From Streptomyces sp. HUAS 15-9 (GTDB lineage: Bacteria > Actinomycetota > Actinomycetes > Streptomycetales > Streptomycetaceae): a stretch of 64,000 nucleotides of DNA. The DNA is taken from NCBI RefSeq assembly GCF_025642155.1, contig NZ_CP106798.1:2232001-2296000 (forward strand). Direction: 5' to 3'. The notes under the pieces were generated by a model. The model worked only from the letters and a program-made list of their open reading frames with translations, did not search any database and was not told the DNA's origin. This document shows positions 1 to 64,000 of this stretch, piece after piece (the first letter of the stretch is position 1; every line of letters starts with the position of its first letter). The translations under genes were made by a program, and so were the position numbers.

Positions 1-97
1 GCACCGGCAGGCGTGAGTAGAGCTCCACCGCGCAGCCGTCCGGTGTGATCGCACCGGGTCCCGTTCCCTCGTACCCCTCACGCATTTCAACCGTCAT
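1..97 (-). CDS. Class I SAM-dependent methyltransferase, N-terminal fragment (partial)
   Basis: An open reading frame starts with ATG at 97 on the reverse strand and runs off the left edge, giving 32 residues. The N-terminus contains GYEGTGPGAITPDGCAVELY, which from memory resembles the start of a family of Streptomyces class I SAM-dependent methyltransferases. The SAM-binding motif would lie outside the window, so the function rests on recall of the N-terminus only. The ribosome binding site is weak (TTCGGGC before ATG), and an internal ATG at 85 is an alternative start. The gene points the same way as the acyltransferase-domain gene that ends at 166, 68 bp upstream. Confidence 0.5.
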   Translation of the reverse strand, partial: MTVEMREGYEGTGPGAITPDGCAVELYSRLPV

Positions 98-165
98 GCC
101 CGAACAACGGCCCGCCTCCGCAGACCCGTTCCCACCCGTCGGTAGTTCACTCGTTCGAGTGTTCC

Positions 166-1077
166 TCAGGGCAGCGGGAACCATCCGTGCCCGATGTACC
201 AGTGGCCGCCCGCCCGCAGATGGTCCCCCACGGCCCGCTCCACGGACGTCCGGCGCGGCAGATCACGCACCGGCAGGTCCGGATCCCCGAACACGAACTG
301 GACGGGATCGCCGTCGGCGGGCTCCGTGTCCTGTCGGCCCGCCCGGAACCGCTCCTGGAACCGGACGATGTTGGAGTCCTCGGCGAGATACCGCTTCAGC
401 TGCGGATCAAGCAGCCAGGAGTGGCAGACCACGACCTGGTGTCTCTCCTCGGGGAAGTGCCGGGCGAAGAAGTCCCGGGCCAGCGCCACCGACCGGTCGC
501 ACGCGGCCGGTGTCAGCGGGCCGTGGAAGTCGGGGATGTGCAGGTTCAGACAGGGCACGCCGGGGGCCACGTCCGGTCCGGCGGCCGAGATCACCCGCGC
601 CGTGCGCTCACCGAGCCGTGCGCGCTCGAACTGCAGTCGGCCCAGCTGGTACAGCTCACCGCGGAAGTGGTGGGCCAGCCAGCGGGCCTGCCGTGGGTGC
701 AGCCCTCCGGCGCCGGTCCGTCTGCGGTGGATCGTCATGTGCCGCCCCAGGTCGGCGAAGGTGCGCCGGCGGACGTCCGCCGGGATGCCGCGCTCGCGGT
801 GGTACGCGCGCGTGTGGGGAAGCCCGGCGAGGAAGACGTACACCACGAAGTACGGGCCAAGCCCGGCCGGAGCCGCCGCGAGCCGCTCGTCCAGCCCCGG
901 TGCCCCGCCGGGCTCCCCCAGGTCCCGGACCAGCTCCTCGACGCACTCCTCCAGGAGCCGCAAGACGCCCGGGTCGCCGGTCACCGTGCGGCGCAGTGCG
1001 ACCAATGCGTTGATGTCCTCATGGGGGACGCAGAGGTCGAGGAGCAGTTCGGGCAGGTCGTCGGCGTCCGGCAGCAC
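166..1077 (-). CDS. Acyltransferase-domain (NAT_N/GNAT_C-like) protein
   Basis: This is a 303-residue protein read from a GTG at 1077. That start is chosen because AAAGGGGGAA sits 6-9 bases upstream; a longer frame from TTG 1125 has no such signal. The C-terminal half contains LNLHIPDFHGPLTP, a Cys-His-Ser-Trp segment (VVCHSWLLDPQL) and SNIVRFQERF. I associate these with the two-domain N-acyltransferase family found widely in Streptomyces. No signal peptide or membrane segment is seen, so it should be cytoplasmic. The substrate is unknown. It is divergent from the small membrane protein gene starting at 1144, with 66 bp between the starts. The family call is from memory of conserved segments and the exact chemistry is not established. 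Confidence 0.65.
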   Translation of the reverse strand: MLPDADDLPELLLDLCVPHEDINALVALRRTVTGDPGVLRLLEECVEELVRDLGEPGGAPGLDERLAAAPAGLGPYFVVYVFLAGLPHTRAYHRERGIPADVRRRTFADLGRHMTIHRRRTGAGGLHPRQARWLAHHFRGELYQLGRLQFERARLGERTARVISAAGPDVAPGVPCLNLHIPDFHGPLTPAACDRSVALARDFFARHFPEERHQVVVCHSWLLDPQLKRYLAEDSNIVRFQERFRAGRQDTEPADGDPVQFVFGDPDLPVRDLPRRTSVERAVGDHLRAGGHWYIGHGWFPLP

Positions 1078-1143
1078 GGTGCGATTCCCCCTTTGGTGAA
1101 CGTCCGTCCGAAGAGTACGTTGCAAGGAGGAGTGGTGATCCCG

Positions 1144-1440
1144 ATGCGTACGGGCAGTGAGCCGGCGACCGCGCGCAGTGCTCTGCGGGCGCGGTTGTGG
1201 CTGAGCGTGTGGGGGCTGGCCTGGGCCGTCTTCGGCACGGTGGCCTTCGTGCTAGTCGGGCGCCCCGGCTGGGCCGCCGCCTGCGGGGTGCTCTGGGTGG
1301 TGGCCACCGTCGACATGGCCATGATCCTCAAGCACATGCGGGAGGGCCCGCACTACCAGCCGGGCCGTGATGTCCCGCCGTACGAGCCGGTGGACGATCG
1401 TCCGCCGTTGCGTCGGCCTCCGCAGCACCGGCATCCGTGA
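1144..1440 (+). CDS. Small two-helix membrane protein, function unknown
   Basis: A 98-residue protein with two hydrophobic stretches, about residues 20-38 (WLSVWGLAWAVFGTVAFVLV) and 43-61, a short loop holding GRPGW, and a basic, proline-rich C-terminal tail ending in HRHP. It is predicted to be a cytoplasmic-membrane protein with both ends on the same side. The Shine-Dalgarno AAGGAGGA lies at 1124-1131. The GTG at 1135 is only 4 bases away and the ATG at 1144 is 13 bases away, so the start is uncertain; I chose the ATG. It faces away from the acyltransferase-domain gene. I do not recognise a named family. Confidence 0.6.
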   Translation: MRTGSEPATARSALRARLWLSVWGLAWAVFGTVAFVLVGRPGWAAACGVLWVVATVDMAMILKHMREGPHYQPGRDVPPYEPVDDRPPLRRPPQHRHP

Positions 1441-1486
1441 CGGGCGCACGCGTGGGGTCATGGCATCGCCGCACCGCCCGGCCGTG

Positions 1487-1867
1487 TCAGGAATCGAACC
1501 GTGCGGCCTTCAGATACTCCGGGTTGGGGTCCAGCGCGGCCGCCAGCCGGAAGTGGCGCTTGGCCTGGTCCGGGCGTCCCAGTCGCTCATAGGTGCGGGC
1601 AATCGCGAAGTGCGCGAACGCGTTGTCCGGCTCGCGCTCCAGGACGATGGTGAACTCCAGCTCGGCGGGCCTCAGTTGGGCGGCGGCGAAGAAGGCGCGG
1701 GCCCGCAGCAGCCGTGCGGCCGTGTTCTCGGGATGGGCGGCGATGACTCCGTCGAGCAGCTTCACCGCGCCCCTCGGGTCCCGTGCGTTGAGCAGTTGCT
1801 CGGCGGCACGGAAGTCGATGACATGCGTCTCCGGCGTACGTCCGGTCGAACCGCTGGTCTCGGGCAC
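1487..1867 (-). CDS. TPR-repeat protein
   Basis: A 126-residue protein made mostly of tetratricopeptide-like helix pairs. One repeat is visible around AAEQLLNARDPRGAVKLLDG, one around ARLLRARAFFAAAQLRPAEL and one around AHFAIARTYERLGRPDQAKR. TPR arrays normally act as protein-binding scaffolds; the partner is unknown. The start is a GTG preceded by AAGGGAAGG at good distance; longer frames upstream lack a binding site. It lies 50 bp downstream of coaE on the same strand and may share its transcript. No signal peptide is seen. The family is confident, the specific role is not. Confidence 0.8.
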   Translation of the reverse strand: MPETSGSTGRTPETHVIDFRAAEQLLNARDPRGAVKLLDGVIAAHPENTAARLLRARAFFAAAQLRPAELEFTIVLEREPDNAFAHFAIARTYERLGRPDQAKRHFRLAAALDPNPEYLKAARFDS

Positions 1868-1917
1868 GACAAAGTCCTTCCCTTGCTGGAGGCGTTCAAC
1901 GCCCGGCCGGCGGGCCG

Positions 1918-2517
1918 CTATTCCCGCGCGCGGCGGACCAGGTCGCTCCACACCTCGTCCACGCGCCGTTCCAGGGCTTCGAGCGGTACGTCGTTGTCGA
2001 TGACGATGTCCGCGATCTCCAGGCGCTTCTCGCGCGTCGCCTGCGCCGCCATGCGCGCGCGTGCGTCCGCCTCGGTCATGCCCCGCAGCCGGACGAGCCG
2101 GTCGAGCTGGGTCTCGGGGCTCGCGTCGACGACGACCACGAGGTCGTACAGCGGCGCGAGGCCGTTCTCCGTGAGGAGCGGGACGTCGTGGATGACCACC
2201 GCGTCGCCGGCCGCGGCGCTCTCCAGCTCGCGGGAGCGGGCGCCCACCAGGGGATGCACGATCGAGTTCAGGACGGCCAGCTTCTCCGGGTCGGCGAAGA
2301 CGATGGAGCCCAGCCGGGGCCGGTCCAGGCTGCCGTCCGCGGCAAGCACCTGTGTGCCGAAGGCCTCGACGACCGCCGCGAGGCCGGGGGTTTCGGGCGC
2401 GACGACCTCGCGTGCGATGCGGTCCGCGTCGATCAGTACGGCACCGTGCGCGGCGAGCAGCCGCGACACCTCGCTCTTGCCGGCGCCGATCCCACCGGTG
2501 AGGCCAACTTTCAGCAT
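1918..2517 (-). CDS. coaE: Dephospho-CoA kinase
   Basis: CoaE phosphorylates the 3'-hydroxyl of dephospho-CoA with ATP, the last step of coenzyme A synthesis. The 199-residue protein starts [15 protein letters not shown], with the P-loop at residues 8-15, followed by the [12 protein letters not shown] substrate-binding segment and the [10 protein letters not shown] and DVPLLTENG motifs typical of CoaE. Length fits the bacterial enzyme, and the lid helix with [19 protein letters not shown] is present. The ATG at 2517 places the conserved beta strand and P-loop at the N-terminus as usual. It sits between the PAC2 gene (51 bp upstream) and the TPR gene, all on the same strand. Confidence 0.96.
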
Positions 2518-2568
2518 GAGCGGAAGCTTAGGCCCTGCCACCGACAGGGCGCCCACCGGTCGCACCGC

Positions 2569-3507
2569 TCAGTTGTCGCCCTCCCGCTCCGCCAGGAACT
2601 TCTCGAATTCCCGGCCGATCTCGTCCGCCGACGGGATGTCCGCCGACTCGGCGAGCATGTTGCCGCGGCTCTCGGCGCCCGCGGCGGCGTCGTACTGGTG
2701 CTCAAGGCCCTGGACGAGGGAGGTGAGCTCCTCGTCGCCCTCCTGGATCTGCCGGTCGATCTCCGTCTGCGTGCGGTGCGCCTCCGTGCGCAGGGAGTGC
2801 GCGATGCCGGGCAGGACCAGGCCGGTCGCGGCCGTGATGGCCTCCAGGACGGTCAGTGCCGCGTCCGGGTAGGCCGAGCGGGCGATGTAGTGCGGGACGT
2901 GCGCGGCGACGCCCAGGACGTCGTGCCCGGACTCCATGAGGCGGTACTCGACGAGCGCCTCGGCGCTGCCGGGCACCTGTGCCTCGTCGAAGGGGCTGCG
3001 GTGGCCCGGGACGAGGTCGGTGCGGTTGCCGTGGGGGGTGAGGCCGACCGGGCGGGTGTGCGGGACGCCCATCGGGATGCCGTGGAAGTTCACGGAGAGC
3101 CGTACGCCGAGACGCTCCACGATCTGCCGTACGGCGGCGGCGAAGCGCTCCCACTCCACGTCCGGCTCGGGGCCGGAGAGCAGCAGGAAGGGGGCTCCCG
3201 TGGTGTCCTGGACGAGCCGTACCTCGATGGTCGGCTCCTCGTACTCGGTCCAGCGGTCCCGCTTGAAGGTGAGCAGCGGGCGGCGGGCCCGGTAGTCCAC
3301 GAGCCGGTCGTGGTCGAAGCGGGCGACGACCTGGTGGGGCAGGGACTCGAGGAGCCGCTCGACGATCTGGTCGCCGGTCTCACCCGCGTCGATGTATCCG
3401 TCGAAGTGGTAGAGCATGACAAGTCCGGCCGACTCCTGGGCGAGCGCCATGTCGACGACGGCAAGCCCCTTCGGCTCCCATGCGTACAAACCCTGCGGAT
3501 CTAGCAC
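2569..3507 (-). CDS. PAC2 family protein
   Basis: A 312-residue soluble protein of the PAC2 family, related to proteasome assembly chaperone 2. The N-terminal half has the family pattern [20 protein letters not shown] followed by [18 protein letters not shown], and the middle has [12 protein letters not shown]. Actinobacteria have 20S proteasomes and several PAC2-like proteins, but a chaperone role for these is not proven. The C-terminus is acidic and helical (about residues 245-312). The GTG start is supported by GGAGGAG about 8 bases upstream. It is transcribed in the same direction as rpsA but is separated from it by a strong terminator at 3713-3742. Confidence 0.85.
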
Positions 3508-3712
3508 TGTGACCGCTCCTCCTCGTGTCAGTAGTCGACAACGCGGCCCGGAACGTGGGCATTCCCGCCCACGCCCCTGATCAGGCCTGTCTCACCGCGT
3601 TTTCGTGCGCGGGTCCACCAGAGCACGAGGCGCCGCGCGGCCGACCGTCACGCGCGCGTGGCCGTGGACTCCCCGACGTGGACGCCGGGTTCACCGCTCC
3701 CGGGCAGCGCTG

Positions 3713-3742
3713 AGGGGCCGTACCCCGAAAGGTACGGCCCCT
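3713..3742 (-). terminator. Hairpin terminator behind rpsA
   Basis: A perfect 12-bp inverted repeat, AGGGGCCGTACC and GGTACGGCCCCT, with a six-base loop lies 31 bp past the rpsA stop codon. There is no T-run on the reverse strand, which is usual for Streptomyces terminators. Confidence 0.75.
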
Positions 3743-3773
3743 GCAGTCAACGGCTAAGCCTCAGCGGCAGCGA

Positions 3774-5270
3774 TCAGCTCTGGCCGCCGGCCAGCTTCTC
3801 GCGCAGCGCGGCAAGCGCCTCGTCCGAGGCCAGCGCACCGGAGGTGTCCGCGCCCTCGGAGGAGTACGAACCGCCACCCGCGGCCGGAGCCGCACCCGCG
3901 GCGTCGCCACCCTCGGCAGCGGCGGCAGCGTCGGCCTCGCGGCTCTTGATGACCTGCTGCTGGTGCTGCTCGAAGCGCTGCTGCGCCTCGGCGTACTGGT
4001 GCTCCCACTCCTCGCGCTGCTTCTCGTAGCCCTCGAGCCAGTCGTTGGTCTCGGGGTCGAAGCCCTCGGGGTAGATGTAGTTGCCCTGGTCGTCGTAGGA
4101 CGCGGCCATGCCGTACAGGGTCGGGTCGAACTCGACCGAGGCCGGGTCGGCACCGAAGGACTCGTTGGCCTGCTTCAGCGAGAGGCTGATGCGACGACGC
4201 TCGAGGTCGATGTCGATGACCTTGACGAAGATCTCGTCGTTGACCTGGACGACCTGCTCCGGGATCTCCACGTGGCGCTCGGCCAGCTCGGAGATGTGGA
4301 CCAGACCCTCGATGCCCTCGTCGACGCGGACGAACGCACCGAACGGAACCAGCTTCGTGACCTTGCCGGGCACGACCTGGCCGATCTGGTGGGTGCGGGC
4401 GAACTGCTGCCACGGGTCTTCCTGGGTCGCCTTCAGCGACAGGGAGACGCGCTCGCGGTCCATGTCGACGTCGAGGACCTCGACGGTGACCTCCTGGCCG
4501 ACCTCGACGACCTCGGAGGGGTGGTCGATGTGCTTCCAGGACAGCTCGGAGACGTGGACCAGACCGTCGACGCCACCCAGGTCCACGAAGGCACCGAAGT
4601 TGACGATCGAGGAGACCACACCGGAGCGGACCTGACCCTTCTGGAGGGTCGTGAGGAACGTCTGGCGGACCTCGGACTGGGTCTGCTCCAGCCAGGCGCG
4701 GCGGGACAGGACCACGTTGTTGCGGTTCTTGTCCAGCTCGATGATCTTGGCCTCGAGCTCCTTGCCGACGTACGGCTGGAGGTCGCGGACGCGGCGCATC
4801 TCGACCAGGGAGGCCGGGAGGAAGCCACGGAGGCCGATGTCGAGGATGAGACCACCCTTGACGACCTCGATGACGGTACCGGTGACGATGCCGTCCTCTT
4901 CCTTGATCTTCTCGATGGTGCCCCAGGCGCGCTCGTACTGGGCACGCTTCTTCGAGAGGATCAGGCGGCCTTCCTTGTCCTCCTTCTGGAGGACGAGGGC
5001 CTCGATCTCGTCGCCGACGGCAACGACCTCGTTGGGGTCGACGTCGTGCTTGATCGAGAGCTCGCGGCTCGGGATGACACCTTCGGTCTTGTAACCGATG
5101 TCGAGCAGGACCTCGTCCCGGTCGACCTTCACGATGACGCCGTCGACGATGTCGCCGTCGTTGAAGTACTTGATCGTCTCGTCGATCGCTGCGAGGAATG
5201 CTTCCTCGTTACCGATGTCGTTGACCGCTACCTGCGGGGTGGTGGCGGTGGTCTCGGTGCTGCTCGTCAT
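3774..5270 (-). CDS. rpsA: 30S ribosomal protein S1
   Basis: S1 binds mRNA on the 30S subunit and helps initiation. The 498-residue protein has four S1 (OB-fold) RNA-binding domains, roughly residues 35-105, 120-190, 205-275 and 290-360. Each ends in the typical VSLSLK / ISLSLK type strand. A low-complexity, glutamine- and alanine-rich C-terminal tail follows, as in other actinobacterial S1 proteins; four domains rather than the six of E. coli is normal for this group. The ATG at 5270 gives MTSSTETTATTPQ, the conserved Streptomyces start, although no strong Shine-Dalgarno precedes it. A consensus-like promoter lies about 200 bp upstream, so the transcript has a long leader. Confidence 0.98.
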   Translation of the reverse strand: MTSSTETTATTPQVAVNDIGNEEAFLAAIDETIKYFNDGDIVDGVIVKVDRDEVLLDIGYKTEGVIPSRELSIKHDVDPNEVVAVGDEIEALVLQKEDKEGRLILSKKRAQYERAWGTIEKIKEEDGIVTGTVIEVVKGGLILDIGLRGFLPASLVEMRRVRDLQPYVGKELEAKIIELDKNRNNVVLSRRAWLEQTQSEVRQTFLTTLQKGQVRSGVVSSIVNFGAFVDLGGVDGLVHVSELSWKHIDHPSEVVEVGQEVTVEVLDVDMDRERVSLSLKATQEDPWQQFARTHQIGQVVPGKVTKLVPFGAFVRVDEGIEGLVHISELAERHVEIPEQVVQVNDEIFVKVIDIDLERRRISLSLKQANESFGADPASVEFDPTLYGMAASYDDQGNYIYPEGFDPETNDWLEGYEKQREEWEHQYAEAQQRFEQHQQQVIKSREADAAAAAEGGDAAGAAPAAGGGSYSSEGADTSGALASDEALAALREKLAGGQS

Positions 5271-5637
5271 GTGGGAAAGGGCTCCGGTACGGACATTGAA
5301 GTCGTAGGTACTGCTACGCCGGGAGCCCGTATCGCTCTGAAGAAGCCGGACAGCCAAGGAAGCGCCCCACCAGCGACTGGTGACGGCGCCTCGACAACCG
5401 AGGGGACATACAACAGATGCGAGCGCAGCCTGCTACGTCTGAGGTGCGCAGGCCCGCAGCGCAACTTGTAGCATACGGGGGCAGCCGGACAGGGTCAATG
5501 CGCGAAGCGCACACCCGGGGCGGATCGCCGCATAACCGGCACAAGAAACGTCCCAGCAGGCCACGCGGGCCTGAGGGAACCTCCTCCGTGACACGGCCCT
5601 GAGGGTTGGACGGAAGAGTACGACGAGGGAGCCGATC
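5271..5637. other. Divergent intergenic region: rpsA leader and methyltransferase upstream
   Basis: This 367-bp gap holds the rpsA promoter at 5470-5498 and a roughly 190-base rpsA leader. I found no coding frame in the leader. A regulatory RNA fold is possible but I could not show one by eye. No convincing promoter for the rightward methyltransferase was found between 5500 and 5637. Confidence 0.5.
5470..5498 (-). promoter_or_regulatory. Primary-sigma type promoter for rpsA
   Basis: On the reverse strand TTGACC (5498-5493) and TATGCT (5475-5470) are separated by exactly 17 bp. This is close to the HrdB/sigma-70 consensus and correctly oriented for rpsA. Transcription would begin near 5463, leaving a leader of about 190 bases. 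Confidence 0.8.
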
Positions 5638-6447
5638 ATCCAAGAGCCCGAAGCGTTCGAACCCGAAGCCACCCGGCGCGACGCCGATGCCACCGAGAGC
5701 TCCAGGGCCAATCGGGGCTGGTGGGACCGGAACGCGGACGAGTACCAGGTCGAACACGGCACGTTCCTCGGCGACGACCGTTTCGTGTGGGGCCCCGAGG
5801 GCCTCGACGAGGTGGAGGCCGAACTGCTCGGCGCGCCGGAGGAGCTGAAGGGCAAGGACGTCCTGGAGATCGGCGCGGGCGCGGCGCAGTGCTCGCGCTG
5901 GCTGGCCGCCCAGGGGGCCCGGCCGGTGGCCCTGGACCTCTCCCACCGCCAGCTCCAGCACGCGCTGCGCATCGGCGGATCGTTTCCTCTGGTGTGCGCC
6001 GACGCCGGTGCGCTCCCCTTCGCCGACGCCTCCTTCGACCTGGCGTGTTCGGCCTACGGGGCGCTGCCGTTCGTGGCGGATCCGCGGCTGGTGCTGCGCG
6101 AGGTGCACCGGATACTCCGCCCGGGTGGCCGCTTCGTGTTCTCGGTGACGCATCCCGTCCGCTGGGCCTTCCCGGACGAGCCGGGGCCCGAGGGGCTGTC
6201 GGTGGCGGCCTCGTATTTCGACCGCACGCCGTACGTCGAACAGGACGAGGAGGGTAGGGCGGTCTACGTGGAGCACCACAGGACGATCGGTGACCGCGTC
6301 CGGGACATCGTGGCCTCGGGCCTGCGTCTGGTGGACCTGGTGGAGCCGGAGTGGCCGGCCTGGAACACCGCGGAGTGGGGCGGCTGGTCCCCGCTGCGGG
6401 GTGCCCTCATCCCCGGGACGGCGATCTTCGTGTGCGAGCGGGACTGA
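5638..6447 (+). CDS. Class I SAM-dependent methyltransferase with a non-canonical (ATC) apparent start
   Basis: The protein carries the SAM-binding motif VLEIGAGAAQCSRWLA, an acidic loop (VALDLS), the CADAGALPFADASFD motif and a post-motif ILRPGGRFVFSVTHP, so it is a methyltransferase of the UbiE/type 11 class; the substrate is unknown. In-frame codons before GTG 5785 encode ANRGWWDRNADEYQ, an N-terminal helix conserved in these proteins. The true N-terminus should therefore lie near 5638, where AGGGAG precedes two ATC codons. No ATG, GTG or TTG occurs in frame there. Conventional calling would start at 5785 and lose about 49 residues including WWDRNADEY. Possible explanations are an ATC start, a point change from ATG, or a sequence error. 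Confidence 0.75.
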   Translation: MQEPEAFEPEATRRDADATESSRANRGWWDRNADEYQVEHGTFLGDDRFVWGPEGLDEVEAELLGAPEELKGKDVLEIGAGAAQCSRWLAAQGARPVALDLSHRQLQHALRIGGSFPLVCADAGALPFADASFDLACSAYGALPFVADPRLVLREVHRILRPGGRFVFSVTHPVRWAFPDEPGPEGLSVAASYFDRTPYVEQDEEGRAVYVEHHRTIGDRVRDIVASGLRLVDLVEPEWPAWNTAEWGGWSPLRGALIPGTAIFVCERD

Positions 6448-6525
6448 TCGTGTGCGAGCGGGACCGGGATTCCGCCGGGCACGCGCGCGTGAGGGCGGTT
6501 CCGGGGGCCGTACGACACTAGGGGC

Positions 6526-9059
6526 GTGATCCGTTACGACGCCCTGGACGTTCTGCCCGTACGTGGTGCCCTGCCCGCCCTGGACGACGCCCTGGAGGGA
6601 CACGGCACCGCCGTCCTGGTCGCGCCGCCCGGCACCGGCAAGACGACGCTGGTGCCACTGGCGCTGGCCGGGCTGCTGGGCACGGGGCCGGCCCGGCGTG
6701 TGGTCGTGGCCGAGCCGCGCAGGATCGCGGCGCGGGCGGCCGCGCGGCGGATGGCGTGGCTGCTGGGCGAGAAGGTCGGGGAAAGCGTCGGCTACACCGT
6801 GCGCGGGGAGCGCGTCGTGGGCCGCCACGCGCGCGTGGAGGTCGTCACGACCGGTGTGCTGCTCCAGCGCCTCCAGCGGGACCAGGAGCTGACGGGTGTC
6901 GACGTGGTCGTGCTCGACGAGTGCCACGAGCGGCATCTGGACGCGGACACCGTGGCGGCGTTCCTGTGGGACGTACGGGAGACCCTGCGGCCGGAGCTGC
7001 GGCTGGTGGCCGCGTCGGCGACCACCGACGCGCAGGGGTGGGCGCGGCTGCTGGGCGGGGCGCCGGTGGTCGAGGCCGCGGGCGTGTCGCACCCCGTGGA
7101 GGTGGTGTGGGCGCCGCCGGTGCGCCCGGTGCGGCCGCCGCACGGAATGCGCGTCGACCCCGCACTGCTGGCCCACGTGGCGTCGGTGGTGCGGCGGGCG
7201 CTGGCCGAGCGGCCGGGGGACGTGCTGTGTTTCCTGCCCGGCGTGGGCGAGATCGCGCGGGTGGCCGGGCAGTTGGGGGACCTGGGCGGCATCGAGGTAC
7301 TCCAGGTGCACGGGCGGGCGCCGGCGGCGGTGCAGGACGCCGTGCTGGCGCCCGGTGAGCGGCGCCGGGTGGTGCTGGCCACGTCGGTGGCGGAGTCCTC
7401 CCTGACAGTGCCCGGGGTGCGGGTGGTGGTGGACTCCGGGCTGGCACGGGAACCGCGTGTCGATCACGCGCGCGGGCTGAGCGCGCTGACGACGGTACGG
7501 GCCTCGCAGGCGGCGGGGCGGCAGCGCGCGGGGCGGGCCGGGCGTGAGGCGCCGGGTGCGGTGTACCGGTGCTGGGCGGAGGCCGAGGATGCCCGTCTGC
7601 CCCGTTTTCCTTCGCCGGAGATCAAGGTGGCCGACCTGACGGCGTTCGCCCTTCAGACGGCCTGCTGGGGCGATCCGGACGCCTCCGGGCTGGCGCTGCT
7701 GGATCCGCCGCCGGGCGGGGCGATGGCGGCGGCGCGCTCCGCGCTGACGGCCGTGGGGGCGGTCGACTCCGCCGGGCGGGCCACGGAGCGGGGGGTTCGG
7801 CTCGCGCGGCTGGGGTTGCACCCCCGGCTGGGGAGGGCGTTGCTGGACACGTCCGCCTACGGCGCGGGTGCCGAGATTGTCGCGCTGCTCAGCGAAGAGG
7901 CTCCGCCGGAGTACGGGGACGACCTGGCGTCGGCCTTGCGTGTCGCGCGGCGCGGTGGTGACGCCTACGCCAAGCGGTGGGCCGCTGAAGTCCGGCGGCT
8001 GCGGGCCGTGGTCTCGGAGGGGTTTCCCACCCGCCCACCCGTCTCCCTCAGTTGCAAGTGGACGCCCAGGCCGGCACAGGAACCGGCGATCAACAGATCG
8101 CCGGGCTCGTCGCCGCGTTCGCCTTTCCCGAGCGGATCGCCAGGCTCGACGGCGGCTCGTACCTCATGGTGTCCGGGACCCGGGCCGAGGTCACCGACGG
8201 CTCGTTCCTGCGCGGAGCGCCCTGGATCGCCGTCGCCGTCGCCGACCGGCCCGTCGGCAGGGGACACGCGCGCGTGCAGCTCGGGGCCGTCGTCGACGAG
8301 GACGTCGCCCGGCTCGCGGCCGGTTCAATGCTGGCGGCGCGGGACGAGGTCCACTGGGCCGACGAGGACGTGGTCGCACGCAGGGTGGAGCGGCTGGGGG
8401 CGGTCGAGCTGGCGGTGCGGCCGCTGAAGGACGCCGACCCCGCCCTCGTACGCGACGCGCTTCTGGAAGGGCTGCGGCAGGAGAGGTTCGGGCTGCTGCG
8501 GTGGTCGGCGGAGGCGGAGGCACTGCGGCAGCGGCTGGCCTTTCTGCGGCTGCATCTCGGCGAACCGTGGCCGGACGTGTCGGACGGTGCCCTCCACGCG
8601 CGCGTGGACGAATGGCTGGAACCCGAGCTGGGACGGGCACGGCAGCGGGCCGACCTCGCGCGGATCGATGCCAGGGAGGCGCTCGGACGGCTGCTGCCGT
8701 GGGCCGGCGGGGACGCCGCCCGGCTCGACGAACTCGCCCCCGAGCGGATGGCCGTACCCAGTGGGTCCAGAATCCGGATCGACTACGCGAACCCCGAGCA
8801 GCCCGTCCTGGCCGTGAAACTGCAGGAGATGTTCGGGCTGCACGAGTCGCCGCGGGTGGCCGGGGTGCCGCTGCTCGTGCATCTCCTCTCCCCCGCCGGG
8901 CGGCCCGCCGCCGTCACCGCCGACCTCGCCTCCTTCTGGAGGGACGGCTACAAGGGCGTACGGGCCGAACTGCGCGGCCGGTACCCGAAGCATCCGTGGC
9001 CGGAGGACCCGGCCACCGCCGAGCCCACCCGGCACACCAACGCCCGGTTCAGGCGCTGA
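6526..9059 (+). pseudogene. hrpB: ATP-dependent helicase HrpB, interrupted by a frameshift
   Basis: HrpB is a DEAH-box helicase of the DEAH/RHA group. The first frame (GTG 6526) encodes the P-loop APPGTGKTT at residues 33-41, DECH at 131-134, SATT, and the helicase C-terminal motifs up to about residue 490 (EVRRLRAVVSEG). After about 8010-8050 this frame turns into unrelated sequence and stops at 8427. The genuine HrpB C-terminal half (AGLVAAFAFPERIARLDGGS through RYPKHPWPEDP) continues in the -1 frame to 9059. Both halves are well conserved, so a single lost base, probably in the GGGGTTTCCC tract at 8019-8028, explains it. It may be a recent pseudogene or a sequencing error. The 3' end overlaps the convergent DUF3068 gene by 11 bp. 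Confidence 0.85.
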
Positions 9060-10041
9060 CCGGCTCCGGTTCCGCGGCCTGTGCCGGTGCCGGGTCCGCC
9101 GGGCGGCGGCCGCGCGCCTCCAGGTACAGGGAGAGCGACAGGAGCGCCAGGCCGAGGCCCAGGAAGCCCCAGGGCAGGTAGGACGTGAGCAGCAGGACGA
9201 CGGTGCGGTTGTGCTCGACCAGGGCCACGGTGTGCTCGATGTAGTCCTCGCGCATCTTCACGTGACCGGCGAACGCCGTCACCCGATCACGGCCGCCGAG
9301 CAGGGTGCCGCCGCGCAATTCCTCCTTGTGGATCTCCTCGCCGTAGACGGGGGCGCCGGTCACGGGCTCGACCCAGAACCTGCGGACCGTGGTGTACCAG
9401 CGGGTGGTGCCCGTCTTGGCAACCGACTCCGGGGTGATGCCCCGCACGGGCATGGTCTTCGGGAAGGGCACCTTGGTCCAGGGAATGGTCTGCTCGAAGT
9501 AGTAGACGTGCACCCCACGGAAGGTCCGGGTCCCCTTGTAGTGGATGGGGTTGGTGGTGCGGGTCTGCGCGTCGAAGTACTCGTAGTCCCGTTTCTCGGT
9601 GAGGAAGGGCCACTTGAACTCGATGCCCTCCCGTTTGACCGGGTCGCCGTCGACCGTCTCGCCGGTGGCGTGGACGGGTTCCTGGGAGTGCGCGTCGAAG
9701 ATGTAGCGCTCGGGGATCCGGGAGACCATCTTGCCGTCGGGGCCCTGGACATAGGACAGGCCGTCCCAGACGACCACGTCCTTGCCCGCCGTCCTCTCGA
9801 TCCGGTCGGAGGCCGCCACGTTGCCCCTGAGGGTCTGCACGATGGTGACCTTCGGGACCTTCTTCGCCCTCATCGTGCCGTAGTCGAGGAGCGTGGCGTC
9901 CTTCGCCTCAAGGACCATGTCCTGGTACTGGTTCGCCGGGATCTTGGCCAGGCGCGGGAAGGCGTACCAGCGCAGCAATGGGGACAGCGCCGCGAAGAAC
10001 ACGGCGAGGGCGAGCAGGATCAGGCTGGTCTTGCGGCGCAT
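9049..10041 (-). CDS. DUF3068 (PorA-like) membrane protein
   Basis: A 330-residue protein with an N-terminal transmembrane helix (residues 6-22, LILLALAVFFAALSPLL), a large extracytoplasmic domain and a second transmembrane helix near the C-terminus (about 283-305). It ends in a short alanine/proline/glutamate tail. The external domain contains the RTTNPIHYKGTRTFRG and DGLSYVQGPDGKMVSRIPERY segments that I associate with DUF3068. That family is confined to actinobacteria and has been linked by annotation to PorA-type proteins; its role here is unknown. ATG 10041 has GGGAGGGAGG upstream. It lies 26 bp downstream of the small SPW_0924-type gene, and the two probably form an operon. Confidence 0.85.
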   Translation of the reverse strand: MRRKTSLILLALAVFFAALSPLLRWYAFPRLAKIPANQYQDMVLEAKDATLLDYGTMRAKKVPKVTIVQTLRGNVAASDRIERTAGKDVVVWDGLSYVQGPDGKMVSRIPERYIFDAHSQEPVHATGETVDGDPVKREGIEFKWPFLTEKRDYEYFDAQTRTTNPIHYKGTRTFRGVHVYYFEQTIPWTKVPFPKTMPVRGITPESVAKTGTTRWYTTVRRFWVEPVTGAPVYGEEIHKEELRGGTLLGGRDRVTAFAGHVKMREDYIEHTVALVEHNRTVVLLLTSYLPWGFLGLGLALLSLSLYLEARGRRPADPAPAQAAEPEPVSA

Positions 10042-10067
10042 CTCGGCCTCCCTCCCGGACGGGGCGG

Positions 10068-10202
10068 TTACGGGTGTGCGGGCACCGTCGTGAGCAGTGG
10101 CTTCGGGGATGTCCCTCCCGTGGGCGCCCCCATGCCGGTGATCGTGAGGACCAGGGCGAGCGCGAGGGCGAGACCGGTCGCGGCGGCGATCAGGGCGCGC
10201 AT
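10068..10202 (-). CDS. Small membrane peptide, SPW_0924 family
   Basis: A 44-residue peptide starting MRALIAAATGLALALALVL, with a single hydrophobic helix (about residues 3-22) and a short polar tail ending TSPKPLLTTVPAHP. It fits my memory of the SPW_0924 family of tiny Streptomyces proteins. The ATG at 10202 is preceded by AGGAGG with 6-base spacing, which strongly supports translation. It is the first gene of a likely two-gene operon with the DUF3068 protein. It could be a signal-anchored partner of that protein; its function is unknown. Confidence 0.8.
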   Translation of the reverse strand: MRALIAAATGLALALALVLTITGMGAPTGGTSPKPLLTTVPAHP

Positions 10203-10296
10203 GCGGGGCCTCCTGGCGGACGGTTCCTGACAGGTCGTCAGGTTCGGCACCGTAGCAATGGCCGGGCGAGATGAGAACACGTTGCGCACACAGACG

Positions 10297-10330
10297 AGGG
10301 CGCCCCTCCGCCGGAGCGGAGGGGCGCCCT
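10297..10330 (-). terminator. Hairpin terminator of the lytic transglycosylase gene
   Basis: A perfect 15-bp inverted repeat (AGGGCGCCCCTCCGC / GCGGAGGGGCGCCCT) with a four-base loop (TCCG on the reverse strand) begins 16 bp past the stop codon at 10346. Confidence 0.85.
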
Positions 10331-10345
10331 GTGGAGCGGGCCGGG

Positions 10346-12058
10346 CTACGCCGAAGGACTGGCGGACGGGCTCGTGGAGGTGCTGGGCGAAGGGCTGGGC
10401 GAAGGGTCGGCCGCGGCGACCGTCAGTTCGACGGTCAGCGTGGCGCCACCGGTGGTGGTGATGCGGAGCAGGAAGGTGCCGGTGGCATCGTCCGCGTACA
10501 GCTTCGGCAGCTCGATCTGGCCGTTCGCGTCCGTCTTGAGGTCCGTGAGGGTGCGTACGGCCTTGCCGTCGGCGTCCTTGAAGTAGGGGCCCTTGTCGTT
10601 CTCGGTCGCGTCGTCCGCCGACTTGATGAGGGTCGCGGTGGCCGCGACCTTGTCCGCGACGGCGCCCTTGTACGTCGCCTTCACCTCGACCCGGTCGGCG
10701 AACTCGCCACCCGGAGTGCAGGTCAGCGCGGTGTCGCTGGTACGGGCGAGGGCGTCGGCGGCATGCGGGGTGACCGTGGCCCGGTAGTCGGGGGCGCTGA
10801 CCGAGCGGCCCACGATGGTGGCACGGACGGTGAAGTCGCCGGTCTTCTCACCCGCCTGGAGCGCGGGTGCGACGGCCACGCCCTTGCTGTCGCTGACGAC
10901 CGTGGCGACGCTCTCGCCGCCGGTGAAGGTGGTGTCCGTGTCCCCGACTATGGAGAACCGGATCCTGACCTTGCCGACGGCCTTGCCGGCCTTGGTCTCG
11001 GCACGCGTGCTGATCTTCTTGGTGAACGCATGCCCAGCCATCGCGGTGAGCTTGGCGGTGCCCGCGTCCTCCAGGTGGTCCACCGTCTCGGTGGGGGTCG
11101 GCGGCGTCTGCGACGGCTTGGAAGGGTTCGGACTCGGACTCGGGCTCGTGTCATGGCTCGGCCTGCCGGGGCTGGGCGTCTCCTCGGCCGGCTTCGAGTT
11201 CTGCCGGGGGTGGTCGTCGCTGCGCCCCGAGGGCAGGCTGCCGGTGCCGTCGGGGACGGAGTGGCTGCCCTTGCGGTAGTACTCGAACCACGACAGGACC
11301 GTGTTGAGGTAGTCCTGCGAGTTGTTGTAGCTGAGGATCGCGCGGCTCATGTCCGCCTGGGCGGACAGGTCCCAGCCGTTGCGGCACAGGTAGTGGCCGG
11401 CCGCGAGCGCCGCGTCGTAGACGTTGTTGGGGTCCTTGACGCCGTCGTCGTTGCCGTCGCGGCCCGCCCAGGCCCAGGTCGACGGGATGAACTGCATGGG
11501 GCCGACGGCCTGGTCGTACTCGCTGTTGCCGTCGTACCGGCCGTTGTCGGTGTCCTTGATGAGCGCGAAGCCGTTGCCGTCGAGCTCCGGGCCGAGGATC
11601 CGACCGAGGGTGGTGCCGTTCGCGTCGATACGGCCGCCGCGGGCCTGGCCCGACTCGACCTTGCCGATGGCGGCGAGGAGTTGCCAGGGCAGGTTGCAGC
11701 CCGGCTTCGAGCCCCGCAGCTCCGCCGCGGCCTTCTTGTAGGCGTCGAGGACGGTCGCGGGGATGCCCGACTCGGCGTCCCCCTGGGCGACGGGGGTGCC
11801 CGCGGTCGACGACGGGCTGGGGTTCGGACTGCTGAGCGGCGGAAGGTCCGTGTAGTACGGCGAGTTGCCGGTGGCGTTGGCCGTGCCGTCGGCCCCCGCC
11901 TCGGGCGCCGGGCTGGTGGCACCGGTGGCGGACTGTCTGCCGTCGTCGTCGGACGTGACACCCGGGGCCTGGGACCCGGAGAGGGCCGCGACCGCTGCCG
12001 CGGCCACGGCGGTCGTCGCCGCCCCCTTGTACAGCCCCCTGCCGAAATGCGCCGTCAT
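10346..12058 (-). CDS. Secreted lytic transglycosylase with C-terminal Ig-like/invasin-type repeats
   Basis: A 570-residue exported protein. A signal or anchor helix spans about residues 10-30, followed by a serine/proline-rich linker. The transglycosylase domain covers about 100-265. It contains the catalytic glutamate in GKVESG (E135) and AVGPMQFIPSTW (184-195), hallmarks of MltB-type SLT domains that cleave peptidoglycan glycan strands. A long SPSPNPSKPSQTPPTP linker (about 300-340) leads to two beta-rich segments (345-430 and 435-550) resembling bacterial Ig-like domains. The tail is (SP)n, typical of Streptomyces secreted wall proteins. ATG 12058 has a GGGAGGGG binding site. A strong terminator follows. 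The Ig-like call is from composition and is less certain. Confidence 0.85.
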   Translation of the reverse strand: MTAHFGRGLYKGAATTAVAAAAVAALSGSQAPGVTSDDDGRQSATGATSPAPEAGADGTANATGNSPYYTDLPPLSSPNPSPSSTAGTPVAQGDAESGIPATVLDAYKKAAAELRGSKPGCNLPWQLLAAIGKVESGQARGGRIDANGTTLGRILGPELDGNGFALIKDTDNGRYDGNSEYDQAVGPMQFIPSTWAWAGRDGNDDGVKDPNNVYDAALAAGHYLCRNGWDLSAQADMSRAILSYNNSQDYLNTVLSWFEYYRKGSHSVPDGTGSLPSGRSDDHPRQNSKPAEETPSPGRPSHDTSPSPSPNPSKPSQTPPTPTETVDHLEDAGTAKLTAMAGHAFTKKISTRAETKAGKAVGKVRIRFSIVGDTDTTFTGGESVATVVSDSKGVAVAPALQAGEKTGDFTVRATIVGRSVSAPDYRATVTPHAADALARTSDTALTCTPGGEFADRVEVKATYKGAVADKVAATATLIKSADDATENDKGPYFKDADGKAVRTLTDLKTDANGQIELPKLYADDATGTFLLRITTTGGATLTVELTVAAADPSPSPSPSTSTSPSASPSA

Positions 12059-12373
12059 GGCGTGAACCCCTCCCGTGGACGCCCGAGCGCCCGTCTCTGT
12101 CTGACCGCTCGCCCTGTTGTGACGGATGACCCCGTGATCTGGTTGCCCTGTAGCGCCATTCGATGCGCGCGATGCGGTTCGGTGGCGCTTTCGCGCCTGC
12201 TCCCCCGTACCGCGACGCAGGTGACCCTACGACAACCCCCTTTGCCCAGACCCCCGGTGATGGCCGGATTTCACCCACTGGCCATGTGGCCCTGTCGTGG
12301 GTTGCCGTCACCCATACTTGACGGATGTGATCACCGGTCGGAGGCCGGCCGACAACCGCTCCAGGGGGATTCG
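12059..12373. other. Divergent region between the transglycosylase and DUF4184 genes
   Basis: This 315-bp gap probably carries the transglycosylase leader on the reverse strand. It contains a perfect GGCGC-GAAA-GCGCC hairpin (12184-12197, reverse-strand sense). I compared it with the c-di-AMP (ydaO) riboswitch that precedes many Streptomyces wall-hydrolase genes and could not find its conserved core. No clear promoter was found for the rightward gene. Confidence 0.4.
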
Positions 12374-13231
12374 TTGCCGTTCACTCTCAGCCATGCGGCC
12401 GCGGTCCTGCCCGCGGTGCGCGGGGACGGATCAGGCCGGGGGCGGCTCGTGCCCGCGGTGCTCGTCGCGGGCTCCTTTGCTCCCGACATGACCTATTACG
12501 CGGCCAGTGTCCTGTCGGGCGCGATGGAGTTCGGGGACGTCACGCACTCGTTCGCCGGTGTCTTCAGCGTCGACGTGCTCATCGCCTGGGCGCTGGTGGG
12601 GCTGTGGCTGCTGGTGCGGGAGCCGCTGGTGGCGCTGGCGCCACGGGCCCGGCAGGGGCGGGTGGCGGCGCTGCTGCGCTGCGGGGCGCCACGCGCGCGC
12701 GTGCGGCCCGCTTCGGTGGCGTGGTGGTACGCCTCCGCGGCGCTCGGCGCGCTGACGCACGTCGTGTGGGACGCGTTCACGCATCTCGACCGGTGGGGGA
12801 TGCGGCTGTTCCCGGTCCTCGGCCGGGAGTTGGCGGGCTCACCGCTGTACTGGTACCTGCAGTACGGCGGCTCGGCGTTGGCCGCGGTCGTGATCGCGGC
12901 GTTCCTGACGTATGCGGTACGGCGGGCGCCCTCGGGTGAGCCGGTGGGGGTGCCGCTGTTGTCGGTACGGGACCGGTGCTGGGCCGGGGTCGTGATCGGC
13001 GGCTGCGCCGTGGCCGGGGCGGCGCAGCGTGTGGCGGGATGGTGGGAGTACCGCGGCGGGGGCTCGGCCAAGCCCTGGGACGTGGTGCCGACGGTGTGCT
13101 TCGGGGCGGGCGCCGGGCTGGTGCTGGGGCTGCTGGTGTACGCCGCCGGGGTCAGGGTGTGGCGTCCGGTCCCGGTTGCCGCCGTTCCCGGCGGGGAGCG
13201 TGCCGAGCCGAGCCGTCCGGTCGCTCGGTGA
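12374..13231 (+). CDS. DUF4184 family integral membrane protein
   Basis: A 285-residue polytopic protein. It begins LPFTLSHAAAVLP with conserved histidine, then GSFAPDMTYY, TSHF-like DVTHSFAG, and HVVWDAFTHLDRWG. The spread of His and Asp residues near membrane edges is characteristic of the DUF4184 / YdjM-like putative metal-dependent hydrolase membrane group. About six transmembrane helices are visible. The TTG start at 12374 is chosen because AGGGGG lies 5 bases upstream and the family consensus begins at PFTLSHAA. The C-terminal 80 bp overlap an opposite-strand hypothetical gene (13152-13559). Enzymatic function is unproven. Confidence 0.85.
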   Translation: MPFTLSHAAAVLPAVRGDGSGRGRLVPAVLVAGSFAPDMTYYAASVLSGAMEFGDVTHSFAGVFSVDVLIAWALVGLWLLVREPLVALAPRARQGRVAALLRCGAPRARVRPASVAWWYASAALGALTHVVWDAFTHLDRWGMRLFPVLGRELAGSPLYWYLQYGGSALAAVVIAAFLTYAVRRAPSGEPVGVPLLSVRDRCWAGVVIGGCAVAGAAQRVAGWWEYRGGGSAKPWDVVPTVCFGAGAGLVLGLLVYAAGVRVWRPVPVAAVPGGERAEPSRPVAR

Positions 13232-13559
13232 GGGGCGCGACGAAGACGGTGATCCTGCGGGCCGGGCGTGGCCTCGGGAGCAGGGTGAGAAGCAGCGCGA
13301 GGTAGCCGCGGCCGAGGTCGGCCCACTGGCGCCAGGCCAGTGCCCGGTCCGCCCTGGAGGCCCTGGTGGTGAGCCGGTGTCCGAGGGCTGCCGCGGTGCT
13401 GCGCACCGCTGTCCTCAGGTCGGTGTGGATGCGGGCGGTGCTTGCGTCGGCCGCGAAGGCCGGAATCCGCGAGGGCGGCATGGACGGGGGCGCGACGGCG
13501 TCCGCCTGTGCCGTGGTCCGTGCCAGGGCCGTCCGGCGGTGGAGCATGCGTATACCCAT
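13152..13559 (-). CDS. Hypothetical basic protein
   Basis: A 135-residue frame (ATG 13559; a second ATG lies four codons in) rich in arginine and alanine. It has one moderately hydrophobic stretch, GRGYLALLLTLLPRPRPARR, preceded by a predicted helix. Third codon positions are mostly G or C, consistent with real coding, but its 3' end overlaps the convergent DUF4184 gene by 80 bp and no strong ribosome binding site is visible. I do not recognise it. The overlap and weak start make it a candidate rather than a certain gene. Confidence 0.4.
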   Translation of the reverse strand: MGIRMLHRRTALARTTAQADAVAPPSMPPSRIPAFAADASTARIHTDLRTAVRSTAAALGHRLTTRASRADRALAWRQWADLGRGYLALLLTLLPRPRPARRITVFVAPLTERPDGSARHAPRRERRQPGPDATP

Positions 13560-13680
13560 GCCCGCATCCTCACCGCCGGGAGGGCGGGGGGCGCATTGAC
13601 GGGGGCCACGTGAGTGACGGGCCCTGCGGGGCCTGGGCCGGGGTGGTGCGGGGTGCGGGTGCGGGCGCCGGTGCGGGCGC

Positions 13681-13713
13681 GGAGGGGGCGTCCCCGAGGT
13701 GGACGCCCCCTCC
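13681..13713. terminator. Perfect 13-bp hairpin beyond the repeat array, likely polA terminator
   Basis: GGAGGGGGCGTCC and GGACGCCCCCTCC flank a seven-base loop. It lies on the far side of the repeat array from polA. If it is the polA terminator, the whole array is transcribed as polA 3' untranslated RNA. Confidence 0.65.
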
Positions 13714-13720
13714 GCCGAGC

Positions 13721-14282
13721 CGGAGCCTGAGCTGGATCCGGAGCCGGACCCGGGCCCGGAGCTGGAGACTGAGCCAAGGCCCGAGGCCCGAGGCCGGACC
13801 CGGAGCTGGATCCGAAGCCGGAGCTGGAGACCGAGCCCGAGCCCGAGCCGGACCCGAAGCCGGAGCTGGATCCAGAGCCGGACCCGGATCCAGAGCCGAA
13901 GCCGGAGCTGGAGACCGAGCCCGAGCCGGACCCGGACCCGAAGCCGGAGCTGGATCCAGAGCCGGACCCGGATCCAGAGCCGGACCCGATGCCGGAGCCG
14001 GAGCTGGATCTGGAGACCGAGCCCGAGCCGGACCCGAAGCCGGAGCTGGATCCAGAGCCGGACCCGGATCCAGAGCCGGACCCGATGCCGGAGCCGGAGC
14101 TGGATCTGGAGACCGAGCCCGAGCCGGACCCGAAGCCGGAGCTGGATCCAGAGCCGGACCCGGATCCAGAGCCGGGCCCGGATCCAGAGCCGGAGCTGGA
14201 TCTGGAGACCGAGCCGGACCCGGACCCGAAGCCGGACCCGCAGCTGGAGACTGAGCCTGGGCCGGAGCCCGAGCCGCCGCAG
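13721..14282. repeat. Six-base-periodic tandem array with a 96-bp higher-order unit
   Basis: The array is built from GAGCCG / GACCCG / GAGCTG / GATCCA-type hexamers on the plus strand. The marker GAGACCGAGC recurs at 13827, 13911, 14013, 14109 and 14205, with spacings of 84, 102, 96 and 96, all multiples of six. The unit at 14013-14108 is repeated almost exactly at 14109-14204. Translation gives Pro-Glu/Pro-Asp repeats on the plus strand and Gly-Ser repeats on the minus strand, but the Pro-Glu frame shifts near 13790 and no start with a binding site was found. I treat it as non-coding. It begins two bases past the polA stop. Confidence 0.9.
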
Positions 14283-14283
14283 G

Positions 14284-17010
14284 CTAGTGCGCCGCGGACT
14301 CCCAGTCCGGGCCCACGCCCACCGACACGTCCAGGGGTGCTCTCAGGTGGACCGCGGCCGCCATTTCGCGGCGGACGATCTTCTCCGTGGCCGCGCGTTC
14401 GCCGGGGGCGATCTCCAGGACGATTTCGTCGTGGACCTGGAGGAGCATGCGGGACTTGAGGTCCGCCTCGCGCAGGGCCCGGTCGACGTGGAGCATGGCG
14501 ATCTTGACGATGTCCGCCGCCGTGCCCTGGATCGGCGCGTTGAGGGCCATCCGCTCCGCCGCCTCGCGCCGCTGGCGGTTGTCGCTGTTGAGGTCGGGGA
14601 GGTAGCGCCGGCGCCCGAAGAGCGTCGCCGTGTAGCCGGTCGCCCGGGCCTCGTCGACCGCCCGCCGCAGATAGTCCCGTACACCGCCGAACCGCTCGAA
14701 GTACGTGTCCATCAGGGCGCGGGCCTCGCCCGCCTCGATGTTCAGCTGCTGGGACAGGCCGAAGGCCGACAGACCGTACGCCAGGCCGTAGGACATCGCC
14801 TTGATCTTGCGGCGCATCTCCGCGTCGACGGCGGAGCGTTCGACCGAGAAGACCTGGGAGGCGACCGTGTTGTGCAGGTCCTCCCCTGAGGTGAACGCCT
14901 CGATCAGGCCCTCGTCCTCGGAGAGATGGGCCATCACCCGCAGTTCGATCTGGCTGTAGTCCGCGGTCATGAGGGACTCGAAGCCCTCGCCGACCACGAA
15001 GCCGCGCCGGATCGCCCGGCCCTCGTCGGTGCGGACCGGGATGTTCTGCAGGTTGGGGTCGGTGGAGGACAGCCGGCCGGTCGCCGCCACCGTCTGGTTG
15101 AAGGTGGTGTGGATACGGCCGTCGGCGGCGACGGTCTTGATCAGGCCCTCGACCGTGACGCGCAGCTTCGCCTGCTCGCGGTGGCGGAGCATGATGACCG
15201 GCAGTTCGTTGTCGGTCTGGCCGGCGAGCCAGGCCAGGGCATCGGCGTCGGTGGTGTAGCCGGTCTTCGTCTTCTTGGTCCTGGGCAGGGCCAGCTCGCC
15301 GAAGAGGACCTCCTGGAGCTGCTTGGGCGACCCCAGGTTGAACTCGTGCCCGGCCGCGGCGTGCGCCTCCTTCACGGCCTGCTGCACCGCGCCCGCGAAG
15401 GTCTGCTCCATGGCCTCCAGGTGAGCCCGGTCGGCCGCGATGCCGTGCCGCTCCATCCGGGCGAGCAGGGCGGAGGTGGGCAGCTCCATGTCGCGCAGCA
15501 GGTCCGCCGCGCCGACCTCCTGGAGCTTGCCCTCGAAGGCCTCGCCCAGGTCGAGGATCGCGCGGGCCTGGATCATCAGGGCCTCGGCCTCGGCGCCGTC
15601 GTCCACGCCGAACGCCAGCTGGCCGTCGGCCGCGGCGGCGGGGGCCAGCTCGCGGTGCAGGTACTCCAGGGACAGCGCGTCCAGGTCGAAGGAGCGACGG
15701 CCCGGCTTGACCAGGTAGGCGGCGAGCGCGGTGTCCATGGTGACGCCCGCGACGCTCCAGCCGTGCTCGGCGAGGACCCGCATGGCGCCCTTGGCGTTGT
15801 GGAAGACCTTGGGCTTCGCCGCGTCGGCCAGCCACCCGGCGAACGCGTTCTCGTCGGCCTCGTCCAGCTCGGACGGGTCGAACCAGGCGGCCGCGCCGTC
15901 GGCCGCGGCGAGCGCGATCTCGGTGACCGAGCCGGTGCCCAGCGCCCAGGCGTCGACCGTGGCGACGCCGAGGCTCTGCATGGCGTGCCCGGCGAGCCAC
16001 GGGGCCAGCTCGCCGGTGCCGAGCACGGTGCCGTCCAGTTCGACGCCCTCGGTGGCGACAGGGGTGGTCTCGGCCTCCTCGGCGCCGGGGTCGACGGCGA
16101 AGAGGCGCTCGCGCAGGGAGGGGTTCCTGATCTCCAGGGTGTCCAGGACCATCGCGACCGTCTTGCGGTCGTACGGGGCCCGCCCCAGGTCGGTGACCGC
16201 CTTGGGCAGCTCCACCGCGCGCTCCAGCTCGGTGAGCCGGCGGTTGAGCTTGACCGCCTCCAGGTGGTCGCGGAGGTTCTGCCCGGCCTTGCCCTTGACC
16301 TCCTCGACGCGCTCCACCAGTTCGGCGAAGGAGCCGAACTGGTTGATCCACTTCGCGGCGGTCTTCTCGCCGACGCCGGGAATACCCGGGAGGTTGTCGG
16401 ACGGGTCGCCGCGCAGCGCCGCGAAGTCGGGGTACTGGGCGGGCGTCAAGCCGTACTTCTCGAAAACCTTCTCCGGGGTGAACCGGGTGAGCTCCGAGAC
16501 GCCCTTCGTCGGGTACAGCACCGTCGTGTGCTCGGTGACCAGCTGGAAGGAGTCGCGGTCGCCGGTGACGATCAGCACCTCGAAGCCCTCGGCCTCGGCC
16601 TGGGTGGCGAGCGTGGCGATGACGTCGTCCGCCTCGTACCCCTCGACGGCGAAGCGCTCGGCGTGCATCGCGTCCAGGAGCTCCCCGATCAGCTCGACCT
16701 GGCCCTTGAACTCGTCCGGGGTCTTGGAGCGGTTGGCCTTGTACTCGGTGAACTCCTCCGAGCGCCACGTCTTGCGGGAGACGTCGAAGGCCACCGCGAA
16801 GTGCGTGGGCGCCTCGTCGCGCAGCGTGTTGGCCAGCATCGACGCGAAGCCGTAGATCGCGTTCGTCGGCTGGCCCGTCGCGGTCGTGAAGTTCTCCGCG
16901 GGCAGCGCGAAGAACGCGCGGTAGGCCAGGGAGTGCCCGTCCATGAGCATCAGCCGCGGGCGGTCGCCACCGGGGGTGCTGTCGGTCTTCTTCGATGCTG
17001 TCTCTGCCAC
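14284..17010 (-). CDS. polA: DNA polymerase I
   Basis: PolA fills gaps and removes RNA primers during replication and repair. The 908-residue protein has an N-terminal 5'-3' exonuclease domain ([18 protein letters not shown] near the start, then [11 protein letters not shown] and [10 protein letters not shown]). The central 3'-5' exonuclease-like domain is followed by the polymerase domain with motif A (ADYSQIELR), motif B ([14 protein letters not shown]) and motif C ([12 protein letters not shown] at 860-862). The GTG start at 17010 gives [11 protein letters not shown], as in other streptomycetes, with GGATCGGGGGC upstream. Its stop is immediately followed by the hexamer repeat array. The start lies 223 bp from the divergent oxidoreductase start. 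Confidence 0.98.
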
Positions 17011-17233
17011 GCCCCCGATCCTGCCATGTGCCACTGACAGCCGGACCTCACCCGTGCGTGCCCCCGGCGGCCGGGCGGCGCCCGCACCTGTTGTCGTTGC
17101 CCCTTCCGCAACTATTGCTTCATACGCAACCATGGCCCGTGTCCTCCGCGAAACCCCGGCCGCCTCGGCTGTCGGAGGTGCGTGCGAGGATCGCAGACGT
17201 AGTCCACGTGTGCCGGTGAAGGAGAGCGCAGCC

Positions 17234-19513
<2,280 letters not shown>

Positions 19514-19579
19514 GCGTTTGCTCAGTCAACTGGAGCGACTGATCAGATCCGCTGATCACGACGAACGGAGCCGGGTCCC

Positions 19580-20071
19580 ATGGGTGAGCAGCAGCAGGTG
19601 AAGTTCCCGCAGGAGGTCATCGACGAGTACGCCGCGCTCGGGGTCGACCTGCCGGCGCTGTTCTCCGCGGGGCACCTCGGGACGCGGATGGGCGTGCAGA
19701 TCGTCGAGGCGTCGGCGGAGCGGGTCGTCGCCACCATGCCGGTGGAGGGGAACACCCAGCCGTACGGGCTGCTGCACGGCGGCGCGTCCGCCGTACTGGC
19801 GGAGACCCTGGGCTCGGTGGGCGCGATGCTGCACGGCGGCAGCTCCAAGATCGCGGTCGGTGTGGACCTCAACTGCACGCATCACCGCGGGGTGCGCTCC
19901 GGGCTGGTCACCGGGGTCGCCACGCCCGTGCACCGGGGGCGGTCGACGACGACGTACGAGATCGTGATCAGCGACGAGCAGGAGCGCCGGGTGTGCACCG
20001 CCCGGCTGACCTGTCTGCTGCGGGACGTGAAGGCGGGCGACGAGGCCCACGCCCAGACCCCCCAGGGCTGA
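19580..20071 (+). CDS. Hotdog-fold (PaaI-type) acyl-CoA thioesterase
   Basis: A 163-residue single hotdog domain with the family signature around TQPYGLLHGGASAVLAETLG, where the HGG turn and following acidic helix form the active site, and VDLNCTHHRGVRSG on the dimer interface. PaaI-type enzymes hydrolyse acyl- or aryl-CoA thioesters in the cytoplasm; the substrate is not predictable. The ATG follows GGAGCCGGGTCCC, and the gene starts 66 bp after the molybdopterin gene, possibly in the same transcript. An extensive set of stem-loops follows the stop codon, suggesting transcription ends there. Confidence 0.9.
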   Translation: MGEQQQVKFPQEVIDEYAALGVDLPALFSAGHLGTRMGVQIVEASAERVVATMPVEGNTQPYGLLHGGASAVLAETLGSVGAMLHGGSSKIAVGVDLNCTHHRGVRSGLVTGVATPVHRGRSTTTYEIVISDEQERRVCTARLTCLLRDVKAGDEAHAQTPQG

Positions 20072-20092
20072 CCCCGGCCCCGAAACCGGACC

Positions 20093-20110
20093 GGCGCCGC
20101 CTGCGGCGCC
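20093..20110 (+). terminator. Hairpin terminator after the thioesterase gene
   Basis: GGCGCCG and CGGCGCC form a 7-bp stem with a four-base loop 21 bp past the stop codon. It is immediately followed by a larger stem-loop, so the two may act together. Confidence 0.55.
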
Positions 20111-20112
20111 CT

Positions 20113-20171
20113 GACATCGGGGTGCGACGAGTCCGAGCCCTCCGCTCGGTGTCGGCGTCGCCCCCGATGTC
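20113..20171. other. Long bulged stem-loop, strong intergenic structure
   Basis: GACATCGGGG (20113-20122) pairs with CCCCGATGTC (20162-20171). GCGACG (20124-20129) pairs with CGTCGC (20156-20161). CCGAGC (20133-20138) pairs with GCTCGG (20144-20149). Together they form 22 base pairs in three stacked stems with a single bulge and one internal loop. Confidence 0.7.
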
Positions 20172-20828
20172 CCACCGTCAACGGCCAGCAAGAGGCACCA
20201 CGTAGCCGCACAGCGGCGCCAAGATGCCCGCGCCGCATGCGAATTGACCGGCCATCAGGCAATCGCCTCCGCCGACCCGGGTGCCCCGGCCGTACGCCGG
20301 GCTCTCGCGGGCCGCCGCGCCCCGCGCCCTTCAGGACGAAGGCGTCTCATGTCCGCAAGATCACGACAACCATGCGCACGACCGAATGCGGAAAGGTTGC
20401 GAAGGACGCCGGGGCGCCTTTCCCGGAAGTAACTCTGCGTAATACGCATGGAATACGAGTCCGGAGTTTCAGCCTCGGGTGCCCGTACCCACTGCAGCTG
20501 CCCAAGACCCCTCAGGTTGCCTGCAGCAATAGTTCGGCGTAATCACCAAAACCCCTGAGACGCCTGAACAGATCACGTCGCATCCTGCGGATTCTCAGAA
20601 TGCGGACAGGGCAAAACGGACTGAAATCCTGCTTTCCCTCCCACGCAGTACCGCTCTGCATTACCTCGTGTCATAACAAGAGCGTCACAGCCTTGGTCAA
20701 GCCCTCCTCCACGTTCCATACCCACGCTTAGAGTCACGGCCAGTCACCGCTCCATCGGGAGTTCGGTATCGGCGTGGCATCCGTCGTTTCCCATGAGGGA
20801 GCGGACATGCCCGCGGAAAGGATCGATT
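20172..20828. other. Long upstream region of the livJHMGF operon
   Basis: These 657 bp hold no frame I believe in; the short frames here have poor codon bias and no binding sites. From about 20380 the sequence is less GC-rich than its surroundings, as expected for regulatory DNA. TTGGTC (20693-20698) and CATACC (20717-20722), 18 bp apart, are a weak promoter candidate about 100 bp before livJ. No operator was recognised. Confidence 0.4.
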
Positions 20829-22052
20829 GTGCGACAGCGTTCTCTGGTGATTCTTACCTCCGTGCTGACCACCGGAGCTCTGGCCCTCACCGCTTGTGGC
20901 TCCCGTGGCGGGGACAGCAAGGGCGGCGACAGCGGCAACGTGACGGTCACGATCGGCGTCGACGCCCCCCTGACCGGCGCGAACTCCGCGACCGGCCTGG
21001 GCATCCAGTACGGCGCGCAGATCGCCGTCGACGACGCCAACAAGAACAAGACCGTCCCCGGCGTCACCTTCAAGATCAAGGCGCTGGACGACAAGGCGAT
21101 CCCGGCCACCGGCCAGCAGAACGCCACCCAGCTCGTCTCGGACAAGAGCGTGCTCGGCGTCGTCGGCCCGCTCAACTCCGGTGTGGCCACGCAGATGCAG
21201 CAGGTCTTCGCCACGGCCAACATGGTGCAGATCTCCCCGTCCAACACCGCCCCTGAGCTGACCCAGGGCAAGAACTGGCAGACCGACAAGTCCCGCCCGT
21301 TCAAGACGTACTTCCGCACCGCGACCACCGACGCCCTGCAGGGTGCCTACGCGGCGGACTACGCCTACAACGGCATCCACAAGAAGAAGGCCTTCGTCGT
21401 CGACGACAAGCAGACCTACGGCGCCGGTCTGGCCAAGATCTTCAAGGAGCAGTTCGCCAAGCAGGGCGGCAAGGTCGTCGGCACCGACCACGTCAACACC
21501 GGGGACCGTGACTTCTCCACCCTGGCCACCAAGATCAAGAACTCGGGTGCCGACCTGCTCTACTACGGCGGCCAGTACGACGAGTCCGAGGTGCTGACCA
21601 AGCAGCTCAAGGACGCGGGCGCCAAGATCCCGCTGTTCGGCGGCGACGGCATGTTCACCCCGACCTACATCAAGACCGCCGGCAAGTCGGCCGAGGGCGA
21701 CCTGGTGACGTCGATCGGTGTCCCGGTCGACACCCTGCCCGCGGCCAAGACGTTCGTGAACACCTACAAGGCCAAGAAGTACCCCGGTGACTACGGCACC
21801 TACGGCTCCTACGCCTACGACGCCACCACCGCGATCATCAAGGCCGTCGCCCAGGTCGTGAAGGACGGCAAGGTTCCGGACGACGCCCGCACCCAGATCG
21901 TCGACGCCGTCCAGAAGACCTCCTTCGACGGCATCTCCGGCAAGATCGCCTTCGACGAGTTCGGTGACACCACCAACAAGCAGCTGACCGTCTACCAGGT
22001 CACCAAGGGCGAGTGGAAGTCCGTCAAGAGCGGCGTCGCCAACCCGAAGTAA
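20829..22052 (+). CDS. livJ: Branched-chain amino acid ABC transporter, substrate-binding lipoprotein
   Basis: This is the extracytoplasmic receptor that captures leucine, isoleucine, valine or similar ligands. The 407-residue precursor starts at GTG 20829 with GAAAGGAT upstream. It has a lipoprotein signal ending LALTAC, with lipidated Cys23, and then the type I periplasmic-binding fold (ITIGVDAPLTGANS-like start, VVGPLNSGVATQMQQVF, FFRTATTDALQG-type segment, YYGGQYDESEV). It heads a co-directional set with livH, livM, livG and livF. A hairpin sits between livJ and livH, which would allow more receptor than transporter to be made. Substrate specificity within the family cannot be read from sequence. 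Confidence 0.93.
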   Translation: MRQRSLVILTSVLTTGALALTACGSRGGDSKGGDSGNVTVTIGVDAPLTGANSATGLGIQYGAQIAVDDANKNKTVPGVTFKIKALDDKAIPATGQQNATQLVSDKSVLGVVGPLNSGVATQMQQVFATANMVQISPSNTAPELTQGKNWQTDKSRPFKTYFRTATTDALQGAYAADYAYNGIHKKKAFVVDDKQTYGAGLAKIFKEQFAKQGGKVVGTDHVNTGDRDFSTLATKIKNSGADLLYYGGQYDESEVLTKQLKDAGAKIPLFGGDGMFTPTYIKTAGKSAEGDLVTSIGVPVDTLPAAKTFVNTYKAKKYPGDYGTYGSYAYDATTAIIKAVAQVVKDGKVPDDARTQIVDAVQKTSFDGISGKIAFDEFGDTTNKQLTVYQVTKGEWKSVKSGVANPK

Positions 22053-22078
22053 CCCAGCCGGACACTCCGCACCACCAG

Positions 22079-22113
22079 GGCCGCGCGGCACAGACCACCG
22101 TCACCGCGCGGCC
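22079..22113 (+). terminator. Intercistronic hairpin between livJ and livH (partial terminator or mRNA stabiliser)
   Basis: GGCCGCGCGG and CCGCGCGGCC form a perfect 10-bp stem with a 15-base loop in the 109-bp gap after livJ. Similar hairpins behind binding-protein genes raise receptor mRNA relative to permease mRNA. Confidence 0.6.
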
Positions 22114-22161
22114 CGCCTTCTACGCCCACCTTGACTCTCCCCACCACATGGAGGCCATGCG

Positions 22162-23100
<939 letters not shown>

Positions 23101-23105
23101 GCAGC

Positions 23106-24890
23106 ATGACCGACATCACCACCAAGGCCGCGACGGCCACGGCCGGACGCGGGCCCGTCCCGCTGCCCGCCGCCCTCGCCCGGCTGCTCATCGTCGTCGG
23201 TGCCGTGGGCACCATCGCCAGCACCTTCCTCAGCTGGACCTGGACGTCCGAGTTCCCCGGTGACCTGACCGTCTACGGCTACCCGGCGGGCCTGCAGATC
23301 CTCGCCCTCGTGGGCGGCGCCCTCACCCTGCTGTTCGGGCTCACCCTGTGGGACGTGAAGGGGCTGCGCTGGCTGAACCCGGCCAACGCCACCTCCCCCG
23401 TCCTGCTGACGGCCATGTCGGCGTTCGCGGTCTGCTGGTTCACCGGCATCGCCATCGCCGTCGACCTCGGCGGCCTGGTCAACCTCGACCCCGGCGCCTT
23501 CGTGGCGATGGCGGCCTCCGCGCTGTCCGTCCTCGGCGCCCTCGCTCTGCCCCACCCGGCTCCGGGCACCGGCTTCCGCGGCTACCTCAGCAAGCCGCAG
23601 CAGCCCCGCGCCGGCCGGCTGTCCCCGCTCGCCGAGCGCGGCATCACCACGGCGGGCATCGCGATCGCCCTGGTGACCTTCACGTACGGCATCGGCATCG
23701 ACAACGACGCGAGCGAGACCTTCATCGGCTTCCTGCTGCTCCTCGTCTTCGCCGCCTGGGGTCTGATCCACACCGGTCTCGTCGACCGCTTCGCGACGAT
23801 CTCGAACCAGCACAAGGGGTTCGCCTCGACGCTCGCCTTCGCCGCCGCCGTGATCTTCCCCTTCACCCAGAGCGACGACCACAACGCCAACGTCGGTGTG
23901 AACATCCTGATCTTCGCCACCGTCGCGCTCGGCCTGAACATCGTCGTCGGCCTCACCGGTCTGCTCGACCTCGGTTACGTCGCCTTCCTCGGCGTCGGCG
24001 CCTACGCGGCCGCCCTGGTCTCCGGCTCGGAGTACTCCCGGTTCGCCGGTGTGCACTTCCCGTTCTGGGCCGCCGCCCTCACCGGCATGGCCGCCTCGCT
24101 GGTCTTCGGTGTGCTGATCGGCGCTCCGACCCTGCGGCTGCGCGGCGACTACCTGGCCATCGTCACGCTCGGCTTCGGTGAGATCTTCCGTATCACCGTC
24201 AACAACCTCGACGGCGACTCCGGACCGAACATCACCCGCGGCCCCAACGGCATCACCCAGATCCCGGACCTGAACATCCTCGGGTTCAACCTGGGCGAGG
24301 CGCACGACATCGGCGGGTTCACCCTGGGCCGGTTCGCCAACTACCTGTTCCTGATGCTCATCGTCACGGCGATCGTCGTGCTCGTCTTCACCCGCGCCGC
24401 CGACTCCCGCATCGGCCGCTCCTGGATCGCCATCCGCGAGGACGAGACCGCCGCCACCGCCATGGGCATCAACGGCTTCCGCGTCAAGCTGATCGCCTTC
24501 GCCCTCGGCGCCTCCCTCGCGGGTCTCGCCGGCACCGTGATGGCACACGTCAACTTCAGCGTGAACCCGCAGCCGTACCAGTTCGCCGGCGCCGCCCCGC
24601 CCAACTCGGCCTTCCTGCTGGCCGCCGTCGTCCTCGGCGGTATGGGCACCGTCAGCGGCCCGCTGCTCGGCGCGAGCGTGCTCTACCTGGTCCCGGAGAA
24701 GCTCCAGTTCCTGCAGAACTACGAGCTGTTCGCCTTCGGTATCGCGCTGGTCCTGCTGATGCGCTTCCGGCCGGAGGGCATCATCGCCAACCGCCGCCGC
24801 CAGCTGGAGTTCCATGAGGCCGACCAGGTCGACCTGCCGGCGCAGAAGGCGCCGGCCGACGATCCGGCCGTCACCAAGGCAGGGGCGTAA
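23106..24890 (+). CDS. livM: Branched-chain amino acid ABC transporter permease LivM with long extra N-terminal membrane region
   Basis: A 594-residue permease. The conserved LivM core begins near residue 265 (ANVGVNILIFATVALGLNIV) and includes GLLDLGYVAFLGVGAYAAAL, TLRLRGDYLAIVTLGFGEI and the ATPase-contact loop with IREDETAATAMGINGFRVK. Upstream of this lies an additional region of about 260 residues with roughly six hydrophobic helices, including TIASTFLSWTWTSEFPG. The C-terminal tail is polar. Typical LivM proteins are 300-425 residues, so the extension is large. It is in frame without a break, and the ATG at 23106 sits 5 bp after livH. LivG follows within 6 bp. Confidence 0.93.
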   Translation: MTDITTKAATATAGRGPVPLPAALARLLIVVGAVGTIASTFLSWTWTSEFPGDLTVYGYPAGLQILALVGGALTLLFGLTLWDVKGLRWLNPANATSPVLLTAMSAFAVCWFTGIAIAVDLGGLVNLDPGAFVAMAASALSVLGALALPHPAPGTGFRGYLSKPQQPRAGRLSPLAERGITTAGIAIALVTFTYGIGIDNDASETFIGFLLLLVFAAWGLIHTGLVDRFATISNQHKGFASTLAFAAAVIFPFTQSDDHNANVGVNILIFATVALGLNIVVGLTGLLDLGYVAFLGVGAYAAALVSGSEYSRFAGVHFPFWAAALTGMAASLVFGVLIGAPTLRLRGDYLAIVTLGFGEIFRITVNNLDGDSGPNITRGPNGITQIPDLNILGFNLGEAHDIGGFTLGRFANYLFLMLIVTAIVVLVFTRAADSRIGRSWIAIREDETAATAMGINGFRVKLIAFALGASLAGLAGTVMAHVNFSVNPQPYQFAGAAPPNSAFLLAAVVLGGMGTVSGPLLGASVLYLVPEKLQFLQNYELFAFGIALVLLMRFRPEGIIANRRRQLEFHEADQVDLPAQKAPADDPAVTKAGA

Positions 24891-24896
24891 GGAACC

Positions 24897-25796
24897 ATGA
24901 CGACACCTGTACTCGAAGCCCGTGACGTCACGATGCGCTTCGGCGGTCTCACCGCCGTCCGGTCCGTCGACTTCACGGTCAACAGCGGCGAGATCGTCGG
25001 CCTCATCGGCCCGAACGGCGCCGGCAAGACCACCTTCTTCAACTGCCTGACCGGTCTGTACATCCCCACCGAGGGCACGGTCGCGTACCAGGGCAAGGTC
25101 CTGCCGCCCAAGCCGCACCTGGTGACGCAGGCGGGCATCGCCCGCACGTTCCAGAACATCCGGCTCTTCGCCAACATGACCGTCCTGGAGAACGTCCTCG
25201 TGGGCCGCCACACGCGGACCAAGGAAGGCCTGTGGTCCGCGCTGCTGCGCGGCCCCGGCTTCCGCAAGGCCGAGAAGGAGTCCGAGGCGAAGGCCATGGA
25301 ACTCCTGGAGTTCGTCGGCCTCGCCGCCAAGCGCGACCACCTCGCGCGCAACCTGCCCTACGGCGAGCAGCGCAAGCTGGAGATCGCCCGGGCACTGGCG
25401 AGCGAGCCCGGTCTGCTGCTGCTCGACGAGCCGACGGCCGGCATGAACCCGCAGGAGACCCGGACCACCGAGGAACTGGTCTTCGCCATCCGGGACAAGG
25501 GCATCGCCGTCCTCGTCATCGAGCACGACATGCGCTTCATCTTCAACCTGTGCGACCGCGTCGCCGTGCTCGTCCAGGGCGAGAAGCTCGTCGAGGGCAC
25601 CTCGGACGTCGTACAGGCCGACGAGCGCGTCGTCGCCGCCTATCTGGGCGAGCCCTTCGAGGGTGAACCCGGCCAGGCGGAGGCCGCCGAGGTCGAGGCC
25701 GCCGAGGCCGCCGCCGAGGCCGAGGAGGCCGCCGCCGACGAGTTCGCCGACGAGGCGGAGAGCACCACCGGCACCACCAAGGGAGAGGCCCAGTGA
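24897..25796 (+). CDS. livG: Branched-chain amino acid ABC transporter ATP-binding protein LivG
   Basis: A 299-residue ATPase with Walker A GPNGAGKTT (38-46), Q-loop, the LivG-specific GIARTFQNIRLFANMTVLEN region, signature NLPYGEQRKLEIARALA and Walker B GLLLLDEPTAG followed by IEHDM. The last 45 residues are an Ala/Glu-rich acidic tail (EAAEVEAAEAAAEAEEAAAD). LivG proteins of other bacteria lack this tail, and it probably forms a helix or coiled coil. The gene overlaps livF by four bases (GTGA), indicating translational coupling and equimolar synthesis. Confidence 0.95.
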   Translation: MTTPVLEARDVTMRFGGLTAVRSVDFTVNSGEIVGLIGPNGAGKTTFFNCLTGLYIPTEGTVAYQGKVLPPKPHLVTQAGIARTFQNIRLFANMTVLENVLVGRHTRTKEGLWSALLRGPGFRKAEKESEAKAMELLEFVGLAAKRDHLARNLPYGEQRKLEIARALASEPGLLLLDEPTAGMNPQETRTTEELVFAIRDKGIAVLVIEHDMRFIFNLCDRVAVLVQGEKLVEGTSDVVQADERVVAAYLGEPFEGEPGQAEAAEVEAAEAAAEAEEAAADEFADEAESTTGTTKGEAQ

Positions 25797-26509
25797 CCGC
25801 ACTGCTGGAGGTCGAGGACCTCAGGGTCGCCTACGGCAAGATCGAGGCCGTCAAGGGCATCTCGTTCAGCGTCGAGGCCGGCCAGGTCGTCACCCTCATC
25901 GGCACCAACGGCGCCGGCAAGACGACGACCCTGCGCACCCTGTCGGGTCTGCTCAAGCCCACGTCGGGCAGGATCGTCTTCGACGGGAAGCCGCTCACCA
26001 GCGTCCCGGCGCACAAGATCGTCGCGCTCGGACTGGCCCACTCCCCCGAGGGCCGGCACATCTTCCCGCGCCTGACGATCGCGGAGAACCTCCAGCTCGG
26101 CGCATTCCTGCGCAAGGACAAGGAGGGCATCGAGAAGGACATCCAGCGCGCCTACGACCTGTTCCCCATCCTCGGGGAGCGCAGGAAGCAGGCCGCCGGC
26201 ACCCTCTCGGGCGGTGAGCAGCAGATGCTGGCGATGGGCCGGGCCCTGATGTCCCAGCCGAAGCTGCTGATGCTCGACGAGCCGTCCATGGGGCTCTCCC
26301 CGATCATGATGCAGAAGATCATGGCGACCATCTCGGAGCTGAAGTCCCAGGGCACAACGATTCTGCTGGTCGAGCAGAACGCCCAGGCCGCCCTGTCGCT
26401 GGCCGACCAGGGCCACGTCATGGAGGTCGGCAACATCGTCCTGTCGGGCACCGGCCAGGACCTGCTGCACGACGAGTCCGTGCGCAAGGCCTACCTCGGC
26501 GAGGACTGA
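25793..26509 (+). CDS. livF: Branched-chain amino acid ABC transporter ATP-binding protein LivF
   Basis: A 238-residue ATPase with Walker A GTNGAGKTT (37-45), the LivF-type GLAHSPEGRHIFPRLTIAEN segment, signature TLSGGEQQMLAMGRALM and Walker B LLMLDEPSMGLSP followed by VEQN. Its start codon GTG overlaps the livG stop. It is the last gene of the importer operon, and a 17-bp perfect hairpin follows 8 bp after its stop codon. Together with LivG it would energise the LivH/LivM channel. Confidence 0.96.
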   Translation: MTALLEVEDLRVAYGKIEAVKGISFSVEAGQVVTLIGTNGAGKTTTLRTLSGLLKPTSGRIVFDGKPLTSVPAHKIVALGLAHSPEGRHIFPRLTIAENLQLGAFLRKDKEGIEKDIQRAYDLFPILGERRKQAAGTLSGGEQQMLAMGRALMSQPKLLMLDEPSMGLSPIMMQKIMATISELKSQGTTILLVEQNAQAALSLADQGHVMEVGNIVLSGTGQDLLHDESVRKAYLGED

Positions 26510-26517
26510 TCGCGTAC

Positions 26518-26560
26518 ACGCCGAGGCCCGCGCCCCTTCTCCGGGCGCGGGCCTCGGCGT
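26518..26560. terminator. Bidirectional terminator between livF and the ANTAR regulator
   Basis: A perfect 17-bp stem (ACGCCGAGGCCCGCGCC with its complement) encloses a nine-base loop, placed between two convergent genes. Confidence 0.9.
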
Positions 26561-26611
26561 ATGTCCCGGGTGGTGTAGTACGTCCCGGGCAGTGTCGTAT
26601 GTCCGGGCTGT

Positions 26612-27265
26612 TCAGCCCTTGCCTGCCTTCTTCTCCTCGCTGTCCGCGATGACGGCCTCGGCCACCTGCTGCATGGACATGCGGCGGTCCATGGAGGTCT
26701 TCTGGATCCACCGGAAGGCGGCCGGCTCGGTCAGCCCGTACTCGGTCTGGAGGATCGACTTCGCCCGGTCGACGAGCTTGCGGGTCTCCAGCCGCTGGGT
26801 GAGGTCGGCGACCTCCTGCTCCAGCTGCTTCAGCTCGGTGAAGCGGGAGACGGCCATCTCGATGGCCGGCACGACATCGCTCTTGCTGAACGGCTTCACC
26901 AGATAGGCCATGGCGCCGGCGTCACGGGCCCGCTCGACCAGGTCGCGCTGTGAGAAGGCGGTGAGCATGAGGACCGGTGCGATGGACTCCTCGGCGATCT
27001 TCTCCGCCGCCGAGATGCCGTCCAGCTTGGGCATCTTCACATCGAGGATGACCAGGTCCGGCTGGTGCTCACGGGCGAGCTCCACGGCCTGCTCGCCGTC
27101 ACCGGCCTCGCCGACGACGGTGTACCCCTCCTCCTCCAGCATCTCTTTGAGGTCGAGCCGGATCAGGGCCTCGTCCTCGGCGATGACGACTCGGGTCGTC
27201 AGCGGAGGCACGTGCGACTTGTCGTCGTCGGGCGCGTCTACGGGCTGGGGCGACTCGGGGGTCAC
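26612..27265 (-). CDS. ANTAR-domain response regulator (PdtaR-like)
   Basis: A 217-residue regulator with an N-terminal receiver domain: acidic pocket AEDEALIR, phosphoacceptor Asp75 in LVILDVKMP and Lys124 in YLVKPFSK. The C-terminal ANTAR RNA-binding domain (about 145-205) includes the hallmark LVDRAKSILQTEYGLTEPAAFRW in its helices. ANTAR regulators bind paired hairpins in nascent mRNA and prevent termination. The closest family I know is the mycobacterial PdtaR type. Its histidine kinase is not adjacent. The GTG start has GAGGAGCC upstream. It is convergent with livF and divergent from tRNA-Leu. Confidence 0.95.
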   Translation of the reverse strand: MTPESPQPVDAPDDDKSHVPPLTTRVVIAEDEALIRLDLKEMLEEEGYTVVGEAGDGEQAVELAREHQPDLVILDVKMPKLDGISAAEKIAEESIAPVLMLTAFSQRDLVERARDAGAMAYLVKPFSKSDVVPAIEMAVSRFTELKQLEQEVADLTQRLETRKLVDRAKSILQTEYGLTEPAAFRWIQKTSMDRRMSMQQVAEAVIADSEEKKAGKG

Positions 27266-27360
27266 GGGGGCTCCTCGTTCAGGGCGGAGGTACTGCTGAC
27301 AAGAGCCTACCTAGCTGCGCTTCTCATCGGTGACCCGGTAGACTCCTCCGGGGTCACCGA

Positions 27361-27444
27361 GCCGGGTTGGCGCAACTGGTTGACGCGGAGGTCTCAAACA
27401 CCTCTGTCCGCGAGGACGTGTGGGTTCGAATCCCATACCCGGCA
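27361..27444 (+). tRNA. tRNA-Leu (anticodon CAA)
   Basis: The acceptor arm GCCGGGT (27361-27367) pairs with ACCCGGC (27437-27443), with discriminator A at 27444. The anticodon stem GAGGT/ACCTC holds the loop CTCAAAC, anticodon CAA, reading UUG. There is a long class II variable arm, and a T-loop TTCGAAT in a 5-bp stem. The 3' CCA is not encoded. A possible -10 box TAGACT lies at 27339-27344, but no good -35 was seen. A U-tract terminator follows. This is not the bldA tRNA, whose anticodon is UAA. Confidence 0.96.
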
Positions 27445-27449
27445 CCCGT

Positions 27450-27487
27450 AAGCGGAGGATCACGTTACGCGTGATCCTCCGCTTTTT
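27450..27487 (+). terminator. Rho-independent terminator of tRNA-Leu
   Basis: AAGCGGAGGATCACG (27450-27464) pairs with CGTGATCCTCCGCTT (27470-27484), a 15-bp stem with a five-base loop, followed by a run of Ts (27483-27487). This canonical U-tract form is rare in this window. Confidence 0.92.
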
Positions 27488-27498
27488 GCCGCATATGG

Positions 27499-28935
27499 CT
27501 ACTTCGGGCTGTCGTCCTCGCCGATGTGGTGGACACGGACCATGTTGGTGGAGCCGGAGACGCCGGGCGGGGATCCGGCCGTGATGACCACGGTGTCGCC
27601 CTTCTGGCAGCGGCCGTACTTCAGGAGGAGTTCGTCCACCTGGTCGACCATCGCGTCCGTCGAGCCGACGTACGGGCCGAGGAAGGTCTCGACGCCCCAG
27701 GTGAGGCTGAGCTGCGAGCGGGTGGCCTGCTCCGGGGTGAAGGCCAGCAGCGGAATGGGCGAGCGGTAGCGGGACAGGCGGCGGGCGGTGTCGCCCGACT
27801 CGGTGAAGGCGACCAGGAAACTCGCGCTGAGGAAGTCGCCCATCTCGGCCGCGGCCCGGGCGACCGCGCCGCCCTGGGTACGGGGCTTGTTCCGCTCGGT
27901 CAGTGGAGAAAGGCCCTTGGCCAGGATGTCCTCCTCGGCCGCCTCGACGATACGGGCCATGGTGCGCACCGTCTCCACGGCGTACTTGCCGACGCTCGTC
28001 TCGCCGGACAGCATCACCGCGTCCGTGCCGTCGATGACCGCGTTGGCGACGTCGGAGGCCTCCGCGCGGGTCGGACGGGAGTTGTCGATCATGGAGTCGA
28101 GCATCTGCGTCGCCACGATGACCGGCTTGGCGTTGCGCTTGGCGAGCTTGATGGCGCGCTTCTGGACGATCGGGACCTGCTCCAGGGGCATCTCCACGCC
28201 CAGATCGCCGCGGGCCACCATGAGGCCGTCGAAGGCGGCGACGATGTCGTCGATCGCCTCGACCGCCTGCGGCTTCTCCACCTTGGCGATCACCGGGAGG
28301 CGGCGGCCCTCCTCGTCCATGATGCGGTGCACGTCCTCGACGTCCTTGCCGCTGCGGACGAAGGACAGCGCGATGACGTCGAAGCCGGTGCGCAGCGCCC
28401 AGCGGAGGTCGGCCTCGTCCTTGTCGGAGAGCGCCGGGACGGAGACGGCGACGCCGGGCAGGTTCAGGCCCTTGTGGTCGGAGACCATGCCGCCCTCGAC
28501 CACGACGGTGTGCACGCGCGGGCCGTCGACGGAGGTGACCTCGAGGCAGACCTTGCCGTCGTCGACGAGGACGCGCTCACCCGGAGTGACGTCGGCGGCG
28601 AGCCCGGAGTAGGTGGTGCCGCACTGGTCGCGGTCGCCCTCGGCGCCCGGCTCCACGGTGATGACGAAGGAGTCGCCGCGTTCAAGGAGTACGGGTCCTT
28701 CGGCGAATCGGCCGAGCCGGATCTTCGGACCCTGAAGGTCCGCGAGGACCCCGACGCTGCGGCCGGACTCGTCAGCCGCCTTTCGCACGCGCTGGTAACG
28801 CTCCTCGTGCTCGGCGTAGCTGCCGTGGCTGAGATTGAATCGGGCGACGTCCATTCCGGCCTCGACCAGCGCCTTGATCTGGTCGTACGAGTCGGTGGCG
28901 GGGCCCAGAGTACAAACGATCTTTGCTCGGCGCAT
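27499..28935 (-). CDS. pyk: Pyruvate kinase
   Basis: Converts phosphoenolpyruvate and ADP to pyruvate and ATP. The 478-residue protein opens MRRAKIVCTLGPAT and carries the expected motifs: FNLSHG, LADLQGPKIRLG, VIAKVEKPQAVEAID with the catalytic lysine, DGLMVARGDLGVEMP, VATQMLDSM and DAVMLSGETSVGKY. The C-terminal allosteric domain ends in GVSGSTNMVRVHHIGE. Length is normal for a bacterial type II enzyme. It is transcribed alone, starting 166 bp from the SIMPL gene and ending just before the tRNA terminator. Streptomycetes usually have two pyruvate kinases; which one this is cannot be decided from the window. Confidence 0.97.
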   Translation of the reverse strand: MRRAKIVCTLGPATDSYDQIKALVEAGMDVARFNLSHGSYAEHEERYQRVRKAADESGRSVGVLADLQGPKIRLGRFAEGPVLLERGDSFVITVEPGAEGDRDQCGTTYSGLAADVTPGERVLVDDGKVCLEVTSVDGPRVHTVVVEGGMVSDHKGLNLPGVAVSVPALSDKDEADLRWALRTGFDVIALSFVRSGKDVEDVHRIMDEEGRRLPVIAKVEKPQAVEAIDDIVAAFDGLMVARGDLGVEMPLEQVPIVQKRAIKLAKRNAKPVIVATQMLDSMIDNSRPTRAEASDVANAVIDGTDAVMLSGETSVGKYAVETVRTMARIVEAAEEDILAKGLSPLTERNKPRTQGGAVARAAAEMGDFLSASFLVAFTESGDTARRLSRYRSPIPLLAFTPEQATRSQLSLTWGVETFLGPYVGSTDAMVDQVDELLLKYGRCQKGDTVVITAGSPPGVSGSTNMVRVHHIGEDDSPK

Positions 28936-29099
28936 GATTCGAGCCTAGGGCTTACCCGTCGGTAGAGAATCCGCCGGGGATGACTACTCAACAACCTTTG
29001 CGTGAAGCCCTATTGACAAGTGTTGAACTGTGCGCACCGGCGCTCCGATGAGCATATGGAGCGCCGTGGCATTTTCGATCAGAGGCGTTCCGCTCTTTC

Positions 29100-29786
29100 T
29101 CACAGGCGCGGCGGTGTCATCGTGAAACGGGCGTTCACCTGGGCGTAGACGTGTTGGCATTGGGGTTCGAGGTCCAGGGGCGCCACCGTGTCCTCCGCCG
29201 CCGCGGCGAAGGCCACGGAGCGGGTCCGGCCGGCGGCCTGGGGAGCGTAGGGATCCGCCTTCTCCGCGCCGACGTCGGCGAGTTCCACCAGCGCGGCCAG
29301 TGTGGTGCCGAGCGCCTCCGCGTACTCCCGGGCACGCTGGACCGCCTCGCGCACCGCCTGCTGGCGGGCCTGACGGTGCACCGGCGAGTCGGGGCGCAGG
29401 GCCCACCAGGGGCCGTCGACCCGGGTCAGTTCCAAGTCGGCCAGGCGCGTGGTGAGTTCGCCGAGGGCGGTGAAGTCGGAGAGTTCCGCGGTGACGTGGA
29501 CGCGGCCGTGGTACGTGCGGACGCGCTCGCTCCGGCCGTGCGAGGACAGTTCCGGCGTGATGGAGAGGAAACCGGTCTCCAGGCGCTCCACGGCCTCGCC
29601 GTAGGACTTCACCAGGTCGAGGACGGCGGCGTTGCGGCGGGTGAGGTCGTCCAGGGCCGAACGCCGGTCGCGTCCGCGCGCGTTGACGGTGACCCCGATG
29701 CGGGCGATCTCGGGGTCGACTTCGAGATGGGCCTCGCCGCGGACGGCGATGCGGGGGGCGTCGGCGGTGCCGTACGGAGCGGTCAT
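29100..29786 (-). CDS. SIMPL-domain (DUF541) protein
   Basis: A 228-residue protein with the SIMPL/DUF541 pattern: IAVRGEAHLEVDPEIARIGVTV at the start, a central TYHGRVHVTAELSDF strand and a C-terminal helix AVREAVQRAREYAEALG. No clear signal peptide is present, unlike many family members. SIMPL proteins are widespread and their biochemical role is unclear. The ATG at 29786 is preferred because family proteins begin shortly before the IAVRGEA strand; upstream starts would add about 20 residues. It is divergent from the 5'-nucleotidase gene. A second SIMPL protein is encoded at 45582-46223. Confidence 0.85.
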   Translation of the reverse strand: MTAPYGTADAPRIAVRGEAHLEVDPEIARIGVTVNARGRDRRSALDDLTRRNAAVLDLVKSYGEAVERLETGFLSITPELSSHGRSERVRTYHGRVHVTAELSDFTALGELTTRLADLELTRVDGPWWALRPDSPVHRQARQQAVREAVQRAREYAEALGTTLAALVELADVGAEKADPYAPQAAGRTRSVAFAAAAEDTVAPLDLEPQCQHVYAQVNARFTMTPPRL

Positions 29787-29828
29787 ACGTACCACTCTGT
29801 CACGCATTACCTGTTTGGTGGCAACGGA

Positions 29829-29892
29829 GTTCACCGATGAGGTCACCAGATCGCAACCTCCCGGACCTGTTGTCGTCAGTCATGACCAGGTC
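29829..29892 (+). promoter_or_regulatory. Candidate regulatory repeats upstream of the 5'-nucleotidase gene
   Basis: GTTCACC (29829-29835) and GGTCACC (29841-29847) resemble PhoP (PHO box) units, but their 12-bp spacing differs from the usual 11. A separate inverted repeat, GACCTG (29864-29869) with CAGGTC (29887-29892), lies closer to the start. Phosphate control of secreted nucleotidases is known in streptomycetes; its operation here is inferred. Confidence 0.35.
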
Positions 29893-29936
29893 AGAATCTA
29901 CGCGCGTTGTTGACCGTTTCCCGAGGAGATCTGGGC

Positions 29937-31751
29937 ATGCCGTTGAACCGTCGGAAGTTCCTGAAGAAGTCCGCCGTGACCGGAGCGGGCGTGGCGATTG
30001 CCGGTGCGGCGGCGGCTCCGGCCGCGCAGGCCGCGGAGACCGGGGCAGTGGCGAAGCCGACGAGGCCGGCCAAGCGCTGGTCCCTGACCGTCATGGGCAC
30101 CACCGACCTGCACGGCCACGTCTTCAACTGGGACTACTTCAAGAACGCGGAGTACACCGACAAGGCGGGCAACGCGCAGGGCCTGTCCCGTATCTCCACC
30201 CTGGTGAACCAGATCCGCGCGGAGAAGGGCCGCTGCAACACACTGCTGCTGGACGCGGGCGACACGATCCAGGGCACCCCGCTGACGTACTACTACGCCA
30301 AGGTCGACCCGATCACCGCCAAGGGCGGTCCGGTGCACCCGATGGCGCAGGCGATGAACGCCATCGGCTACGACGCGGCGGCGCTCGGCAACCACGAGTT
30401 CAACTACGGCATCGAGACGCTGCGCAAGTTCGAGGACCAGTGTCACTTCCCGCTGCTCGGCGCCAACGCCGTGGACGCGAAGACGCTGAAGCCCGCCTTC
30501 CCGCCCTACTTCATCAAGAAGTTCCATGTGCCGGGCGCCCCGCCGGTGAAGGTCGCCGTCCTCGGTCTGACCAACCCGGGCATCGCGATCTGGGACAAGG
30601 CCTACGTCCAGGGCAAGCTGGCCTTCCCGGGCCTAAAGGAGCAGGCCGCGAAGTGGGTGCCGAAGCTGCGGGCGATGGGCGCGGACGTGGTCGTCGTGTC
30701 GGCGCACTCAGGCTCGTCCGGCACCTCGTCGTACGGTGACCAGCTGCCGTACGTCGAGAACTCGGCGGCGCTGGTCGCCCAGCAGGTGCCCGGTATCGAC
30801 GCGATCCTCGTCGGCCACGCGCATCTGGAGATCCCGGAGCTGAAGGTCACCAACGCCAAGACCGGAAAGACGGTCGTGCTGTCGGAGCCGCTGGCGTTCG
30901 CGGAGCGTCTGTCCGTCTTCGACATCGAGCTGGTCTTCGGCCGGGGCAGGTGGACCGTCGAGTCCGTCTCGTCGAAGGTGCTCAACTCCAACACGGTCGC
31001 CGACGACCCGAAGATCACCAAGCTGCTGACCGACGAGCACGCGAAGGTCGTCGAGTACGTCAACCAGGTCGTCGGCTCCGCGACCGAGACCCTGACCACG
31101 GTCGACGCCCGCTACAAGGACGCCCCGATCATCGACCTGATCAACAAGGTCCAGGAGGACGTGGTCAAGGCGGCGCTGGCGGGCACCGAGTACGCCGCGC
31201 TCCCGGTGGTCTCGCAGGCCTCGCCGTTCTCCCGCACCTCGGAGATCCCGGCCGGAAGCGTAACCATCCGGGACCTGTCGAGTCTGTACGTGTACGACAA
31301 CACGCTGGTCGCCAAGCTGCTGACGGGCGCCCAGATCCGGGCGTACCTGGAGTACTCGGCCGAGTACTTCGTCCAGACGGCCGCCGACGCCACCGTCGAC
31401 GTCGAGAAGCTGACGAACGCCAACAACCGCCCGGACTACAACTACGACTACGTGTCGGGCTTCCAGTACGACATCGACATCGCCCAGGCGGCCGGTTCAC
31501 GGATCAAGAACCTCACCTACAACGGTGCCGCACTGGATGACGCCCAGCAGTTCGTGTTCGCGGTGAACAACTACCGCGCGAACGGCGGTGGCGCGTTCCC
31601 GCACGTCGCTTCGGCCAAGGAGCTGTGGTCGGAGTCGACGGAGATCCGGACCCGGATCGCGGAGTGGGTGACCGCGAAGGGTGTTCTGGACCCGAAGGAC
31701 TTCGCGTCGGTGGACTGGAAGCTCACCCGCAACGGAAACCCGGTGTTCTAG
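29937..31751 (+). CDS. Tat-exported 5'-nucleotidase / 2',3'-cyclic phosphodiesterase
   Basis: A secreted phosphatase that would release phosphate from external nucleotides. The 604-residue precursor has a twin-arginine signal (NRRKFLKKS at 4-12, hydrophobic stretch to about 32, AQA cleavage region). The calcineurin-like metallophosphatase domain has TTDLHGHVFNWD (Asp57, His59), DAGDTIQGTP, GNHEFNYG and VGHAHLEI. The C-terminal 5'-nucleotidase domain (about 365-570) ends with VNNYRANGGGAFP. The ATG at 29937 has GAGGAGAT 6 bases upstream. Possible PHO-box-like repeats precede it. It is convergent with the N-hydroxylase gene. Substrate range within the family is not certain. Confidence 0.93.
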   Translation: MPLNRRKFLKKSAVTGAGVAIAGAAAAPAAQAAETGAVAKPTRPAKRWSLTVMGTTDLHGHVFNWDYFKNAEYTDKAGNAQGLSRISTLVNQIRAEKGRCNTLLLDAGDTIQGTPLTYYYAKVDPITAKGGPVHPMAQAMNAIGYDAAALGNHEFNYGIETLRKFEDQCHFPLLGANAVDAKTLKPAFPPYFIKKFHVPGAPPVKVAVLGLTNPGIAIWDKAYVQGKLAFPGLKEQAAKWVPKLRAMGADVVVVSAHSGSSGTSSYGDQLPYVENSAALVAQQVPGIDAILVGHAHLEIPELKVTNAKTGKTVVLSEPLAFAERLSVFDIELVFGRGRWTVESVSSKVLNSNTVADDPKITKLLTDEHAKVVEYVNQVVGSATETLTTVDARYKDAPIIDLINKVQEDVVKAALAGTEYAALPVVSQASPFSRTSEIPAGSVTIRDLSSLYVYDNTLVAKLLTGAQIRAYLEYSAEYFVQTAADATVDVEKLTNANNRPDYNYDYVSGFQYDIDIAQAAGSRIKNLTYNGAALDDAQQFVFAVNNYRANGGGAFPHVASAKELWSESTEIRTRIAEWVTAKGVLDPKDFASVDWKLTRNGNPVF

Positions 31752-31856
31752 GGGCTTCCTTCCGGCAGGGCCGGGTCGGCGGCGTCGGCGGACATCCGTG
31801 GCCCCGGCGCCGCCGGCTGTGCGGGCGGGCCGCCTCTGCCGCGTCCGGCGTCTGCC

Positions 31857-33266
31857 CTACCGGCTCTCCGCCAGCGGGGTCAGCGCCCGCTGCCGCCGGG
31901 CCTCGGGGATCCGCTCCGGCTGCTCGAGTCCGAACGTGGTGAACGCCGTGCGCGCGGGCAGCGGATACGGCTCCTTCCCGGTCAGGGAGTTGAGGATGGT
32001 GGCGCTGCGCCAGGCGGCGAGGCCGAGGTCGGGGGCGCCGACGCCGTGGGTGTGCAGTTCGGCGTTCTGCACATAGGCCGTACCCGTGACCGCGCGGTCG
32101 AGGACGAGCCGGAACCGCTCGTCGACGCGCGGGCGTTCGCCGGCGTCACGGCACAGGTAGGGGTCGAGGCCGGCGAGGATGCGGTCCAGGGGGCGTTCGC
32201 GGTAGCCGGTGGCGAGGACGACCGCGTCGGTGGTGAGCCGGGAGCGGGTGTTCTGCTGGACGTGCTCCAGATGGAGCTCGACCTTGGTGGTGGCGACGCG
32301 CCCCGCCGTGCGGACGCGGACACCGGGGGTGAGGACGGCGTCGGGCCAGCCGCCGCGCAGGGTGCGGCGGTAGAGCTCGTCGTGGATCGCGGCGATGGTG
32401 TCGGCGTCGATTCCCTTGTGGAGCTGCCACTGGGAGGCCACGAGCCCGTCGCGGACGCCTTCGTCGAGGGCGTGGAAGTAGCGCGTGTAGTCGGGCGTGA
32501 AGTGCTCCAGGCCGAGCTTGGAGTACTCCATCGGCGCGAAGGCCTCCGTACGGCCGATCCAGTGCAGCCGCTCGCGTCCGGCGGGGCGGTGGCGCAGCAG
32601 GTCGAGGAAGACCTCGGCGCCGGACTGTCCCGAGCCGACGACGGTGACATGGTCCGCGGCGAGGAAGGCGTCGCGGTGGTCGAGGTAGTCGGAGGCGTGG
32701 ATGACGGGCGCGCCGGGGGCCTCGACGAGGGGCTTGAGGGGGTCGGGGACATAGGGGGCGGTGCCTACGCCGAGGACGATGTTCCTCGTGTACGCACAGC
32801 CGGTGGCCTCGGCGTTCCCGTCGGGGTCGAGCCGGGTGAAGTCGACCTCGAAGGCGTCGCGTCCGGGGTTCCAGCGGACGGCGTCGACCTGGTGGGAGAA
32901 GCGCAGCCCGGGGAGGTTCTCGGAGACCCAGCGGCAGTAGGAGTCGTACTCGGTGCGCTGGATGTGGAAGCGCTCGGCGAAGTAGAAGGGGAACAGCCGG
33001 TCGCGGGCCTTGAGGTAGTTGAGGAAGCTCCAGCGGCTGCCCGGGTCGGCGAGGGTCACCAGGTCGGCGAGGAACGGGACCTGGATGGTCGCGCCCTCGA
33101 TGAGCAGGCCGGGGTGCCAGTCGAAGCCGGGGCGCTGCTCGTAGAAGACGGCGTCGAGTTCGGCGAGCGGGTGGGCGAGGGCGGCGAGGGAGAGGTTGAA
33201 CGGTCCGACGCCGATGCCGACCAGGTCACGGGGTGCTTCTGGCTCGTGGTCCGGGGGGTGGGTCAT
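31857..33266 (-). CDS. Lysine/ornithine N-monooxygenase (SidA/IucD/DesB type)
   Basis: A 469-residue flavoprotein that N-hydroxylates a basic amino acid or diamine for hydroxamate siderophores. It has the FAD motif GIGVGPFNLSLA (17-28), the family segment WHPGLLIEGATIQVPFLADL, the NADPH motif VVGSGQSGAEVFLDLL, and the ATGYRERPLD / HTHGVGAPDLGLAAWR signature near the C-terminus. Its ATG overlaps the stop codon of the upstream PLP decarboxylase by four bases (ATGA), so both are made together. Decarboxylase plus hydroxylase matches the first two steps of desferrioxamine-type synthesis (lysine to cadaverine to N-hydroxycadaverine). The acyltransferase and NIS synthetase genes are not adjacent. 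Lysine, ornithine or cadaverine as substrate cannot be distinguished here. Confidence 0.93.
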   Translation of the reverse strand: MTHPPDHEPEAPRDLVGIGVGPFNLSLAALAHPLAELDAVFYEQRPGFDWHPGLLIEGATIQVPFLADLVTLADPGSRWSFLNYLKARDRLFPFYFAERFHIQRTEYDSYCRWVSENLPGLRFSHQVDAVRWNPGRDAFEVDFTRLDPDGNAEATGCAYTRNIVLGVGTAPYVPDPLKPLVEAPGAPVIHASDYLDHRDAFLAADHVTVVGSGQSGAEVFLDLLRHRPAGRERLHWIGRTEAFAPMEYSKLGLEHFTPDYTRYFHALDEGVRDGLVASQWQLHKGIDADTIAAIHDELYRRTLRGGWPDAVLTPGVRVRTAGRVATTKVELHLEHVQQNTRSRLTTDAVVLATGYRERPLDRILAGLDPYLCRDAGERPRVDERFRLVLDRAVTGTAYVQNAELHTHGVGAPDLGLAAWRSATILNSLTGKEPYPLPARTAFTTFGLEQPERIPEARRQRALTPLAESR

Positions 33267-34624
33267 CTGGTGGGGGTTCCTTCCACGAGTTTCAGCAGCT
33301 CGGCCAGCTCGTCCGGCCGGGTGTGGGGGTTCAGGAGGGTGGCCTTGAGCCAGAGGCGGCCGTCCAGGCGGGCCCGGCCGAGGACGGCACGGCCCTCGTG
33401 CAGCAGGGTGCGCCGTACGCCGGCGACGGTGTCGTCGGTGGCCGCGGCGGGCCGGAACAGGACGGTGCTGATGACCGGCCGGTCGTACAGCTCGAAGGCG
33501 GGGTGCTCCTGGACGAGTGCCGCGAACTCCCTTGCGCGTGCGCACACCTGGTCGACGAGGGCGCCGAGGCCGGTGCGGCCGAGGGTCCTGAGGGTGACGG
33601 CGATCTTGAGAACGTCGGGGCGGCGGGTGGTGCGCAGGGACCGGCCGAGCAGGTCGGGCAGGCCGGCCTCGGTGTCGTCGTCGGCGTTGAGGTAGTCGGC
33701 GTGCTGCTGCAGCACGGCCAGGTCGCGGGGGCGGGAGACGGCAAGCAGGCCCGCGGCGACCGGCTGCCAGCCGAGTTTGTGCAGGTCGAGGGTGACGGTG
33801 TGGGCGGCCTCCAGCCCGGCGAGCTTCTCGCGGTGCCGTTCGCTGAAGACGAGTCCGCCGCCGTACGCCGCGTCGATGTGCAGGCGGGCGCCGTGGGCGG
33901 CGCAGAGGCCGGCGATCTCGGGGAGCGGGTCGATGAGACCGGCATCGGTGGTGCCCGCGGTGGCGGCGACCAGCACGGGGCGGGGGAAGCGGGTGAGGAC
34001 CTCGTCGAGGGCGGCGGGGTCGAGGGTGCCGTTGGGGGCGGGGACGACCACCGGGTCGGGCAGGCCCAGCAGCCAGGCCGCGCGGGGCAGGGAGTGATGG
34101 GCGTTGGCGCCGCACACGAGCCGCACGCTGCCGCCGTGGGCCTCGCGGGCGAGCAGCAGGGCGAGCTGGTTGGACTCGGTGCCGCCGGTGGTGATCAGCG
34201 AGTCGGCCAGGCCGATCTCGTGGGCGAGCTCGCGGGTGACGAGGGCCTCGAGGGCGGAGGCGGCCGGTGCCTGGTCCCAGGAGTCCAGGGACGGGTTGAG
34301 GGCGCTCACGGCGAGGTCGGCGGCGGTGGCGAGGGCGAGCGGCGGACAGTGCAGGTGCGCCGCGCAGAGGGGATCGGCGGGGTCGGCGGCGCCCGCGGCG
34401 AAGGCGCGGACGAGCGTGCGCAGCGCGTCGGGGTCGCCCTCGTCCGGCAGTACGTCCCCCACGGCATCCACGACGGCCGCGGCAACAGCCTCCGGCCCGC
34501 CCGCGGGCAGCGGTCCGCCACGGGCCCGCCCGCCCTCCCGCAGGGCGTCGAGCACGGTGTCGACCAACGGCCGCAGGGCGTCGGGGCCTTCGGGGCCTGA
34601 GGCGAGGGGGTGCGGCGTGCTCAT
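33263..34624 (-). CDS. PLP-dependent group II amino acid decarboxylase (DesA / diaminobutyrate decarboxylase-like)
   Basis: A 453-residue aspartate-aminotransferase-fold decarboxylase. Motifs include AAHLHCPP (88-95), SLDSWDQAPAA (112-122), TTGGTESNQLALLLARE (145-161), the PLP-contact Asp251 in HIDAAYGGG and the Schiff-base lysine Lys283 in LDLHKLGWQP. Family members decarboxylate lysine or L-2,4-diaminobutyrate and commonly serve siderophore pathways. Coupling to a flavin N-hydroxylase supports a hydroxamate role. The ATG has GGAGGAGAGCCC upstream. The N-terminal 80 residues are somewhat divergent from DesA. No iron-box (TTAGG-type) operator was found ahead of it. Confidence 0.9.
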   Translation of the reverse strand: MSTPHPLASGPEGPDALRPLVDTVLDALREGGRARGGPLPAGGPEAVAAAVVDAVGDVLPDEGDPDALRTLVRAFAAGAADPADPLCAAHLHCPPLALATAADLAVSALNPSLDSWDQAPAASALEALVTRELAHEIGLADSLITTGGTESNQLALLLAREAHGGSVRLVCGANAHHSLPRAAWLLGLPDPVVVPAPNGTLDPAALDEVLTRFPRPVLVAATAGTTDAGLIDPLPEIAGLCAAHGARLHIDAAYGGGLVFSERHREKLAGLEAAHTVTLDLHKLGWQPVAAGLLAVSRPRDLAVLQQHADYLNADDDTEAGLPDLLGRSLRTTRRPDVLKIAVTLRTLGRTGLGALVDQVCARAREFAALVQEHPAFELYDRPVISTVLFRPAAATDDTVAGVRRTLLHEGRAVLGRARLDGRLWLKATLLNPHTRPDELAELLKLVEGTPTR

Positions 34625-34702
34625 GGGCTCTCCTCCGGGGGCGCGGTGCAGGGGAACATCCATGTGGACGCTTCCAGCTTGTACGCCATCGGGCCGACGC
34701 GC

Positions 34703-34734
34703 CCGGAAAGTGCACCGATCGAAACCCGAAAGTG
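34703..34734. repeat. Direct repeat CC(G/C)GAAAGTG in the divergent promoter region
   Basis: CCGGAAAGTG (34703-34712) and CCCGAAAGTG (34725-34734) are 22 bp apart, two helical turns, on the same DNA face. A degenerate third copy, GGGGAAAGCGTG, follows near 34748. This is a plausible regulator-binding site between the decarboxylase and GNAT genes. Confidence 0.4.
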
Positions 34735-34795
34735 GGTACTCCCGTGCGGGGAAAGCGTGTTGGGGCCACGGGTGGGCGGGCGTAGCGTCGGGCGG

Positions 34796-35347
34796 ATGGT
34801 TGACGTGATCGCGACCGACGCGCCTGGCGGGCAGGTGCTGCTGCGGGAGCCGGGCCCGGCGGACGAGGCACCGCTGCTCGCCCTGTTCCAGGCCTGCGAG
34901 GACTGGTTCGTGGCGGCGACGGGACTGCCGTCCGGACCGGGTGACGTACAGAGCCTCTGCTATGCGCTGCCACCGGGCGCGTCCCCCGACGACAAGCTGC
35001 TCCTGCTGGTGGAGCGGTCCGGCACCGTGATCGGCCTGCTGGACGCGGTACGGAACCACCCGGCACCGGGCACGGTCTCGGTGGGCCTGTTCCTGCCGAC
35101 CCCGTCCGCGCGCGGAACGGGCCTCGGCCGCGCACTGGCCGACGCGCTCCTCGCCCGGGCGGAGGGCGTCTCGTCGGTGACGGCGACGGTACCGCCGGGC
35201 TGGACACCCGGCGAACGCTTCCTGGAACGGCTCGGCTTCACCCCGGACACGCCGACGCCGAGGGGACCGGAGAACGCCAACCGCCGCGCGGGACCACGGG
35301 AAGGGACGGTACGACGCGCGGAGCTACGCCTGGACACACGACGCTGA
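34796..35347 (+). CDS. GNAT family N-acetyltransferase
   Basis: A 183-residue protein with a GNAT fold: LLREPGPADEAPLLALF at the start, a central VSVGLFLPTPSARGTGLGRALADALL that contains the acetyl-CoA binding RGTGLG loop, and a C-terminal strand WTPGERFLERLGFTPD. The substrate is unknown. It is divergent from the decarboxylase/N-hydroxylase pair, so a role in acylating a hydroxamate precursor is possible but unproven; DesC-type acyltransferases are a different GNAT subgroup. The ATG at 34796 has only a weak GGGCGG binding site, and a GTG three codons later is an alternative. The C-terminus is arginine-rich. Confidence 0.85.
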   Translation: MVDVIATDAPGGQVLLREPGPADEAPLLALFQACEDWFVAATGLPSGPGDVQSLCYALPPGASPDDKLLLLVERSGTVIGLLDAVRNHPAPGTVSVGLFLPTPSARGTGLGRALADALLARAEGVSSVTATVPPGWTPGERFLERLGFTPDTPTPRGPENANRRAGPREGTVRRAELRLDTRR

Positions 35348-35732
35348 CTTCGGACACGGCGCGGCAGGGCCGGGGACAGCTGGGATCCGCACCGCGCGGA
35401 CCTGGCGTCAGGCGGGGCGGCGGCTCGGTCACGGGCCTCGGGCCCGGGGCCGAGGCCGGCCCGCGGAGGTCCGGTGCGGGTCATCCGACGGGTACGACAG
35501 GGCGGTCCCGTGGTCCGTGGGCACCCGGTGGCGGGACCCGGTGCGCCGGACCTGAACGCCCAGTGGGCGAGCCCGGCGCGTCGGACTGCGCACCCGGTGG
35601 CGGAGCCCGGCGTGTCGGATCAGCGCGCGTCCGATGGCGACGCGCCCCACGCACCGGATCAGTGCATACCCAGCGGCTCCTTGCGCCCCGGGACTCATTG
35701 GGCTGCCCCGGGGACTCCTCGCGCCCCGGGGA
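35348..35732. repeat. Convergent intergenic region with short imperfect direct repeats
   Basis: This 385-bp gap holds three imperfect copies of a roughly 30-bp unit (35521-35550, 35557-35585, 35590-35619), sharing the core GTGGGCG(A/G)GCCCGGCG and ending in GTCGGA or GCCGGA. Closer to the pepN stop there are three GCCCCGGG(G)ACT copies (about 35690-35732). A small hairpin (GGCCTCGG / CCGAGGCC, 35434-35457) may end the GNAT transcript. No credible gene was seen. Confidence 0.6.
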
Positions 35733-38219
35733 CTACACCTTCCGTACCCGCAACGCCCTGGCCAGGTCGTCGAGTTCGTCGACGAGTCGGCGGCGCAGGG
35801 CCGTGACCGGGTCGGCGTCGCGCAGGCAGGCCTCGCCCAGGGCGAGGTTCTCCGTGTCCACGGCGTAGGACGGGAAGGCGTAGCGGCCGGTGGCGGTGGC
35901 GATGGCGGGGCCGCGGCGGGCGGCCACCGGGAGCGCGTCCGTGTAGTACCGCGCCACGTACTCCCGGACCAGGTCGGCCTGCTCGGGCTGCCAGAAGCCC
36001 TGGGCGGTGGCCGTGAAGAGGTAGTTGGACAGGTCGTCCGTCGCGAACATCGCGTCCCAGGCCGCGCGCTTGGCCTCGGGGTCGGGCAGCGCGGCCCGGC
36101 AGCGGGCGGCGCCCTCCTGGCCGGTGGCGCTCGGGTCGCGCTCCAGCTCGGCGGCGATCGCGGCCTCGTCGGTGGCGCCGAGGACGGCGAGGCGGCCGAG
36201 GATGCGCCAGCGCAGCTCGGGGTCGAGTTCCGGCCCGCCGGGCACGGTGCCGTCGGCGAGCCAGGCGGCGATGGTGTCCGGGTGGGCGGCGACGTCGATG
36301 AAGTGGCGGACGGCGATCAGCCGCAGTCCCGGGTTGTCGCCGTCCTCGGTGCGGCGGATGAAGTCGCGGCACAGCGAGGAGAGGGTGGCCAGGGCCGCCG
36401 GACGGTCCTCGGGCGCGAGGTAGCGGTCGGCGATGTGCGCCGAGGCGAAGGCCAGCACGCCCTGGACGAGGGCCAGGTCCGTCTCGCGGGGCAGGTGGGC
36501 GCGCGCGGTCTCCAGGAAGGCGGCGGGCGGGAGCTCGCCGTCACGGACGGCGTCCCTGAGGGCGTTCCACACCACCGCGCGGGTGAGCGGCTCGGGCAGG
36601 CCGGACAGGCCCGTGCGGACCGCTTCGAAGGACCCGGCGTCGAACCGGACCTTGGCGTAGGTCAGGTCGCCGTCGTTGAGCAGGAGCAGCGCGGGGCGCT
36701 TGCCGATGGGCTGAGGGGCGCTCTGCGGGATGTCCAGGCCGATGCGCTCACGCAGGACGAGGCCGCCCTCGTCGGCGAGATCATGGTCGTACACACCGAC
36801 GCTGATGCGGTGCGGGCGGCTGCCGTCGCGGTTCACGGTGAGCGTGTACGTGCCGGTCCCGTCACCCGCGGTGACCGCCGGGGTGAGTGTGTCGACGCCG
36901 GTGGTGCGCAGCCAGGCGTCCGCCCAGGCGTGGACGTCGCGGTCGGTGGCGGCGGACAGGGAGTCGATGAAGTCGGCGAGGGTGGCGTTGCCGAACCTGT
37001 GCCGGGCGAAGTGGATGTTGATGCCGGCGAGGAAGTCCTTCTCGCCGAGCCAGGCCACCAGCTGGCGCAGCGCGGAGGCGCCCTTGGCGTAGGAGATGCC
37101 GTCGAAGTTGAGCAGCGCGGCGGCCGTGTCGTCGACGGCCTCGGGGGCGACGGGGTGGGTGGAGGGGCGCTGGTCGGCGTCGTAGCCCCAGGCCTTGCGG
37201 GCCACGCCGAAGTCGACCCAGGTGTCGGTGAAGCGGGTTGCCTCGATGGTGGTCTGGTAGCCCATGTACTCGGCGAAGGACTCGTTGAGCCAGATGTCGT
37301 CCCACCACTTGAGGGTGACGAGGTCGCCGAACCACATGTGGGCCATCTCGTGGGCGATGACCATGGCGCGGGTCTGCCGCTCGGTGTCGGTGACGGCGGA
37401 GCGGTAGACGAACTCGTCGCGGAAGGTGACCAGGCCCGGGTTCTCCATGGCGCCCGCGTTGAACTCGGGGACGAAGGCCTGGTCGTAGGAGTCGAACGGG
37501 TAGGGCTCCTCGAACTTCTCGTGGAACCGGTCGAAGCACGCGCGCGTGATGTCGAGGATCTCGTCGGCGTCCGCGTCGAGGTACGGCGCGAGGGAGCGGC
37601 GGCAGTGGATGCCGAAGGGCAGGCCGCGGTGCTCGGTGCGCACGGAGTGCCAGGGGCCGGCGGCGACGGCGACGAGGTACGTGGAGATCAGCGGGGTGGG
37701 GGCGGCCTGCCAGCGGCCCTCGCCGAGGTGCTCGGTGATGCCGTTGGCGAGGACGCTCCAGCCCTCGGGGGCCTTGACGGACAACTCGAAGACGGCCTTC
37801 AGGTCGGGCTGGTCGAAGGCGGCGAAGACGCGCTGCACGTCGTCCATGAACAGCTGCGTGTAGGCGTACGTCTCGCCGTCGGTGGGGTCGGTGAAGCGGT
37901 GCATGCCCTCCCCGGTGCGGGAGTAGCGCATGACGGCGTCGACGCGCAGCTCGTGCTCACCGGCGGTGAGGCCCTTCAGCGGCAGCCGGTCCTGGTCCAG
38001 GGTCTCCGGGTCCAGGGGCTGTCCGTCGAGGGTGACGGAGCGCAGTTCGGCGGGCTTGAGCTCGACGAACGTGTCCCCGGCGGTCCGCACGCCGAACCGG
38101 ATCACGGTGCGCGAGTCGAAGGTCTCGTCCCCGGTGGTCAGGTCGAGTTCGATCGCGTAGCGGTGGACGTCGAGGAGCTGTGCTCGGATCTGCGCTTCGT
38201 CGCGCGTCAGTACGGACAT
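35733..38219 (-). CDS. pepN: Aminopeptidase N (M1 family)
   Basis: An 828-residue zinc metallopeptidase that removes N-terminal residues from peptides. It has the exopeptidase motif GAMENPG (256-262), the zinc site HEMAH (290-294) with the third ligand Glu313 in NESFAEYMG, and the long C-terminal ERAP1-like helical domain ending LARALRVRKV. Length is normal for actinobacterial PepN. The ATG at 38219 gives MSVLTRDEAQIRAQLL, the usual beginning; an in-frame ATG three codons upstream is possible. No signal peptide is seen, so it is cytoplasmic. It is preceded on the same strand by the orphan receiver gene ending 57 bp away. Confidence 0.96.
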   Translation of the reverse strand: MSVLTRDEAQIRAQLLDVHRYAIELDLTTGDETFDSRTVIRFGVRTAGDTFVELKPAELRSVTLDGQPLDPETLDQDRLPLKGLTAGEHELRVDAVMRYSRTGEGMHRFTDPTDGETYAYTQLFMDDVQRVFAAFDQPDLKAVFELSVKAPEGWSVLANGITEHLGEGRWQAAPTPLISTYLVAVAAGPWHSVRTEHRGLPFGIHCRRSLAPYLDADADEILDITRACFDRFHEKFEEPYPFDSYDQAFVPEFNAGAMENPGLVTFRDEFVYRSAVTDTERQTRAMVIAHEMAHMWFGDLVTLKWWDDIWLNESFAEYMGYQTTIEATRFTDTWVDFGVARKAWGYDADQRPSTHPVAPEAVDDTAAALLNFDGISYAKGASALRQLVAWLGEKDFLAGINIHFARHRFGNATLADFIDSLSAATDRDVHAWADAWLRTTGVDTLTPAVTAGDGTGTYTLTVNRDGSRPHRISVGVYDHDLADEGGLVLRERIGLDIPQSAPQPIGKRPALLLLNDGDLTYAKVRFDAGSFEAVRTGLSGLPEPLTRAVVWNALRDAVRDGELPPAAFLETARAHLPRETDLALVQGVLAFASAHIADRYLAPEDRPAALATLSSLCRDFIRRTEDGDNPGLRLIAVRHFIDVAAHPDTIAAWLADGTVPGGPELDPELRWRILGRLAVLGATDEAAIAAELERDPSATGQEGAARCRAALPDPEAKRAAWDAMFATDDLSNYLFTATAQGFWQPEQADLVREYVARYYTDALPVAARRGPAIATATGRYAFPSYAVDTENLALGEACLRDADPVTALRRRLVDELDDLARALRVRKV

Positions 38220-38275
38220 GCAGGACATGCTGCCTGATAGCACTGACGGCGCACAGGGGCGGATCGGTACACGGC

Positions 38276-38857
38276 TTATGTCCGGTCCTCCGCCGGGGCG
38301 GTCAGGGAGGTGTCCCGCTGGGGCGGAACCCGGGTGCCGGAGCGGGCCGACGCACGTCGCAGGGCGCTCTTTCCGCCCTCAGCGCGGCCCTCGGTACGGC
38401 CCTCGGTACGGCCCTCGGTACGGCCCTCGACGAGGGCACGCAGTTCGCGGACCTCCCGCTCCAGGGCGAGGTTCCGCTGATGGGTGTCGTACAGGTAGCG
38501 CACCTTGGTGCGCAGGGCCCAGGGGTCGATGGGCTTGAGGACGAGGTCGGCGACGCCCAGCCGGAACGCGGTGGCGGTCAGTTCGTGGTCCGGGCCGAAT
38601 CCGGTGAGCAGGACGACCGGTATGTGCTGGGTCTGCTCGACGCGGCGCATGTAACGCACCACCTCCAGGCCGCCGACGCCGGGCATGCGCACATCCAGCA
38701 ACAGCAGGCCGACCCGCCCGCGGAGCACCTGCTTGAGCGCCTCGTCGCCGCTGGTGGCGCGGCCGAGTTGGTAGCCCAGCGGGGCGAGGGCGCTCTCCAG
38801 CGCGTACAGCGTCTCCTTGTGGTCGTCGACGATAAGGATCTTGGCATCCGGCGGCAT
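38276..38857 (-). CDS. Orphan receiver-domain response regulator with repeat tail
   Basis: A 193-residue protein with one receiver domain (residues 5-125): acidic pair in ILIVDDHKET, phosphoacceptor Asp55 in LLLLDVRMPG, Thr85 in VVLLTGF and Lys108 in LVLKPIDP. A coiled-coil-like helix follows (QRNLALEREVRELRALVEG) and then a tail made from GRTE units. No DNA-binding or enzymatic output domain is present, and no histidine kinase is nearby, so it likely works by protein contact. The ATG at 38857 has GGGAGGG upstream. The tail is encoded by a 12-bp tandem repeat. Confidence 0.9.
   Translation of the reverse strand: MPPDAKILIVDDHKETLYALESALAPLGYQLGRATSGDEALKQVLRGRVGLLLLDVRMPGVGGLEVVRYMRRVEQTQHIPVVLLTGFGPDHELTATAFRLGVADLVLKPIDPWALRTKVRYLYDTHQRNLALEREVRELRALVEGRTEGRTEGRTEGRAEGGKSALRRASARSGTRVPPQRDTSLTAPAEDRT
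38385..38432. repeat. 12-bp tandem repeat inside the receiver gene
   Basis: CGGCCCTCGGTA occurs three times exactly (38385-38420), and a fourth unit, CGGCCCTCGACG, follows. It encodes the GRTE repeats of the protein tail. Copy number could vary without breaking the frame. Confidence 0.9.
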
Positions 38858-38995
38858 GGCCCAGGTCCCTCCCGTGTGGACAACCAGCGTACGTCCCCGC
38901 ACTGACACGGAGTGCTCGCCGGCTGACGAGGAGTGCACAGCGCAGCATGCCCCTCCCCGCCCCCGCTGTCACGACCCCCTCCGCGCCGGCCGAGG

Positions 38996-39346
38996 TCAGT
39001 TCGCTCCCGGCGCCTGTCCGTTGACGGTGTCCTCGGCGATGCGCTCGTGGTGTCTGATCACCTCGGCAATGATGAAATTGAGGAATTTCTCAGCAAAAGC
39101 CGGGTCCAGCTTGGCGTTCTCGGCGAGGGTGCGCAGCCGGTCGATCTGCCGTGCCTCGCGGGCGGGATCGGCGGGCGGCAGTTGGTGGACGGCCTTGAGC
39201 CGGCCGACCTGCTGGGTGCACTTGAAGCGCTCGGCGAGCATGTGGACGACGGCCGCGTCGATGTTGTCGATGCTGTCGCGCAGGCGGTCGAGTTCCTCAC
39301 GCACGGCGGGGTCGACGTCACCGGTACCGGTGTGGCTGGTGGTCAT
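38996..39346 (-). CDS. Chorismate mutase (AroQ class)
   Basis: A 116-residue all-helical AroQ-type enzyme converting chorismate to prephenate for phenylalanine and tyrosine synthesis. The N-terminal helix carries the active-site pattern RLRDSIDNIDAAVVHMLAERF followed by GRLKA, and later AREARQIDRLRTLAE. There is no signal peptide, so it is the cytoplasmic monofunctional type. The ATG at 39346 is preferred; a TTG three codons upstream is a less likely start. It is divergent from the HExxH zinc protein gene and lies on the same strand as the receiver gene. Confidence 0.93.
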   Translation of the reverse strand: MTTSHTGTGDVDPAVREELDRLRDSIDNIDAAVVHMLAERFKCTQQVGRLKAVHQLPPADPAREARQIDRLRTLAENAKLDPAFAEKFLNFIIAEVIRHHERIAEDTVNGQAPGAN

Positions 39347-39471
39347 GGGCGTCAACCCTAAGGGGCGGACCGGTTCTCGATCACTTGGCCGCCGGGCGAC
39401 CGGCTCGGCGTAAATCGGGGCGCACCCGCCTACAGTGGAGAGGAGTTCTGGGCGTCTTTGGGGGTCAGGGC

Positions 39472-40356
39472 GTGGCGAACGACGGACCGGTCGAGCACGG
39501 CTACCCGCATCTGGAGACGGTGCGGGCGGCCGTCACCGCGCTGTACCAGCGCCTCTCGTACGACACCATCCAGACCTTCTCGACCAGCGTGGCCCCCGCC
39601 GACGTGGCCTTCTGCGACACCGACGACCTGCATCTGGGCGCGCAGCGCGTGGCCCGCGAGATGATGCGGCACTTCCGGCTGCCGGATGCCCGGCTGATCG
39701 TCTGCTTCCGCGAGATGACCCATGCGGCGAACGTGGAACTCGCGGCGGGCCCGGAGTACTTCGTCGAACTGAACGACCGGTTCCGCACCCATCGCCGGGA
39801 CATCGGCGCGGCGCTCGCCCACGAGGTGATGCATGTCTATCTGCACCGTCTGGACCTGTCGTTCCCCGGCACCGCGCAGAACGAGATCCTCACGGACACG
39901 GCGACGACGTACCTGGGGGCGGGCTGGCTGCTGCTGGACGCGTACCGGGAGGACACGGTGTCGTCCCAGAAGCTCGGCTATCTCACCCCGGAGGAGTTCG
40001 GCTACGTCCTGGCGAAACGCTCCCTGGTCTTCGGCGAGGATCCCTCGGTGTGGTTCACCAGCCCGCAGGCCTACACGGCGTACACCAAGGGCATGGCCCA
40101 AGCCCGCCGTGACGAGCAGCAGCCCCCGCTGACCGCCGCCGGCTGGGCGGGCCGCCGCCGCTACGCCCGCGACCGTCGGCACGTCCACGGTCCGCAGCCC
40201 GGGGTCCCGTACACCTTCACCCCCGACGGGGCCGGCGGCCACCTCCGCGTCTCGTTCCCGTGCCCCACCTGCCACCAGCGGATCAGGGTGCCGGTACGGG
40301 GGCGCGTCCGCGCGCGGTGCGGGCTGTGCCGGACGGTGCTGGAGTGCGACACGTAG
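39472..40356 (+). CDS. Putative zinc metalloprotease-like protein with HExxH motif and C-terminal zinc ribbon
   Basis: A 294-residue protein without signal peptide. It carries HEVMHVYLHRL (117-127), a zincin HExxH motif with a further His, and downstream acidic residues (NEILTDTATTYLGAGW) that could supply a third ligand. The last 30 residues form a four-cysteine zinc ribbon, CPTC (264-267) and CGLC (283-286). The combination suggests a cytoplasmic zinc peptidase, or a peptidase-fold protein with a nucleic-acid or protein-binding ribbon. I do not recognise a named family. The GTG at 39472 has AGGGC close upstream. It is the last gene before the steroid cluster. Confidence 0.8.
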   Translation: MANDGPVEHGYPHLETVRAAVTALYQRLSYDTIQTFSTSVAPADVAFCDTDDLHLGAQRVAREMMRHFRLPDARLIVCFREMTHAANVELAAGPEYFVELNDRFRTHRRDIGAALAHEVMHVYLHRLDLSFPGTAQNEILTDTATTYLGAGWLLLDAYREDTVSSQKLGYLTPEEFGYVLAKRSLVFGEDPSVWFTSPQAYTAYTKGMAQARRDEQQPPLTAAGWAGRRRYARDRRHVHGPQPGVPYTFTPDGAGGHLRVSFPCPTCHQRIRVPVRGRVRARCGLCRTVLECDT

Positions 40357-40397
40357 GTTGTCGGCGCCGTCCGCTTACGCCCCCTGGAGCCGTCCGC

Positions 40398-41303
40398 CTA
40401 CGCCCCGTAGACCCGCCCGGGAACCTCCGCCTCCGCGAGCAGCTTGCTTGCCGTCTCCCCCGCCTCGGCCGGGGTCCACAGCGCGCCCTTGTCGGCGGTG
40501 GGTCCCGGCCGCCAGCCCTCCATGACGGTGATCCGGCCGCCCTCCGCCTCGAAGACCCGGCCGGTGACACCGGCGCTCGCGGCGGAGCCCAGCCAGACCA
40601 CCAGTGGTGACACGTTCGCGGGAGCCATGGCGTCGAAGCCGGAGTCGGGGGCCGTCATGGTCTCGGCGAAGGCGCGCTCGGTCATCCGGGTGCGGGCCGC
40701 GGGGGCGACGGCGTTGACCTGGACGCCGTACCGGGCGAGTTCGGCCGCCGCGACCAGGGTCAGCCCGACGATCCCGGCCTTCGCGGCGCTGTAGTTCCCC
40801 TGCCCGACGGAGCCGAGGAGTCCGGCGCCGCTGCTGGTGTTGACGATCCGGGCCACCGGTGTCCGGCCGGCCTTGGCCTCGGCCCGCCAGTGCGCGGCGG
40901 CGTGCTTGAGGGGCAGGAAGTGGCCTTTGAGGTGGACACGGAGCACGGCGTCCCAGTCGTCCTCGTCGAGGTTGACGAGCATGCGGTCGCGCAGGAAGCC
41001 GGCGTTGTTGACGAGCGTGTCGAGCCGGCCGTACGTCTCCAGGGCCGCCGCCACCAGGGATTCGGCCCCGGCGCTCGTGGCGATGTCGCCGCCGTGGGCG
41101 ACGGCCTCGCCGCCCGCCGCACGGATCTCCTCGACGACCCGGTGGGCCGGGCTGCCGGGCCCGGGTGCCCCGTCGAGCCCGACGCCCAGGTCGTTGACGA
41201 CGACCCGGGCGCCCTCCGTGGCGAACGCGAGCGCGTGGGCCCGGCCGAGCCCCCGCCCGGCGCCGGTGACGACGACGACCCGTCCCGCGCAGATTCCGCT
41301 CAT
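40398..41303 (-). CDS. Short-chain dehydrogenase of the steroid C/D-ring cluster (Rv3548c-like)
   Basis: A 301-residue SDR with the NAD(P) motif TGAGRGLG (13-20), NNAG, a Ser in NTSSGAG and the catalytic YSAAK. The long ARVVVNDLGVGLDG segment and C-terminal extension match the larger SDR type seen in beta-oxidation clusters. In Mycobacterium tuberculosis an SDR of this type (Rv3548c) occupies the same place beside a second SDR and opposite echA20. That similarity is recalled, not computed. Its Shine-Dalgarno GGAGGAG lies inside the end of the preceding SDR gene, one base after whose stop it begins, so the two are an operon. The substrate is unknown. Confidence 0.88.
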   Translation of the reverse strand: MSGICAGRVVVVTGAGRGLGRAHALAFATEGARVVVNDLGVGLDGAPGPGSPAHRVVEEIRAAGGEAVAHGGDIATSAGAESLVAAALETYGRLDTLVNNAGFLRDRMLVNLDEDDWDAVLRVHLKGHFLPLKHAAAHWRAEAKAGRTPVARIVNTSSGAGLLGSVGQGNYSAAKAGIVGLTLVAAAELARYGVQVNAVAPAARTRMTERAFAETMTAPDSGFDAMAPANVSPLVVWLGSAASAGVTGRVFEAEGGRITVMEGWRPGPTADKGALWTPAEAGETASKLLAEAEVPGRVYGA

Positions 41304-41304
41304 C

Positions 41305-42087
41305 TCACTCCTCCTTGTCGGCGGGCTTGTCGGCGGTCGCGGCGTCCAGGAAGGCGGGCCGCTCCCCTCCTCCGTGCACGAGCAGGCTCGCCCCGCTGAT
41401 GTACGCGGCCGCGTCGGAGGCGAGGAAGACGGCGGCCGCGCCGATGTCGGACGGAGCGGCCAGCCGTCCGAGGGGAACGGTGCCGGAGACCGCGGCGACG
41501 CCGTCCTCGCCGCCGTAGTGGAGGTGGGACAGTTCGGTGCGGACCATACCGACGACGAGGGTGTTGACGCGGACCTCCGGCGCCCACTCCACCGCCATGG
41601 AACGGGCCAGGTTCTCCAGCCCCGCCTTGGCAGCGCCGTAGGCCGCCGAGCCGGGCGAGGGGCGGCTGCCGCTGACGCTGCCGACCATCACGACCGAGCC
41701 CCGGGCCCGTCTCAGGTGCTCGTACGCCGCGAGGGAGGCCGTCAGCGGGGTGACGAGGTTCAGCTCGATCACCCGTACGTGTCGCTCGGCGTCCGCGTCG
41801 GCCAGCCGCCGGTACGGGGTACCGCCGGCGTTGTTGACGAGGACGTCGAGCCGGGGCAGCGCGTCGAAGAAAGCGTGTACGGCGGGCGCGTCGCGTAGGT
41901 CGAGGGGGGTGAACTCGACGCCGTCGAGGGTCACTTCGGGTGGTCTGCGGGCGCAGACGAGGACCCGGGCACCGGTCTGGGCGAAGGCCCTCGCGATCCC
42001 CGCGCCGACGCCCCGGGTGCCGCCCGTGACGACGACGGTTCTGTCGCGCGGCGAGTTGTCCACAGGCCTCCCGCTCGTGTTGTCCAC
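41305..42087 (-). CDS. Short-chain dehydrogenase of the steroid C/D-ring cluster (Rv3549c-like)
   Basis: A 260-residue SDR with TGGTRGVG cofactor motif, NNAGG, the serine strand VVMVGSVSGS and the catalytic YGAAK, and LNLVTPLTAS. Position and orientation match Rv3549c of the mycobacterial KstR2 regulon, divergent from echA20. The translation start is duplicated. GTG at 42087 and GTG at 42063 are each preceded by CGAGCGGGAGG, because a 24-bp block has been tandemly copied in frame; the longer form is given here. A KstR2-like operator lies about 50 bp upstream. Its oxidoreductase step in ring degradation is not established. Confidence 0.88.
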   Translation of the reverse strand: MDNTSGRPVDNSPRDRTVVVTGGTRGVGAGIARAFAQTGARVLVCARRPPEVTLDGVEFTPLDLRDAPAVHAFFDALPRLDVLVNNAGGTPYRRLADADAERHVRVIELNLVTPLTASLAAYEHLRRARGSVVMVGSVSGSRPSPGSAAYGAAKAGLENLARSMAVEWAPEVRVNTLVVGMVRTELSHLHYGGEDGVAAVSGTVPLGRLAAPSDIGAAAVFLASDAAAYISGASLLVHGGGERPAFLDAATADKPADKEE

Positions 42088-42134
42088 AGGGCCTCCCGCT
42101 CGTCCTCGCCGACTGCTAGCTTCGAAGCCTCACA

Positions 42135-42153
42135 CCTAACAAATGTTTGGTGG
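42135..42153. promoter_or_regulatory. KstR2-like operator between the SDR pair and echA20-ipdABC
   Basis: CCTAACAAATGTTTGGTGG contains AACAAATGTTTGGT, matching 12 of 14 positions of the published KstR2 motif AnCAAGnnCTTGnT as I remember it. It is almost identical to the second site at 48931-48951 read on the other strand. Confidence 0.75.
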
Positions 42154-42188
42154 AAAGGCAGCTGAGTGCGAAGGTAGCTGATGCGTCC

Positions 42189-42932
42189 ATGGGTGTCTCC
42201 ACCTCGTCCCCGGAAAAGGGGATTTCGCTCGTCACGGTCGACTTCCCACCGGTGAACGCGCTGCCGGTGGCCGGATGGTCCGCCCTGGCCGAGGCCGTGC
42301 GCGCGGCGGGCCGTGACCCGGAGGTCCGGTGCGTCGTGCTGGCCGCCGAGGGGCGGGGCTTCAACGGGGGCGTGGACATCAAGGAGATACAGGCGGACGG
42401 GCAGGCGGCGCTGATCGGCGCCAACCAGGGCTGCGCGGAGGCTTTCGCGGCGGTCTACGAGTGCGAGACGCCCGTGGTCGCGGCGGTGCAGGGGTTCTGT
42501 CTGGGCGGCGGGATAGGCCTGGTGGGGAACGCGGACGCGATCGTGGCGAGCGACGACGCCACGTTCGGGCTGCCCGAGCTGGACCGGGGTGCGCTCGGTG
42601 CCGCCACGCATCTGGCCCGGCTGGTCCCACAGCATCTGATGCGTGCGCTGTACTACACCTCGCGCACGGCGAGCGCGGCCGAGCTGCATGCGCACGGCTC
42701 GGTGTGGCGGGTGGTGCCGCGCGAGGGCTTACGGGCGGCCGCGCTGGAGCTGGCGCGGGAGATCGCCGCCAAGGACGGGCGGCTGCTGCGCATGGCCAAG
42801 GCGGCCATCAACGGGATCGACCCCGTCGACGTGCGCCGCAGCTACCGCTTCGAACAGGGCTTCACCTTCGAGGCCAACCTCAGCGGGCTGGCCGACCGGG
42901 TCCGGGACACGTTCGGGAAGGAGGGCGCCTAG
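42189..42932 (+). CDS. echA20: Steroid D-ring cleaving crotonase-fold hydrolase EchA20
   Basis: In mycobacteria EchA20 hydrolytically opens ring D of the methylindane-dione CoA intermediate from steroid breakdown. The 247-residue protein has the crotonase pattern AAEGRGFNGGVDIKE (52-66), GFCLGGGIGLVGNADAIVA and FGLPELDRGALGAATHL, which matches my memory of the mycobacterial enzyme closely, including total length. The ATG at 42189 is chosen because MGVSTSSPEKGISLVTVDFPPVNAL-type starts align; a GTG at 42150 lies within the operator. The weak AAGG site is 15 bases away. It is the first gene of a tightly packed four-gene operon. Confidence 0.9.
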   Translation: MGVSTSSPEKGISLVTVDFPPVNALPVAGWSALAEAVRAAGRDPEVRCVVLAAEGRGFNGGVDIKEIQADGQAALIGANQGCAEAFAAVYECETPVVAAVQGFCLGGGIGLVGNADAIVASDDATFGLPELDRGALGAATHLARLVPQHLMRALYYTSRTASAAELHAHGSVWRVVPREGLRAAALELAREIAAKDGRLLRMAKAAINGIDPVDVRRSYRFEQGFTFEANLSGLADRVRDTFGKEGA

Positions 42933-43784
42933 GTGGGCGACAAGACGATGACCGCCGACGAGGTGATCTCCCGCCTGGAGAGCGGCATGACCCTCGGCAT
43001 CGGCGGCTGGGGGTCACGGCGCAAGCCGATGGCCCTGGTCAGAGCTCTGCTCCGAGCCGGGATCGGCGATCTCACCGTCGTGTCGTACGGTGGCCCGGAC
43101 GTCGGCGCGCTGGCGGCGGCCGGTCGCGTGCGCAAGCTGGTGACGGCCTTCGTCACCCTCGACTCGATCCCGCTCGAACCGCACTACCGCGCGGCGCGCG
43201 AGCGCGGGGCATTCGAGCTGATGGAGGTCGACGAGGGGATGTTCATGTGGGGGCTGCGGGCGGCGGCGAACCGGCTGCCCTTCCTTCCGGTGCGGGCGGG
43301 GATCGGCTCCGATGTGATGCGGGTCAACCCCGGCCTGCGGACGGTCACTTCGCCGTACGACGACGGGGAGACGTTCGTGGCGATGCCCGCCCTGCGGCTG
43401 GATGCGGCCCTGGTGCATGTCAACCGCGCCGACCGGCTGGGCAACGGGCAGTACCTGGGCCCGGATCCGTACTTCGACGACCTGTTCTGCGAGGCGGCGA
43501 CGGCGGCCTACGTCTCGTGCGAACGGATCGTGGACACGGCCGAGTTGACGAAGGAGGCGGCCCCGCAGTCATTGCTGATCAGGCGGCACACGGTGACGGG
43601 CGTGGTGGAGGCGCCGAACGGTGCGCACTTCACTTCGTGCGCACCCGACTACGACAGGGACGAGGGCTTCCAGAAGGAGTACGCGTCCACTCCGTGGCCG
43701 GAGTTCGCCGAGCGGTTCCTCGGCGGGGACGAGCAGGCCTACCAAGCGGCGGTGCGGAACTGGCGGAGGGAGCAGGAGCGATGA
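42933..43784 (+). CDS. ipdA: Cholesterol ring-cleaving hydrolase subunit IpdA
   Basis: IpdAB is a CoA-transferase-fold enzyme that hydrolyses steroid ring C in the COCHEA-CoA intermediate. The 283-residue subunit has LESGMTLGIGGWGSRRKPMA, VVSYGGPDVG, LPFLPVRAGIGSD, the ALVHVNRADRLGN segment and DPYFDDLFCEAA. I recognise these as conserved with mycobacterial IpdA, distinguishing it from ordinary 3-oxoacid CoA-transferases. The GTG start follows the echA20 stop directly, with GGAAGGAGG inside the echA20 end. It overlaps ipdB by four bases (ATGA), consistent with a stoichiometric heteromer. Confidence 0.92.
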   Translation: MGDKTMTADEVISRLESGMTLGIGGWGSRRKPMALVRALLRAGIGDLTVVSYGGPDVGALAAAGRVRKLVTAFVTLDSIPLEPHYRAARERGAFELMEVDEGMFMWGLRAAANRLPFLPVRAGIGSDVMRVNPGLRTVTSPYDDGETFVAMPALRLDAALVHVNRADRLGNGQYLGPDPYFDDLFCEAATAAYVSCERIVDTAELTKEAAPQSLLIRRHTVTGVVEAPNGAHFTSCAPDYDRDEGFQKEYASTPWPEFAERFLGGDEQAYQAAVRNWRREQER

Positions 43785-44521
43785 GTGCGACCCGTGCCGA
43801 GTACTGCGTGATCGCCTGCGCCGAGGCCTGGCGCGGCTCGGGTGAGATCCTGGCGAGTCCGATGGGCGTGATCCCCTCGCTGGGGGCGCGGCTCGCCCGG
43901 CTGACCTTCGCGCCGGACCTGCTGCTGACCGACGGCGAGGCGACGCTCGTCCGCCCGGACGGGACACCCGAGGGCTGGCTGCCGTACCGGCAGCATCTGG
44001 CCCTGGTGGCCGGCGGGCGGCGGCACGTGATGATGGGCGCGAGCCAGATCGACCGGTTCGGCAACCAGAACATCTCGTGCATCGGCGACTGGGCGCGGCC
44101 CGCGCGGCAGCTGCTCGGCGTGCGCGGCGCTCCGCTCAACACGCTGAACAACCCGACGAGTTACTGGATCCCGAGACACTCCCGGCGGGTCTTCGTGGAG
44201 AAGGTCGACATGGTGTGCGGGGTGGGGTACGACCGTGCCGCCGAGCACCCCGGCACGGCCCGCCATCACCGCATCGCGTGCGTCGTCTCCGACCTCGGCG
44301 TCTTCGACTTCGCCACGCCCGACCACGGCATGCGGCTGGCCTCGCTGCATCCGGGGGTGGACGTCGAACAGGTGCGGGAGGCGACGGACTTCGCGCTCGC
44401 CGTCCCGGACGAGGTGCCGTACACCCGGGAGCCCACCGAGGGGGAGCTACGGCTCATCCGGGACGTGCTCGACCCTGGCGGCGCCCGCGCGCGCGAGGTG
44501 CCGGAGAGGGTGAGGGGCTGA
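43781..44521 (+). CDS. ipdB: Cholesterol ring-cleaving hydrolase subunit IpdB
   Basis: The partner of IpdA. The 246-residue protein begins MSATRAEYCVIACAEAWRGS and contains ASPMGVIPSLGARLARL, MMGASQIDRFGNQNISCIG and RRVFVEKVDMVCGVGYD. These form the beta-subunit CoA-transferase fold, with the glutamate of the GEIL segment replacing the usual transferase catalytic context. Order and spacing (ATGA overlap with ipdA; TGATG overlap with ipdC) are those of the mycobacterial operon. It acts in the cytoplasm. Confidence 0.92.
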   Translation: MSATRAEYCVIACAEAWRGSGEILASPMGVIPSLGARLARLTFAPDLLLTDGEATLVRPDGTPEGWLPYRQHLALVAGGRRHVMMGASQIDRFGNQNISCIGDWARPARQLLGVRGAPLNTLNNPTSYWIPRHSRRVFVEKVDMVCGVGYDRAAEHPGTARHHRIACVVSDLGVFDFATPDHGMRLASLHPGVDVEQVREATDFALAVPDEVPYTREPTEGELRLIRDVLDPGGARAREVPERVRG

Positions 44522-45585
44522 TGGAGACCGCGTTCACCCGGCTGGTCGGGGTCCGGCATCCGGTCGTGCAGACGGGGATGGGCTGGGTGGCGGGCCCCCG
44601 GCTGGTCTCGGCGGCGGCGAACGCGGGCGCGCTGGGCATCCTGGCATCGGCGACGATGACGCTGGATCAGCTGCGCGGGGCGATACGCGAGGTCAGGTCG
44701 CGGACGGACGCGCCGTTCGGGGTGAACCTCCGGGCGGACGCGGGCGACGCCGGCGACCGGGTGCGCCTGATCATCGACGAGGGGGTGCGGGTGGCGTCCT
44801 TCGCGCTCGCGCCCTCCCGTGAGCTGATCGCCGAGCTCAAGGAGGCAGGGGTCGTCGTGATCCCGTCCGTGGGGGCGCGGCGGCACGCGGAGAAGATCGC
44901 AGCGTGGGGCGCGGACGCGGTGATCGTGCAGGGCGGTGAGGGGGGCGGGCACACCGGCGAGGTGGCGACGACCGTGCTGCTGCCGCAGGTGGTGGACGCA
45001 GTGCGGATACCCGTGGTGGCGGCCGGCGGCTTCTTCGACGGCCGGGGTCTGGTCGCGGCGCTCGCATACGGGGCGGCGGGGGTCGCGATGGGGACGCGGT
45101 TCCTGCTCACCTCGGACTCGACGGTGCCGGACGCGGTGAAGGCCAGGTATCTGGCGGCGACGGTCCGGGACGTCACCGTCACCACGGCGGTCGACGGCCT
45201 GCCGCACCGCATGCTGCGCACGGATCTGGTGGACTCCCTGGAGCGCTCCGGCCGCACACGGGCGCTGTTCCAGGCGGTCCGCCGGGCGGCCGGGTTCCGG
45301 AGGCTTTCGGGTCTCACCTGGCGGCGGATGGTCCGCGACGGGCTCGCTCTGAAGCACGGCAAGGAGTTGTCCTGGAGTCAGGTGCTGCTGGCCGCGAACA
45401 CGCCGATGCTGCTGAAGTCCGCGATGGTGGACGGCCGTACGGACCTCGGGGTGATGGCGTCCGGGCAGGTCGCCGGGGTGATCGAGGACCTGCCGTCGTG
45501 CGCCGAGCTGGTGGAGAGGGTGATGTCCGAGGCCGGGGAAATCATCGGCGAGCTGCCGGGGGCGGGTGCTTCAATGCGCGGATGA
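44521..45585 (+). CDS. ipdC: Nitronate-monooxygenase-like flavoprotein IpdC
   Basis: IpdC-type proteins are FMN/FAD TIM-barrel enzymes proposed to act on the ring C/D CoA intermediate before EchA20. The 354-residue protein has the NMO-family motifs QTGMGWVAGPRLVSAAANAGALG, VVVIPSVGARRHAEK, VQGGEGGGHTGE and VVAAGGFFDGRGL with AMGTRFLLTSDS. Its C-terminal region (ANTPMLLKSAMVDGRTD) is shared with mycobacterial IpdC by memory, and length agrees. Its start overlaps the ipdB stop by one base and its stop overlaps the start of a SIMPL gene, so it lies inside one translational unit. Confidence 0.9.
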   Translation: METAFTRLVGVRHPVVQTGMGWVAGPRLVSAAANAGALGILASATMTLDQLRGAIREVRSRTDAPFGVNLRADAGDAGDRVRLIIDEGVRVASFALAPSRELIAELKEAGVVVIPSVGARRHAEKIAAWGADAVIVQGGEGGGHTGEVATTVLLPQVVDAVRIPVVAAGGFFDGRGLVAALAYGAAGVAMGTRFLLTSDSTVPDAVKARYLAATVRDVTVTTAVDGLPHRMLRTDLVDSLERSGRTRALFQAVRRAAGFRRLSGLTWRRMVRDGLALKHGKELSWSQVLLAANTPMLLKSAMVDGRTDLGVMASGQVAGVIEDLPSCAELVERVMSEAGEIIGELPGAGASMRG

Positions 45586-46223
45586 CGGAGACGATCGACA
45601 GACCGTGGGGCATCAGTGTGTTCGGCGCGGGCAGTGTGCGGGCCGAACCCCAGCTGGCCCGGGTGAAGCTGACGGTGGATGTGCTGGAACCCGCACCGGA
45701 CGATTCGTTCCAGAAGGCGGGTGCGGCGGTGGCGCGGCTGCGTGAGGTGCTGCGCGCGCATGGCATAGCGGATGCGGCGGTGTCGGGATCGCGGCTCAAG
45801 CTCAGCTCGGAGTACGACGGGTACGGCGGCGACCGGAAGTTTCTCGGATATCGCTGCCAGGCCTCGTACTCCATCGAGACCGAGGCGCTCGACGTGTTGC
45901 AGCAGCTGATCGTGGACGCGGTCGACGCGGGTGCGCACCGGGTCGACCACGTGGAGTTCGACGTGCGCGACAAGCCGGCGCTGCGGGACGAGGCGCGGCG
46001 CAAGGCGGTTGCGGCCGCGCGCCGCAAGGCCGAGGTGTACACGGAAGCGGCGGGCGTGCCGCTCGGCACGGTGCTGCACATCAAGGACGTGGACGCGGAT
46101 TCGTTGGGGTACGGCCGGTACCAAGGTCATGGCGGTGGTGGCGGCAGCTCGGCCGGCGATCTGGCGCCGGGCATGGTGGAGGTGTCGGCGGGCGTCCTGC
46201 TGGGCTTCTCCCTCGGCCGCTGA
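45582..46223 (+). CDS. SIMPL-domain (DUF541) protein coupled to ipdC
   Basis: A 213-residue cytoplasmic-looking SIMPL protein. It begins DRPWGISVFGAGSVRAEPQLARVKLTV, has a YRCQASYSIETEAL strand, the helix ARRKAVAAARRKAEVYTEAAG and a glycine-rich segment near the C-terminus (GHGGGGGSSAG). Its ATG overlaps the ipdC stop (ATGA), which makes it the fifth cistron of the echA20-ipdABC operon. I do not recall SIMPL genes in the mycobacterial cluster. Its role is unknown; coupling suggests it is wanted together with the ring-cleavage enzymes. A terminator follows directly. Confidence 0.85.
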   Translation: MTETIDRPWGISVFGAGSVRAEPQLARVKLTVDVLEPAPDDSFQKAGAAVARLREVLRAHGIADAAVSGSRLKLSSEYDGYGGDRKFLGYRCQASYSIETEALDVLQQLIVDAVDAGAHRVDHVEFDVRDKPALRDEARRKAVAAARRKAEVYTEAAGVPLGTVLHIKDVDADSLGYGRYQGHGGGGGSSAGDLAPGMVEVSAGVLLGFSLGR

Positions 46224-46244
46224 CGCACGGCGTCCGGAGCCTTC

Positions 46245-46283
46245 CGGATCTGACGGGCCGGTGCCGTCGGCCCGTCAGATCCG
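46245..46283. terminator. Bidirectional terminator overlapping the fadA6 stop codon
   Basis: CGGATCTGACGGGCCG (46245-46260) and CGGCCCGTCAGATCCG (46268-46283) form a perfect 16-bp stem with a seven-base loop. The right arm includes the last codons of the thiolase gene. It separates two convergent operons. Confidence 0.9.
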
Positions 46284-47432
46284 TTCGATGATCGTCACGT
46301 TGGCCTGGCCGCCGCCCTCGCACATCGTCTGGAGCCCGAACCGGCCGCCGGTGCGTTCCAGTTCGTGCAGGAGGGTCGTCATCAGCCGGACGCCGGTGGC
46401 GCCCAGGGGGTGGCCGAGGGCGATCGCGCCGCCGCTGACGTTGACCTTCTCCGGGTCGGCACCGGTCTCCTTCAGCCAGGCCAGGACGACGGGTGCGAAC
46501 GCCTCGTTGATCTCGACGAGGTCGATGTCGTCGATGGTGAGTCCGCTCTTCTTCAGGGCGTGCGCGGTGGCCGGGATGGGGGCGGAGAGCATCCGGATGG
46601 GGTCCTCGCCGCGCACGGAGAGGTGGTGCACACGGGCCCGCGGGCGCAGCCCGTGCTCGCGCACCGCCCGCTCCGAGGCCAGCAGCATGGCCGCCGCACC
46701 GTCGGAGACCTGCGAGGAGCAGGCGGCGGTGATGGTGCCGCCGTCGATCACGGGCTTCAGCGCGGCCATCTTCTCCAGTGAGGTGTCCCGGCGCGGGCCC
46801 TCGTCGGCGGTGACGTCCCCGAGGGGAACGAGTTCGCGCTCGAAACGGCCCTCGTCGATCGCCCGCACCGCCCGCCGGTGCGAGCGCAGGGCGAACTCCT
46901 CCTGGTCCTGCCTGCTGATCCCCCACTTGGCGGCGATCATCTCGGCGCCGGTGAACTGGTTGACGGGCTGCGTGCCGTAGCGGGCCCGCCAGCCCTCGCT
47001 GCCCAGGAAGGGGCCCTCGGTCAGGCCCAGCGGCTCGGCGGCCTGCCGGGAGGCGAAGGCGATGGGGATCTGCGACATGTTCTGGACACCGCCGGCGACC
47101 ACCAGGTCCTGGGTGCCGGACAGCACGGCCTGCGCGGCGAAGTGCACGGCCTGCTGCGAGGAGCCGCACTGCCGGTCCACGGTCACACCGGGCACCTCCT
47201 CGGGCAGCCCGGCCGCCAGCCAGCAGGTCCGGGCGATGTCCCCGGCCTGCGGTCCGACCGTGTCCAGACAGCCGAACACGACGTCCTCCACGGCGCCCGG
47301 GTCCACGCCGGCCCGCGCGATCAGTTCCTTGAGCACATGGGCACCCAGGTCGGCCGGGTGGACTCCGCTCAGTCCGCCGCCGCGCCGCCCGACGGGCGTG
47401 CGGACCGCTTCGACTATGTAGGCCTCGGGCAT
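46275..47432 (-). CDS. fadA6: Acetyl-CoA acyltransferase (thiolase) FadA6-like
   Basis: A 385-residue degradative thiolase. It has the acyl-accepting Cys89 in DRQCGSSQQAVH, the general base region NEAFAPV, GGAIALGHPLGATG and the second active-site cysteine in CEGGGQ. It is assigned as FadA6-like from context: in mycobacteria fadA6 adjoins kstR2 and the ipdF gene and performs thiolysis of the ring-derived acyl-CoA. Sequence alone cannot separate FadA6 from other thiolases, but neighbours on both sides support it. It starts 17 bp after the TetR gene on the same strand. Confidence 0.88.
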   Translation of the reverse strand: MPEAYIVEAVRTPVGRRGGGLSGVHPADLGAHVLKELIARAGVDPGAVEDVVFGCLDTVGPQAGDIARTCWLAAGLPEEVPGVTVDRQCGSSQQAVHFAAQAVLSGTQDLVVAGGVQNMSQIPIAFASRQAAEPLGLTEGPFLGSEGWRARYGTQPVNQFTGAEMIAAKWGISRQDQEEFALRSHRRAVRAIDEGRFERELVPLGDVTADEGPRRDTSLEKMAALKPVIDGGTITAACSSQVSDGAAAMLLASERAVREHGLRPRARVHHLSVRGEDPIRMLSAPIPATAHALKKSGLTIDDIDLVEINEAFAPVVLAWLKETGADPEKVNVSGGAIALGHPLGATGVRLMTTLLHELERTGGRFGLQTMCEGGGQANVTIIERI

Positions 47433-47449
47433 GGCAACTCCCCAGTGGG

Positions 47450-48115
47450 TTACGTGCGGACGGCGATCCCGTCCAGCACCATCGACAGGTACTGCCGGGC
47501 GATCTCCTCCGGGCTGTGCTGTCCGCCGGGCCGGTACCAGGACGCGGCGACCCAGACCGTGTCGCGCACGAAGCGGTAGGTGAGCCGGACGTCGAGGTCG
47601 GCGCGGAAGACACGCTCGGCGACCCCGAGCTCCAGCGTGGACAGCCAGGCCGTCTCGAACTTGCGCTGGGACTCGGCGAGGAAGGTGAACCTGTCCTGCG
47701 CGACCAGCTGCTTGCTCTCCTTCTGATAGATCGCGACGGCGGCGCGGTGCCGGTCGATCTCCCGGAAGGACTCGGTGACCAGGGCCTCCAGCGTCTCGCG
47801 GGGGCCGAGAGCGGCTGCGAGGACGGTGTCGTAGCCGTCCCAGAGCTCGTCGAGGAAGGTGCGCAGGATCTCTTCGAGCATCGACTCCTTGGAGTCGAAG
47901 TGGTAGTAGAGGCTGCCCGCGAGCATGCCCGCGTGGTCCGCGATCCTGCGCACGGTGGTGGCGTTGTAGCCCTGCTCGGCGAAGACCTCGGCGGCGGTCT
48001 CGAGGAGTTCGCGGCGGCGCGCGTGAGCGGCGGCGGCAGCGGCCGCCGGCTTCTTCGGGGCGGTCACCTGGGCCTTCTTCGCGGCGGTCACCTGGGGCTT
48101 CTTCTTGGTCGGCAC
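47450..48115 (-). CDS. kstR2: TetR family regulator, KstR2-like
   Basis: A 221-residue TetR repressor. The helix-turn-helix lies at about 33-80 (RRELLETAAEVFAEQGYNATTVRRIADHAGMLAGSLYYHF region), followed by an all-helical ligand domain. The N-terminus has a lysine/alanine-rich extension with an internal duplication (PQVTAAKKA, AQVTAPKKP). Position between the thiolase and the ipdF-like SDR matches kstR2 in mycobacteria. Its predicted ligand is the HIP-CoA intermediate, and its predicted targets are the two matching operators at 42135 and 48931, one heading its own operon. The GTG at 48115 has AGGACC upstream, which is weak. Confidence 0.87.
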   Translation of the reverse strand: MPTKKKPQVTAAKKAQVTAPKKPAAAAAAAHARRRELLETAAEVFAEQGYNATTVRRIADHAGMLAGSLYYHFDSKESMLEEILRTFLDELWDGYDTVLAAALGPRETLEALVTESFREIDRHRAAVAIYQKESKQLVAQDRFTFLAESQRKFETAWLSTLELGVAERVFRADLDVRLTYRFVRDTVWVAASWYRPGGQHSPEEIARQYLSMVLDGIAVRT

Positions 48116-48130
48116 GGGTCCATTGTGGTC

Positions 48131-48916
48131 CTAGGGGTGCTGGCTGCTGACGCTGACGACTTCACCAGTCAGGTAAGAGGAGTAGCCGGAGGCCAGGAAG
48201 ACGATCACGTTGGCGACCTCCCACGGTTCCGCGTACCGCCCGAAGGCCTCGCGCGCGGTCAGTTCCTGAAGCAGTTCGGGTGTGGTCACCTTCGCCAGGT
48301 GCGGGTGCATGGCGAGGCTCGGCGCCACCGCGTTGACCCGCACGCCGTACTCGGCCGCCTCGACGGCGGCGCATCGGGTCAGTGCCATCACGCCCGCCTT
48401 CGCGGCCGCGTAGTGCGCCTGCCCGGCCTGGGCGCGCCAGCCGACGACGGAGGCGTTGTTGACGATCACGCCGCCCCCGGTCTCCTTCATCGAGCGCAGG
48501 GCCGCCCGGGTGCAGCGGAAGGTGCCGTTCAGTGTCACGTCCAGGACGCGGGACCACTGCTCGTCGGTCATGTCGACCAGGGCCGAAGTGCCGCCCAGTC
48601 CGGCGTTGTTGACGACGACGTCCAGCCGCCCGAGGTCCCGTACGGCGGTGTCGAACAGGGCCCGCACCTGGGACTCGTCGGTGACGTCACAGGGGACCGC
48701 GGTCACGGCTCCCGGGTGCTCACGGCAAAGTTCCGCCTCGTACTCCTTCAGCCGTCGCGCGTGCGCGTCGCTGATCAGCACGCGCGCGCCCTCCTCCAGG
48801 AAGCGGCGGGCGGTCGCCCCGCCGATCCCCGCTCCGGCCGCCGCGGTGATGACGGCGGTGCGGCCCTTCAGCAGTCCGTGCCCGGGCACGTACGCCGGAC
48901 TCTCGACGCCTGTCAT
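48131..48916 (-). CDS. ipdF: Short-chain dehydrogenase, IpdF-like
   Basis: A 261-residue SDR with an unusual cofactor motif TAAAGAGIG (24-32), NNAGLGG, the serine strand VNNASVVGW and catalytic YAAAK, and a conserved N-terminal GHGLLKGRTAVIT. In mycobacteria the SDR beside kstR2 (IpdF, Rv3559c) oxidises the 5-hydroxy group of the hydrindane CoA intermediate. The same position, operon polarity and general sequence support that call, but it is inferred from memory. It is the first gene of an operon with kstR2 and fadA6, and its ATG is 15 bp from the KstR2-like operator. Confidence 0.85.
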   Translation of the reverse strand: MTGVESPAYVPGHGLLKGRTAVITAAAGAGIGGATARRFLEEGARVLISDAHARRLKEYEAELCREHPGAVTAVPCDVTDESQVRALFDTAVRDLGRLDVVVNNAGLGGTSALVDMTDEQWSRVLDVTLNGTFRCTRAALRSMKETGGGVIVNNASVVGWRAQAGQAHYAAAKAGVMALTRCAAVEAAEYGVRVNAVAPSLAMHPHLAKVTTPELLQELTAREAFGRYAEPWEVANVIVFLASGYSSYLTGEVVSVSSQHP

Positions 48917-48930
48917 AGGGCCACGCTAAC

Positions 48931-48951
48931 CTACCAAACACTTGTTAGGGA
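48931..48951. promoter_or_regulatory. KstR2-like operator between ipdF and the acyl-CoA dehydrogenase genes
   Basis: CCTACCAAACACTTGTTAGGG contains ACCAAACACTTGTT, which fits 13 of 14 positions of the recalled motif AnCAAGnnCTTGnT. Its reverse complement, CCTAACAAGTGTTTGGTAG, differs from the site at 42135 at only two positions. Confidence 0.8.
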
Positions 48952-48974
48952 AGGTTGAGGGAAGGAGGACCGCC

Positions 48975-50114
48975 GTGGACCTCACCCACGCTCCGGCCGA
49001 CGAGGAGTTCCGCGCCGAGGCCCGCGCCTGGCTCGACGGGCACGTGCCCGGCACTCCTCTGCCCTCCCTGGAGACCGAGGAGGGCTTCGCGGCGCACCGC
49101 GTCTGGGAGGCCGAACTGGCCGCGGACCGCTGGTCGGTGGTGTCCTGGCCCGAGGAGCACGGCGGCCGGGGCGCGGGGCTGATCCGGTGGCTGGTCTTCG
49201 AGGAGGAGTACTGGGCGGCGGGCGCGCCGGGCCGGGTGAGCCAGAACGGCATCAGCCTGCTCGCACCCACCCTCTTCGACCACGGCACGGCGGAGCAACG
49301 CGCGCGCGTGCTGCCCCGGATGGCATCCGGCGAGGTGGTCTGGGCGCAGGCCTGGTCCGAGCCGGAGGCGGGCTCCGACCTGGCCTCCCTCACCTCCCGG
49401 GCCGTGCGCACGGACGGCGGCTGGCTGCTGAGCGGACAGAAGACCTGGTCGTCACGGGCCGCCTTCGCCGACCGCGCCTTCGGCCTGTTCCGCAGCGACC
49501 CGGACACCCCGAAGCCCCACCAGGGCCTCACCTACCTCATGTTCGACCTGCGGGCCCCGGGCGTCACGGTCCGCCCGATCGGCCGCCTCGATGGGAAGCC
49601 CGCGTTCGCCGAGCTGTTCCTGGACGAGGTGTTCGTGCCGGACGAGGACGTGATCGGCGAGCCCGGCCAGGGCTGGCGGATCGCGATGTCGACGACCGGC
49701 AACGAACGCGGCCTGACCCTGCGCTCCCCCGGCCGCTTCCTGGCCGCCGCGGACCGGCTCCTCGACCTGTGGCGGGCCCAGGGCAGTCCGGAGCAGGCGC
49801 GTGCCCGGGTGGCCGACGCCCTGATCGGCGCCCGCGCCTACCAGCTGTTCACCTACGAGGCCGCCTCCCGCTTCCTGGACGGCGAGCCGCTCGGAGCCGA
49901 GTCCAGTCTGAACAAGGTGTTCTGGTCCGAGTACGACCTCGCGCTGCACGAGACGGCACTCGATCTGCTGGGCGAGGAGGGCGAGTTGGCGGACACCGCC
50001 TGGGCGGAGGGCTATGTCTTCTCCCTCGCCGGACCCATCTACGCGGGCACGAACGAGATCCAGCGCGACATCATCGCCGAGCGTCTGCTCGGCCTGCCGA
50101 AGGGACGTCGCTGA
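48975..50114 (+). CDS. Acyl-CoA dehydrogenase, FadE30/FadE31-like
   Basis: A 379-residue flavin dehydrogenase with all three domains: the N-terminal helical domain ending WPEEHGGRGAG, the beta domain with WAQAWSEPEAGSDLAS and GQKTWSSRAAF, and the C-terminal helices with NERGLTLRSPG and YAGTNEIQRDIIAERLLGLP. This length and the AGTNEIQR signature fit the larger alpha-type subunits of the mycobacterial KstR2 regulon (FadE30 or FadE31). The GTG at 48975 has AAGGAGG 7 bases upstream, better than longer starts that overlap the operator. Its stop overlaps the next gene by one base, suggesting a two-subunit complex. Confidence 0.9.
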   Translation: MDLTHAPADEEFRAEARAWLDGHVPGTPLPSLETEEGFAAHRVWEAELAADRWSVVSWPEEHGGRGAGLIRWLVFEEEYWAAGAPGRVSQNGISLLAPTLFDHGTAEQRARVLPRMASGEVVWAQAWSEPEAGSDLASLTSRAVRTDGGWLLSGQKTWSSRAAFADRAFGLFRSDPDTPKPHQGLTYLMFDLRAPGVTVRPIGRLDGKPAFAELFLDEVFVPDEDVIGEPGQGWRIAMSTTGNERGLTLRSPGRFLAAADRLLDLWRAQGSPEQARARVADALIGARAYQLFTYEAASRFLDGEPLGAESSLNKVFWSEYDLALHETALDLLGEEGELADTAWAEGYVFSLAGPIYAGTNEIQRDIIAERLLGLPKGRR

Positions 50115-51067
50115 TGCGCTTCCTGCCCGACACCGAACAGCGCGCCTTCGCCCGCTCCCTGCACGCGATGCTGGCCGCCGCGGACACGCCGTCGGTCGTC
50201 CGGGACTGGAGCCGCGGCGACCGTACGAGCGGCCGCGCGCTGTGGTCCCGTATCGCGGATGCGGGGGTGTTCGGGCTCGTGATTCCGGAGGCGTACGAGG
50301 GGATGGGGCCCCGGCCGGTGGAACTCGCGCTCGCCTTCGTGGAGCTGGGGCGGCACATCGTGCCCGGCCCGCTGGTCGAGACCGTCGCGGCGGCCGCGCT
50401 GCTGGCCGAGCCCGGCCCGGCCAAACGGTTCCTCCCGCCACTCGCGGCGGGCGAGACGATGGCGACGGTCGCGGCCGGCGGGTACGCGCTGGACGGGGAC
50501 GCGGCGACCCTCCGTCTCGGCCTCACCCCCGACGGTCTGCGCCTGTCCCCGGGAGCCGGCCCGGTGCGCCCCTCCCTGGACCCGGCGCGCCGCCTCACCC
50601 CGCTCTTGCCGGGCGGCGAACTTCTCATCCCCGACCCGCCCGTGGACCACGCCCTCACCTGGGCCCGGCTCGCCACCGCCGCCCAGGCCCTCGGCGTCGG
50701 TCTGGCGCTGCTCGACAGGACCGTCGCGTACGTCCGCCGGCGCACCCAGTTCGGTGTCCCCGTCGGCTCGTTCCAGGCCGTGAAGCACCGGCTGGCCGAC
50801 GCGAGGACCGCCCTCGAGTTCGCGCGCCCCCTGCTCTTCGGCGCCGCGCTGACGATGGACCCGGCGGACGTGGCGGCCGCCAAGCTGAAGGCGTGCGAGG
50901 CCGCCTACGCCACCGCCCGCACCGCGTTGCAGCTGCACGGCGCGATCGGGTACACGGCCGAGTACGAGCTGTCCCTGTGGCTGACCAGGGCCCGCGCGCT
51001 GCGCTCGGCCTGGGGCGGCCCGGACGAGTGCCGCGAGCGGGTCCTCAGTGGTGGTCGCCGCTGGTGA
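50114..51067 (+). CDS. Acyl-CoA dehydrogenase, short FadE32/FadE33-like subunit
   Basis: A 317-residue acyl-CoA dehydrogenase family protein. The C-terminal domain is intact (YVRRRTQFGVPVGSFQAVKH and LQLHGAIGYTAEYELSLWL), but the middle beta domain is shortened and lacks the usual AxTEPxAGSD segment. This matches the short beta-type subunits FadE32/FadE33 (about 320 residues), which form heterotetramers with FadE31. TGATG overlap with the preceding gene implies co-translation. Its end overlaps the convergent cytochrome b gene by 23 bp. Which intermediate it oxidises cannot be read from sequence. Confidence 0.87.
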   Translation: MRFLPDTEQRAFARSLHAMLAAADTPSVVRDWSRGDRTSGRALWSRIADAGVFGLVIPEAYEGMGPRPVELALAFVELGRHIVPGPLVETVAAAALLAEPGPAKRFLPPLAAGETMATVAAGGYALDGDAATLRLGLTPDGLRLSPGAGPVRPSLDPARRLTPLLPGGELLIPDPPVDHALTWARLATAAQALGVGLALLDRTVAYVRRRTQFGVPVGSFQAVKHRLADARTALEFARPLLFGAALTMDPADVAAAKLKACEAAYATARTALQLHGAIGYTAEYELSLWLTRARALRSAWGGPDECRERVLSGGRRW

Positions 51068-52691
51068 GCTCCCGGTACTCCTCGCGGGTCGGCTTCGGGA
51101 TGTGGGTCTCGGACCCGAACAGTGCCCGGGCGAGCCGTGCGCGCACGCGCTGGGACACGGTCACCGGCCGCCGCACACCATTGGCGTCCTCGCGGGGCCC
51201 GATCTCGTACGGCGGGTTCTGCTCGTGCTGGGTCAGGACGAACAGCCGGTCCTGCGACAGGGGTTCATGGACCTCGACGTACTCGCCGTGCGGCAGCAGT
51301 TTGATGATGCCCGTCTCCCTGCCGTGCAGCACCTTGTCCCGGTCCCGGCGCTGCAGCCCGAGACAGATCCGCTTGGTCACCGTGAAGGCGAGGACCGGCA
51401 CGACGAAGACGGAGATCCGCACGAACCAGGTGATCGAGTTGATCGACAGATGCAGATGCGTGGCCACGATGTCGTTGCCGCCACCGATCAGCAGCACCAC
51501 GTACAGGCTCAGCCAGGCCACGCCGAGGCCGGTGCGCACGGGCACGTTGCGCGGCCGGTCCAGGATGTGGTGCTCGCGCCGGTCGCCGGTGACCCACGCC
51601 TCGAGGAAGGGATAGAGCCCGAGCGCCAGCAGGATCAGCGGGAACAGCGAGAACGGGATGAAGACGCCCAGTTCCAGTGTGTGGCCCCAGGCGTCGATCT
51701 CCCATCCCGGCATCACCCGGATCAGGCCCTCGGAGAAGCCGAGGTACCAGTCGGGCTGCGCGCCCGTGGTGACGAGGTCCGGCCGGTACGGCCCGAAGGC
51801 CCACACCGGGTTGATGCTGGCGATCCCGCCCATCAGCGCGAGCACACCGAAGGTGAGGAAGAAGAAGCCGCCCGCCTTGGCCATGTAGACCGGCAGGAAG
51901 GGCATGCCGACGACGCTCTTCTGGTCCCGTCCGGGCCCGGGGTACTGGGTGTGCTTGTGGAAGAAGACCAGGATCAGATGGGCCACGACCAGGCCCAGCA
52001 TGATCCCGGGCAGCAGCAGGACGTGGACCGGGAAGAGCCGCGAGATGATGTCGTGGCCGGGGAACTCCCCACCGAACAGGAACATGGAGAGGTACGTCCC
52101 CACGACCGGGACGGACAGGATCGCGCCGTCGGCGAAGCGGATGCCGGTCCCGGAGAGCAGGTCGTCGGGGAGCGAGTAGCCGGTCAGGCCGGTGATGATG
52201 CCGAGCATCAGCAGGGTCCAGCCGAACACCCAGTTGAGCTCGCGCGGCTTGCGGAAGGCGCCGGTGAAGAACACCCGCATCATGTGTACGAGCATGCCGG
52301 TGACGAAGACCAGCGCCGCCCAGTGGTGGATCTGCCGGATCAGCAGACCGCCGCGCACATCGAAGCTGATGTGCAGCGTCGACTCGTACGCCTTGGTCAT
52401 GATGATGCCGTTGAGCGGGCCGTAGGAGCCGTGGTAGACGACCTCGGCGCCGCTCGGCTCGAAGAAGAGCGTGAGGTAGACGCCGGTGAGGATCAGGATG
52501 AGGAAGCTGTAGAGGCAGACCTCGCCGAGCATGAAGGACCAGTGGTCCGGGAACACCTTGCGCATGTTGGCCTTGGCCAGGGCGTAGAGCCCGAGCCGTC
52601 CGTCGGCCCAGTCGGCGAGCCGCTCGCCCTTGGCGGGCTCGCCCCTGCGTGCGGAAACCCCGTCGCCGTTCCCCGATCGTGCGCCGTCCAT
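51045..52691 (-). CDS. qcrB: Cytochrome bc1 complex cytochrome b subunit (QcrB-like), orphan copy
   Basis: A 548-residue polytopic cytochrome b. Four histidines for two b haems are in place (about His122, His136, His223, His238). The quinol-site motif is PDWYLGFSEG, the actinobacterial equivalent of PEWY. The fused subunit IV part (helices around FGVLALMGGIASINPVWAFGPYRPD) and the actinobacterial C-terminal extension are present. ATG 52691 has GGGGAGG 9 bases upstream; longer frames add unrelated sequence. No qcrA (Rieske) or qcrC gene is adjacent, so this is a stand-alone paralogue separate from the usual qcrCAB operon. It either substitutes for QcrB or forms a different quinol-oxidising complex. 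Confidence 0.93.
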   Translation of the reverse strand: MDGARSGNGDGVSARRGEPAKGERLADWADGRLGLYALAKANMRKVFPDHWSFMLGEVCLYSFLILILTGVYLTLFFEPSGAEVVYHGSYGPLNGIIMTKAYESTLHISFDVRGGLLIRQIHHWAALVFVTGMLVHMMRVFFTGAFRKPRELNWVFGWTLLMLGIITGLTGYSLPDDLLSGTGIRFADGAILSVPVVGTYLSMFLFGGEFPGHDIISRLFPVHVLLLPGIMLGLVVAHLILVFFHKHTQYPGPGRDQKSVVGMPFLPVYMAKAGGFFFLTFGVLALMGGIASINPVWAFGPYRPDLVTTGAQPDWYLGFSEGLIRVMPGWEIDAWGHTLELGVFIPFSLFPLILLALGLYPFLEAWVTGDRREHHILDRPRNVPVRTGLGVAWLSLYVVLLIGGGNDIVATHLHLSINSITWFVRISVFVVPVLAFTVTKRICLGLQRRDRDKVLHGRETGIIKLLPHGEYVEVHEPLSQDRLFVLTQHEQNPPYEIGPREDANGVRRPVTVSQRVRARLARALFGSETHIPKPTREEYRELTSGDHH

Positions 52692-52805
52692 ACGTCGTCG
52701 CCTCCCCGCCGGATCTCCCTCAGGGTGGCACGACGGCGCGGCTGAGCCAACGGGGCCGACACGATCTATGCCCGGCCGAGGCGATCCACGGCCCGCCGGC
52801 ACGGT

Positions 52806-53528
52806 CTACACCCGGACGATCCCCCGCGCCCGCGCGGCCGCCAGCCACTGGGGGAACTCGCCCAAGAGACGGTCGTACAGCACGGCGTCGGACACCTGCC
52901 GTGGATCGGAACCGGCGTGGAAGAAGCCCGCGTTGTCCACCACCCGCTTCTGCGGCACGGCCAGCTCATCCAGCTTCCGCAGGAAGTCGAACTGCTTGCT
53001 GTCCGGGTCGCCGAAGCCGACGAACTGCCAGAACAGCGGCAGGGGCGCGGCCTTGCACAGGAACCGTTCGGCGGCGAGCTTGTTGATCGGGCCGCCGTCG
53101 GTCTGGAAGATCACCAGAGCGGGGTCGGTGGACCCGCTGTCGAGGTAGTGGTCGATGACGGCGTCCATCGCCAGGTGGTAGCTGGTCCTGCCCATGTGCC
53201 CGAGTCCGGCCGCGATCCGCGCTATGCGGCCCTCGTGGTCGGCGAGGGCGATGTCGGTGACCGCGTCGATGTCGGTGGAGAAGAACACCACCGGCACCCG
53301 GCCGTCGTCGTCGAAGTGCGCGGACAGCCCGAGGACCCGGTCGGCGAGCGCCTGGACGCTGCCGTCGCGGTAGTACGGCTTCATGGAGCCCGAGTGGTCG
53401 ACCACGAGGTACACGGCGGCCCGCTGTCCGTCCAGCCCGTGCTTCGTGAGGGACACCCCGGCCGTCTTGTACAGGCTGACCAGCGCGGGCGCGGTCTCCT
53501 GAACCTTGCTGAGACTGATCGCAACCAT
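52806..53528 (-). CDS. von Willebrand factor A (TerF/TerY-like) domain protein
   Basis: A 240-residue protein that is mostly one vWA domain. The MIDAS motif is DHSGSM (Asp44, Ser46, Ser48), with Thr in GRTSYHLAMDAV and Asp in IFQTDGG completing the metal site. The N-terminal SLSKVQETAPALVSLYKTAG segment links it to tellurite-resistance associated vWA proteins (TerF-like), which are abundant in streptomycetes. It is cytoplasmic, without signal or membrane segments. ATG 53528 has GGGAGGG upstream. It is divergent from the rhomboid gene. The role is unknown; tellurite resistance itself should not be inferred. Confidence 0.88.
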   Translation of the reverse strand: MVAISLSKVQETAPALVSLYKTAGVSLTKHGLDGQRAAVYLVVDHSGSMKPYYRDGSVQALADRVLGLSAHFDDDGRVPVVFFSTDIDAVTDIALADHEGRIARIAAGLGHMGRTSYHLAMDAVIDHYLDSGSTDPALVIFQTDGGPINKLAAERFLCKAAPLPLFWQFVGFGDPDSKQFDFLRKLDELAVPQKRVVDNAGFFHAGSDPRQVSDAVLYDRLLGEFPQWLAAARARGIVRV

Positions 53529-53637
53529 GGCCCCCACCCTCCCACACGCATCCGGGTTCGCTATTTTGTTCGCCGCCGCCCCCACCGGCTCACTCTGTCC
53601 CCAGACCTTGTCCCCAGACCCTTGCGAGGAGCCGGCC

Positions 53638-54516
53638 GTGGATGCCGAGTCCCCCGAGTCCACCGTGACCACCTGCTACCGCCATCCCAAGGTGGAGTCG
53701 TACGTCCGCTGCACCCGCTGCGACCGCTACATCTGCCCCGACTGCATGCGCGAGGCCGCCGTCGGCCACCAGTGCGTGGAGTGTGTGAAGGAGGGCGCGC
53801 GGTCGGTGCGGCAGGCGCGTACCGCGTTCGGCGGCCGGATCTCCGCGGTGCCGCTCGTGACCTATGTGCTCATCGGGCTGAACGTCCTCGCCTACCTTGC
53901 CGAGTTGGTGCGTCCGTCGGTCGTGGACCGGTTCGCCATGCTGGGCACCGTGCCCATCGGCTACCTCCCCGAGGGCGTCGCCCACGGGGAGTGGTATCGG
54001 CTACTGACCGGGGCGTTTCTCCATCTGCCGCCCACCCAGGGCACGTTCGGCATCCTGCACATCGTGATGAACATGGTGTCGCTGTGGAACCTGGGCCGGG
54101 TGGTGGAGACCCTGCTGGGCCGCGTGCGGTTCACGGCGCTGTATCTGCTGTCGGCGCTCGGCGGTTCGGTCCTCGTGCTGCTGATCGCGCCCGAGACGGC
54201 CGCGGTCGGCGCGTCCGGCGCGATCTTCGGGCTGGGTGCCGCCTACTACGTCATGGGCCGCCGCCTGGGCGCCGACATGAACCAGGTCAACCGCTTGATG
54301 ACGGGTCTGCTGCTGTGGCTGGTGGTCTCCGCGTGGGTGACCTCCTGGCAGGGGCACCTCGGCGGTCTGCTGGCGGGCGGTGCGGTGACGCTGGGATACG
54401 CCTACGCGCCCCGGGACCGCCGACGGGCCCTCGTCCAGGCGGGCGTGTGCGTGGCGCTGCTGGCCCTGCTGGTGGTGCTGACGATCACGAAGTCCGCGGA
54501 GCTGACCGCCGCCTAG
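53638..54516 (+). CDS. Rhomboid family intramembrane serine protease with N-terminal zinc finger
   Basis: A 292-residue protein. Residues 13-49 form a B-box type cysteine/histidine zinc finger (CYRHPKVESYVRCTRCDRY then CPDC and CVEC), followed by about seven transmembrane helices. The catalytic dyad is Ser193 in GASGAIFG and His240 in WQGHLGG, and the HIVMNMVSLW helix carries the conserved His and Asn residues. Rhomboids cleave membrane proteins within the bilayer; the zinc finger faces the cytoplasm. GTG 53638 has GAGGAG about 7 bases upstream. It ends 11 bp from the convergent glycoside hydrolase gene. Confidence 0.95.
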   Translation: MDAESPESTVTTCYRHPKVESYVRCTRCDRYICPDCMREAAVGHQCVECVKEGARSVRQARTAFGGRISAVPLVTYVLIGLNVLAYLAELVRPSVVDRFAMLGTVPIGYLPEGVAHGEWYRLLTGAFLHLPPTQGTFGILHIVMNMVSLWNLGRVVETLLGRVRFTALYLLSALGGSVLVLLIAPETAAVGASGAIFGLGAAYYVMGRRLGADMNQVNRLMTGLLLWLVVSAWVTSWQGHLGGLLAGGAVTLGYAYAPRDRRRALVQAGVCVALLALLVVLTITKSAELTAA

Positions 54517-54527
54517 GTTTCAGGGAG

Positions 54528-55592
54528 TCAGCCTGCCCACCTCCGGCGCAGCACCTCCTCCGCGGGTTTGCCGTGCGGGGTGTACGCCAGGCGTGCCGGT
54601 GTCTCTCCGCTTTCCGGCCAGTCGTCCCACATCCACCAGCAGACGCCGGCCCACCAGGTGCGGCCCTCGAAGGAGTCGAGGAGCGCCCGGTAGGCGGCGG
54701 CCTGTTCGGCCTCCGCCGGGTGTGTGCTGACGGTCCAGGAGTACGGGGCGGTGGTGGAGCCGCGCTGGCTGACGTAGCCGGCCTCGGTGAACAGGATCCG
54801 GCGGTGCTGCCGTGCGGAGTACGCGGCGAGCCTCTGCCGGATCGGCGCCCAGGCGCGGTTCAGCAGGGCGGCATCGGTGGTGGGTTTCTCGACGAGGGGC
54901 CAGTAGGCGTCGATACCGATGAGGTCGAGGGCTTTCCAGAAGTGGATGTGCTGGTACTCGTCGTAGTTGGCGGCGTAGGTCAGCTGGCCGTCGTAGTGGT
55001 CGCGGACCGACTTGATCACCCGCGTCCAGGCGGCGGTGTCGCCGGACACCCCGGCGAGTTCGGTGCCGACCGCGAGCTGTTCGGCTCCGGTGTCGGCGGC
55101 GATGTCCGCGTAGTGGGTGATGAAGCGGCGGTACGCGGCGAACCAGGCGGCCCGGTCGCGGGGGCGGATCCCGGCGCGGTCGGCGTCGCCGGGCAGGTCC
55201 ACGTGCGGCTTGATCATCACCTTCAGGCCGGCCGCGTGGGCGCGCTCGACGATCCTGCGCAGGCTCGCGTCGCTCGCCGTCTCCTCGGTGGTGCGCAGGG
55301 CGGAGTCGGTGACGCGCTTCTGGTACCAGGTCGGGGTGAAGGTGACCCAGCGTGCCCCGGTGGCCCTGATGCCGCGCAGATAGCGGGGCGCGGCCGGGCT
55401 GTCGTAGTCGGTGCGGTACCACGAGGGCAGCGTGATGCCGCGCAGGGTCGAGTTTCCCGGTTCGGGACGGGAGGCGTGCGTGCTGCCGTGGGCGGACCCC
55501 TTGCCGCCGCCGGTGGACACGCATCCGCCGACGGCGAGGAGGACCGCCGCCATGACGGCGACGGTCCTCCTCCTGGGGGCGGGCGCCGTCAC
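54528..55592 (-). CDS. Lipoprotein glycoside hydrolase (GH113-like TIM barrel)
   Basis: A 354-residue secreted lipoprotein with a signal ending LLAVGGC (Cys24) and a TIM-barrel glycosidase domain. It has the features of GH113 / GTA-type hydrolases: GITLPSWYRTDYDSP, ARWVTFTPTWYQ, VMIKPHVDLPG, the acid/base Glu in AVGTELAG, ANYDEYQHIHFW, LIGIDAYWPL and the nucleophile Glu in LFTEAGY, then WWMWDDWP. It probably trims or releases an extracellular polysaccharide. Its GTG overlaps the stop codon of the upstream DUF2334 gene (GTGA), so the two enzymes are co-produced. The polymer is not known. Confidence 0.85.
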   Translation of the reverse strand: MTAPAPRRRTVAVMAAVLLAVGGCVSTGGGKGSAHGSTHASRPEPGNSTLRGITLPSWYRTDYDSPAAPRYLRGIRATGARWVTFTPTWYQKRVTDSALRTTEETASDASLRRIVERAHAAGLKVMIKPHVDLPGDADRAGIRPRDRAAWFAAYRRFITHYADIAADTGAEQLAVGTELAGVSGDTAAWTRVIKSVRDHYDGQLTYAANYDEYQHIHFWKALDLIGIDAYWPLVEKPTTDAALLNRAWAPIRQRLAAYSARQHRRILFTEAGYVSQRGSTTAPYSWTVSTHPAEAEQAAAYRALLDSFEGRTWWAGVCWWMWDDWPESGETPARLAYTPHGKPAEEVLRRRWAG

Positions 55593-57463
55593 AGCGCCGC
55601 CGGGCTGACGAAGGTGTAGCCGAGTGCCTTCATGCCGTCGATCGTGTCCTTCAACGGCTGCACCGGGTAGTACGGGTGGTAGAAGAAGCTCGCCACTCCG
55701 TCCCGTACGGCCAGGTTGGCCTTCGCCGACGCGATGAGGTCGGCGGGCAGCCGGGCCGGGTGGTTGTTGTACGCCTCCGGTTCGTAGTTGCCGATGTTCT
55801 CCGGCAGCACCTTCGTGCCGTACACGTCCTTCACCACGTACGGGAAGAACTGGCCGATGAACCGGTTCGGGTCGGACGGGGCCCCGCTCAGCGTCCCGGC
55901 GAAGTAGAGCGAACGCTCCAGCCGGGCCGAGAAGTTGGAGCTGAAGACCTTGTAGTCGGCCGCCGAGCCCGCGTAGTGCGGGGTGGTCCACAGCGCCGGC
56001 CTGGGCAGGCCGGCCAGGGCGAACTGGAGGAGCGCGCTGGTGACCCGGGTCTGCGCCCACAGGGCGGAGTCCTCGGCGACCGGGCCGTCGTAGACGACGT
56101 TGTCGGCGGCGTCGACGTGCGCCCGGTAGAACTCGAAGTCGTCACCGGTCACGCCGTCGTAGGGGTTGGCGATGTTGCCGTACTGGTGGGTGTAGCCGTG
56201 GTCCATCAGTACCGCGCCCCTGGCCAGCATGTACTTCAGCGCGTTGACCACCTGCGGCCGCTGGGCGAGCGTGACGGTCTGCGGGACCCCGTTGTTGTAG
56301 GTGCCCTTGGGGTCCGTGTAGACGGGGATCACGTTGATGCCGTACGGGATGTTCTGCGCGTGCAGGTAGTCGGCCATCGCCCGTAGTTCGGCGGGATCCG
56401 AGTCGGGGCTGATGTCCTCCAGGCGCACCATCGCCCGGTGCCGCTCGGCGGTGGCCGGGGCGAGGGCGTCGAAGAGCAGGTCCTCGAAGGCGATGACGCG
56501 GTCGCTCTCGGAGACGTAGGCGAACGGGATCTCACCGATGTACGTGAGGTTGGACGAGCGGACGGCCCAGCCGAAGGTGTGCCCGTTCGAGCTGTCCAGG
56601 CCCTCCGCGAGCCGGGTGACGGCCGGATACCCGGTGCCCGTCAGCACGTTGGGGCGCAGTACTCCGCCGTCCTGCCCGGCCGGAATGGCGCGGGTCAGCG
56701 TCTGGCCGCGGTACGTCACCTGGGTGACGTTGCCGATCGAACCGCCGTCCTCGTAGTACGACGTCGTCGGGTCCCAGCCGTACTTCTGCGTGAACTGGGC
56801 TACGCCCACCGCGCCCGCCATGTTCCAGATGTTGGCGCCCATCCAGATCACCGGCTTGGCGCTCGACGCCGCGTCGGCGTAGAACGCTGCCGGGACGGCG
56901 TCCGGGATGGTGCCGCCGTAGTACGTCGAGCCGATGTAGATCACAGCGGAATACGAGTCGATCATCCCGGCGGTGTACTGCTGGACCGGCTTGGCCGTCA
57001 CCGTGCCGAAGTGGCCGGCGAGGTTGGCCGTGGCCATCGCGTACAGCTCGCCCAGCTGCCCGTAGGGGCCCGCCGTGTCGTACAGGACGAGGGTGGTCGG
57101 GCCTGCGTCGGCGGCCGCGTCCGCCGGGGCGGCGGCCGGGGCGAGCAGGGCCGCTTGCCGGGTGACGGCGCTCGCGGTGCGGACCGGGAGGCCGGCCGCG
57201 GAGGCGAGCGTGGTCGGGGTGGCCTTGGGATGCGGCCGGGCACGCCGGGCCCGGTCCGCCGTGAGCTGGGTCTTAGCCCAGCCCTTGAGATCGATCCGGC
57301 TCAGTCCGGACCTCGCACCGACGGCCTCACCCCGGTGGTGGTGCCCCCCGGCCGCCTGTGCGTTCGTGGTCATGAATGTGCCGCTCAGCAGAGCGGCGAC
57401 GAGTAGTAGTGCGACGGAAATTCGGCTGCGCGCCCGCTTCCAGGGCGGGATCACTGGTCTCAC
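55589..57463 (-). CDS. Secreted DUF2334 polysaccharide-deacetylase-like protein
   Basis: A 624-residue exported protein. The signal peptide spans roughly residues 12-37 (ISVALLLVAALLSGTFMTTNAQA). Residues about 110-330 form a Rossmann-like domain (DTAGPYGQLGELYAMATANL, YSAVIYIGSTYYGG). The C-terminal half is the DUF2334 / NodB-related domain, with VRLEDISPDSDPAELRA, YGINVIPVY and MDHGYTHQYGN, ending FFYHPYYPVQPLKDTIDGMKALGY. The Asp and His residues match metal-dependent carbohydrate deacetylases such as the PelA/PgaB relatives. GTG 57463 has GGGGGGAAG upstream. It is divergent from the glycosyltransferase operon and coupled to the lipoprotein hydrolase. Confidence 0.88.
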   Translation of the reverse strand: MRPVIPPWKRARSRISVALLLVAALLSGTFMTTNAQAAGGHHHRGEAVGARSGLSRIDLKGWAKTQLTADRARRARPHPKATPTTLASAAGLPVRTASAVTRQAALLAPAAAPADAAADAGPTTLVLYDTAGPYGQLGELYAMATANLAGHFGTVTAKPVQQYTAGMIDSYSAVIYIGSTYYGGTIPDAVPAAFYADAASSAKPVIWMGANIWNMAGAVGVAQFTQKYGWDPTTSYYEDGGSIGNVTQVTYRGQTLTRAIPAGQDGGVLRPNVLTGTGYPAVTRLAEGLDSSNGHTFGWAVRSSNLTYIGEIPFAYVSESDRVIAFEDLLFDALAPATAERHRAMVRLEDISPDSDPAELRAMADYLHAQNIPYGINVIPVYTDPKGTYNNGVPQTVTLAQRPQVVNALKYMLARGAVLMDHGYTHQYGNIANPYDGVTGDDFEFYRAHVDAADNVVYDGPVAEDSALWAQTRVTSALLQFALAGLPRPALWTTPHYAGSAADYKVFSSNFSARLERSLYFAGTLSGAPSDPNRFIGQFFPYVVKDVYGTKVLPENIGNYEPEAYNNHPARLPADLIASAKANLAVRDGVASFFYHPYYPVQPLKDTIDGMKALGYTFVSPAAL

Positions 57464-57480
57464 GGTCTTCCCCCCACTTT

Positions 57481-57550
57481 GCCAAATGATTGACAAAGCA
57501 TTTGGCGACAGGAAGGCACCGATTCTTATGGCGATCGCGAGGCCTGTCAA
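57481..57550 (-). promoter_or_regulatory. Promoter with downstream inverted repeat in the divergent polysaccharide-locus region
   Basis: On the reverse strand TTGACA (57550-57545) and AAGAAT (57527-57522) are 17 bp apart, pointing to the DUF2334 gene. Just downstream, GCCAAATG (57481-57488) and CATTTGGC (57499-57506) form a perfect 8-bp inverted repeat with a 10-bp spacer, suited to a dimeric regulator. A plus-strand TTGACA (57490-57495) lies inside the repeat but has no good -10. Confidence 0.6.
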
Positions 57551-57627
57551 ATGGACTCCATCCCCCTCGAAACGTCTGCTAAGTTCACCTCCGCGCGTTG
57601 GGGACGCGCACCGAATATGGGGGGACA

Positions 57628-57852
57628 ATGTACGGACGACCCGCCCTGGGGGCACTGTTGCCCCTGGCAGGAGCGATGGCCGCACCGGAAGCGATACCCG
57701 GCCTTCCTTTGGCCAAAGCACTACAGGCGATAGCGGGAGCCGGATTCCTGTTCTATTGCCTGACGGCATGCCTGATACTGCTGGCCCGGCTGCGTCTGCG
57801 ACGCCGGGGACACGGGATGCGCGCCCATACCGGGGGCAGCCGTGATCATTGA
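57628..57852 (+). CDS. Small membrane protein preceding the GT2 synthase
   Basis: A 74-residue protein with two hydrophobic stretches (about 8-20 and 34-53, ALQAIAGAGFLFYCLTACLI) and a basic, arginine-rich C-terminus. The ATG follows GGGGGGAC closely. Its last 11 bases overlap the start of the glycosyltransferase gene, indicating translational coupling. It may be a small partner of the membrane synthase, as found in several polysaccharide synthase systems, but I recognise no family. Confidence 0.75.
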   Translation: MYGRPALGALLPLAGAMAAPEAIPGLPLAKALQAIAGAGFLFYCLTACLILLARLRLRRRGHGMRAHTGGSRDH

Positions 57853-59086
57853 GTTGCTCCTGTGGTCAAGCATCACTCTGATCGTGATGGCCGGCTGTTA
57901 CAACACGAGTCTATTTCTTCTCTCACGACGCAGAATTCGCCGTTCTCGAACAGACCGGAGAGAGCGGTTCTACGTATTTCTGCTGGCATGTTTGAACGAG
58001 GAGAAAGTCCTTTCGGAAAGCCTGGCGCGCATCACTTCGCTGCCCGCCGGGAATTTCATGGCCCTGGTCATAGACGACGGCTCCGACGACCGCACCAGTG
58101 ACATCGCGCTGGCCGCGGACCCGGGTCTGGTACGGCTGCACCGGCGCACTCTGCCGAACGCACGCCGGGGCAAGGGGGCCGCACTCAACGACGGGGTGCG
58201 GCACCTCAGGGAGTCCGGTCTGCTCGCCGGGCGCGACCCGGCGGACGTCGTGCTGTGCGTGGTCGACGCGGACGGGCGGCTCGACCCGCACGTCGTGCAG
58301 TCCGTCGACCCGTACTTCGACGATCCGGGCACGGGCGCGGTTCAGGTCTGCGTCCGTATGTACAACCGGCGGCTGGGGCTGCTCGCCCGCATGCAGGACA
58401 TGGAGTTCGTCGTCTACGGCGATGTGTTCCAGAGCGCGCGGCGCTTCATCGGCAGCGTGGGCATGGGCGGGAACGGGCAGTTCATGCGGCTGTCCGCCCT
58501 CGACACGCTCGACGGGGACGGCCCGTGGAGCGACAGCCTCACCGAGGACCTCGACCTCGGGGTGCGGCTGATCGCCAAGGGCTGGACCAATATGCACTGC
58601 ACCACCGCCGCGGTCTCCCAGCAGGCCGTGCTCAGTCTGCGGCGCCTGGTCCGGCAGCGATCCCGCTGGTTCCAGGGCCATCTGCAGTCCGCCGGTCTCG
58701 TCCCGCTCATCCTCAGGGACGTACCGACCCGGCCGGCGCTGGACATGCTCTACCACCTGTCCAGCCCGGTCCTGATCCTGCTGACCTCACTGCTGCCCGT
58801 CTCCTTCCTGGTCGCCCTGGGTGCCACCGTGGTGGCCTCCGTCCAGCTGGGCCACGCGCTCGTGTCGCCGATGTGGCTGCTCGGGCCGTACGCCCTCTCG
58901 TTCACGGCCGCCTACACGTACGGCTACGTGTATTTCAAGCGTGAGCGGGAGCTGGGGCTGGTGCGCTGTGTGCTGCTCGCCCATGTCTTCGTCTTCTACG
59001 GCTACATCTGGTTCTTCGCCGGCTGGTGGGGGTTCTGGCGGATGCTCACCGGCAAGCAGACCTGGCTGAAGACCGCGCGCACCTGA
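57842..59086 (+). CDS. Membrane-bound family 2 glycosyltransferase (processive type)
   Basis: A 414-residue synthase. It has an N-terminal transmembrane helix (1-28), a GT2 catalytic domain with DDGSDD (78-83), DADG (142-145), TEDLDLG (234-240, catalytic Asp) and QRSRW (272-276, the QxxRW signature of processive synthases such as chitin, hyaluronan and poly-GlcNAc synthases). Three C-terminal membrane helices (about 290-400) follow. It should polymerise and export a glycan across the membrane from UDP- or GDP-sugar. The start is GTG 57842 within the end of the small membrane gene. The neighbouring UDP-GlcNAc 2-epimerase points to GlcNAc or ManNAc as precursor. Confidence 0.9.
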   Translation: MIIELLLWSSITLIVMAGCYNTSLFLLSRRRIRRSRTDRRERFYVFLLACLNEEKVLSESLARITSLPAGNFMALVIDDGSDDRTSDIALAADPGLVRLHRRTLPNARRGKGAALNDGVRHLRESGLLAGRDPADVVLCVVDADGRLDPHVVQSVDPYFDDPGTGAVQVCVRMYNRRLGLLARMQDMEFVVYGDVFQSARRFIGSVGMGGNGQFMRLSALDTLDGDGPWSDSLTEDLDLGVRLIAKGWTNMHCTTAAVSQQAVLSLRRLVRQRSRWFQGHLQSAGLVPLILRDVPTRPALDMLYHLSSPVLILLTSLLPVSFLVALGATVVASVQLGHALVSPMWLLGPYALSFTAAYTYGYVYFKRERELGLVRCVLLAHVFVFYGYIWFFAGWWGFWRMLTGKQTWLKTART

Positions 59087-59206
59087 GAACTGCGCTCACC
59101 TGACGGGCCCCGCGACGCCCGGGCTCCGTCCCTCTTCTCCCCCCTCTCCTTCTCTCATCTTCCGTGCCTCGGCACGTTCTTCTCGCATGCCCTAAGGGGG
59201 CCTTCC

Positions 59207-60370
59207 ATGTCCACACCTCCGTCAAGCCTGCCCGTACGCGCCATGCTCGTGCTGGGCACCCGGCCGGAAGCGATCAAACTGGCGCCGGTGGCGCGGGCCA
59301 TGGCCGACAGTGAGCTGTTCGAGCCGGTCGTCGTCACCACCGGCCAGCACCGCGAGATGCTCCAGCAGATGCTCGGCCTGCTCTGTGTCGACGTACGGAT
59401 CGAGCTCGACGTGATGCGCAGCCGGCAGCAGCTGTCCGAGCTGACCGCCCGGCTGGTCGGCGAGCTCGGCGAGGTCATGCGGGAGCAGCGGCCGGACCTG
59501 GTCGTGGTGCAGGGGGACACCACGACCGCGCTGGTCGGCGCGCTGGCCGCGTTCTACGAGAAGATCCCGGTCGCCCATGTCGAGGCGGGACTGCGCACCG
59601 GGGTCATCGACAACCCCTTCCCGGAGGAGCTCAACCGCAGCCTCATCGGACGCATCGCGCGCTGGCACTTCGCCCCGACCCCGCGCGCGGCACGGCAGTT
59701 GACCGAGGAGGGCGTCCCCGCGGAGCAGGTGTTCACCACCGGCAACACGGTGATCGACAACCTGCTGTGGGTACTGGCCGAGGGCACCGGCACCTCCGCG
59801 TTCCGCACGGACGCCCGGCGGGTCCTGGTGACCCTGCACCGCCGGGAGAACCAGGGCGAGCGGATGCGCCAGATGGGCCGTGCGCTCACCCGGCTCGCGC
59901 GGCGCGGGGACGTGGAGATCGTGCTGCCGCTGCACAAGAGTCCCGCCGTACGGGACGCGCTGCTGCCCGAACTCGACGGGCACACCGGCATCTCGCTCGT
60001 CGAGCCGCTCGACTACCTGGACTTCGCGGCGACGCTGGCCGAGTGCGATCTGGTGCTCACCGACTCCGGCGGCATCCAGGAGGAGGCCCCGAGCCTGAGC
60101 AAGCCCGCGCTGGTGCTGCGTACGACCACCGAACGCCCGGAGGCGGTCGAGGCCGGCGCGGCAAAGCTGATCGGCACGGACCCGGACGCCATCGTGGCCT
60201 GGGCCGAGAAGCTGCTGGACGATCCGGCGGAGTACCGGCGGATGGCGAGCGCCGGCAATCCGTTCGGCGACGGACTGGCCGCCTCCCGTGTCCTGGCCCA
60301 GCTGGCGGAGGACTTCGCCGCCGATGTGCCCGTCGGCCTCACCGCGTCCGGGCCATACTCGACGGCATGA
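59207..60370 (+). CDS. wecB: Non-hydrolysing UDP-GlcNAc 2-epimerase
   Basis: Interconverts UDP-GlcNAc and UDP-ManNAc. The 387-residue GT-B-fold protein has GTRPEAIKLAPVA, VQGDTTTA, HVEAGLRTG, FPEELNRSL, TGNTVIDNL, TLHRRENQGERM and TDSGGIQEEAPSL followed by the TERPEAVEAG segment, all diagnostic for the bacterial non-hydrolysing epimerase. It lies 120 bp after the GT2 synthase on the same strand and shares a four-base overlap (ATGA) with the following gene. The likely role here is to supply UDP-ManNAc for the polymer, although wall teichuronic or other glycans could also draw on it. Confidence 0.94.
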   Translation: MSTPPSSLPVRAMLVLGTRPEAIKLAPVARAMADSELFEPVVVTTGQHREMLQQMLGLLCVDVRIELDVMRSRQQLSELTARLVGELGEVMREQRPDLVVVQGDTTTALVGALAAFYEKIPVAHVEAGLRTGVIDNPFPEELNRSLIGRIARWHFAPTPRAARQLTEEGVPAEQVFTTGNTVIDNLLWVLAEGTGTSAFRTDARRVLVTLHRRENQGERMRQMGRALTRLARRGDVEIVLPLHKSPAVRDALLPELDGHTGISLVEPLDYLDFAATLAECDLVLTDSGGIQEEAPSLSKPALVLRTTTERPEAVEAGAAKLIGTDPDAIVAWAEKLLDDPAEYRRMASAGNPFGDGLAASRVLAQLAEDFAADVPVGLTASGPYSTA

Positions 60371-61086
60371 CCCCACCGCCCCTGCGCACCGTCCGCCGGA
60401 TCCCGCCGATCCCGCGGGTCCCGCCGGGGCGCAGGGGCCGCCTCCTCACCACCCTGGCACTGGCGCTCACGCTGGCTGCGCTGCTGTCGGTCACGGTGAG
60501 CCGGTGCCGGGGGGAGGACGCGCCGCCGCCCAAGCCCTGGCTCGACGGCACCGTCCACGGCCGCTGGCTCTCGGTGTTCAACGGCCACGGCACCAACGTG
60601 GGCGACGACGACTCGCTGTCGCTCTCCCCCGAGGCCGCGGGGGACCCGGGTACGACGCACGCGGGCCTCGTGGTGAGCACCGCCTCGTACACGAACGTGC
60701 GGTACGAGGCGCGGATGCGGACGGTGAGGCAGTTGCGCGATCCCGACCCGAACCCCTGGGAAGTGCCGTGGCTGGTCTGGGCGTACACCGATCCGGAGCA
60801 CTTCTACTACATCACCCTCAAGCCCAACGGCTGGGAGCTGGGCAAGCGGGATCCCGCCTATCCGGGGGGCCAGCGCTTCCTGGCGACGGGGCGTACGACG
60901 TACCCGGTGGGCGACTGGTACACGGTGCGCGTGGAGCAGAACGGCGCCGGCCTCGCCGTAGAGGCGGACGGGAAGCCTCTGGTGACCTTCACCGACCACG
61001 AACGCCCGTACAACGAGGGCAAGGTGGGGGCGTACACCGAGGACGCGACCGTGAGGTTCGAGGGGCTGAGGGCGAGTTCGGGCTGA
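60367..61086 (+). CDS. Membrane-anchored LamG/DUF1080-like carbohydrate-binding domain protein
   Basis: A 239-residue protein with a proline-rich basic N-terminus, one transmembrane helix (about 27-45, LLTTLALALTLAALLSVTV) and an extracellular beta-sandwich of about 180 residues. That domain opens DGTVHGRWLSVFNGHG and contains NVRYEARMRTV, EHFYYITLKPNGWELGKRD, DWYTVRVEQNG and KVGAYTEDATVRFEGL, a concanavalin-like LamG/DUF1080 pattern. It probably binds glycan at the cell surface. Its start overlaps the epimerase stop (ATGA). It completes the rightward operon and is followed by a terminator. The name is inferred from fold pattern, not motif. Confidence 0.75.
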   Translation: MTPPPLRTVRRIPPIPRVPPGRRGRLLTTLALALTLAALLSVTVSRCRGEDAPPPKPWLDGTVHGRWLSVFNGHGTNVGDDDSLSLSPEAAGDPGTTHAGLVVSTASYTNVRYEARMRTVRQLRDPDPNPWEVPWLVWAYTDPEHFYYITLKPNGWELGKRDPAYPGGQRFLATGRTTYPVGDWYTVRVEQNGAGLAVEADGKPLVTFTDHERPYNEGKVGAYTEDATVRFEGLRASSG

Positions 61087-61111
61087 AGGCGAGTTCGCCC
61101 TGACAAGGCGG

Positions 61112-61153
61112 CGGCGCCTGCCCAGTCCGGTCGGGGACTGTGGGCAGGCGCCG
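61112..61153. terminator. Bidirectional terminator between the polysaccharide locus and gltD
   Basis: CGGCGCCTGCCCA (61112-61124) pairs with TGGGCAGGCGCCG (61141-61153), a 13-bp stem. The inner bases AGTCC and GGACT can pair further. Confidence 0.8.
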
Positions 61154-61197
61154 TCAGTGTTCCGTACGCCGTTGTACGGGACGTCTGTGAGGTGCCG

Positions 61198-62653
61198 TCA
61201 GACCATCAGCGAGCGGTCCGTCGGGCGGATCGGTGCCGGCAGGTCGCTGGCACCGGTCAGGAAGTGGTCGACGCCGCGGGCGGCCGAGCGGCCCTCCGCG
61301 ATCGCCCAGACGATGAGCGACTGGCCGCGGCCGGCGTCACCGGCGACGAACACACCGGGCACATTGGTCTGGAAGTCGGCGTCACGGGCGACGTTGCCGC
61401 GCTCGTCCAGACCCAGGCCGAACTGCTCGACCAGGCCGTTCTCCCGGTCGGTGCCGGTGAAGCCCATGGCGAGGGTGATCAGCTGGGCCGGGATCTTGCG
61501 CTCCGTGCCCGGCTTCTGGGTCAGCTTGCCCTCGACGAACTCGACCTCGACCAGGTGCAGCCACTGGACGTTGCCGTCCTCGTCGCCCTCGAAGTGGGTG
61601 GTCGAGACGGCGTAGACCCGCTCGCCGCCCTCCTCGTGGGCGCTGGTCACCTTGTAGAGCATCGGGAAGGTCGGCCAGGGCTGGGCGACCGGGTTCCGCT
61701 CCTCACCCGGGCGGGGCATGATCTCCAGCTGCGTGACGGAGGCCGCGCCCTGGCGGTGGGCGGTGCCCACGCAGTCGGCGCCGGTGTCGCCACCGCCGAT
61801 GACCACGACGTGCTTGCCCTCGGCCGAGATCGGCGCGGTGACGTAGTCGCCCTCCTGGACCTTGTTGGCCAGCGGCAGGTACTCCATGGCCTGGTGGACG
61901 CCCTTGAGGTCGCGGCCGGGGACCGGGAGGTCACGGGCGGTCGTGGCGCCGGCGGCGATGACGACCGCGTCGTACCGCTTCTTCAGGTCGGTCGCCTTGA
62001 GGTCGCGGCCGATCTCGATGCCGGTGCGGAAGCGGGTGCCCTCCGCGCGCATCTGCTCGATACGGCGGTTGATGTGCCGCTTCTCCATCTTGAACTCGGG
62101 GATGCCGTAGCGCAGGAGGCCTCCGACGCGGTCCGCGCGCTCGTAGACGGCGACCGTGTGGCCGGCCCGGGTGAGCTGCTGGGCGGCGGCCAGGCCCGCC
62201 GGGCCCGAGCCGATGACCGCGACGGTCTTGCCGGACAGCCGCTCGGGCACCTGCGGGACGACGTCACCGGTCTCCCACGCCTTGTCGACGATCGAGACCT
62301 CGACGTTCTTGATGGTGACCGGCTGCTGGTTGATGCCGAGCACACACGCCGCCTCGCAGGGAGCGGGGCACAGCCGGCCCGTGAACTCCGGGAAGTTGTT
62401 CGTCGCGTGCAGCCGCTCGGAGGCGGCCCCCCAGTCCCCGCGGTAGGCGTAGTCGTTCCACTCGGGGATCAGGTTCCCCAGCGGACAGCCGTTGTGGCAG
62501 AACGGGATGCCGCAGTCCATGCACCGGCTGGCCTGCTTGCCGATGATCGGCAGCAGGGAGCCCGGAACGTAGACCTCGTTCCAGTCCTTGACGCGCTCGC
62601 TGACGGGACGGGTCTTGGCGACCTCACGGCCGTGGTTCAGGAAGCCCTTCGGG

Positions 62654-62661
<8 letters not shown>
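61198..62661 (-). CDS. gltD: Glutamate synthase (NADPH) small subunit
   Basis: A 487-residue flavoprotein that passes electrons from NADPH to the large subunit for making glutamate from glutamine and 2-oxoglutarate. The N-terminal domain has the cysteine clusters [16 protein letters not shown] (Cys47, 50, 55, 59) and [12 protein letters not shown] for two [4Fe-4S] centres. It then has the FAD motif [15 protein letters not shown], the NADPH motif [11 protein letters not shown] and the C-terminal [22 protein letters not shown] 62661 overlaps the end of gltB by eight bases, giving the usual gltBD operon with gltB first. Confidence 0.98.

Positions 62662-64000
<1,339 letters not shown>

Follow-up and report, generated by a model that had tools for sequence, protein, structure and literature searches.

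In Streptomyces sp. HUAS 15-9, sequence comparison with named loci identified eleven genes that are orthologous to members of the KstR2 regulon and arranged as in mycobacteria, at positions 40398-51067 of the window (the whole 64,000-nucleotide stretch of DNA that was analysed, from contig NZ_CP106798.1). We consider it rather probable that they belong to a functional, KstR2-repressed lower pathway for HIP and close derivatives, which would be split over two loci and would allow the host to live as a scavenger.

Ten of the encoded proteins are 51-72% identical to those of named Rhodococcus, Mycolicibacterium and Nocardia loci, and the eleventh, FadEb, reaches 45-49%. The gene order is common to the cluster and these loci, which in the Rhodococcus genomes form two separate blocks; the orthologues of EchA20, IpdC, IpdF, FadA6, Rv3548c and Rv3549c are all present in the conserved order. 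The first-pass annotation had proposed a steroid C/D-ring (HIP) cluster with this eleven-gene layout. Orthologues, order, coordinates and gene overlaps were found as it had claimed, the lengths agree (EchA20 247, IpdC 354 and the short FadE 317 aa), and the assignment to the C/D rings is backed by the structure matches of IpdA, IpdB and KstR2 and by the identities to the reference loci. All eleven ORFs are open, and the genes are under purifying selection (dN/dS 0.11-0.44 across 76 gene-by-locus comparisons at seven loci). The flanks were assigned by family to PepN, a response regulator, QcrB, vWA-TerF and rhomboid, the last in agreement with the neighbour named before; the family search gave no match for the flanking HExxH gene.

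Genes of the cluster

SDR1 (40398..41303, minus strand, 301 aa), the orthologue of Rv3548c, is 64-70% identical to the references and exceeds the cut-off of NCBIfam NF005861, an SDR model with a generic name (493 against 373 bits). Its rhodococcal orthologue is described in an excerpt of PMC8399759 as a hydroxyacyl-CoA dehydrogenase in the removal of the HIP side chain. Generically named models are also exceeded by SDR2, the Rv3549c orthologue (41305..42087, minus strand, 260 aa; 55-59% to references; NF005893, 366 against 255), by EchA20, a predicted HIEC-CoA hydrolase acting on ring D (42189..42932, plus strand, 247 aa; 63-70%; NF005925, 404 against 260), by the thiolase FadA6 (46275..47432, minus strand, 385 aa; 66-72%; NF005865, 704 against 591) and by IpdF, an SDR predicted to be the 5-oxo-HIC-CoA oxidase (48131..48916, minus strand, 261 aa; 62-68%; NF005880, 452 against 336).

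IpdA (42933..43784, plus strand) and IpdB (43781..44521, plus strand) are the predicted alpha and beta subunits of a COCHEA-CoA hydrolase. Their best matches among solved structures, which had been named as a check on the assignment, are IpdAB-type chains (6co6/6con), with 5e-97 for IpdA against 6co6_A and 1e-84 for IpdB against 6co6_B, far above the glutaconate CoA-transferase structure (3e-22 and 1e-14, respectively). IpdA retains the Glu that is replaced in 6coj (EVDEGM), and IpdB has Gly where transferases have Glu (TDGEA). An excerpt of PMC5380842 gives Gly57-beta as the criterion for hydrolase-type IpdAB; the pair encoded here thus carries the hydrolase-type signature, Glu in alpha and Gly for Glu in beta.

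IpdC (44521..45585, plus strand, 354 aa), the predicted 5-OH-HIC-CoA reductase, is NMO/FabK-like and shares 64-68% identity with the product of the correspondingly placed gene in Rhodococcus, Mycolicibacterium and Nocardia. It exceeded no cut-off in the NCBIfam search, and its solved-structure matches at E<=1e-30 are all of the FabK/NMO type. Inside the cluster lies a twelfth gene that the first-pass annotation had left out, of the SIMPL/DUF541 family (45582..46223, plus strand; PF04402). It was found within the cluster in one of 21 further streptomycete genomes and is probably a native neighbour outside the pathway. The TetR repressor KstR2 (47450..48115, minus strand, 221 aa) matches PDB 2ibd at 7.5e-68 and the KstR2 structure 4w1u at 7e-57, and is 58-59% identical to rhodococcal KstR2.

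Another aspect concerns the two acyl-CoA dehydrogenases. The FadE31 orthologue (48975..50114, plus strand, 379 aa) is 62-64% identical to FadE31 versus 38-40% to FadE30, and FadEb (50114..51067, plus strand, 317 aa), the FadE32 orthologue and predicted MOODA-CoA dehydrogenase, is 45-49% identical to FadE32 versus 33-34% to FadE33. In trees they fall into the FadE31 and FadE32 clades (100/100 each); the FadE tree carries a long-branch warning, and the clades hinge on midpoint rooting. The best NCBIfam match of FadEb is IpdE2 (FadE33 type), at 150 bits far under the cut-off of 450. Judged by identities and trees, the pair is FadE31/FadE32; FadE30/FadE33, a guess from size and adjacency, was rejected on the same evidence.

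Putative operators and occurrence in Streptomyces

Two putative KstR2 operators, palindromic and at the expected places, were found in the cluster: box 1, CTAACAAATGTTTGGT (42136..42151, plus strand), in the divergent promoter of SDR2 and echA20, and box 2, CTAACAAGTGTTTGGT (48933..48948, minus strand), between ipdF and fadE31. They number two, not three, and each is 1-2 bases off the 2010 consensus; box 2 is similar to the M. tuberculosis Rv3560c/Rv3561 operator in an excerpt of PMC3068626. Genome-wide they are the only sites at <=2 mismatches, and the eight sites with three mismatches are at the level of the control (5 and 8). Box 1 recurs in all 21 further streptomycete genomes (exact in 19, with one mismatch in two). 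Both boxes are present in 20 of these 21, with box 2 exact each time, and the remaining locus is cut off before box 2.

Of the 295 Streptomyces genomes sampled, 209 (about 70%) gave strong IpdA matches, S. avermitilis and S. collinus being among the carriers. The locus is not rare, and the earlier view of an insertion or of a locus kept by few species is not supported. Among five IpdA-negative genomes examined, there were three clean sites, one (G117) with the SIMPL gene alone; at L196 and L197 the flanks enclose other genes, and these two sites were left out of the clean-site count. The lone SIMPL gene at the empty site of G117 indicates loss, and the empty sites as a whole suggest loss rather than insertion; a recent insertion of the cluster was rejected on this basis.

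This distribution of the C/D-ring half may be set beside a genome survey which, in the excerpt of PMC4810484, counts 2 of 57 Streptomyces genomes as having a steroid pathway and 55 as lacking one. The KstR2 regulon is called highly conserved among actinomycetes in an excerpt of PMC3068626, and within the excerpts of the openly licensed PMC literature we found no account of this cluster in Streptomyces as a genus.

A second locus and the proposed pathway

The genes fadD3, fadE30 and fadE33, which in the known pathway activate HIP and begin on its side chain, are absent from the cluster (40398-51067), a point that the first-pass annotation had overlooked. Co-orthologues of all three lie at a second locus at 3.847-3.892 Mb, about 1.6 Mb from the cluster, which also occurs in other Streptomyces. 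Its ligase exceeds the FadD3-family cut-off (788 against 657 bits), its FadE30-like protein falls into the FadE30 clade (96/98) and its FadE33-like protein, far under the IpdE2 cut-off, into the FadE33 clade (97/94), again in trees that hinge on midpoint rooting. The idea that FadD3 and FadE30 were missing altogether, with entry at HIC-CoA, was dropped once the genome search had found these copies. IpdA co-occurs with FadE30 in 43/1/1/16 of 61 genomes (43 with both, 16 with neither, two discordant) and with FadD3 in 42/2/1/16; since the 61 genomes are related, the Fisher values overstate this coupling. KstR2 boxes at <=2 mismatches were not found at the second locus (22 loci, 440 kb, eight genomes), and the idea that it carries such boxes was rejected on this basis. 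A conserved 211-aa gene at 3855440-3856075, TetR-like on inspection, is a candidate for its regulator. In addition, the second locus holds an Ltp2-like protein, a ChsH2-type OB domain, an HsaB-like flavin reductase (194 bits, under the cut-off of 230), a further pair of dehydrogenases, another acyl-CoA ligase, a hydrolase of the cyclase family and an MFS carrier. Given this many additional genes, its substrate may be a different or a larger one.

The claim that no ring-A/B genes lie beside the cluster was borne out, and HsaC and HsaA were not found genome-wide either. For HsaC, the host genome gave no match at E<=1e-15; the same search gave matches in 33 of 150 genomes, nine of them 50-52% identical, and HsaC at >=50% identity is absent from 94 of 103 IpdA-positive genomes. 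HsaA gave no match in the host genome at E<=1e-3, in a search without its own positive control; the same protein found 50-51% matches by BLASTP in loci of four other Streptomyces. A KstD-like protein is encoded at 4994691-4996421 of the host genome (54% over 555 residues), with no other strong match to steroid reference loci in the surrounding 60 kb. Judged by these searches, the host appears to be without ring-A meta-cleavage.

The scheme that we infer for the host, in its reactions, substrates, effector, regulation and cross-feeding, would begin at the second locus, where by orthology FadD3 would form HIP-CoA and FadE30/FadE33 would dehydrogenate the side chain. In the cluster, SDR1 and a thiolase would complete side-chain removal, the enoyl-CoA hydratase of the side chain being without an assigned gene. 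Again by orthology, IpdF and IpdC would convert 5-OH-HIC-CoA to HIEC-CoA, EchA20 would hydrolyse ring D and IpdAB ring C, thiolysis by FadA6 would give MOODA-CoA, and FadE31/FadE32 would begin the last round of beta-oxidation to propionyl- and succinyl-CoA. KstR2 would sit on the two operators and be released by HIP-CoA. With ring-A meta-cleavage apparently missing from the host, HIP-type compounds would most likely be scavenged: they would be supplied by steroid and bile-acid degraders and taken up, and it is plausible that the host lives on such fragments made by others. An excerpt of PMC5380842, citing Hashimoto and Hayakawa (1977), records that MOODA was accumulated by a streptomycete growing on HIP, which fits a split HIP pathway.

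One might speculate that the cluster and the second locus together act on some other polycyclic compound (a terpenoid, a sterol-like molecule or a self-made hydrindane) and bring it by a non-9,10-seco route to HIP-CoA or HIC-CoA, HIP not being the natural substrate. The size and recurrence of the second locus, its Ltp2-like and ChsH2-like proteins, extra dehydrogenase pair, second ligase, HsaB-like reductase, cyclase-family hydrolase and carrier, its lack of KstR2 boxes and the missing HsaC and HsaA would suit this. However, the cluster proteins are clear orthologues of steroid C/D-ring enzymes, streptomycete growth on HIP is on record in the excerpt of PMC5380842, and no A/B-ring substitute was identified, so that we regard this reading as somewhat unlikely. 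It is likewise doubtful, and we think unlikely, that most Streptomyces possess an unrecognised two-locus catabolism of polycyclic compounds of terpenoid or steroid-like nature. In such a system the second locus would open the substrate and trim it along a route that does without HsaA and HsaC, and the KstR2-controlled cluster would receive the resulting HIP-CoA or HIC-CoA. The parts of the second locus would then be FadD3, FadE30, FadE33, the Ltp2/ChsH2-like proteins, further steroid-type acyl-CoA dehydrogenases and the HsaB-like reductase.

That the cluster is the decaying remainder of a formerly complete steroid pathway seems highly improbable. HsaA, HsaC, HsaD and KstD, together with a second type of FadE30, do occur in some Streptomyces, the three entry genes are gone from the cluster, and empty sites exist; yet decay is already disfavoured because of purifying selection and the conservation of both boxes, and it is also opposed by the eleven open ORFs and by the co-occurring co-orthologues of the missing genes elsewhere. 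We give still less credence to the degradation of whole steroids with non-homologous or undetected A/B-ring enzymes. The KstD-like protein and the sub-threshold HsaB-like reductase point in that direction, but the HsaC and HsaA searches at their respective thresholds and the 60 kb around the KstD-like gene speak against it.

We prefer a working HIP pathway split over two loci. If the cluster works, a very common soil genus would join in the mineralisation of steroids and bile acids by completing the work of others, and there would be candidate genes for the formation of MOODA reported in 1977 for a streptomycete on HIP. Furthermore, the cluster offers a non-mycobacterial setting for work on IpdAB and KstR2.

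Comparison with known systems

The KstR2 regulon of M. tuberculosis, M. smegmatis and R. jostii RHA1 shares eleven orthologues with the cluster in the same order and orientation, two of its three operators have counterparts here, and the IpdAB signature residues are common to both. It differs in that fadD3, fadE30 and fadE33 lie inside the regulon, whereas the Streptomyces cluster is without all three, and in having a box directly before kstR2, which Streptomyces lacks. The regulon box reads AnCAAGnnCTTGnT, the Streptomyces box AACAA[A/G]YGTTTGGT. While the mycobacterial regulon has boxes at the entry genes, the streptomycete copies of these genes have no recognisable one. In contrast to KstR2-regulon hosts, the host genome yielded neither HsaA nor HsaC.

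Within the genus, Streptomyces G012, G023, G086 and G098 have the same core genes and boxes as the host cluster and additionally HsaA, HsaB, HsaC, HsaD and KstD (45-52%) and a FadE30 at 65-66%. In G086 and G098, 10-20 kb separate HsaC from ipdA; in G023 HsaC is tens of kilobases distant from the ipd block, and in G012 it is megabases away. A likeness outside the actinomycetes is found in Steroidobacter denitrificans, a proteobacterium that degrades testosterone both aerobically and anaerobically: according to the excerpt of PMC5380842, its HIP cluster is likewise without fadD3, which is located elsewhere in the genome.

The C/D-ring cluster and its dehydrogenase pair

The first-pass annotation had placed eleven genes with short overlaps at 40398-51067, and re-examination bore out both coordinates and overlaps (window at 2232001-2296000 of contig C1, 9,258,818 bases, in a 9.6 Mb genome). 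A twelfth gene, encoding a SIMPL/DUF541 protein (45582-46223), lies between ipdC and fadA6 and overlaps ipdC by 4 bases. SDR1, SDR2, EchA20, FadA6 and IpdF each score above the cut-off of one NCBIfam model; since these models carry generic names, identification of the cluster rests on orthology. When solved structures were searched, IpdA, IpdB and KstR2 gave steroid-pathway proteins as best or named match, with ordinary CoA transferases far behind for IpdA and IpdB. Window IpdA retains the Glu that is replaced in entry 6coj, and window IpdB has Gly at the position of the transferases' catalytic Glu, which a passage of PMC5380842 describes as distinguishing IpdAB from transferases. Based on these matches and signature residues, IpdA and IpdB are not closest to ordinary CoA transferases, and the steroid-pathway identity first proposed for them stands. 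In the list of the 120 closest IpdA homologues, every entry with an organism name is a Streptomyces.

According to a table in PMC5380842 and to our own locus comparison, the mycobacterial reference locus comprises ipdF and fadE30 leftward, then fadD3, fadE31, fadE32 and fadE33 rightward, with a KstR2 box separating fadE30 from fadD3. The two window dehydrogenases share 62-64% identity with FadE31 and 45-49% with FadE32, respectively, compared to 38-40% and 33-34% with FadE30 and FadE33. They fall into the FadE31 and FadE32 clades (100/100 each). The FadE clades, here and for the second locus described below, depend on midpoint rooting, and the tree with FadE30 and FadE31 carries a long-branch warning. 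Against the FadE32 assignment, the top NCBIfam model of the short protein is IpdE2 (FadE33), for which it scores 150 bits where the cut-off is 450. As the pair represents FadE31/FadE32 in the reference gene order, fadE30 and fadD3 (either side of box 2, the palindrome between ipdF and fadE31) and fadE33 (operon end) are missing from the window cluster. FadD3 is described as the synthetase forming the CoA ester of HIP, the steroid C/D-ring remnant (PMC5380842), and the HIP side-chain dehydrogenase as the products of fadE30 and fadE33 in the relevant part of PMC8399759, FadE30 being given likewise in that of PMC9782250.

A second locus with the missing genes

Co-orthologues of the missing genes are found at a second locus about 1.6 Mb away on contig C1 (3.847-3.899 Mb; stretches L130, L127 and L128). 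Its ligase scores 788 bits against a FadD3-family cut-off of 657. A FadE33-like protein (3857822-3859012), which reaches 213 of the 450 bits set as cut-off for the IpdE2 model, lies in the FadE33 clade, and the FadE30 clade includes a FadE30-like protein (3891258-3892412). Ltp2-like and ChsH2-like proteins, an additional dehydrogenase pair, an additional ligase, an HsaB-like reductase, an SDR and an MFS carrier are encoded as well. Gene names in the reference loci were assigned by gene order, the hsa, chs and ltp2 names there being tentative. Most second-locus genes are present in four of seven other genomes compared (G049, G005, G034, G057), while the 40 kb stretches taken from the others contained the FadE30 half (G012) or solely the fadD3 end (G015, G041). 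It is a large, recurrent Streptomyces locus with FadD3 and several steroid-type dehydrogenases.

Among 61 genus genomes, 38 possess the second-locus FadE30 type, 28 of them with FadD3 on the same contig at 19-46 kb. In nine, FadD3 either is on another contig or was not detected; the sole FadD3 of G012 lies >1 Mb away. Another FadE30 type (63-66% identity) occurs in nine genomes, of which six lack the second-locus type; the two types therefore largely substitute for one another. In G002, G004, G015 and G041 this other type adjoins ipd genes or lies about 8 kb from ipdA. IpdA and FadE30 of at least 50% identity occur together in 43 genomes, with neither in 16 and two discordant; the corresponding counts for IpdA with FadD3 are 42, 16 and three (Fisher ~1e-12 and ~1e-11, uncorrected for relatedness of the genomes). 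One discordant genome, G001, is a 79% complete assembly.

Distribution, synteny and ring-A/B genes

Counted by hand from the search listing, 242 of 295 genus genomes have an IpdA match at E<=1e-10. Excluding 33 with weak matches (best E above 1e-30) leaves 209, five of them intermediate (7e-79 to 4e-87). Order-wide, IpdA was detected at E<=1e-60 in 97 of 147 sampled genomes and two of five genera; a genus of another family of the same order (G299-G313) has IpdA at 65-68% identity in the ten genomes listed. In three of five IpdA-negative genomes the HExxH gene at the site is followed by vWA and/or rhomboid genes, directly or after SIMPL alone; different genes occupy the site in the other two. 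In cluster-less G117, SIMPL alone stands between the HExxH and vWA genes, at the expected cluster position. Since the ipd genes flank SIMPL elsewhere, loss explains this arrangement more easily than one insertion. The earlier idea of an insertion or a locus retained by few species finds no support in the 209 genomes with a strong IpdA match or in the G117 site.

Core gene order is mostly unchanged in 21 further genomes (22 loci). Exceptions are G012, with an inverted fadA6-fadE32 half, and three loci in which no kstR2 (L144), no SDR2 (L149) or no SDR2 beside echA20 (L132) was called; several loci are incomplete at their ends or have extra genes. SIMPL/DUF541 was called inside the cluster in one of the 21 (G067). 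The dN/dS values range from 0.11 to 0.44 over 76 comparisons (eleven genes in seven loci, one missing). A QcrB-type cytochrome b gene (51045-52802), without adjacent qcrC/qcrA, is convergent with fadE32, overlapping it by 23 bases, and has an equivalent in this position in 8 of 20 loci.

HsaC was not detected in the source genome at E<=1e-15. Among 150 genus genomes (taken as G000-G149, inferred from their handles), 33 gave matches: nine at 50-52% identity, all IpdA-positive, and 24 with weaker ones only (29-45%), among which true HsaC may yet occur. Thus 94 of 103 IpdA-positive genomes are without HsaC of at least 50%. HsaA was likewise not found in the source genome (E<=1e-3), in a search run without positive control; in four other Streptomyces, the same query matched proteins of the loci examined at 50-51%. 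A KstD-like homologue of 3-ketosteroid dehydrogenase (54% identity) stands on its own at C1 4994691-4996421 (L166 14691-16421). G012, G023, G086 and G098 carry HsaA-HsaD, KstD and another FadE30 (L186-L192, L146, L151) and look closer to full steroid degraders.

Putative regulation, predicted chemistry and known systems

Palindromes CTAACAAAYGTTTGGT and CTAACAAGTGTTTGGT lie in the cluster's two divergent promoters (box 1, SDR2/echA20; box 2). With a 16-base consensus derived from these same Streptomyces loci, boxes 1 and 2 were the sole sites genome-wide at <=2 mismatches; both recur at <=1 mismatch in 20 of 21 additional streptomycete genomes, of which G012 contributed two of the 22 loci. The remaining genome, whose locus is cut short, shows a single box. 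Second-locus sequence totalling 440 kb held no operator-like box. Taken together with its flanking bases (AACCTACCAAACACTTGTTAGG), box 2 is similar to the M. tuberculosis operator AACCTACCAAGCACTTGCTTTGTT (Kendall 2010, PMC3068626). The same excerpt describes three operators in mycobacteria, of which one precedes kstR2; the window has two.

The chemistry of the window cluster would follow the reactions in the pathway part of PMC5380842, carried over by orthology. That text also mentions MOODA accumulation in a streptomycete grown on HIP, credited to Hashimoto and Hayakawa (1977), whose reference there names Streptomyces rubescens; MOODA would correspond to the product immediately ahead of the predicted FadE31/FadE32 step. 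In the portion of PMC4810484 concerned, the steroid pathway is given as absent from 55 of 57 Streptomyces genomes.

Taken together, we conclude on a conserved, selected, KstR2-type C/D-ring pathway that is divided between two loci, whose substrate we infer and for which the searched ring-A enzymes were not found. It is of the same known kind as the KstR2 regulon, yet three member genes of the Streptomyces version lie outside the regulon. Consequently, we regard it as a variant of the KstR2 regulon.
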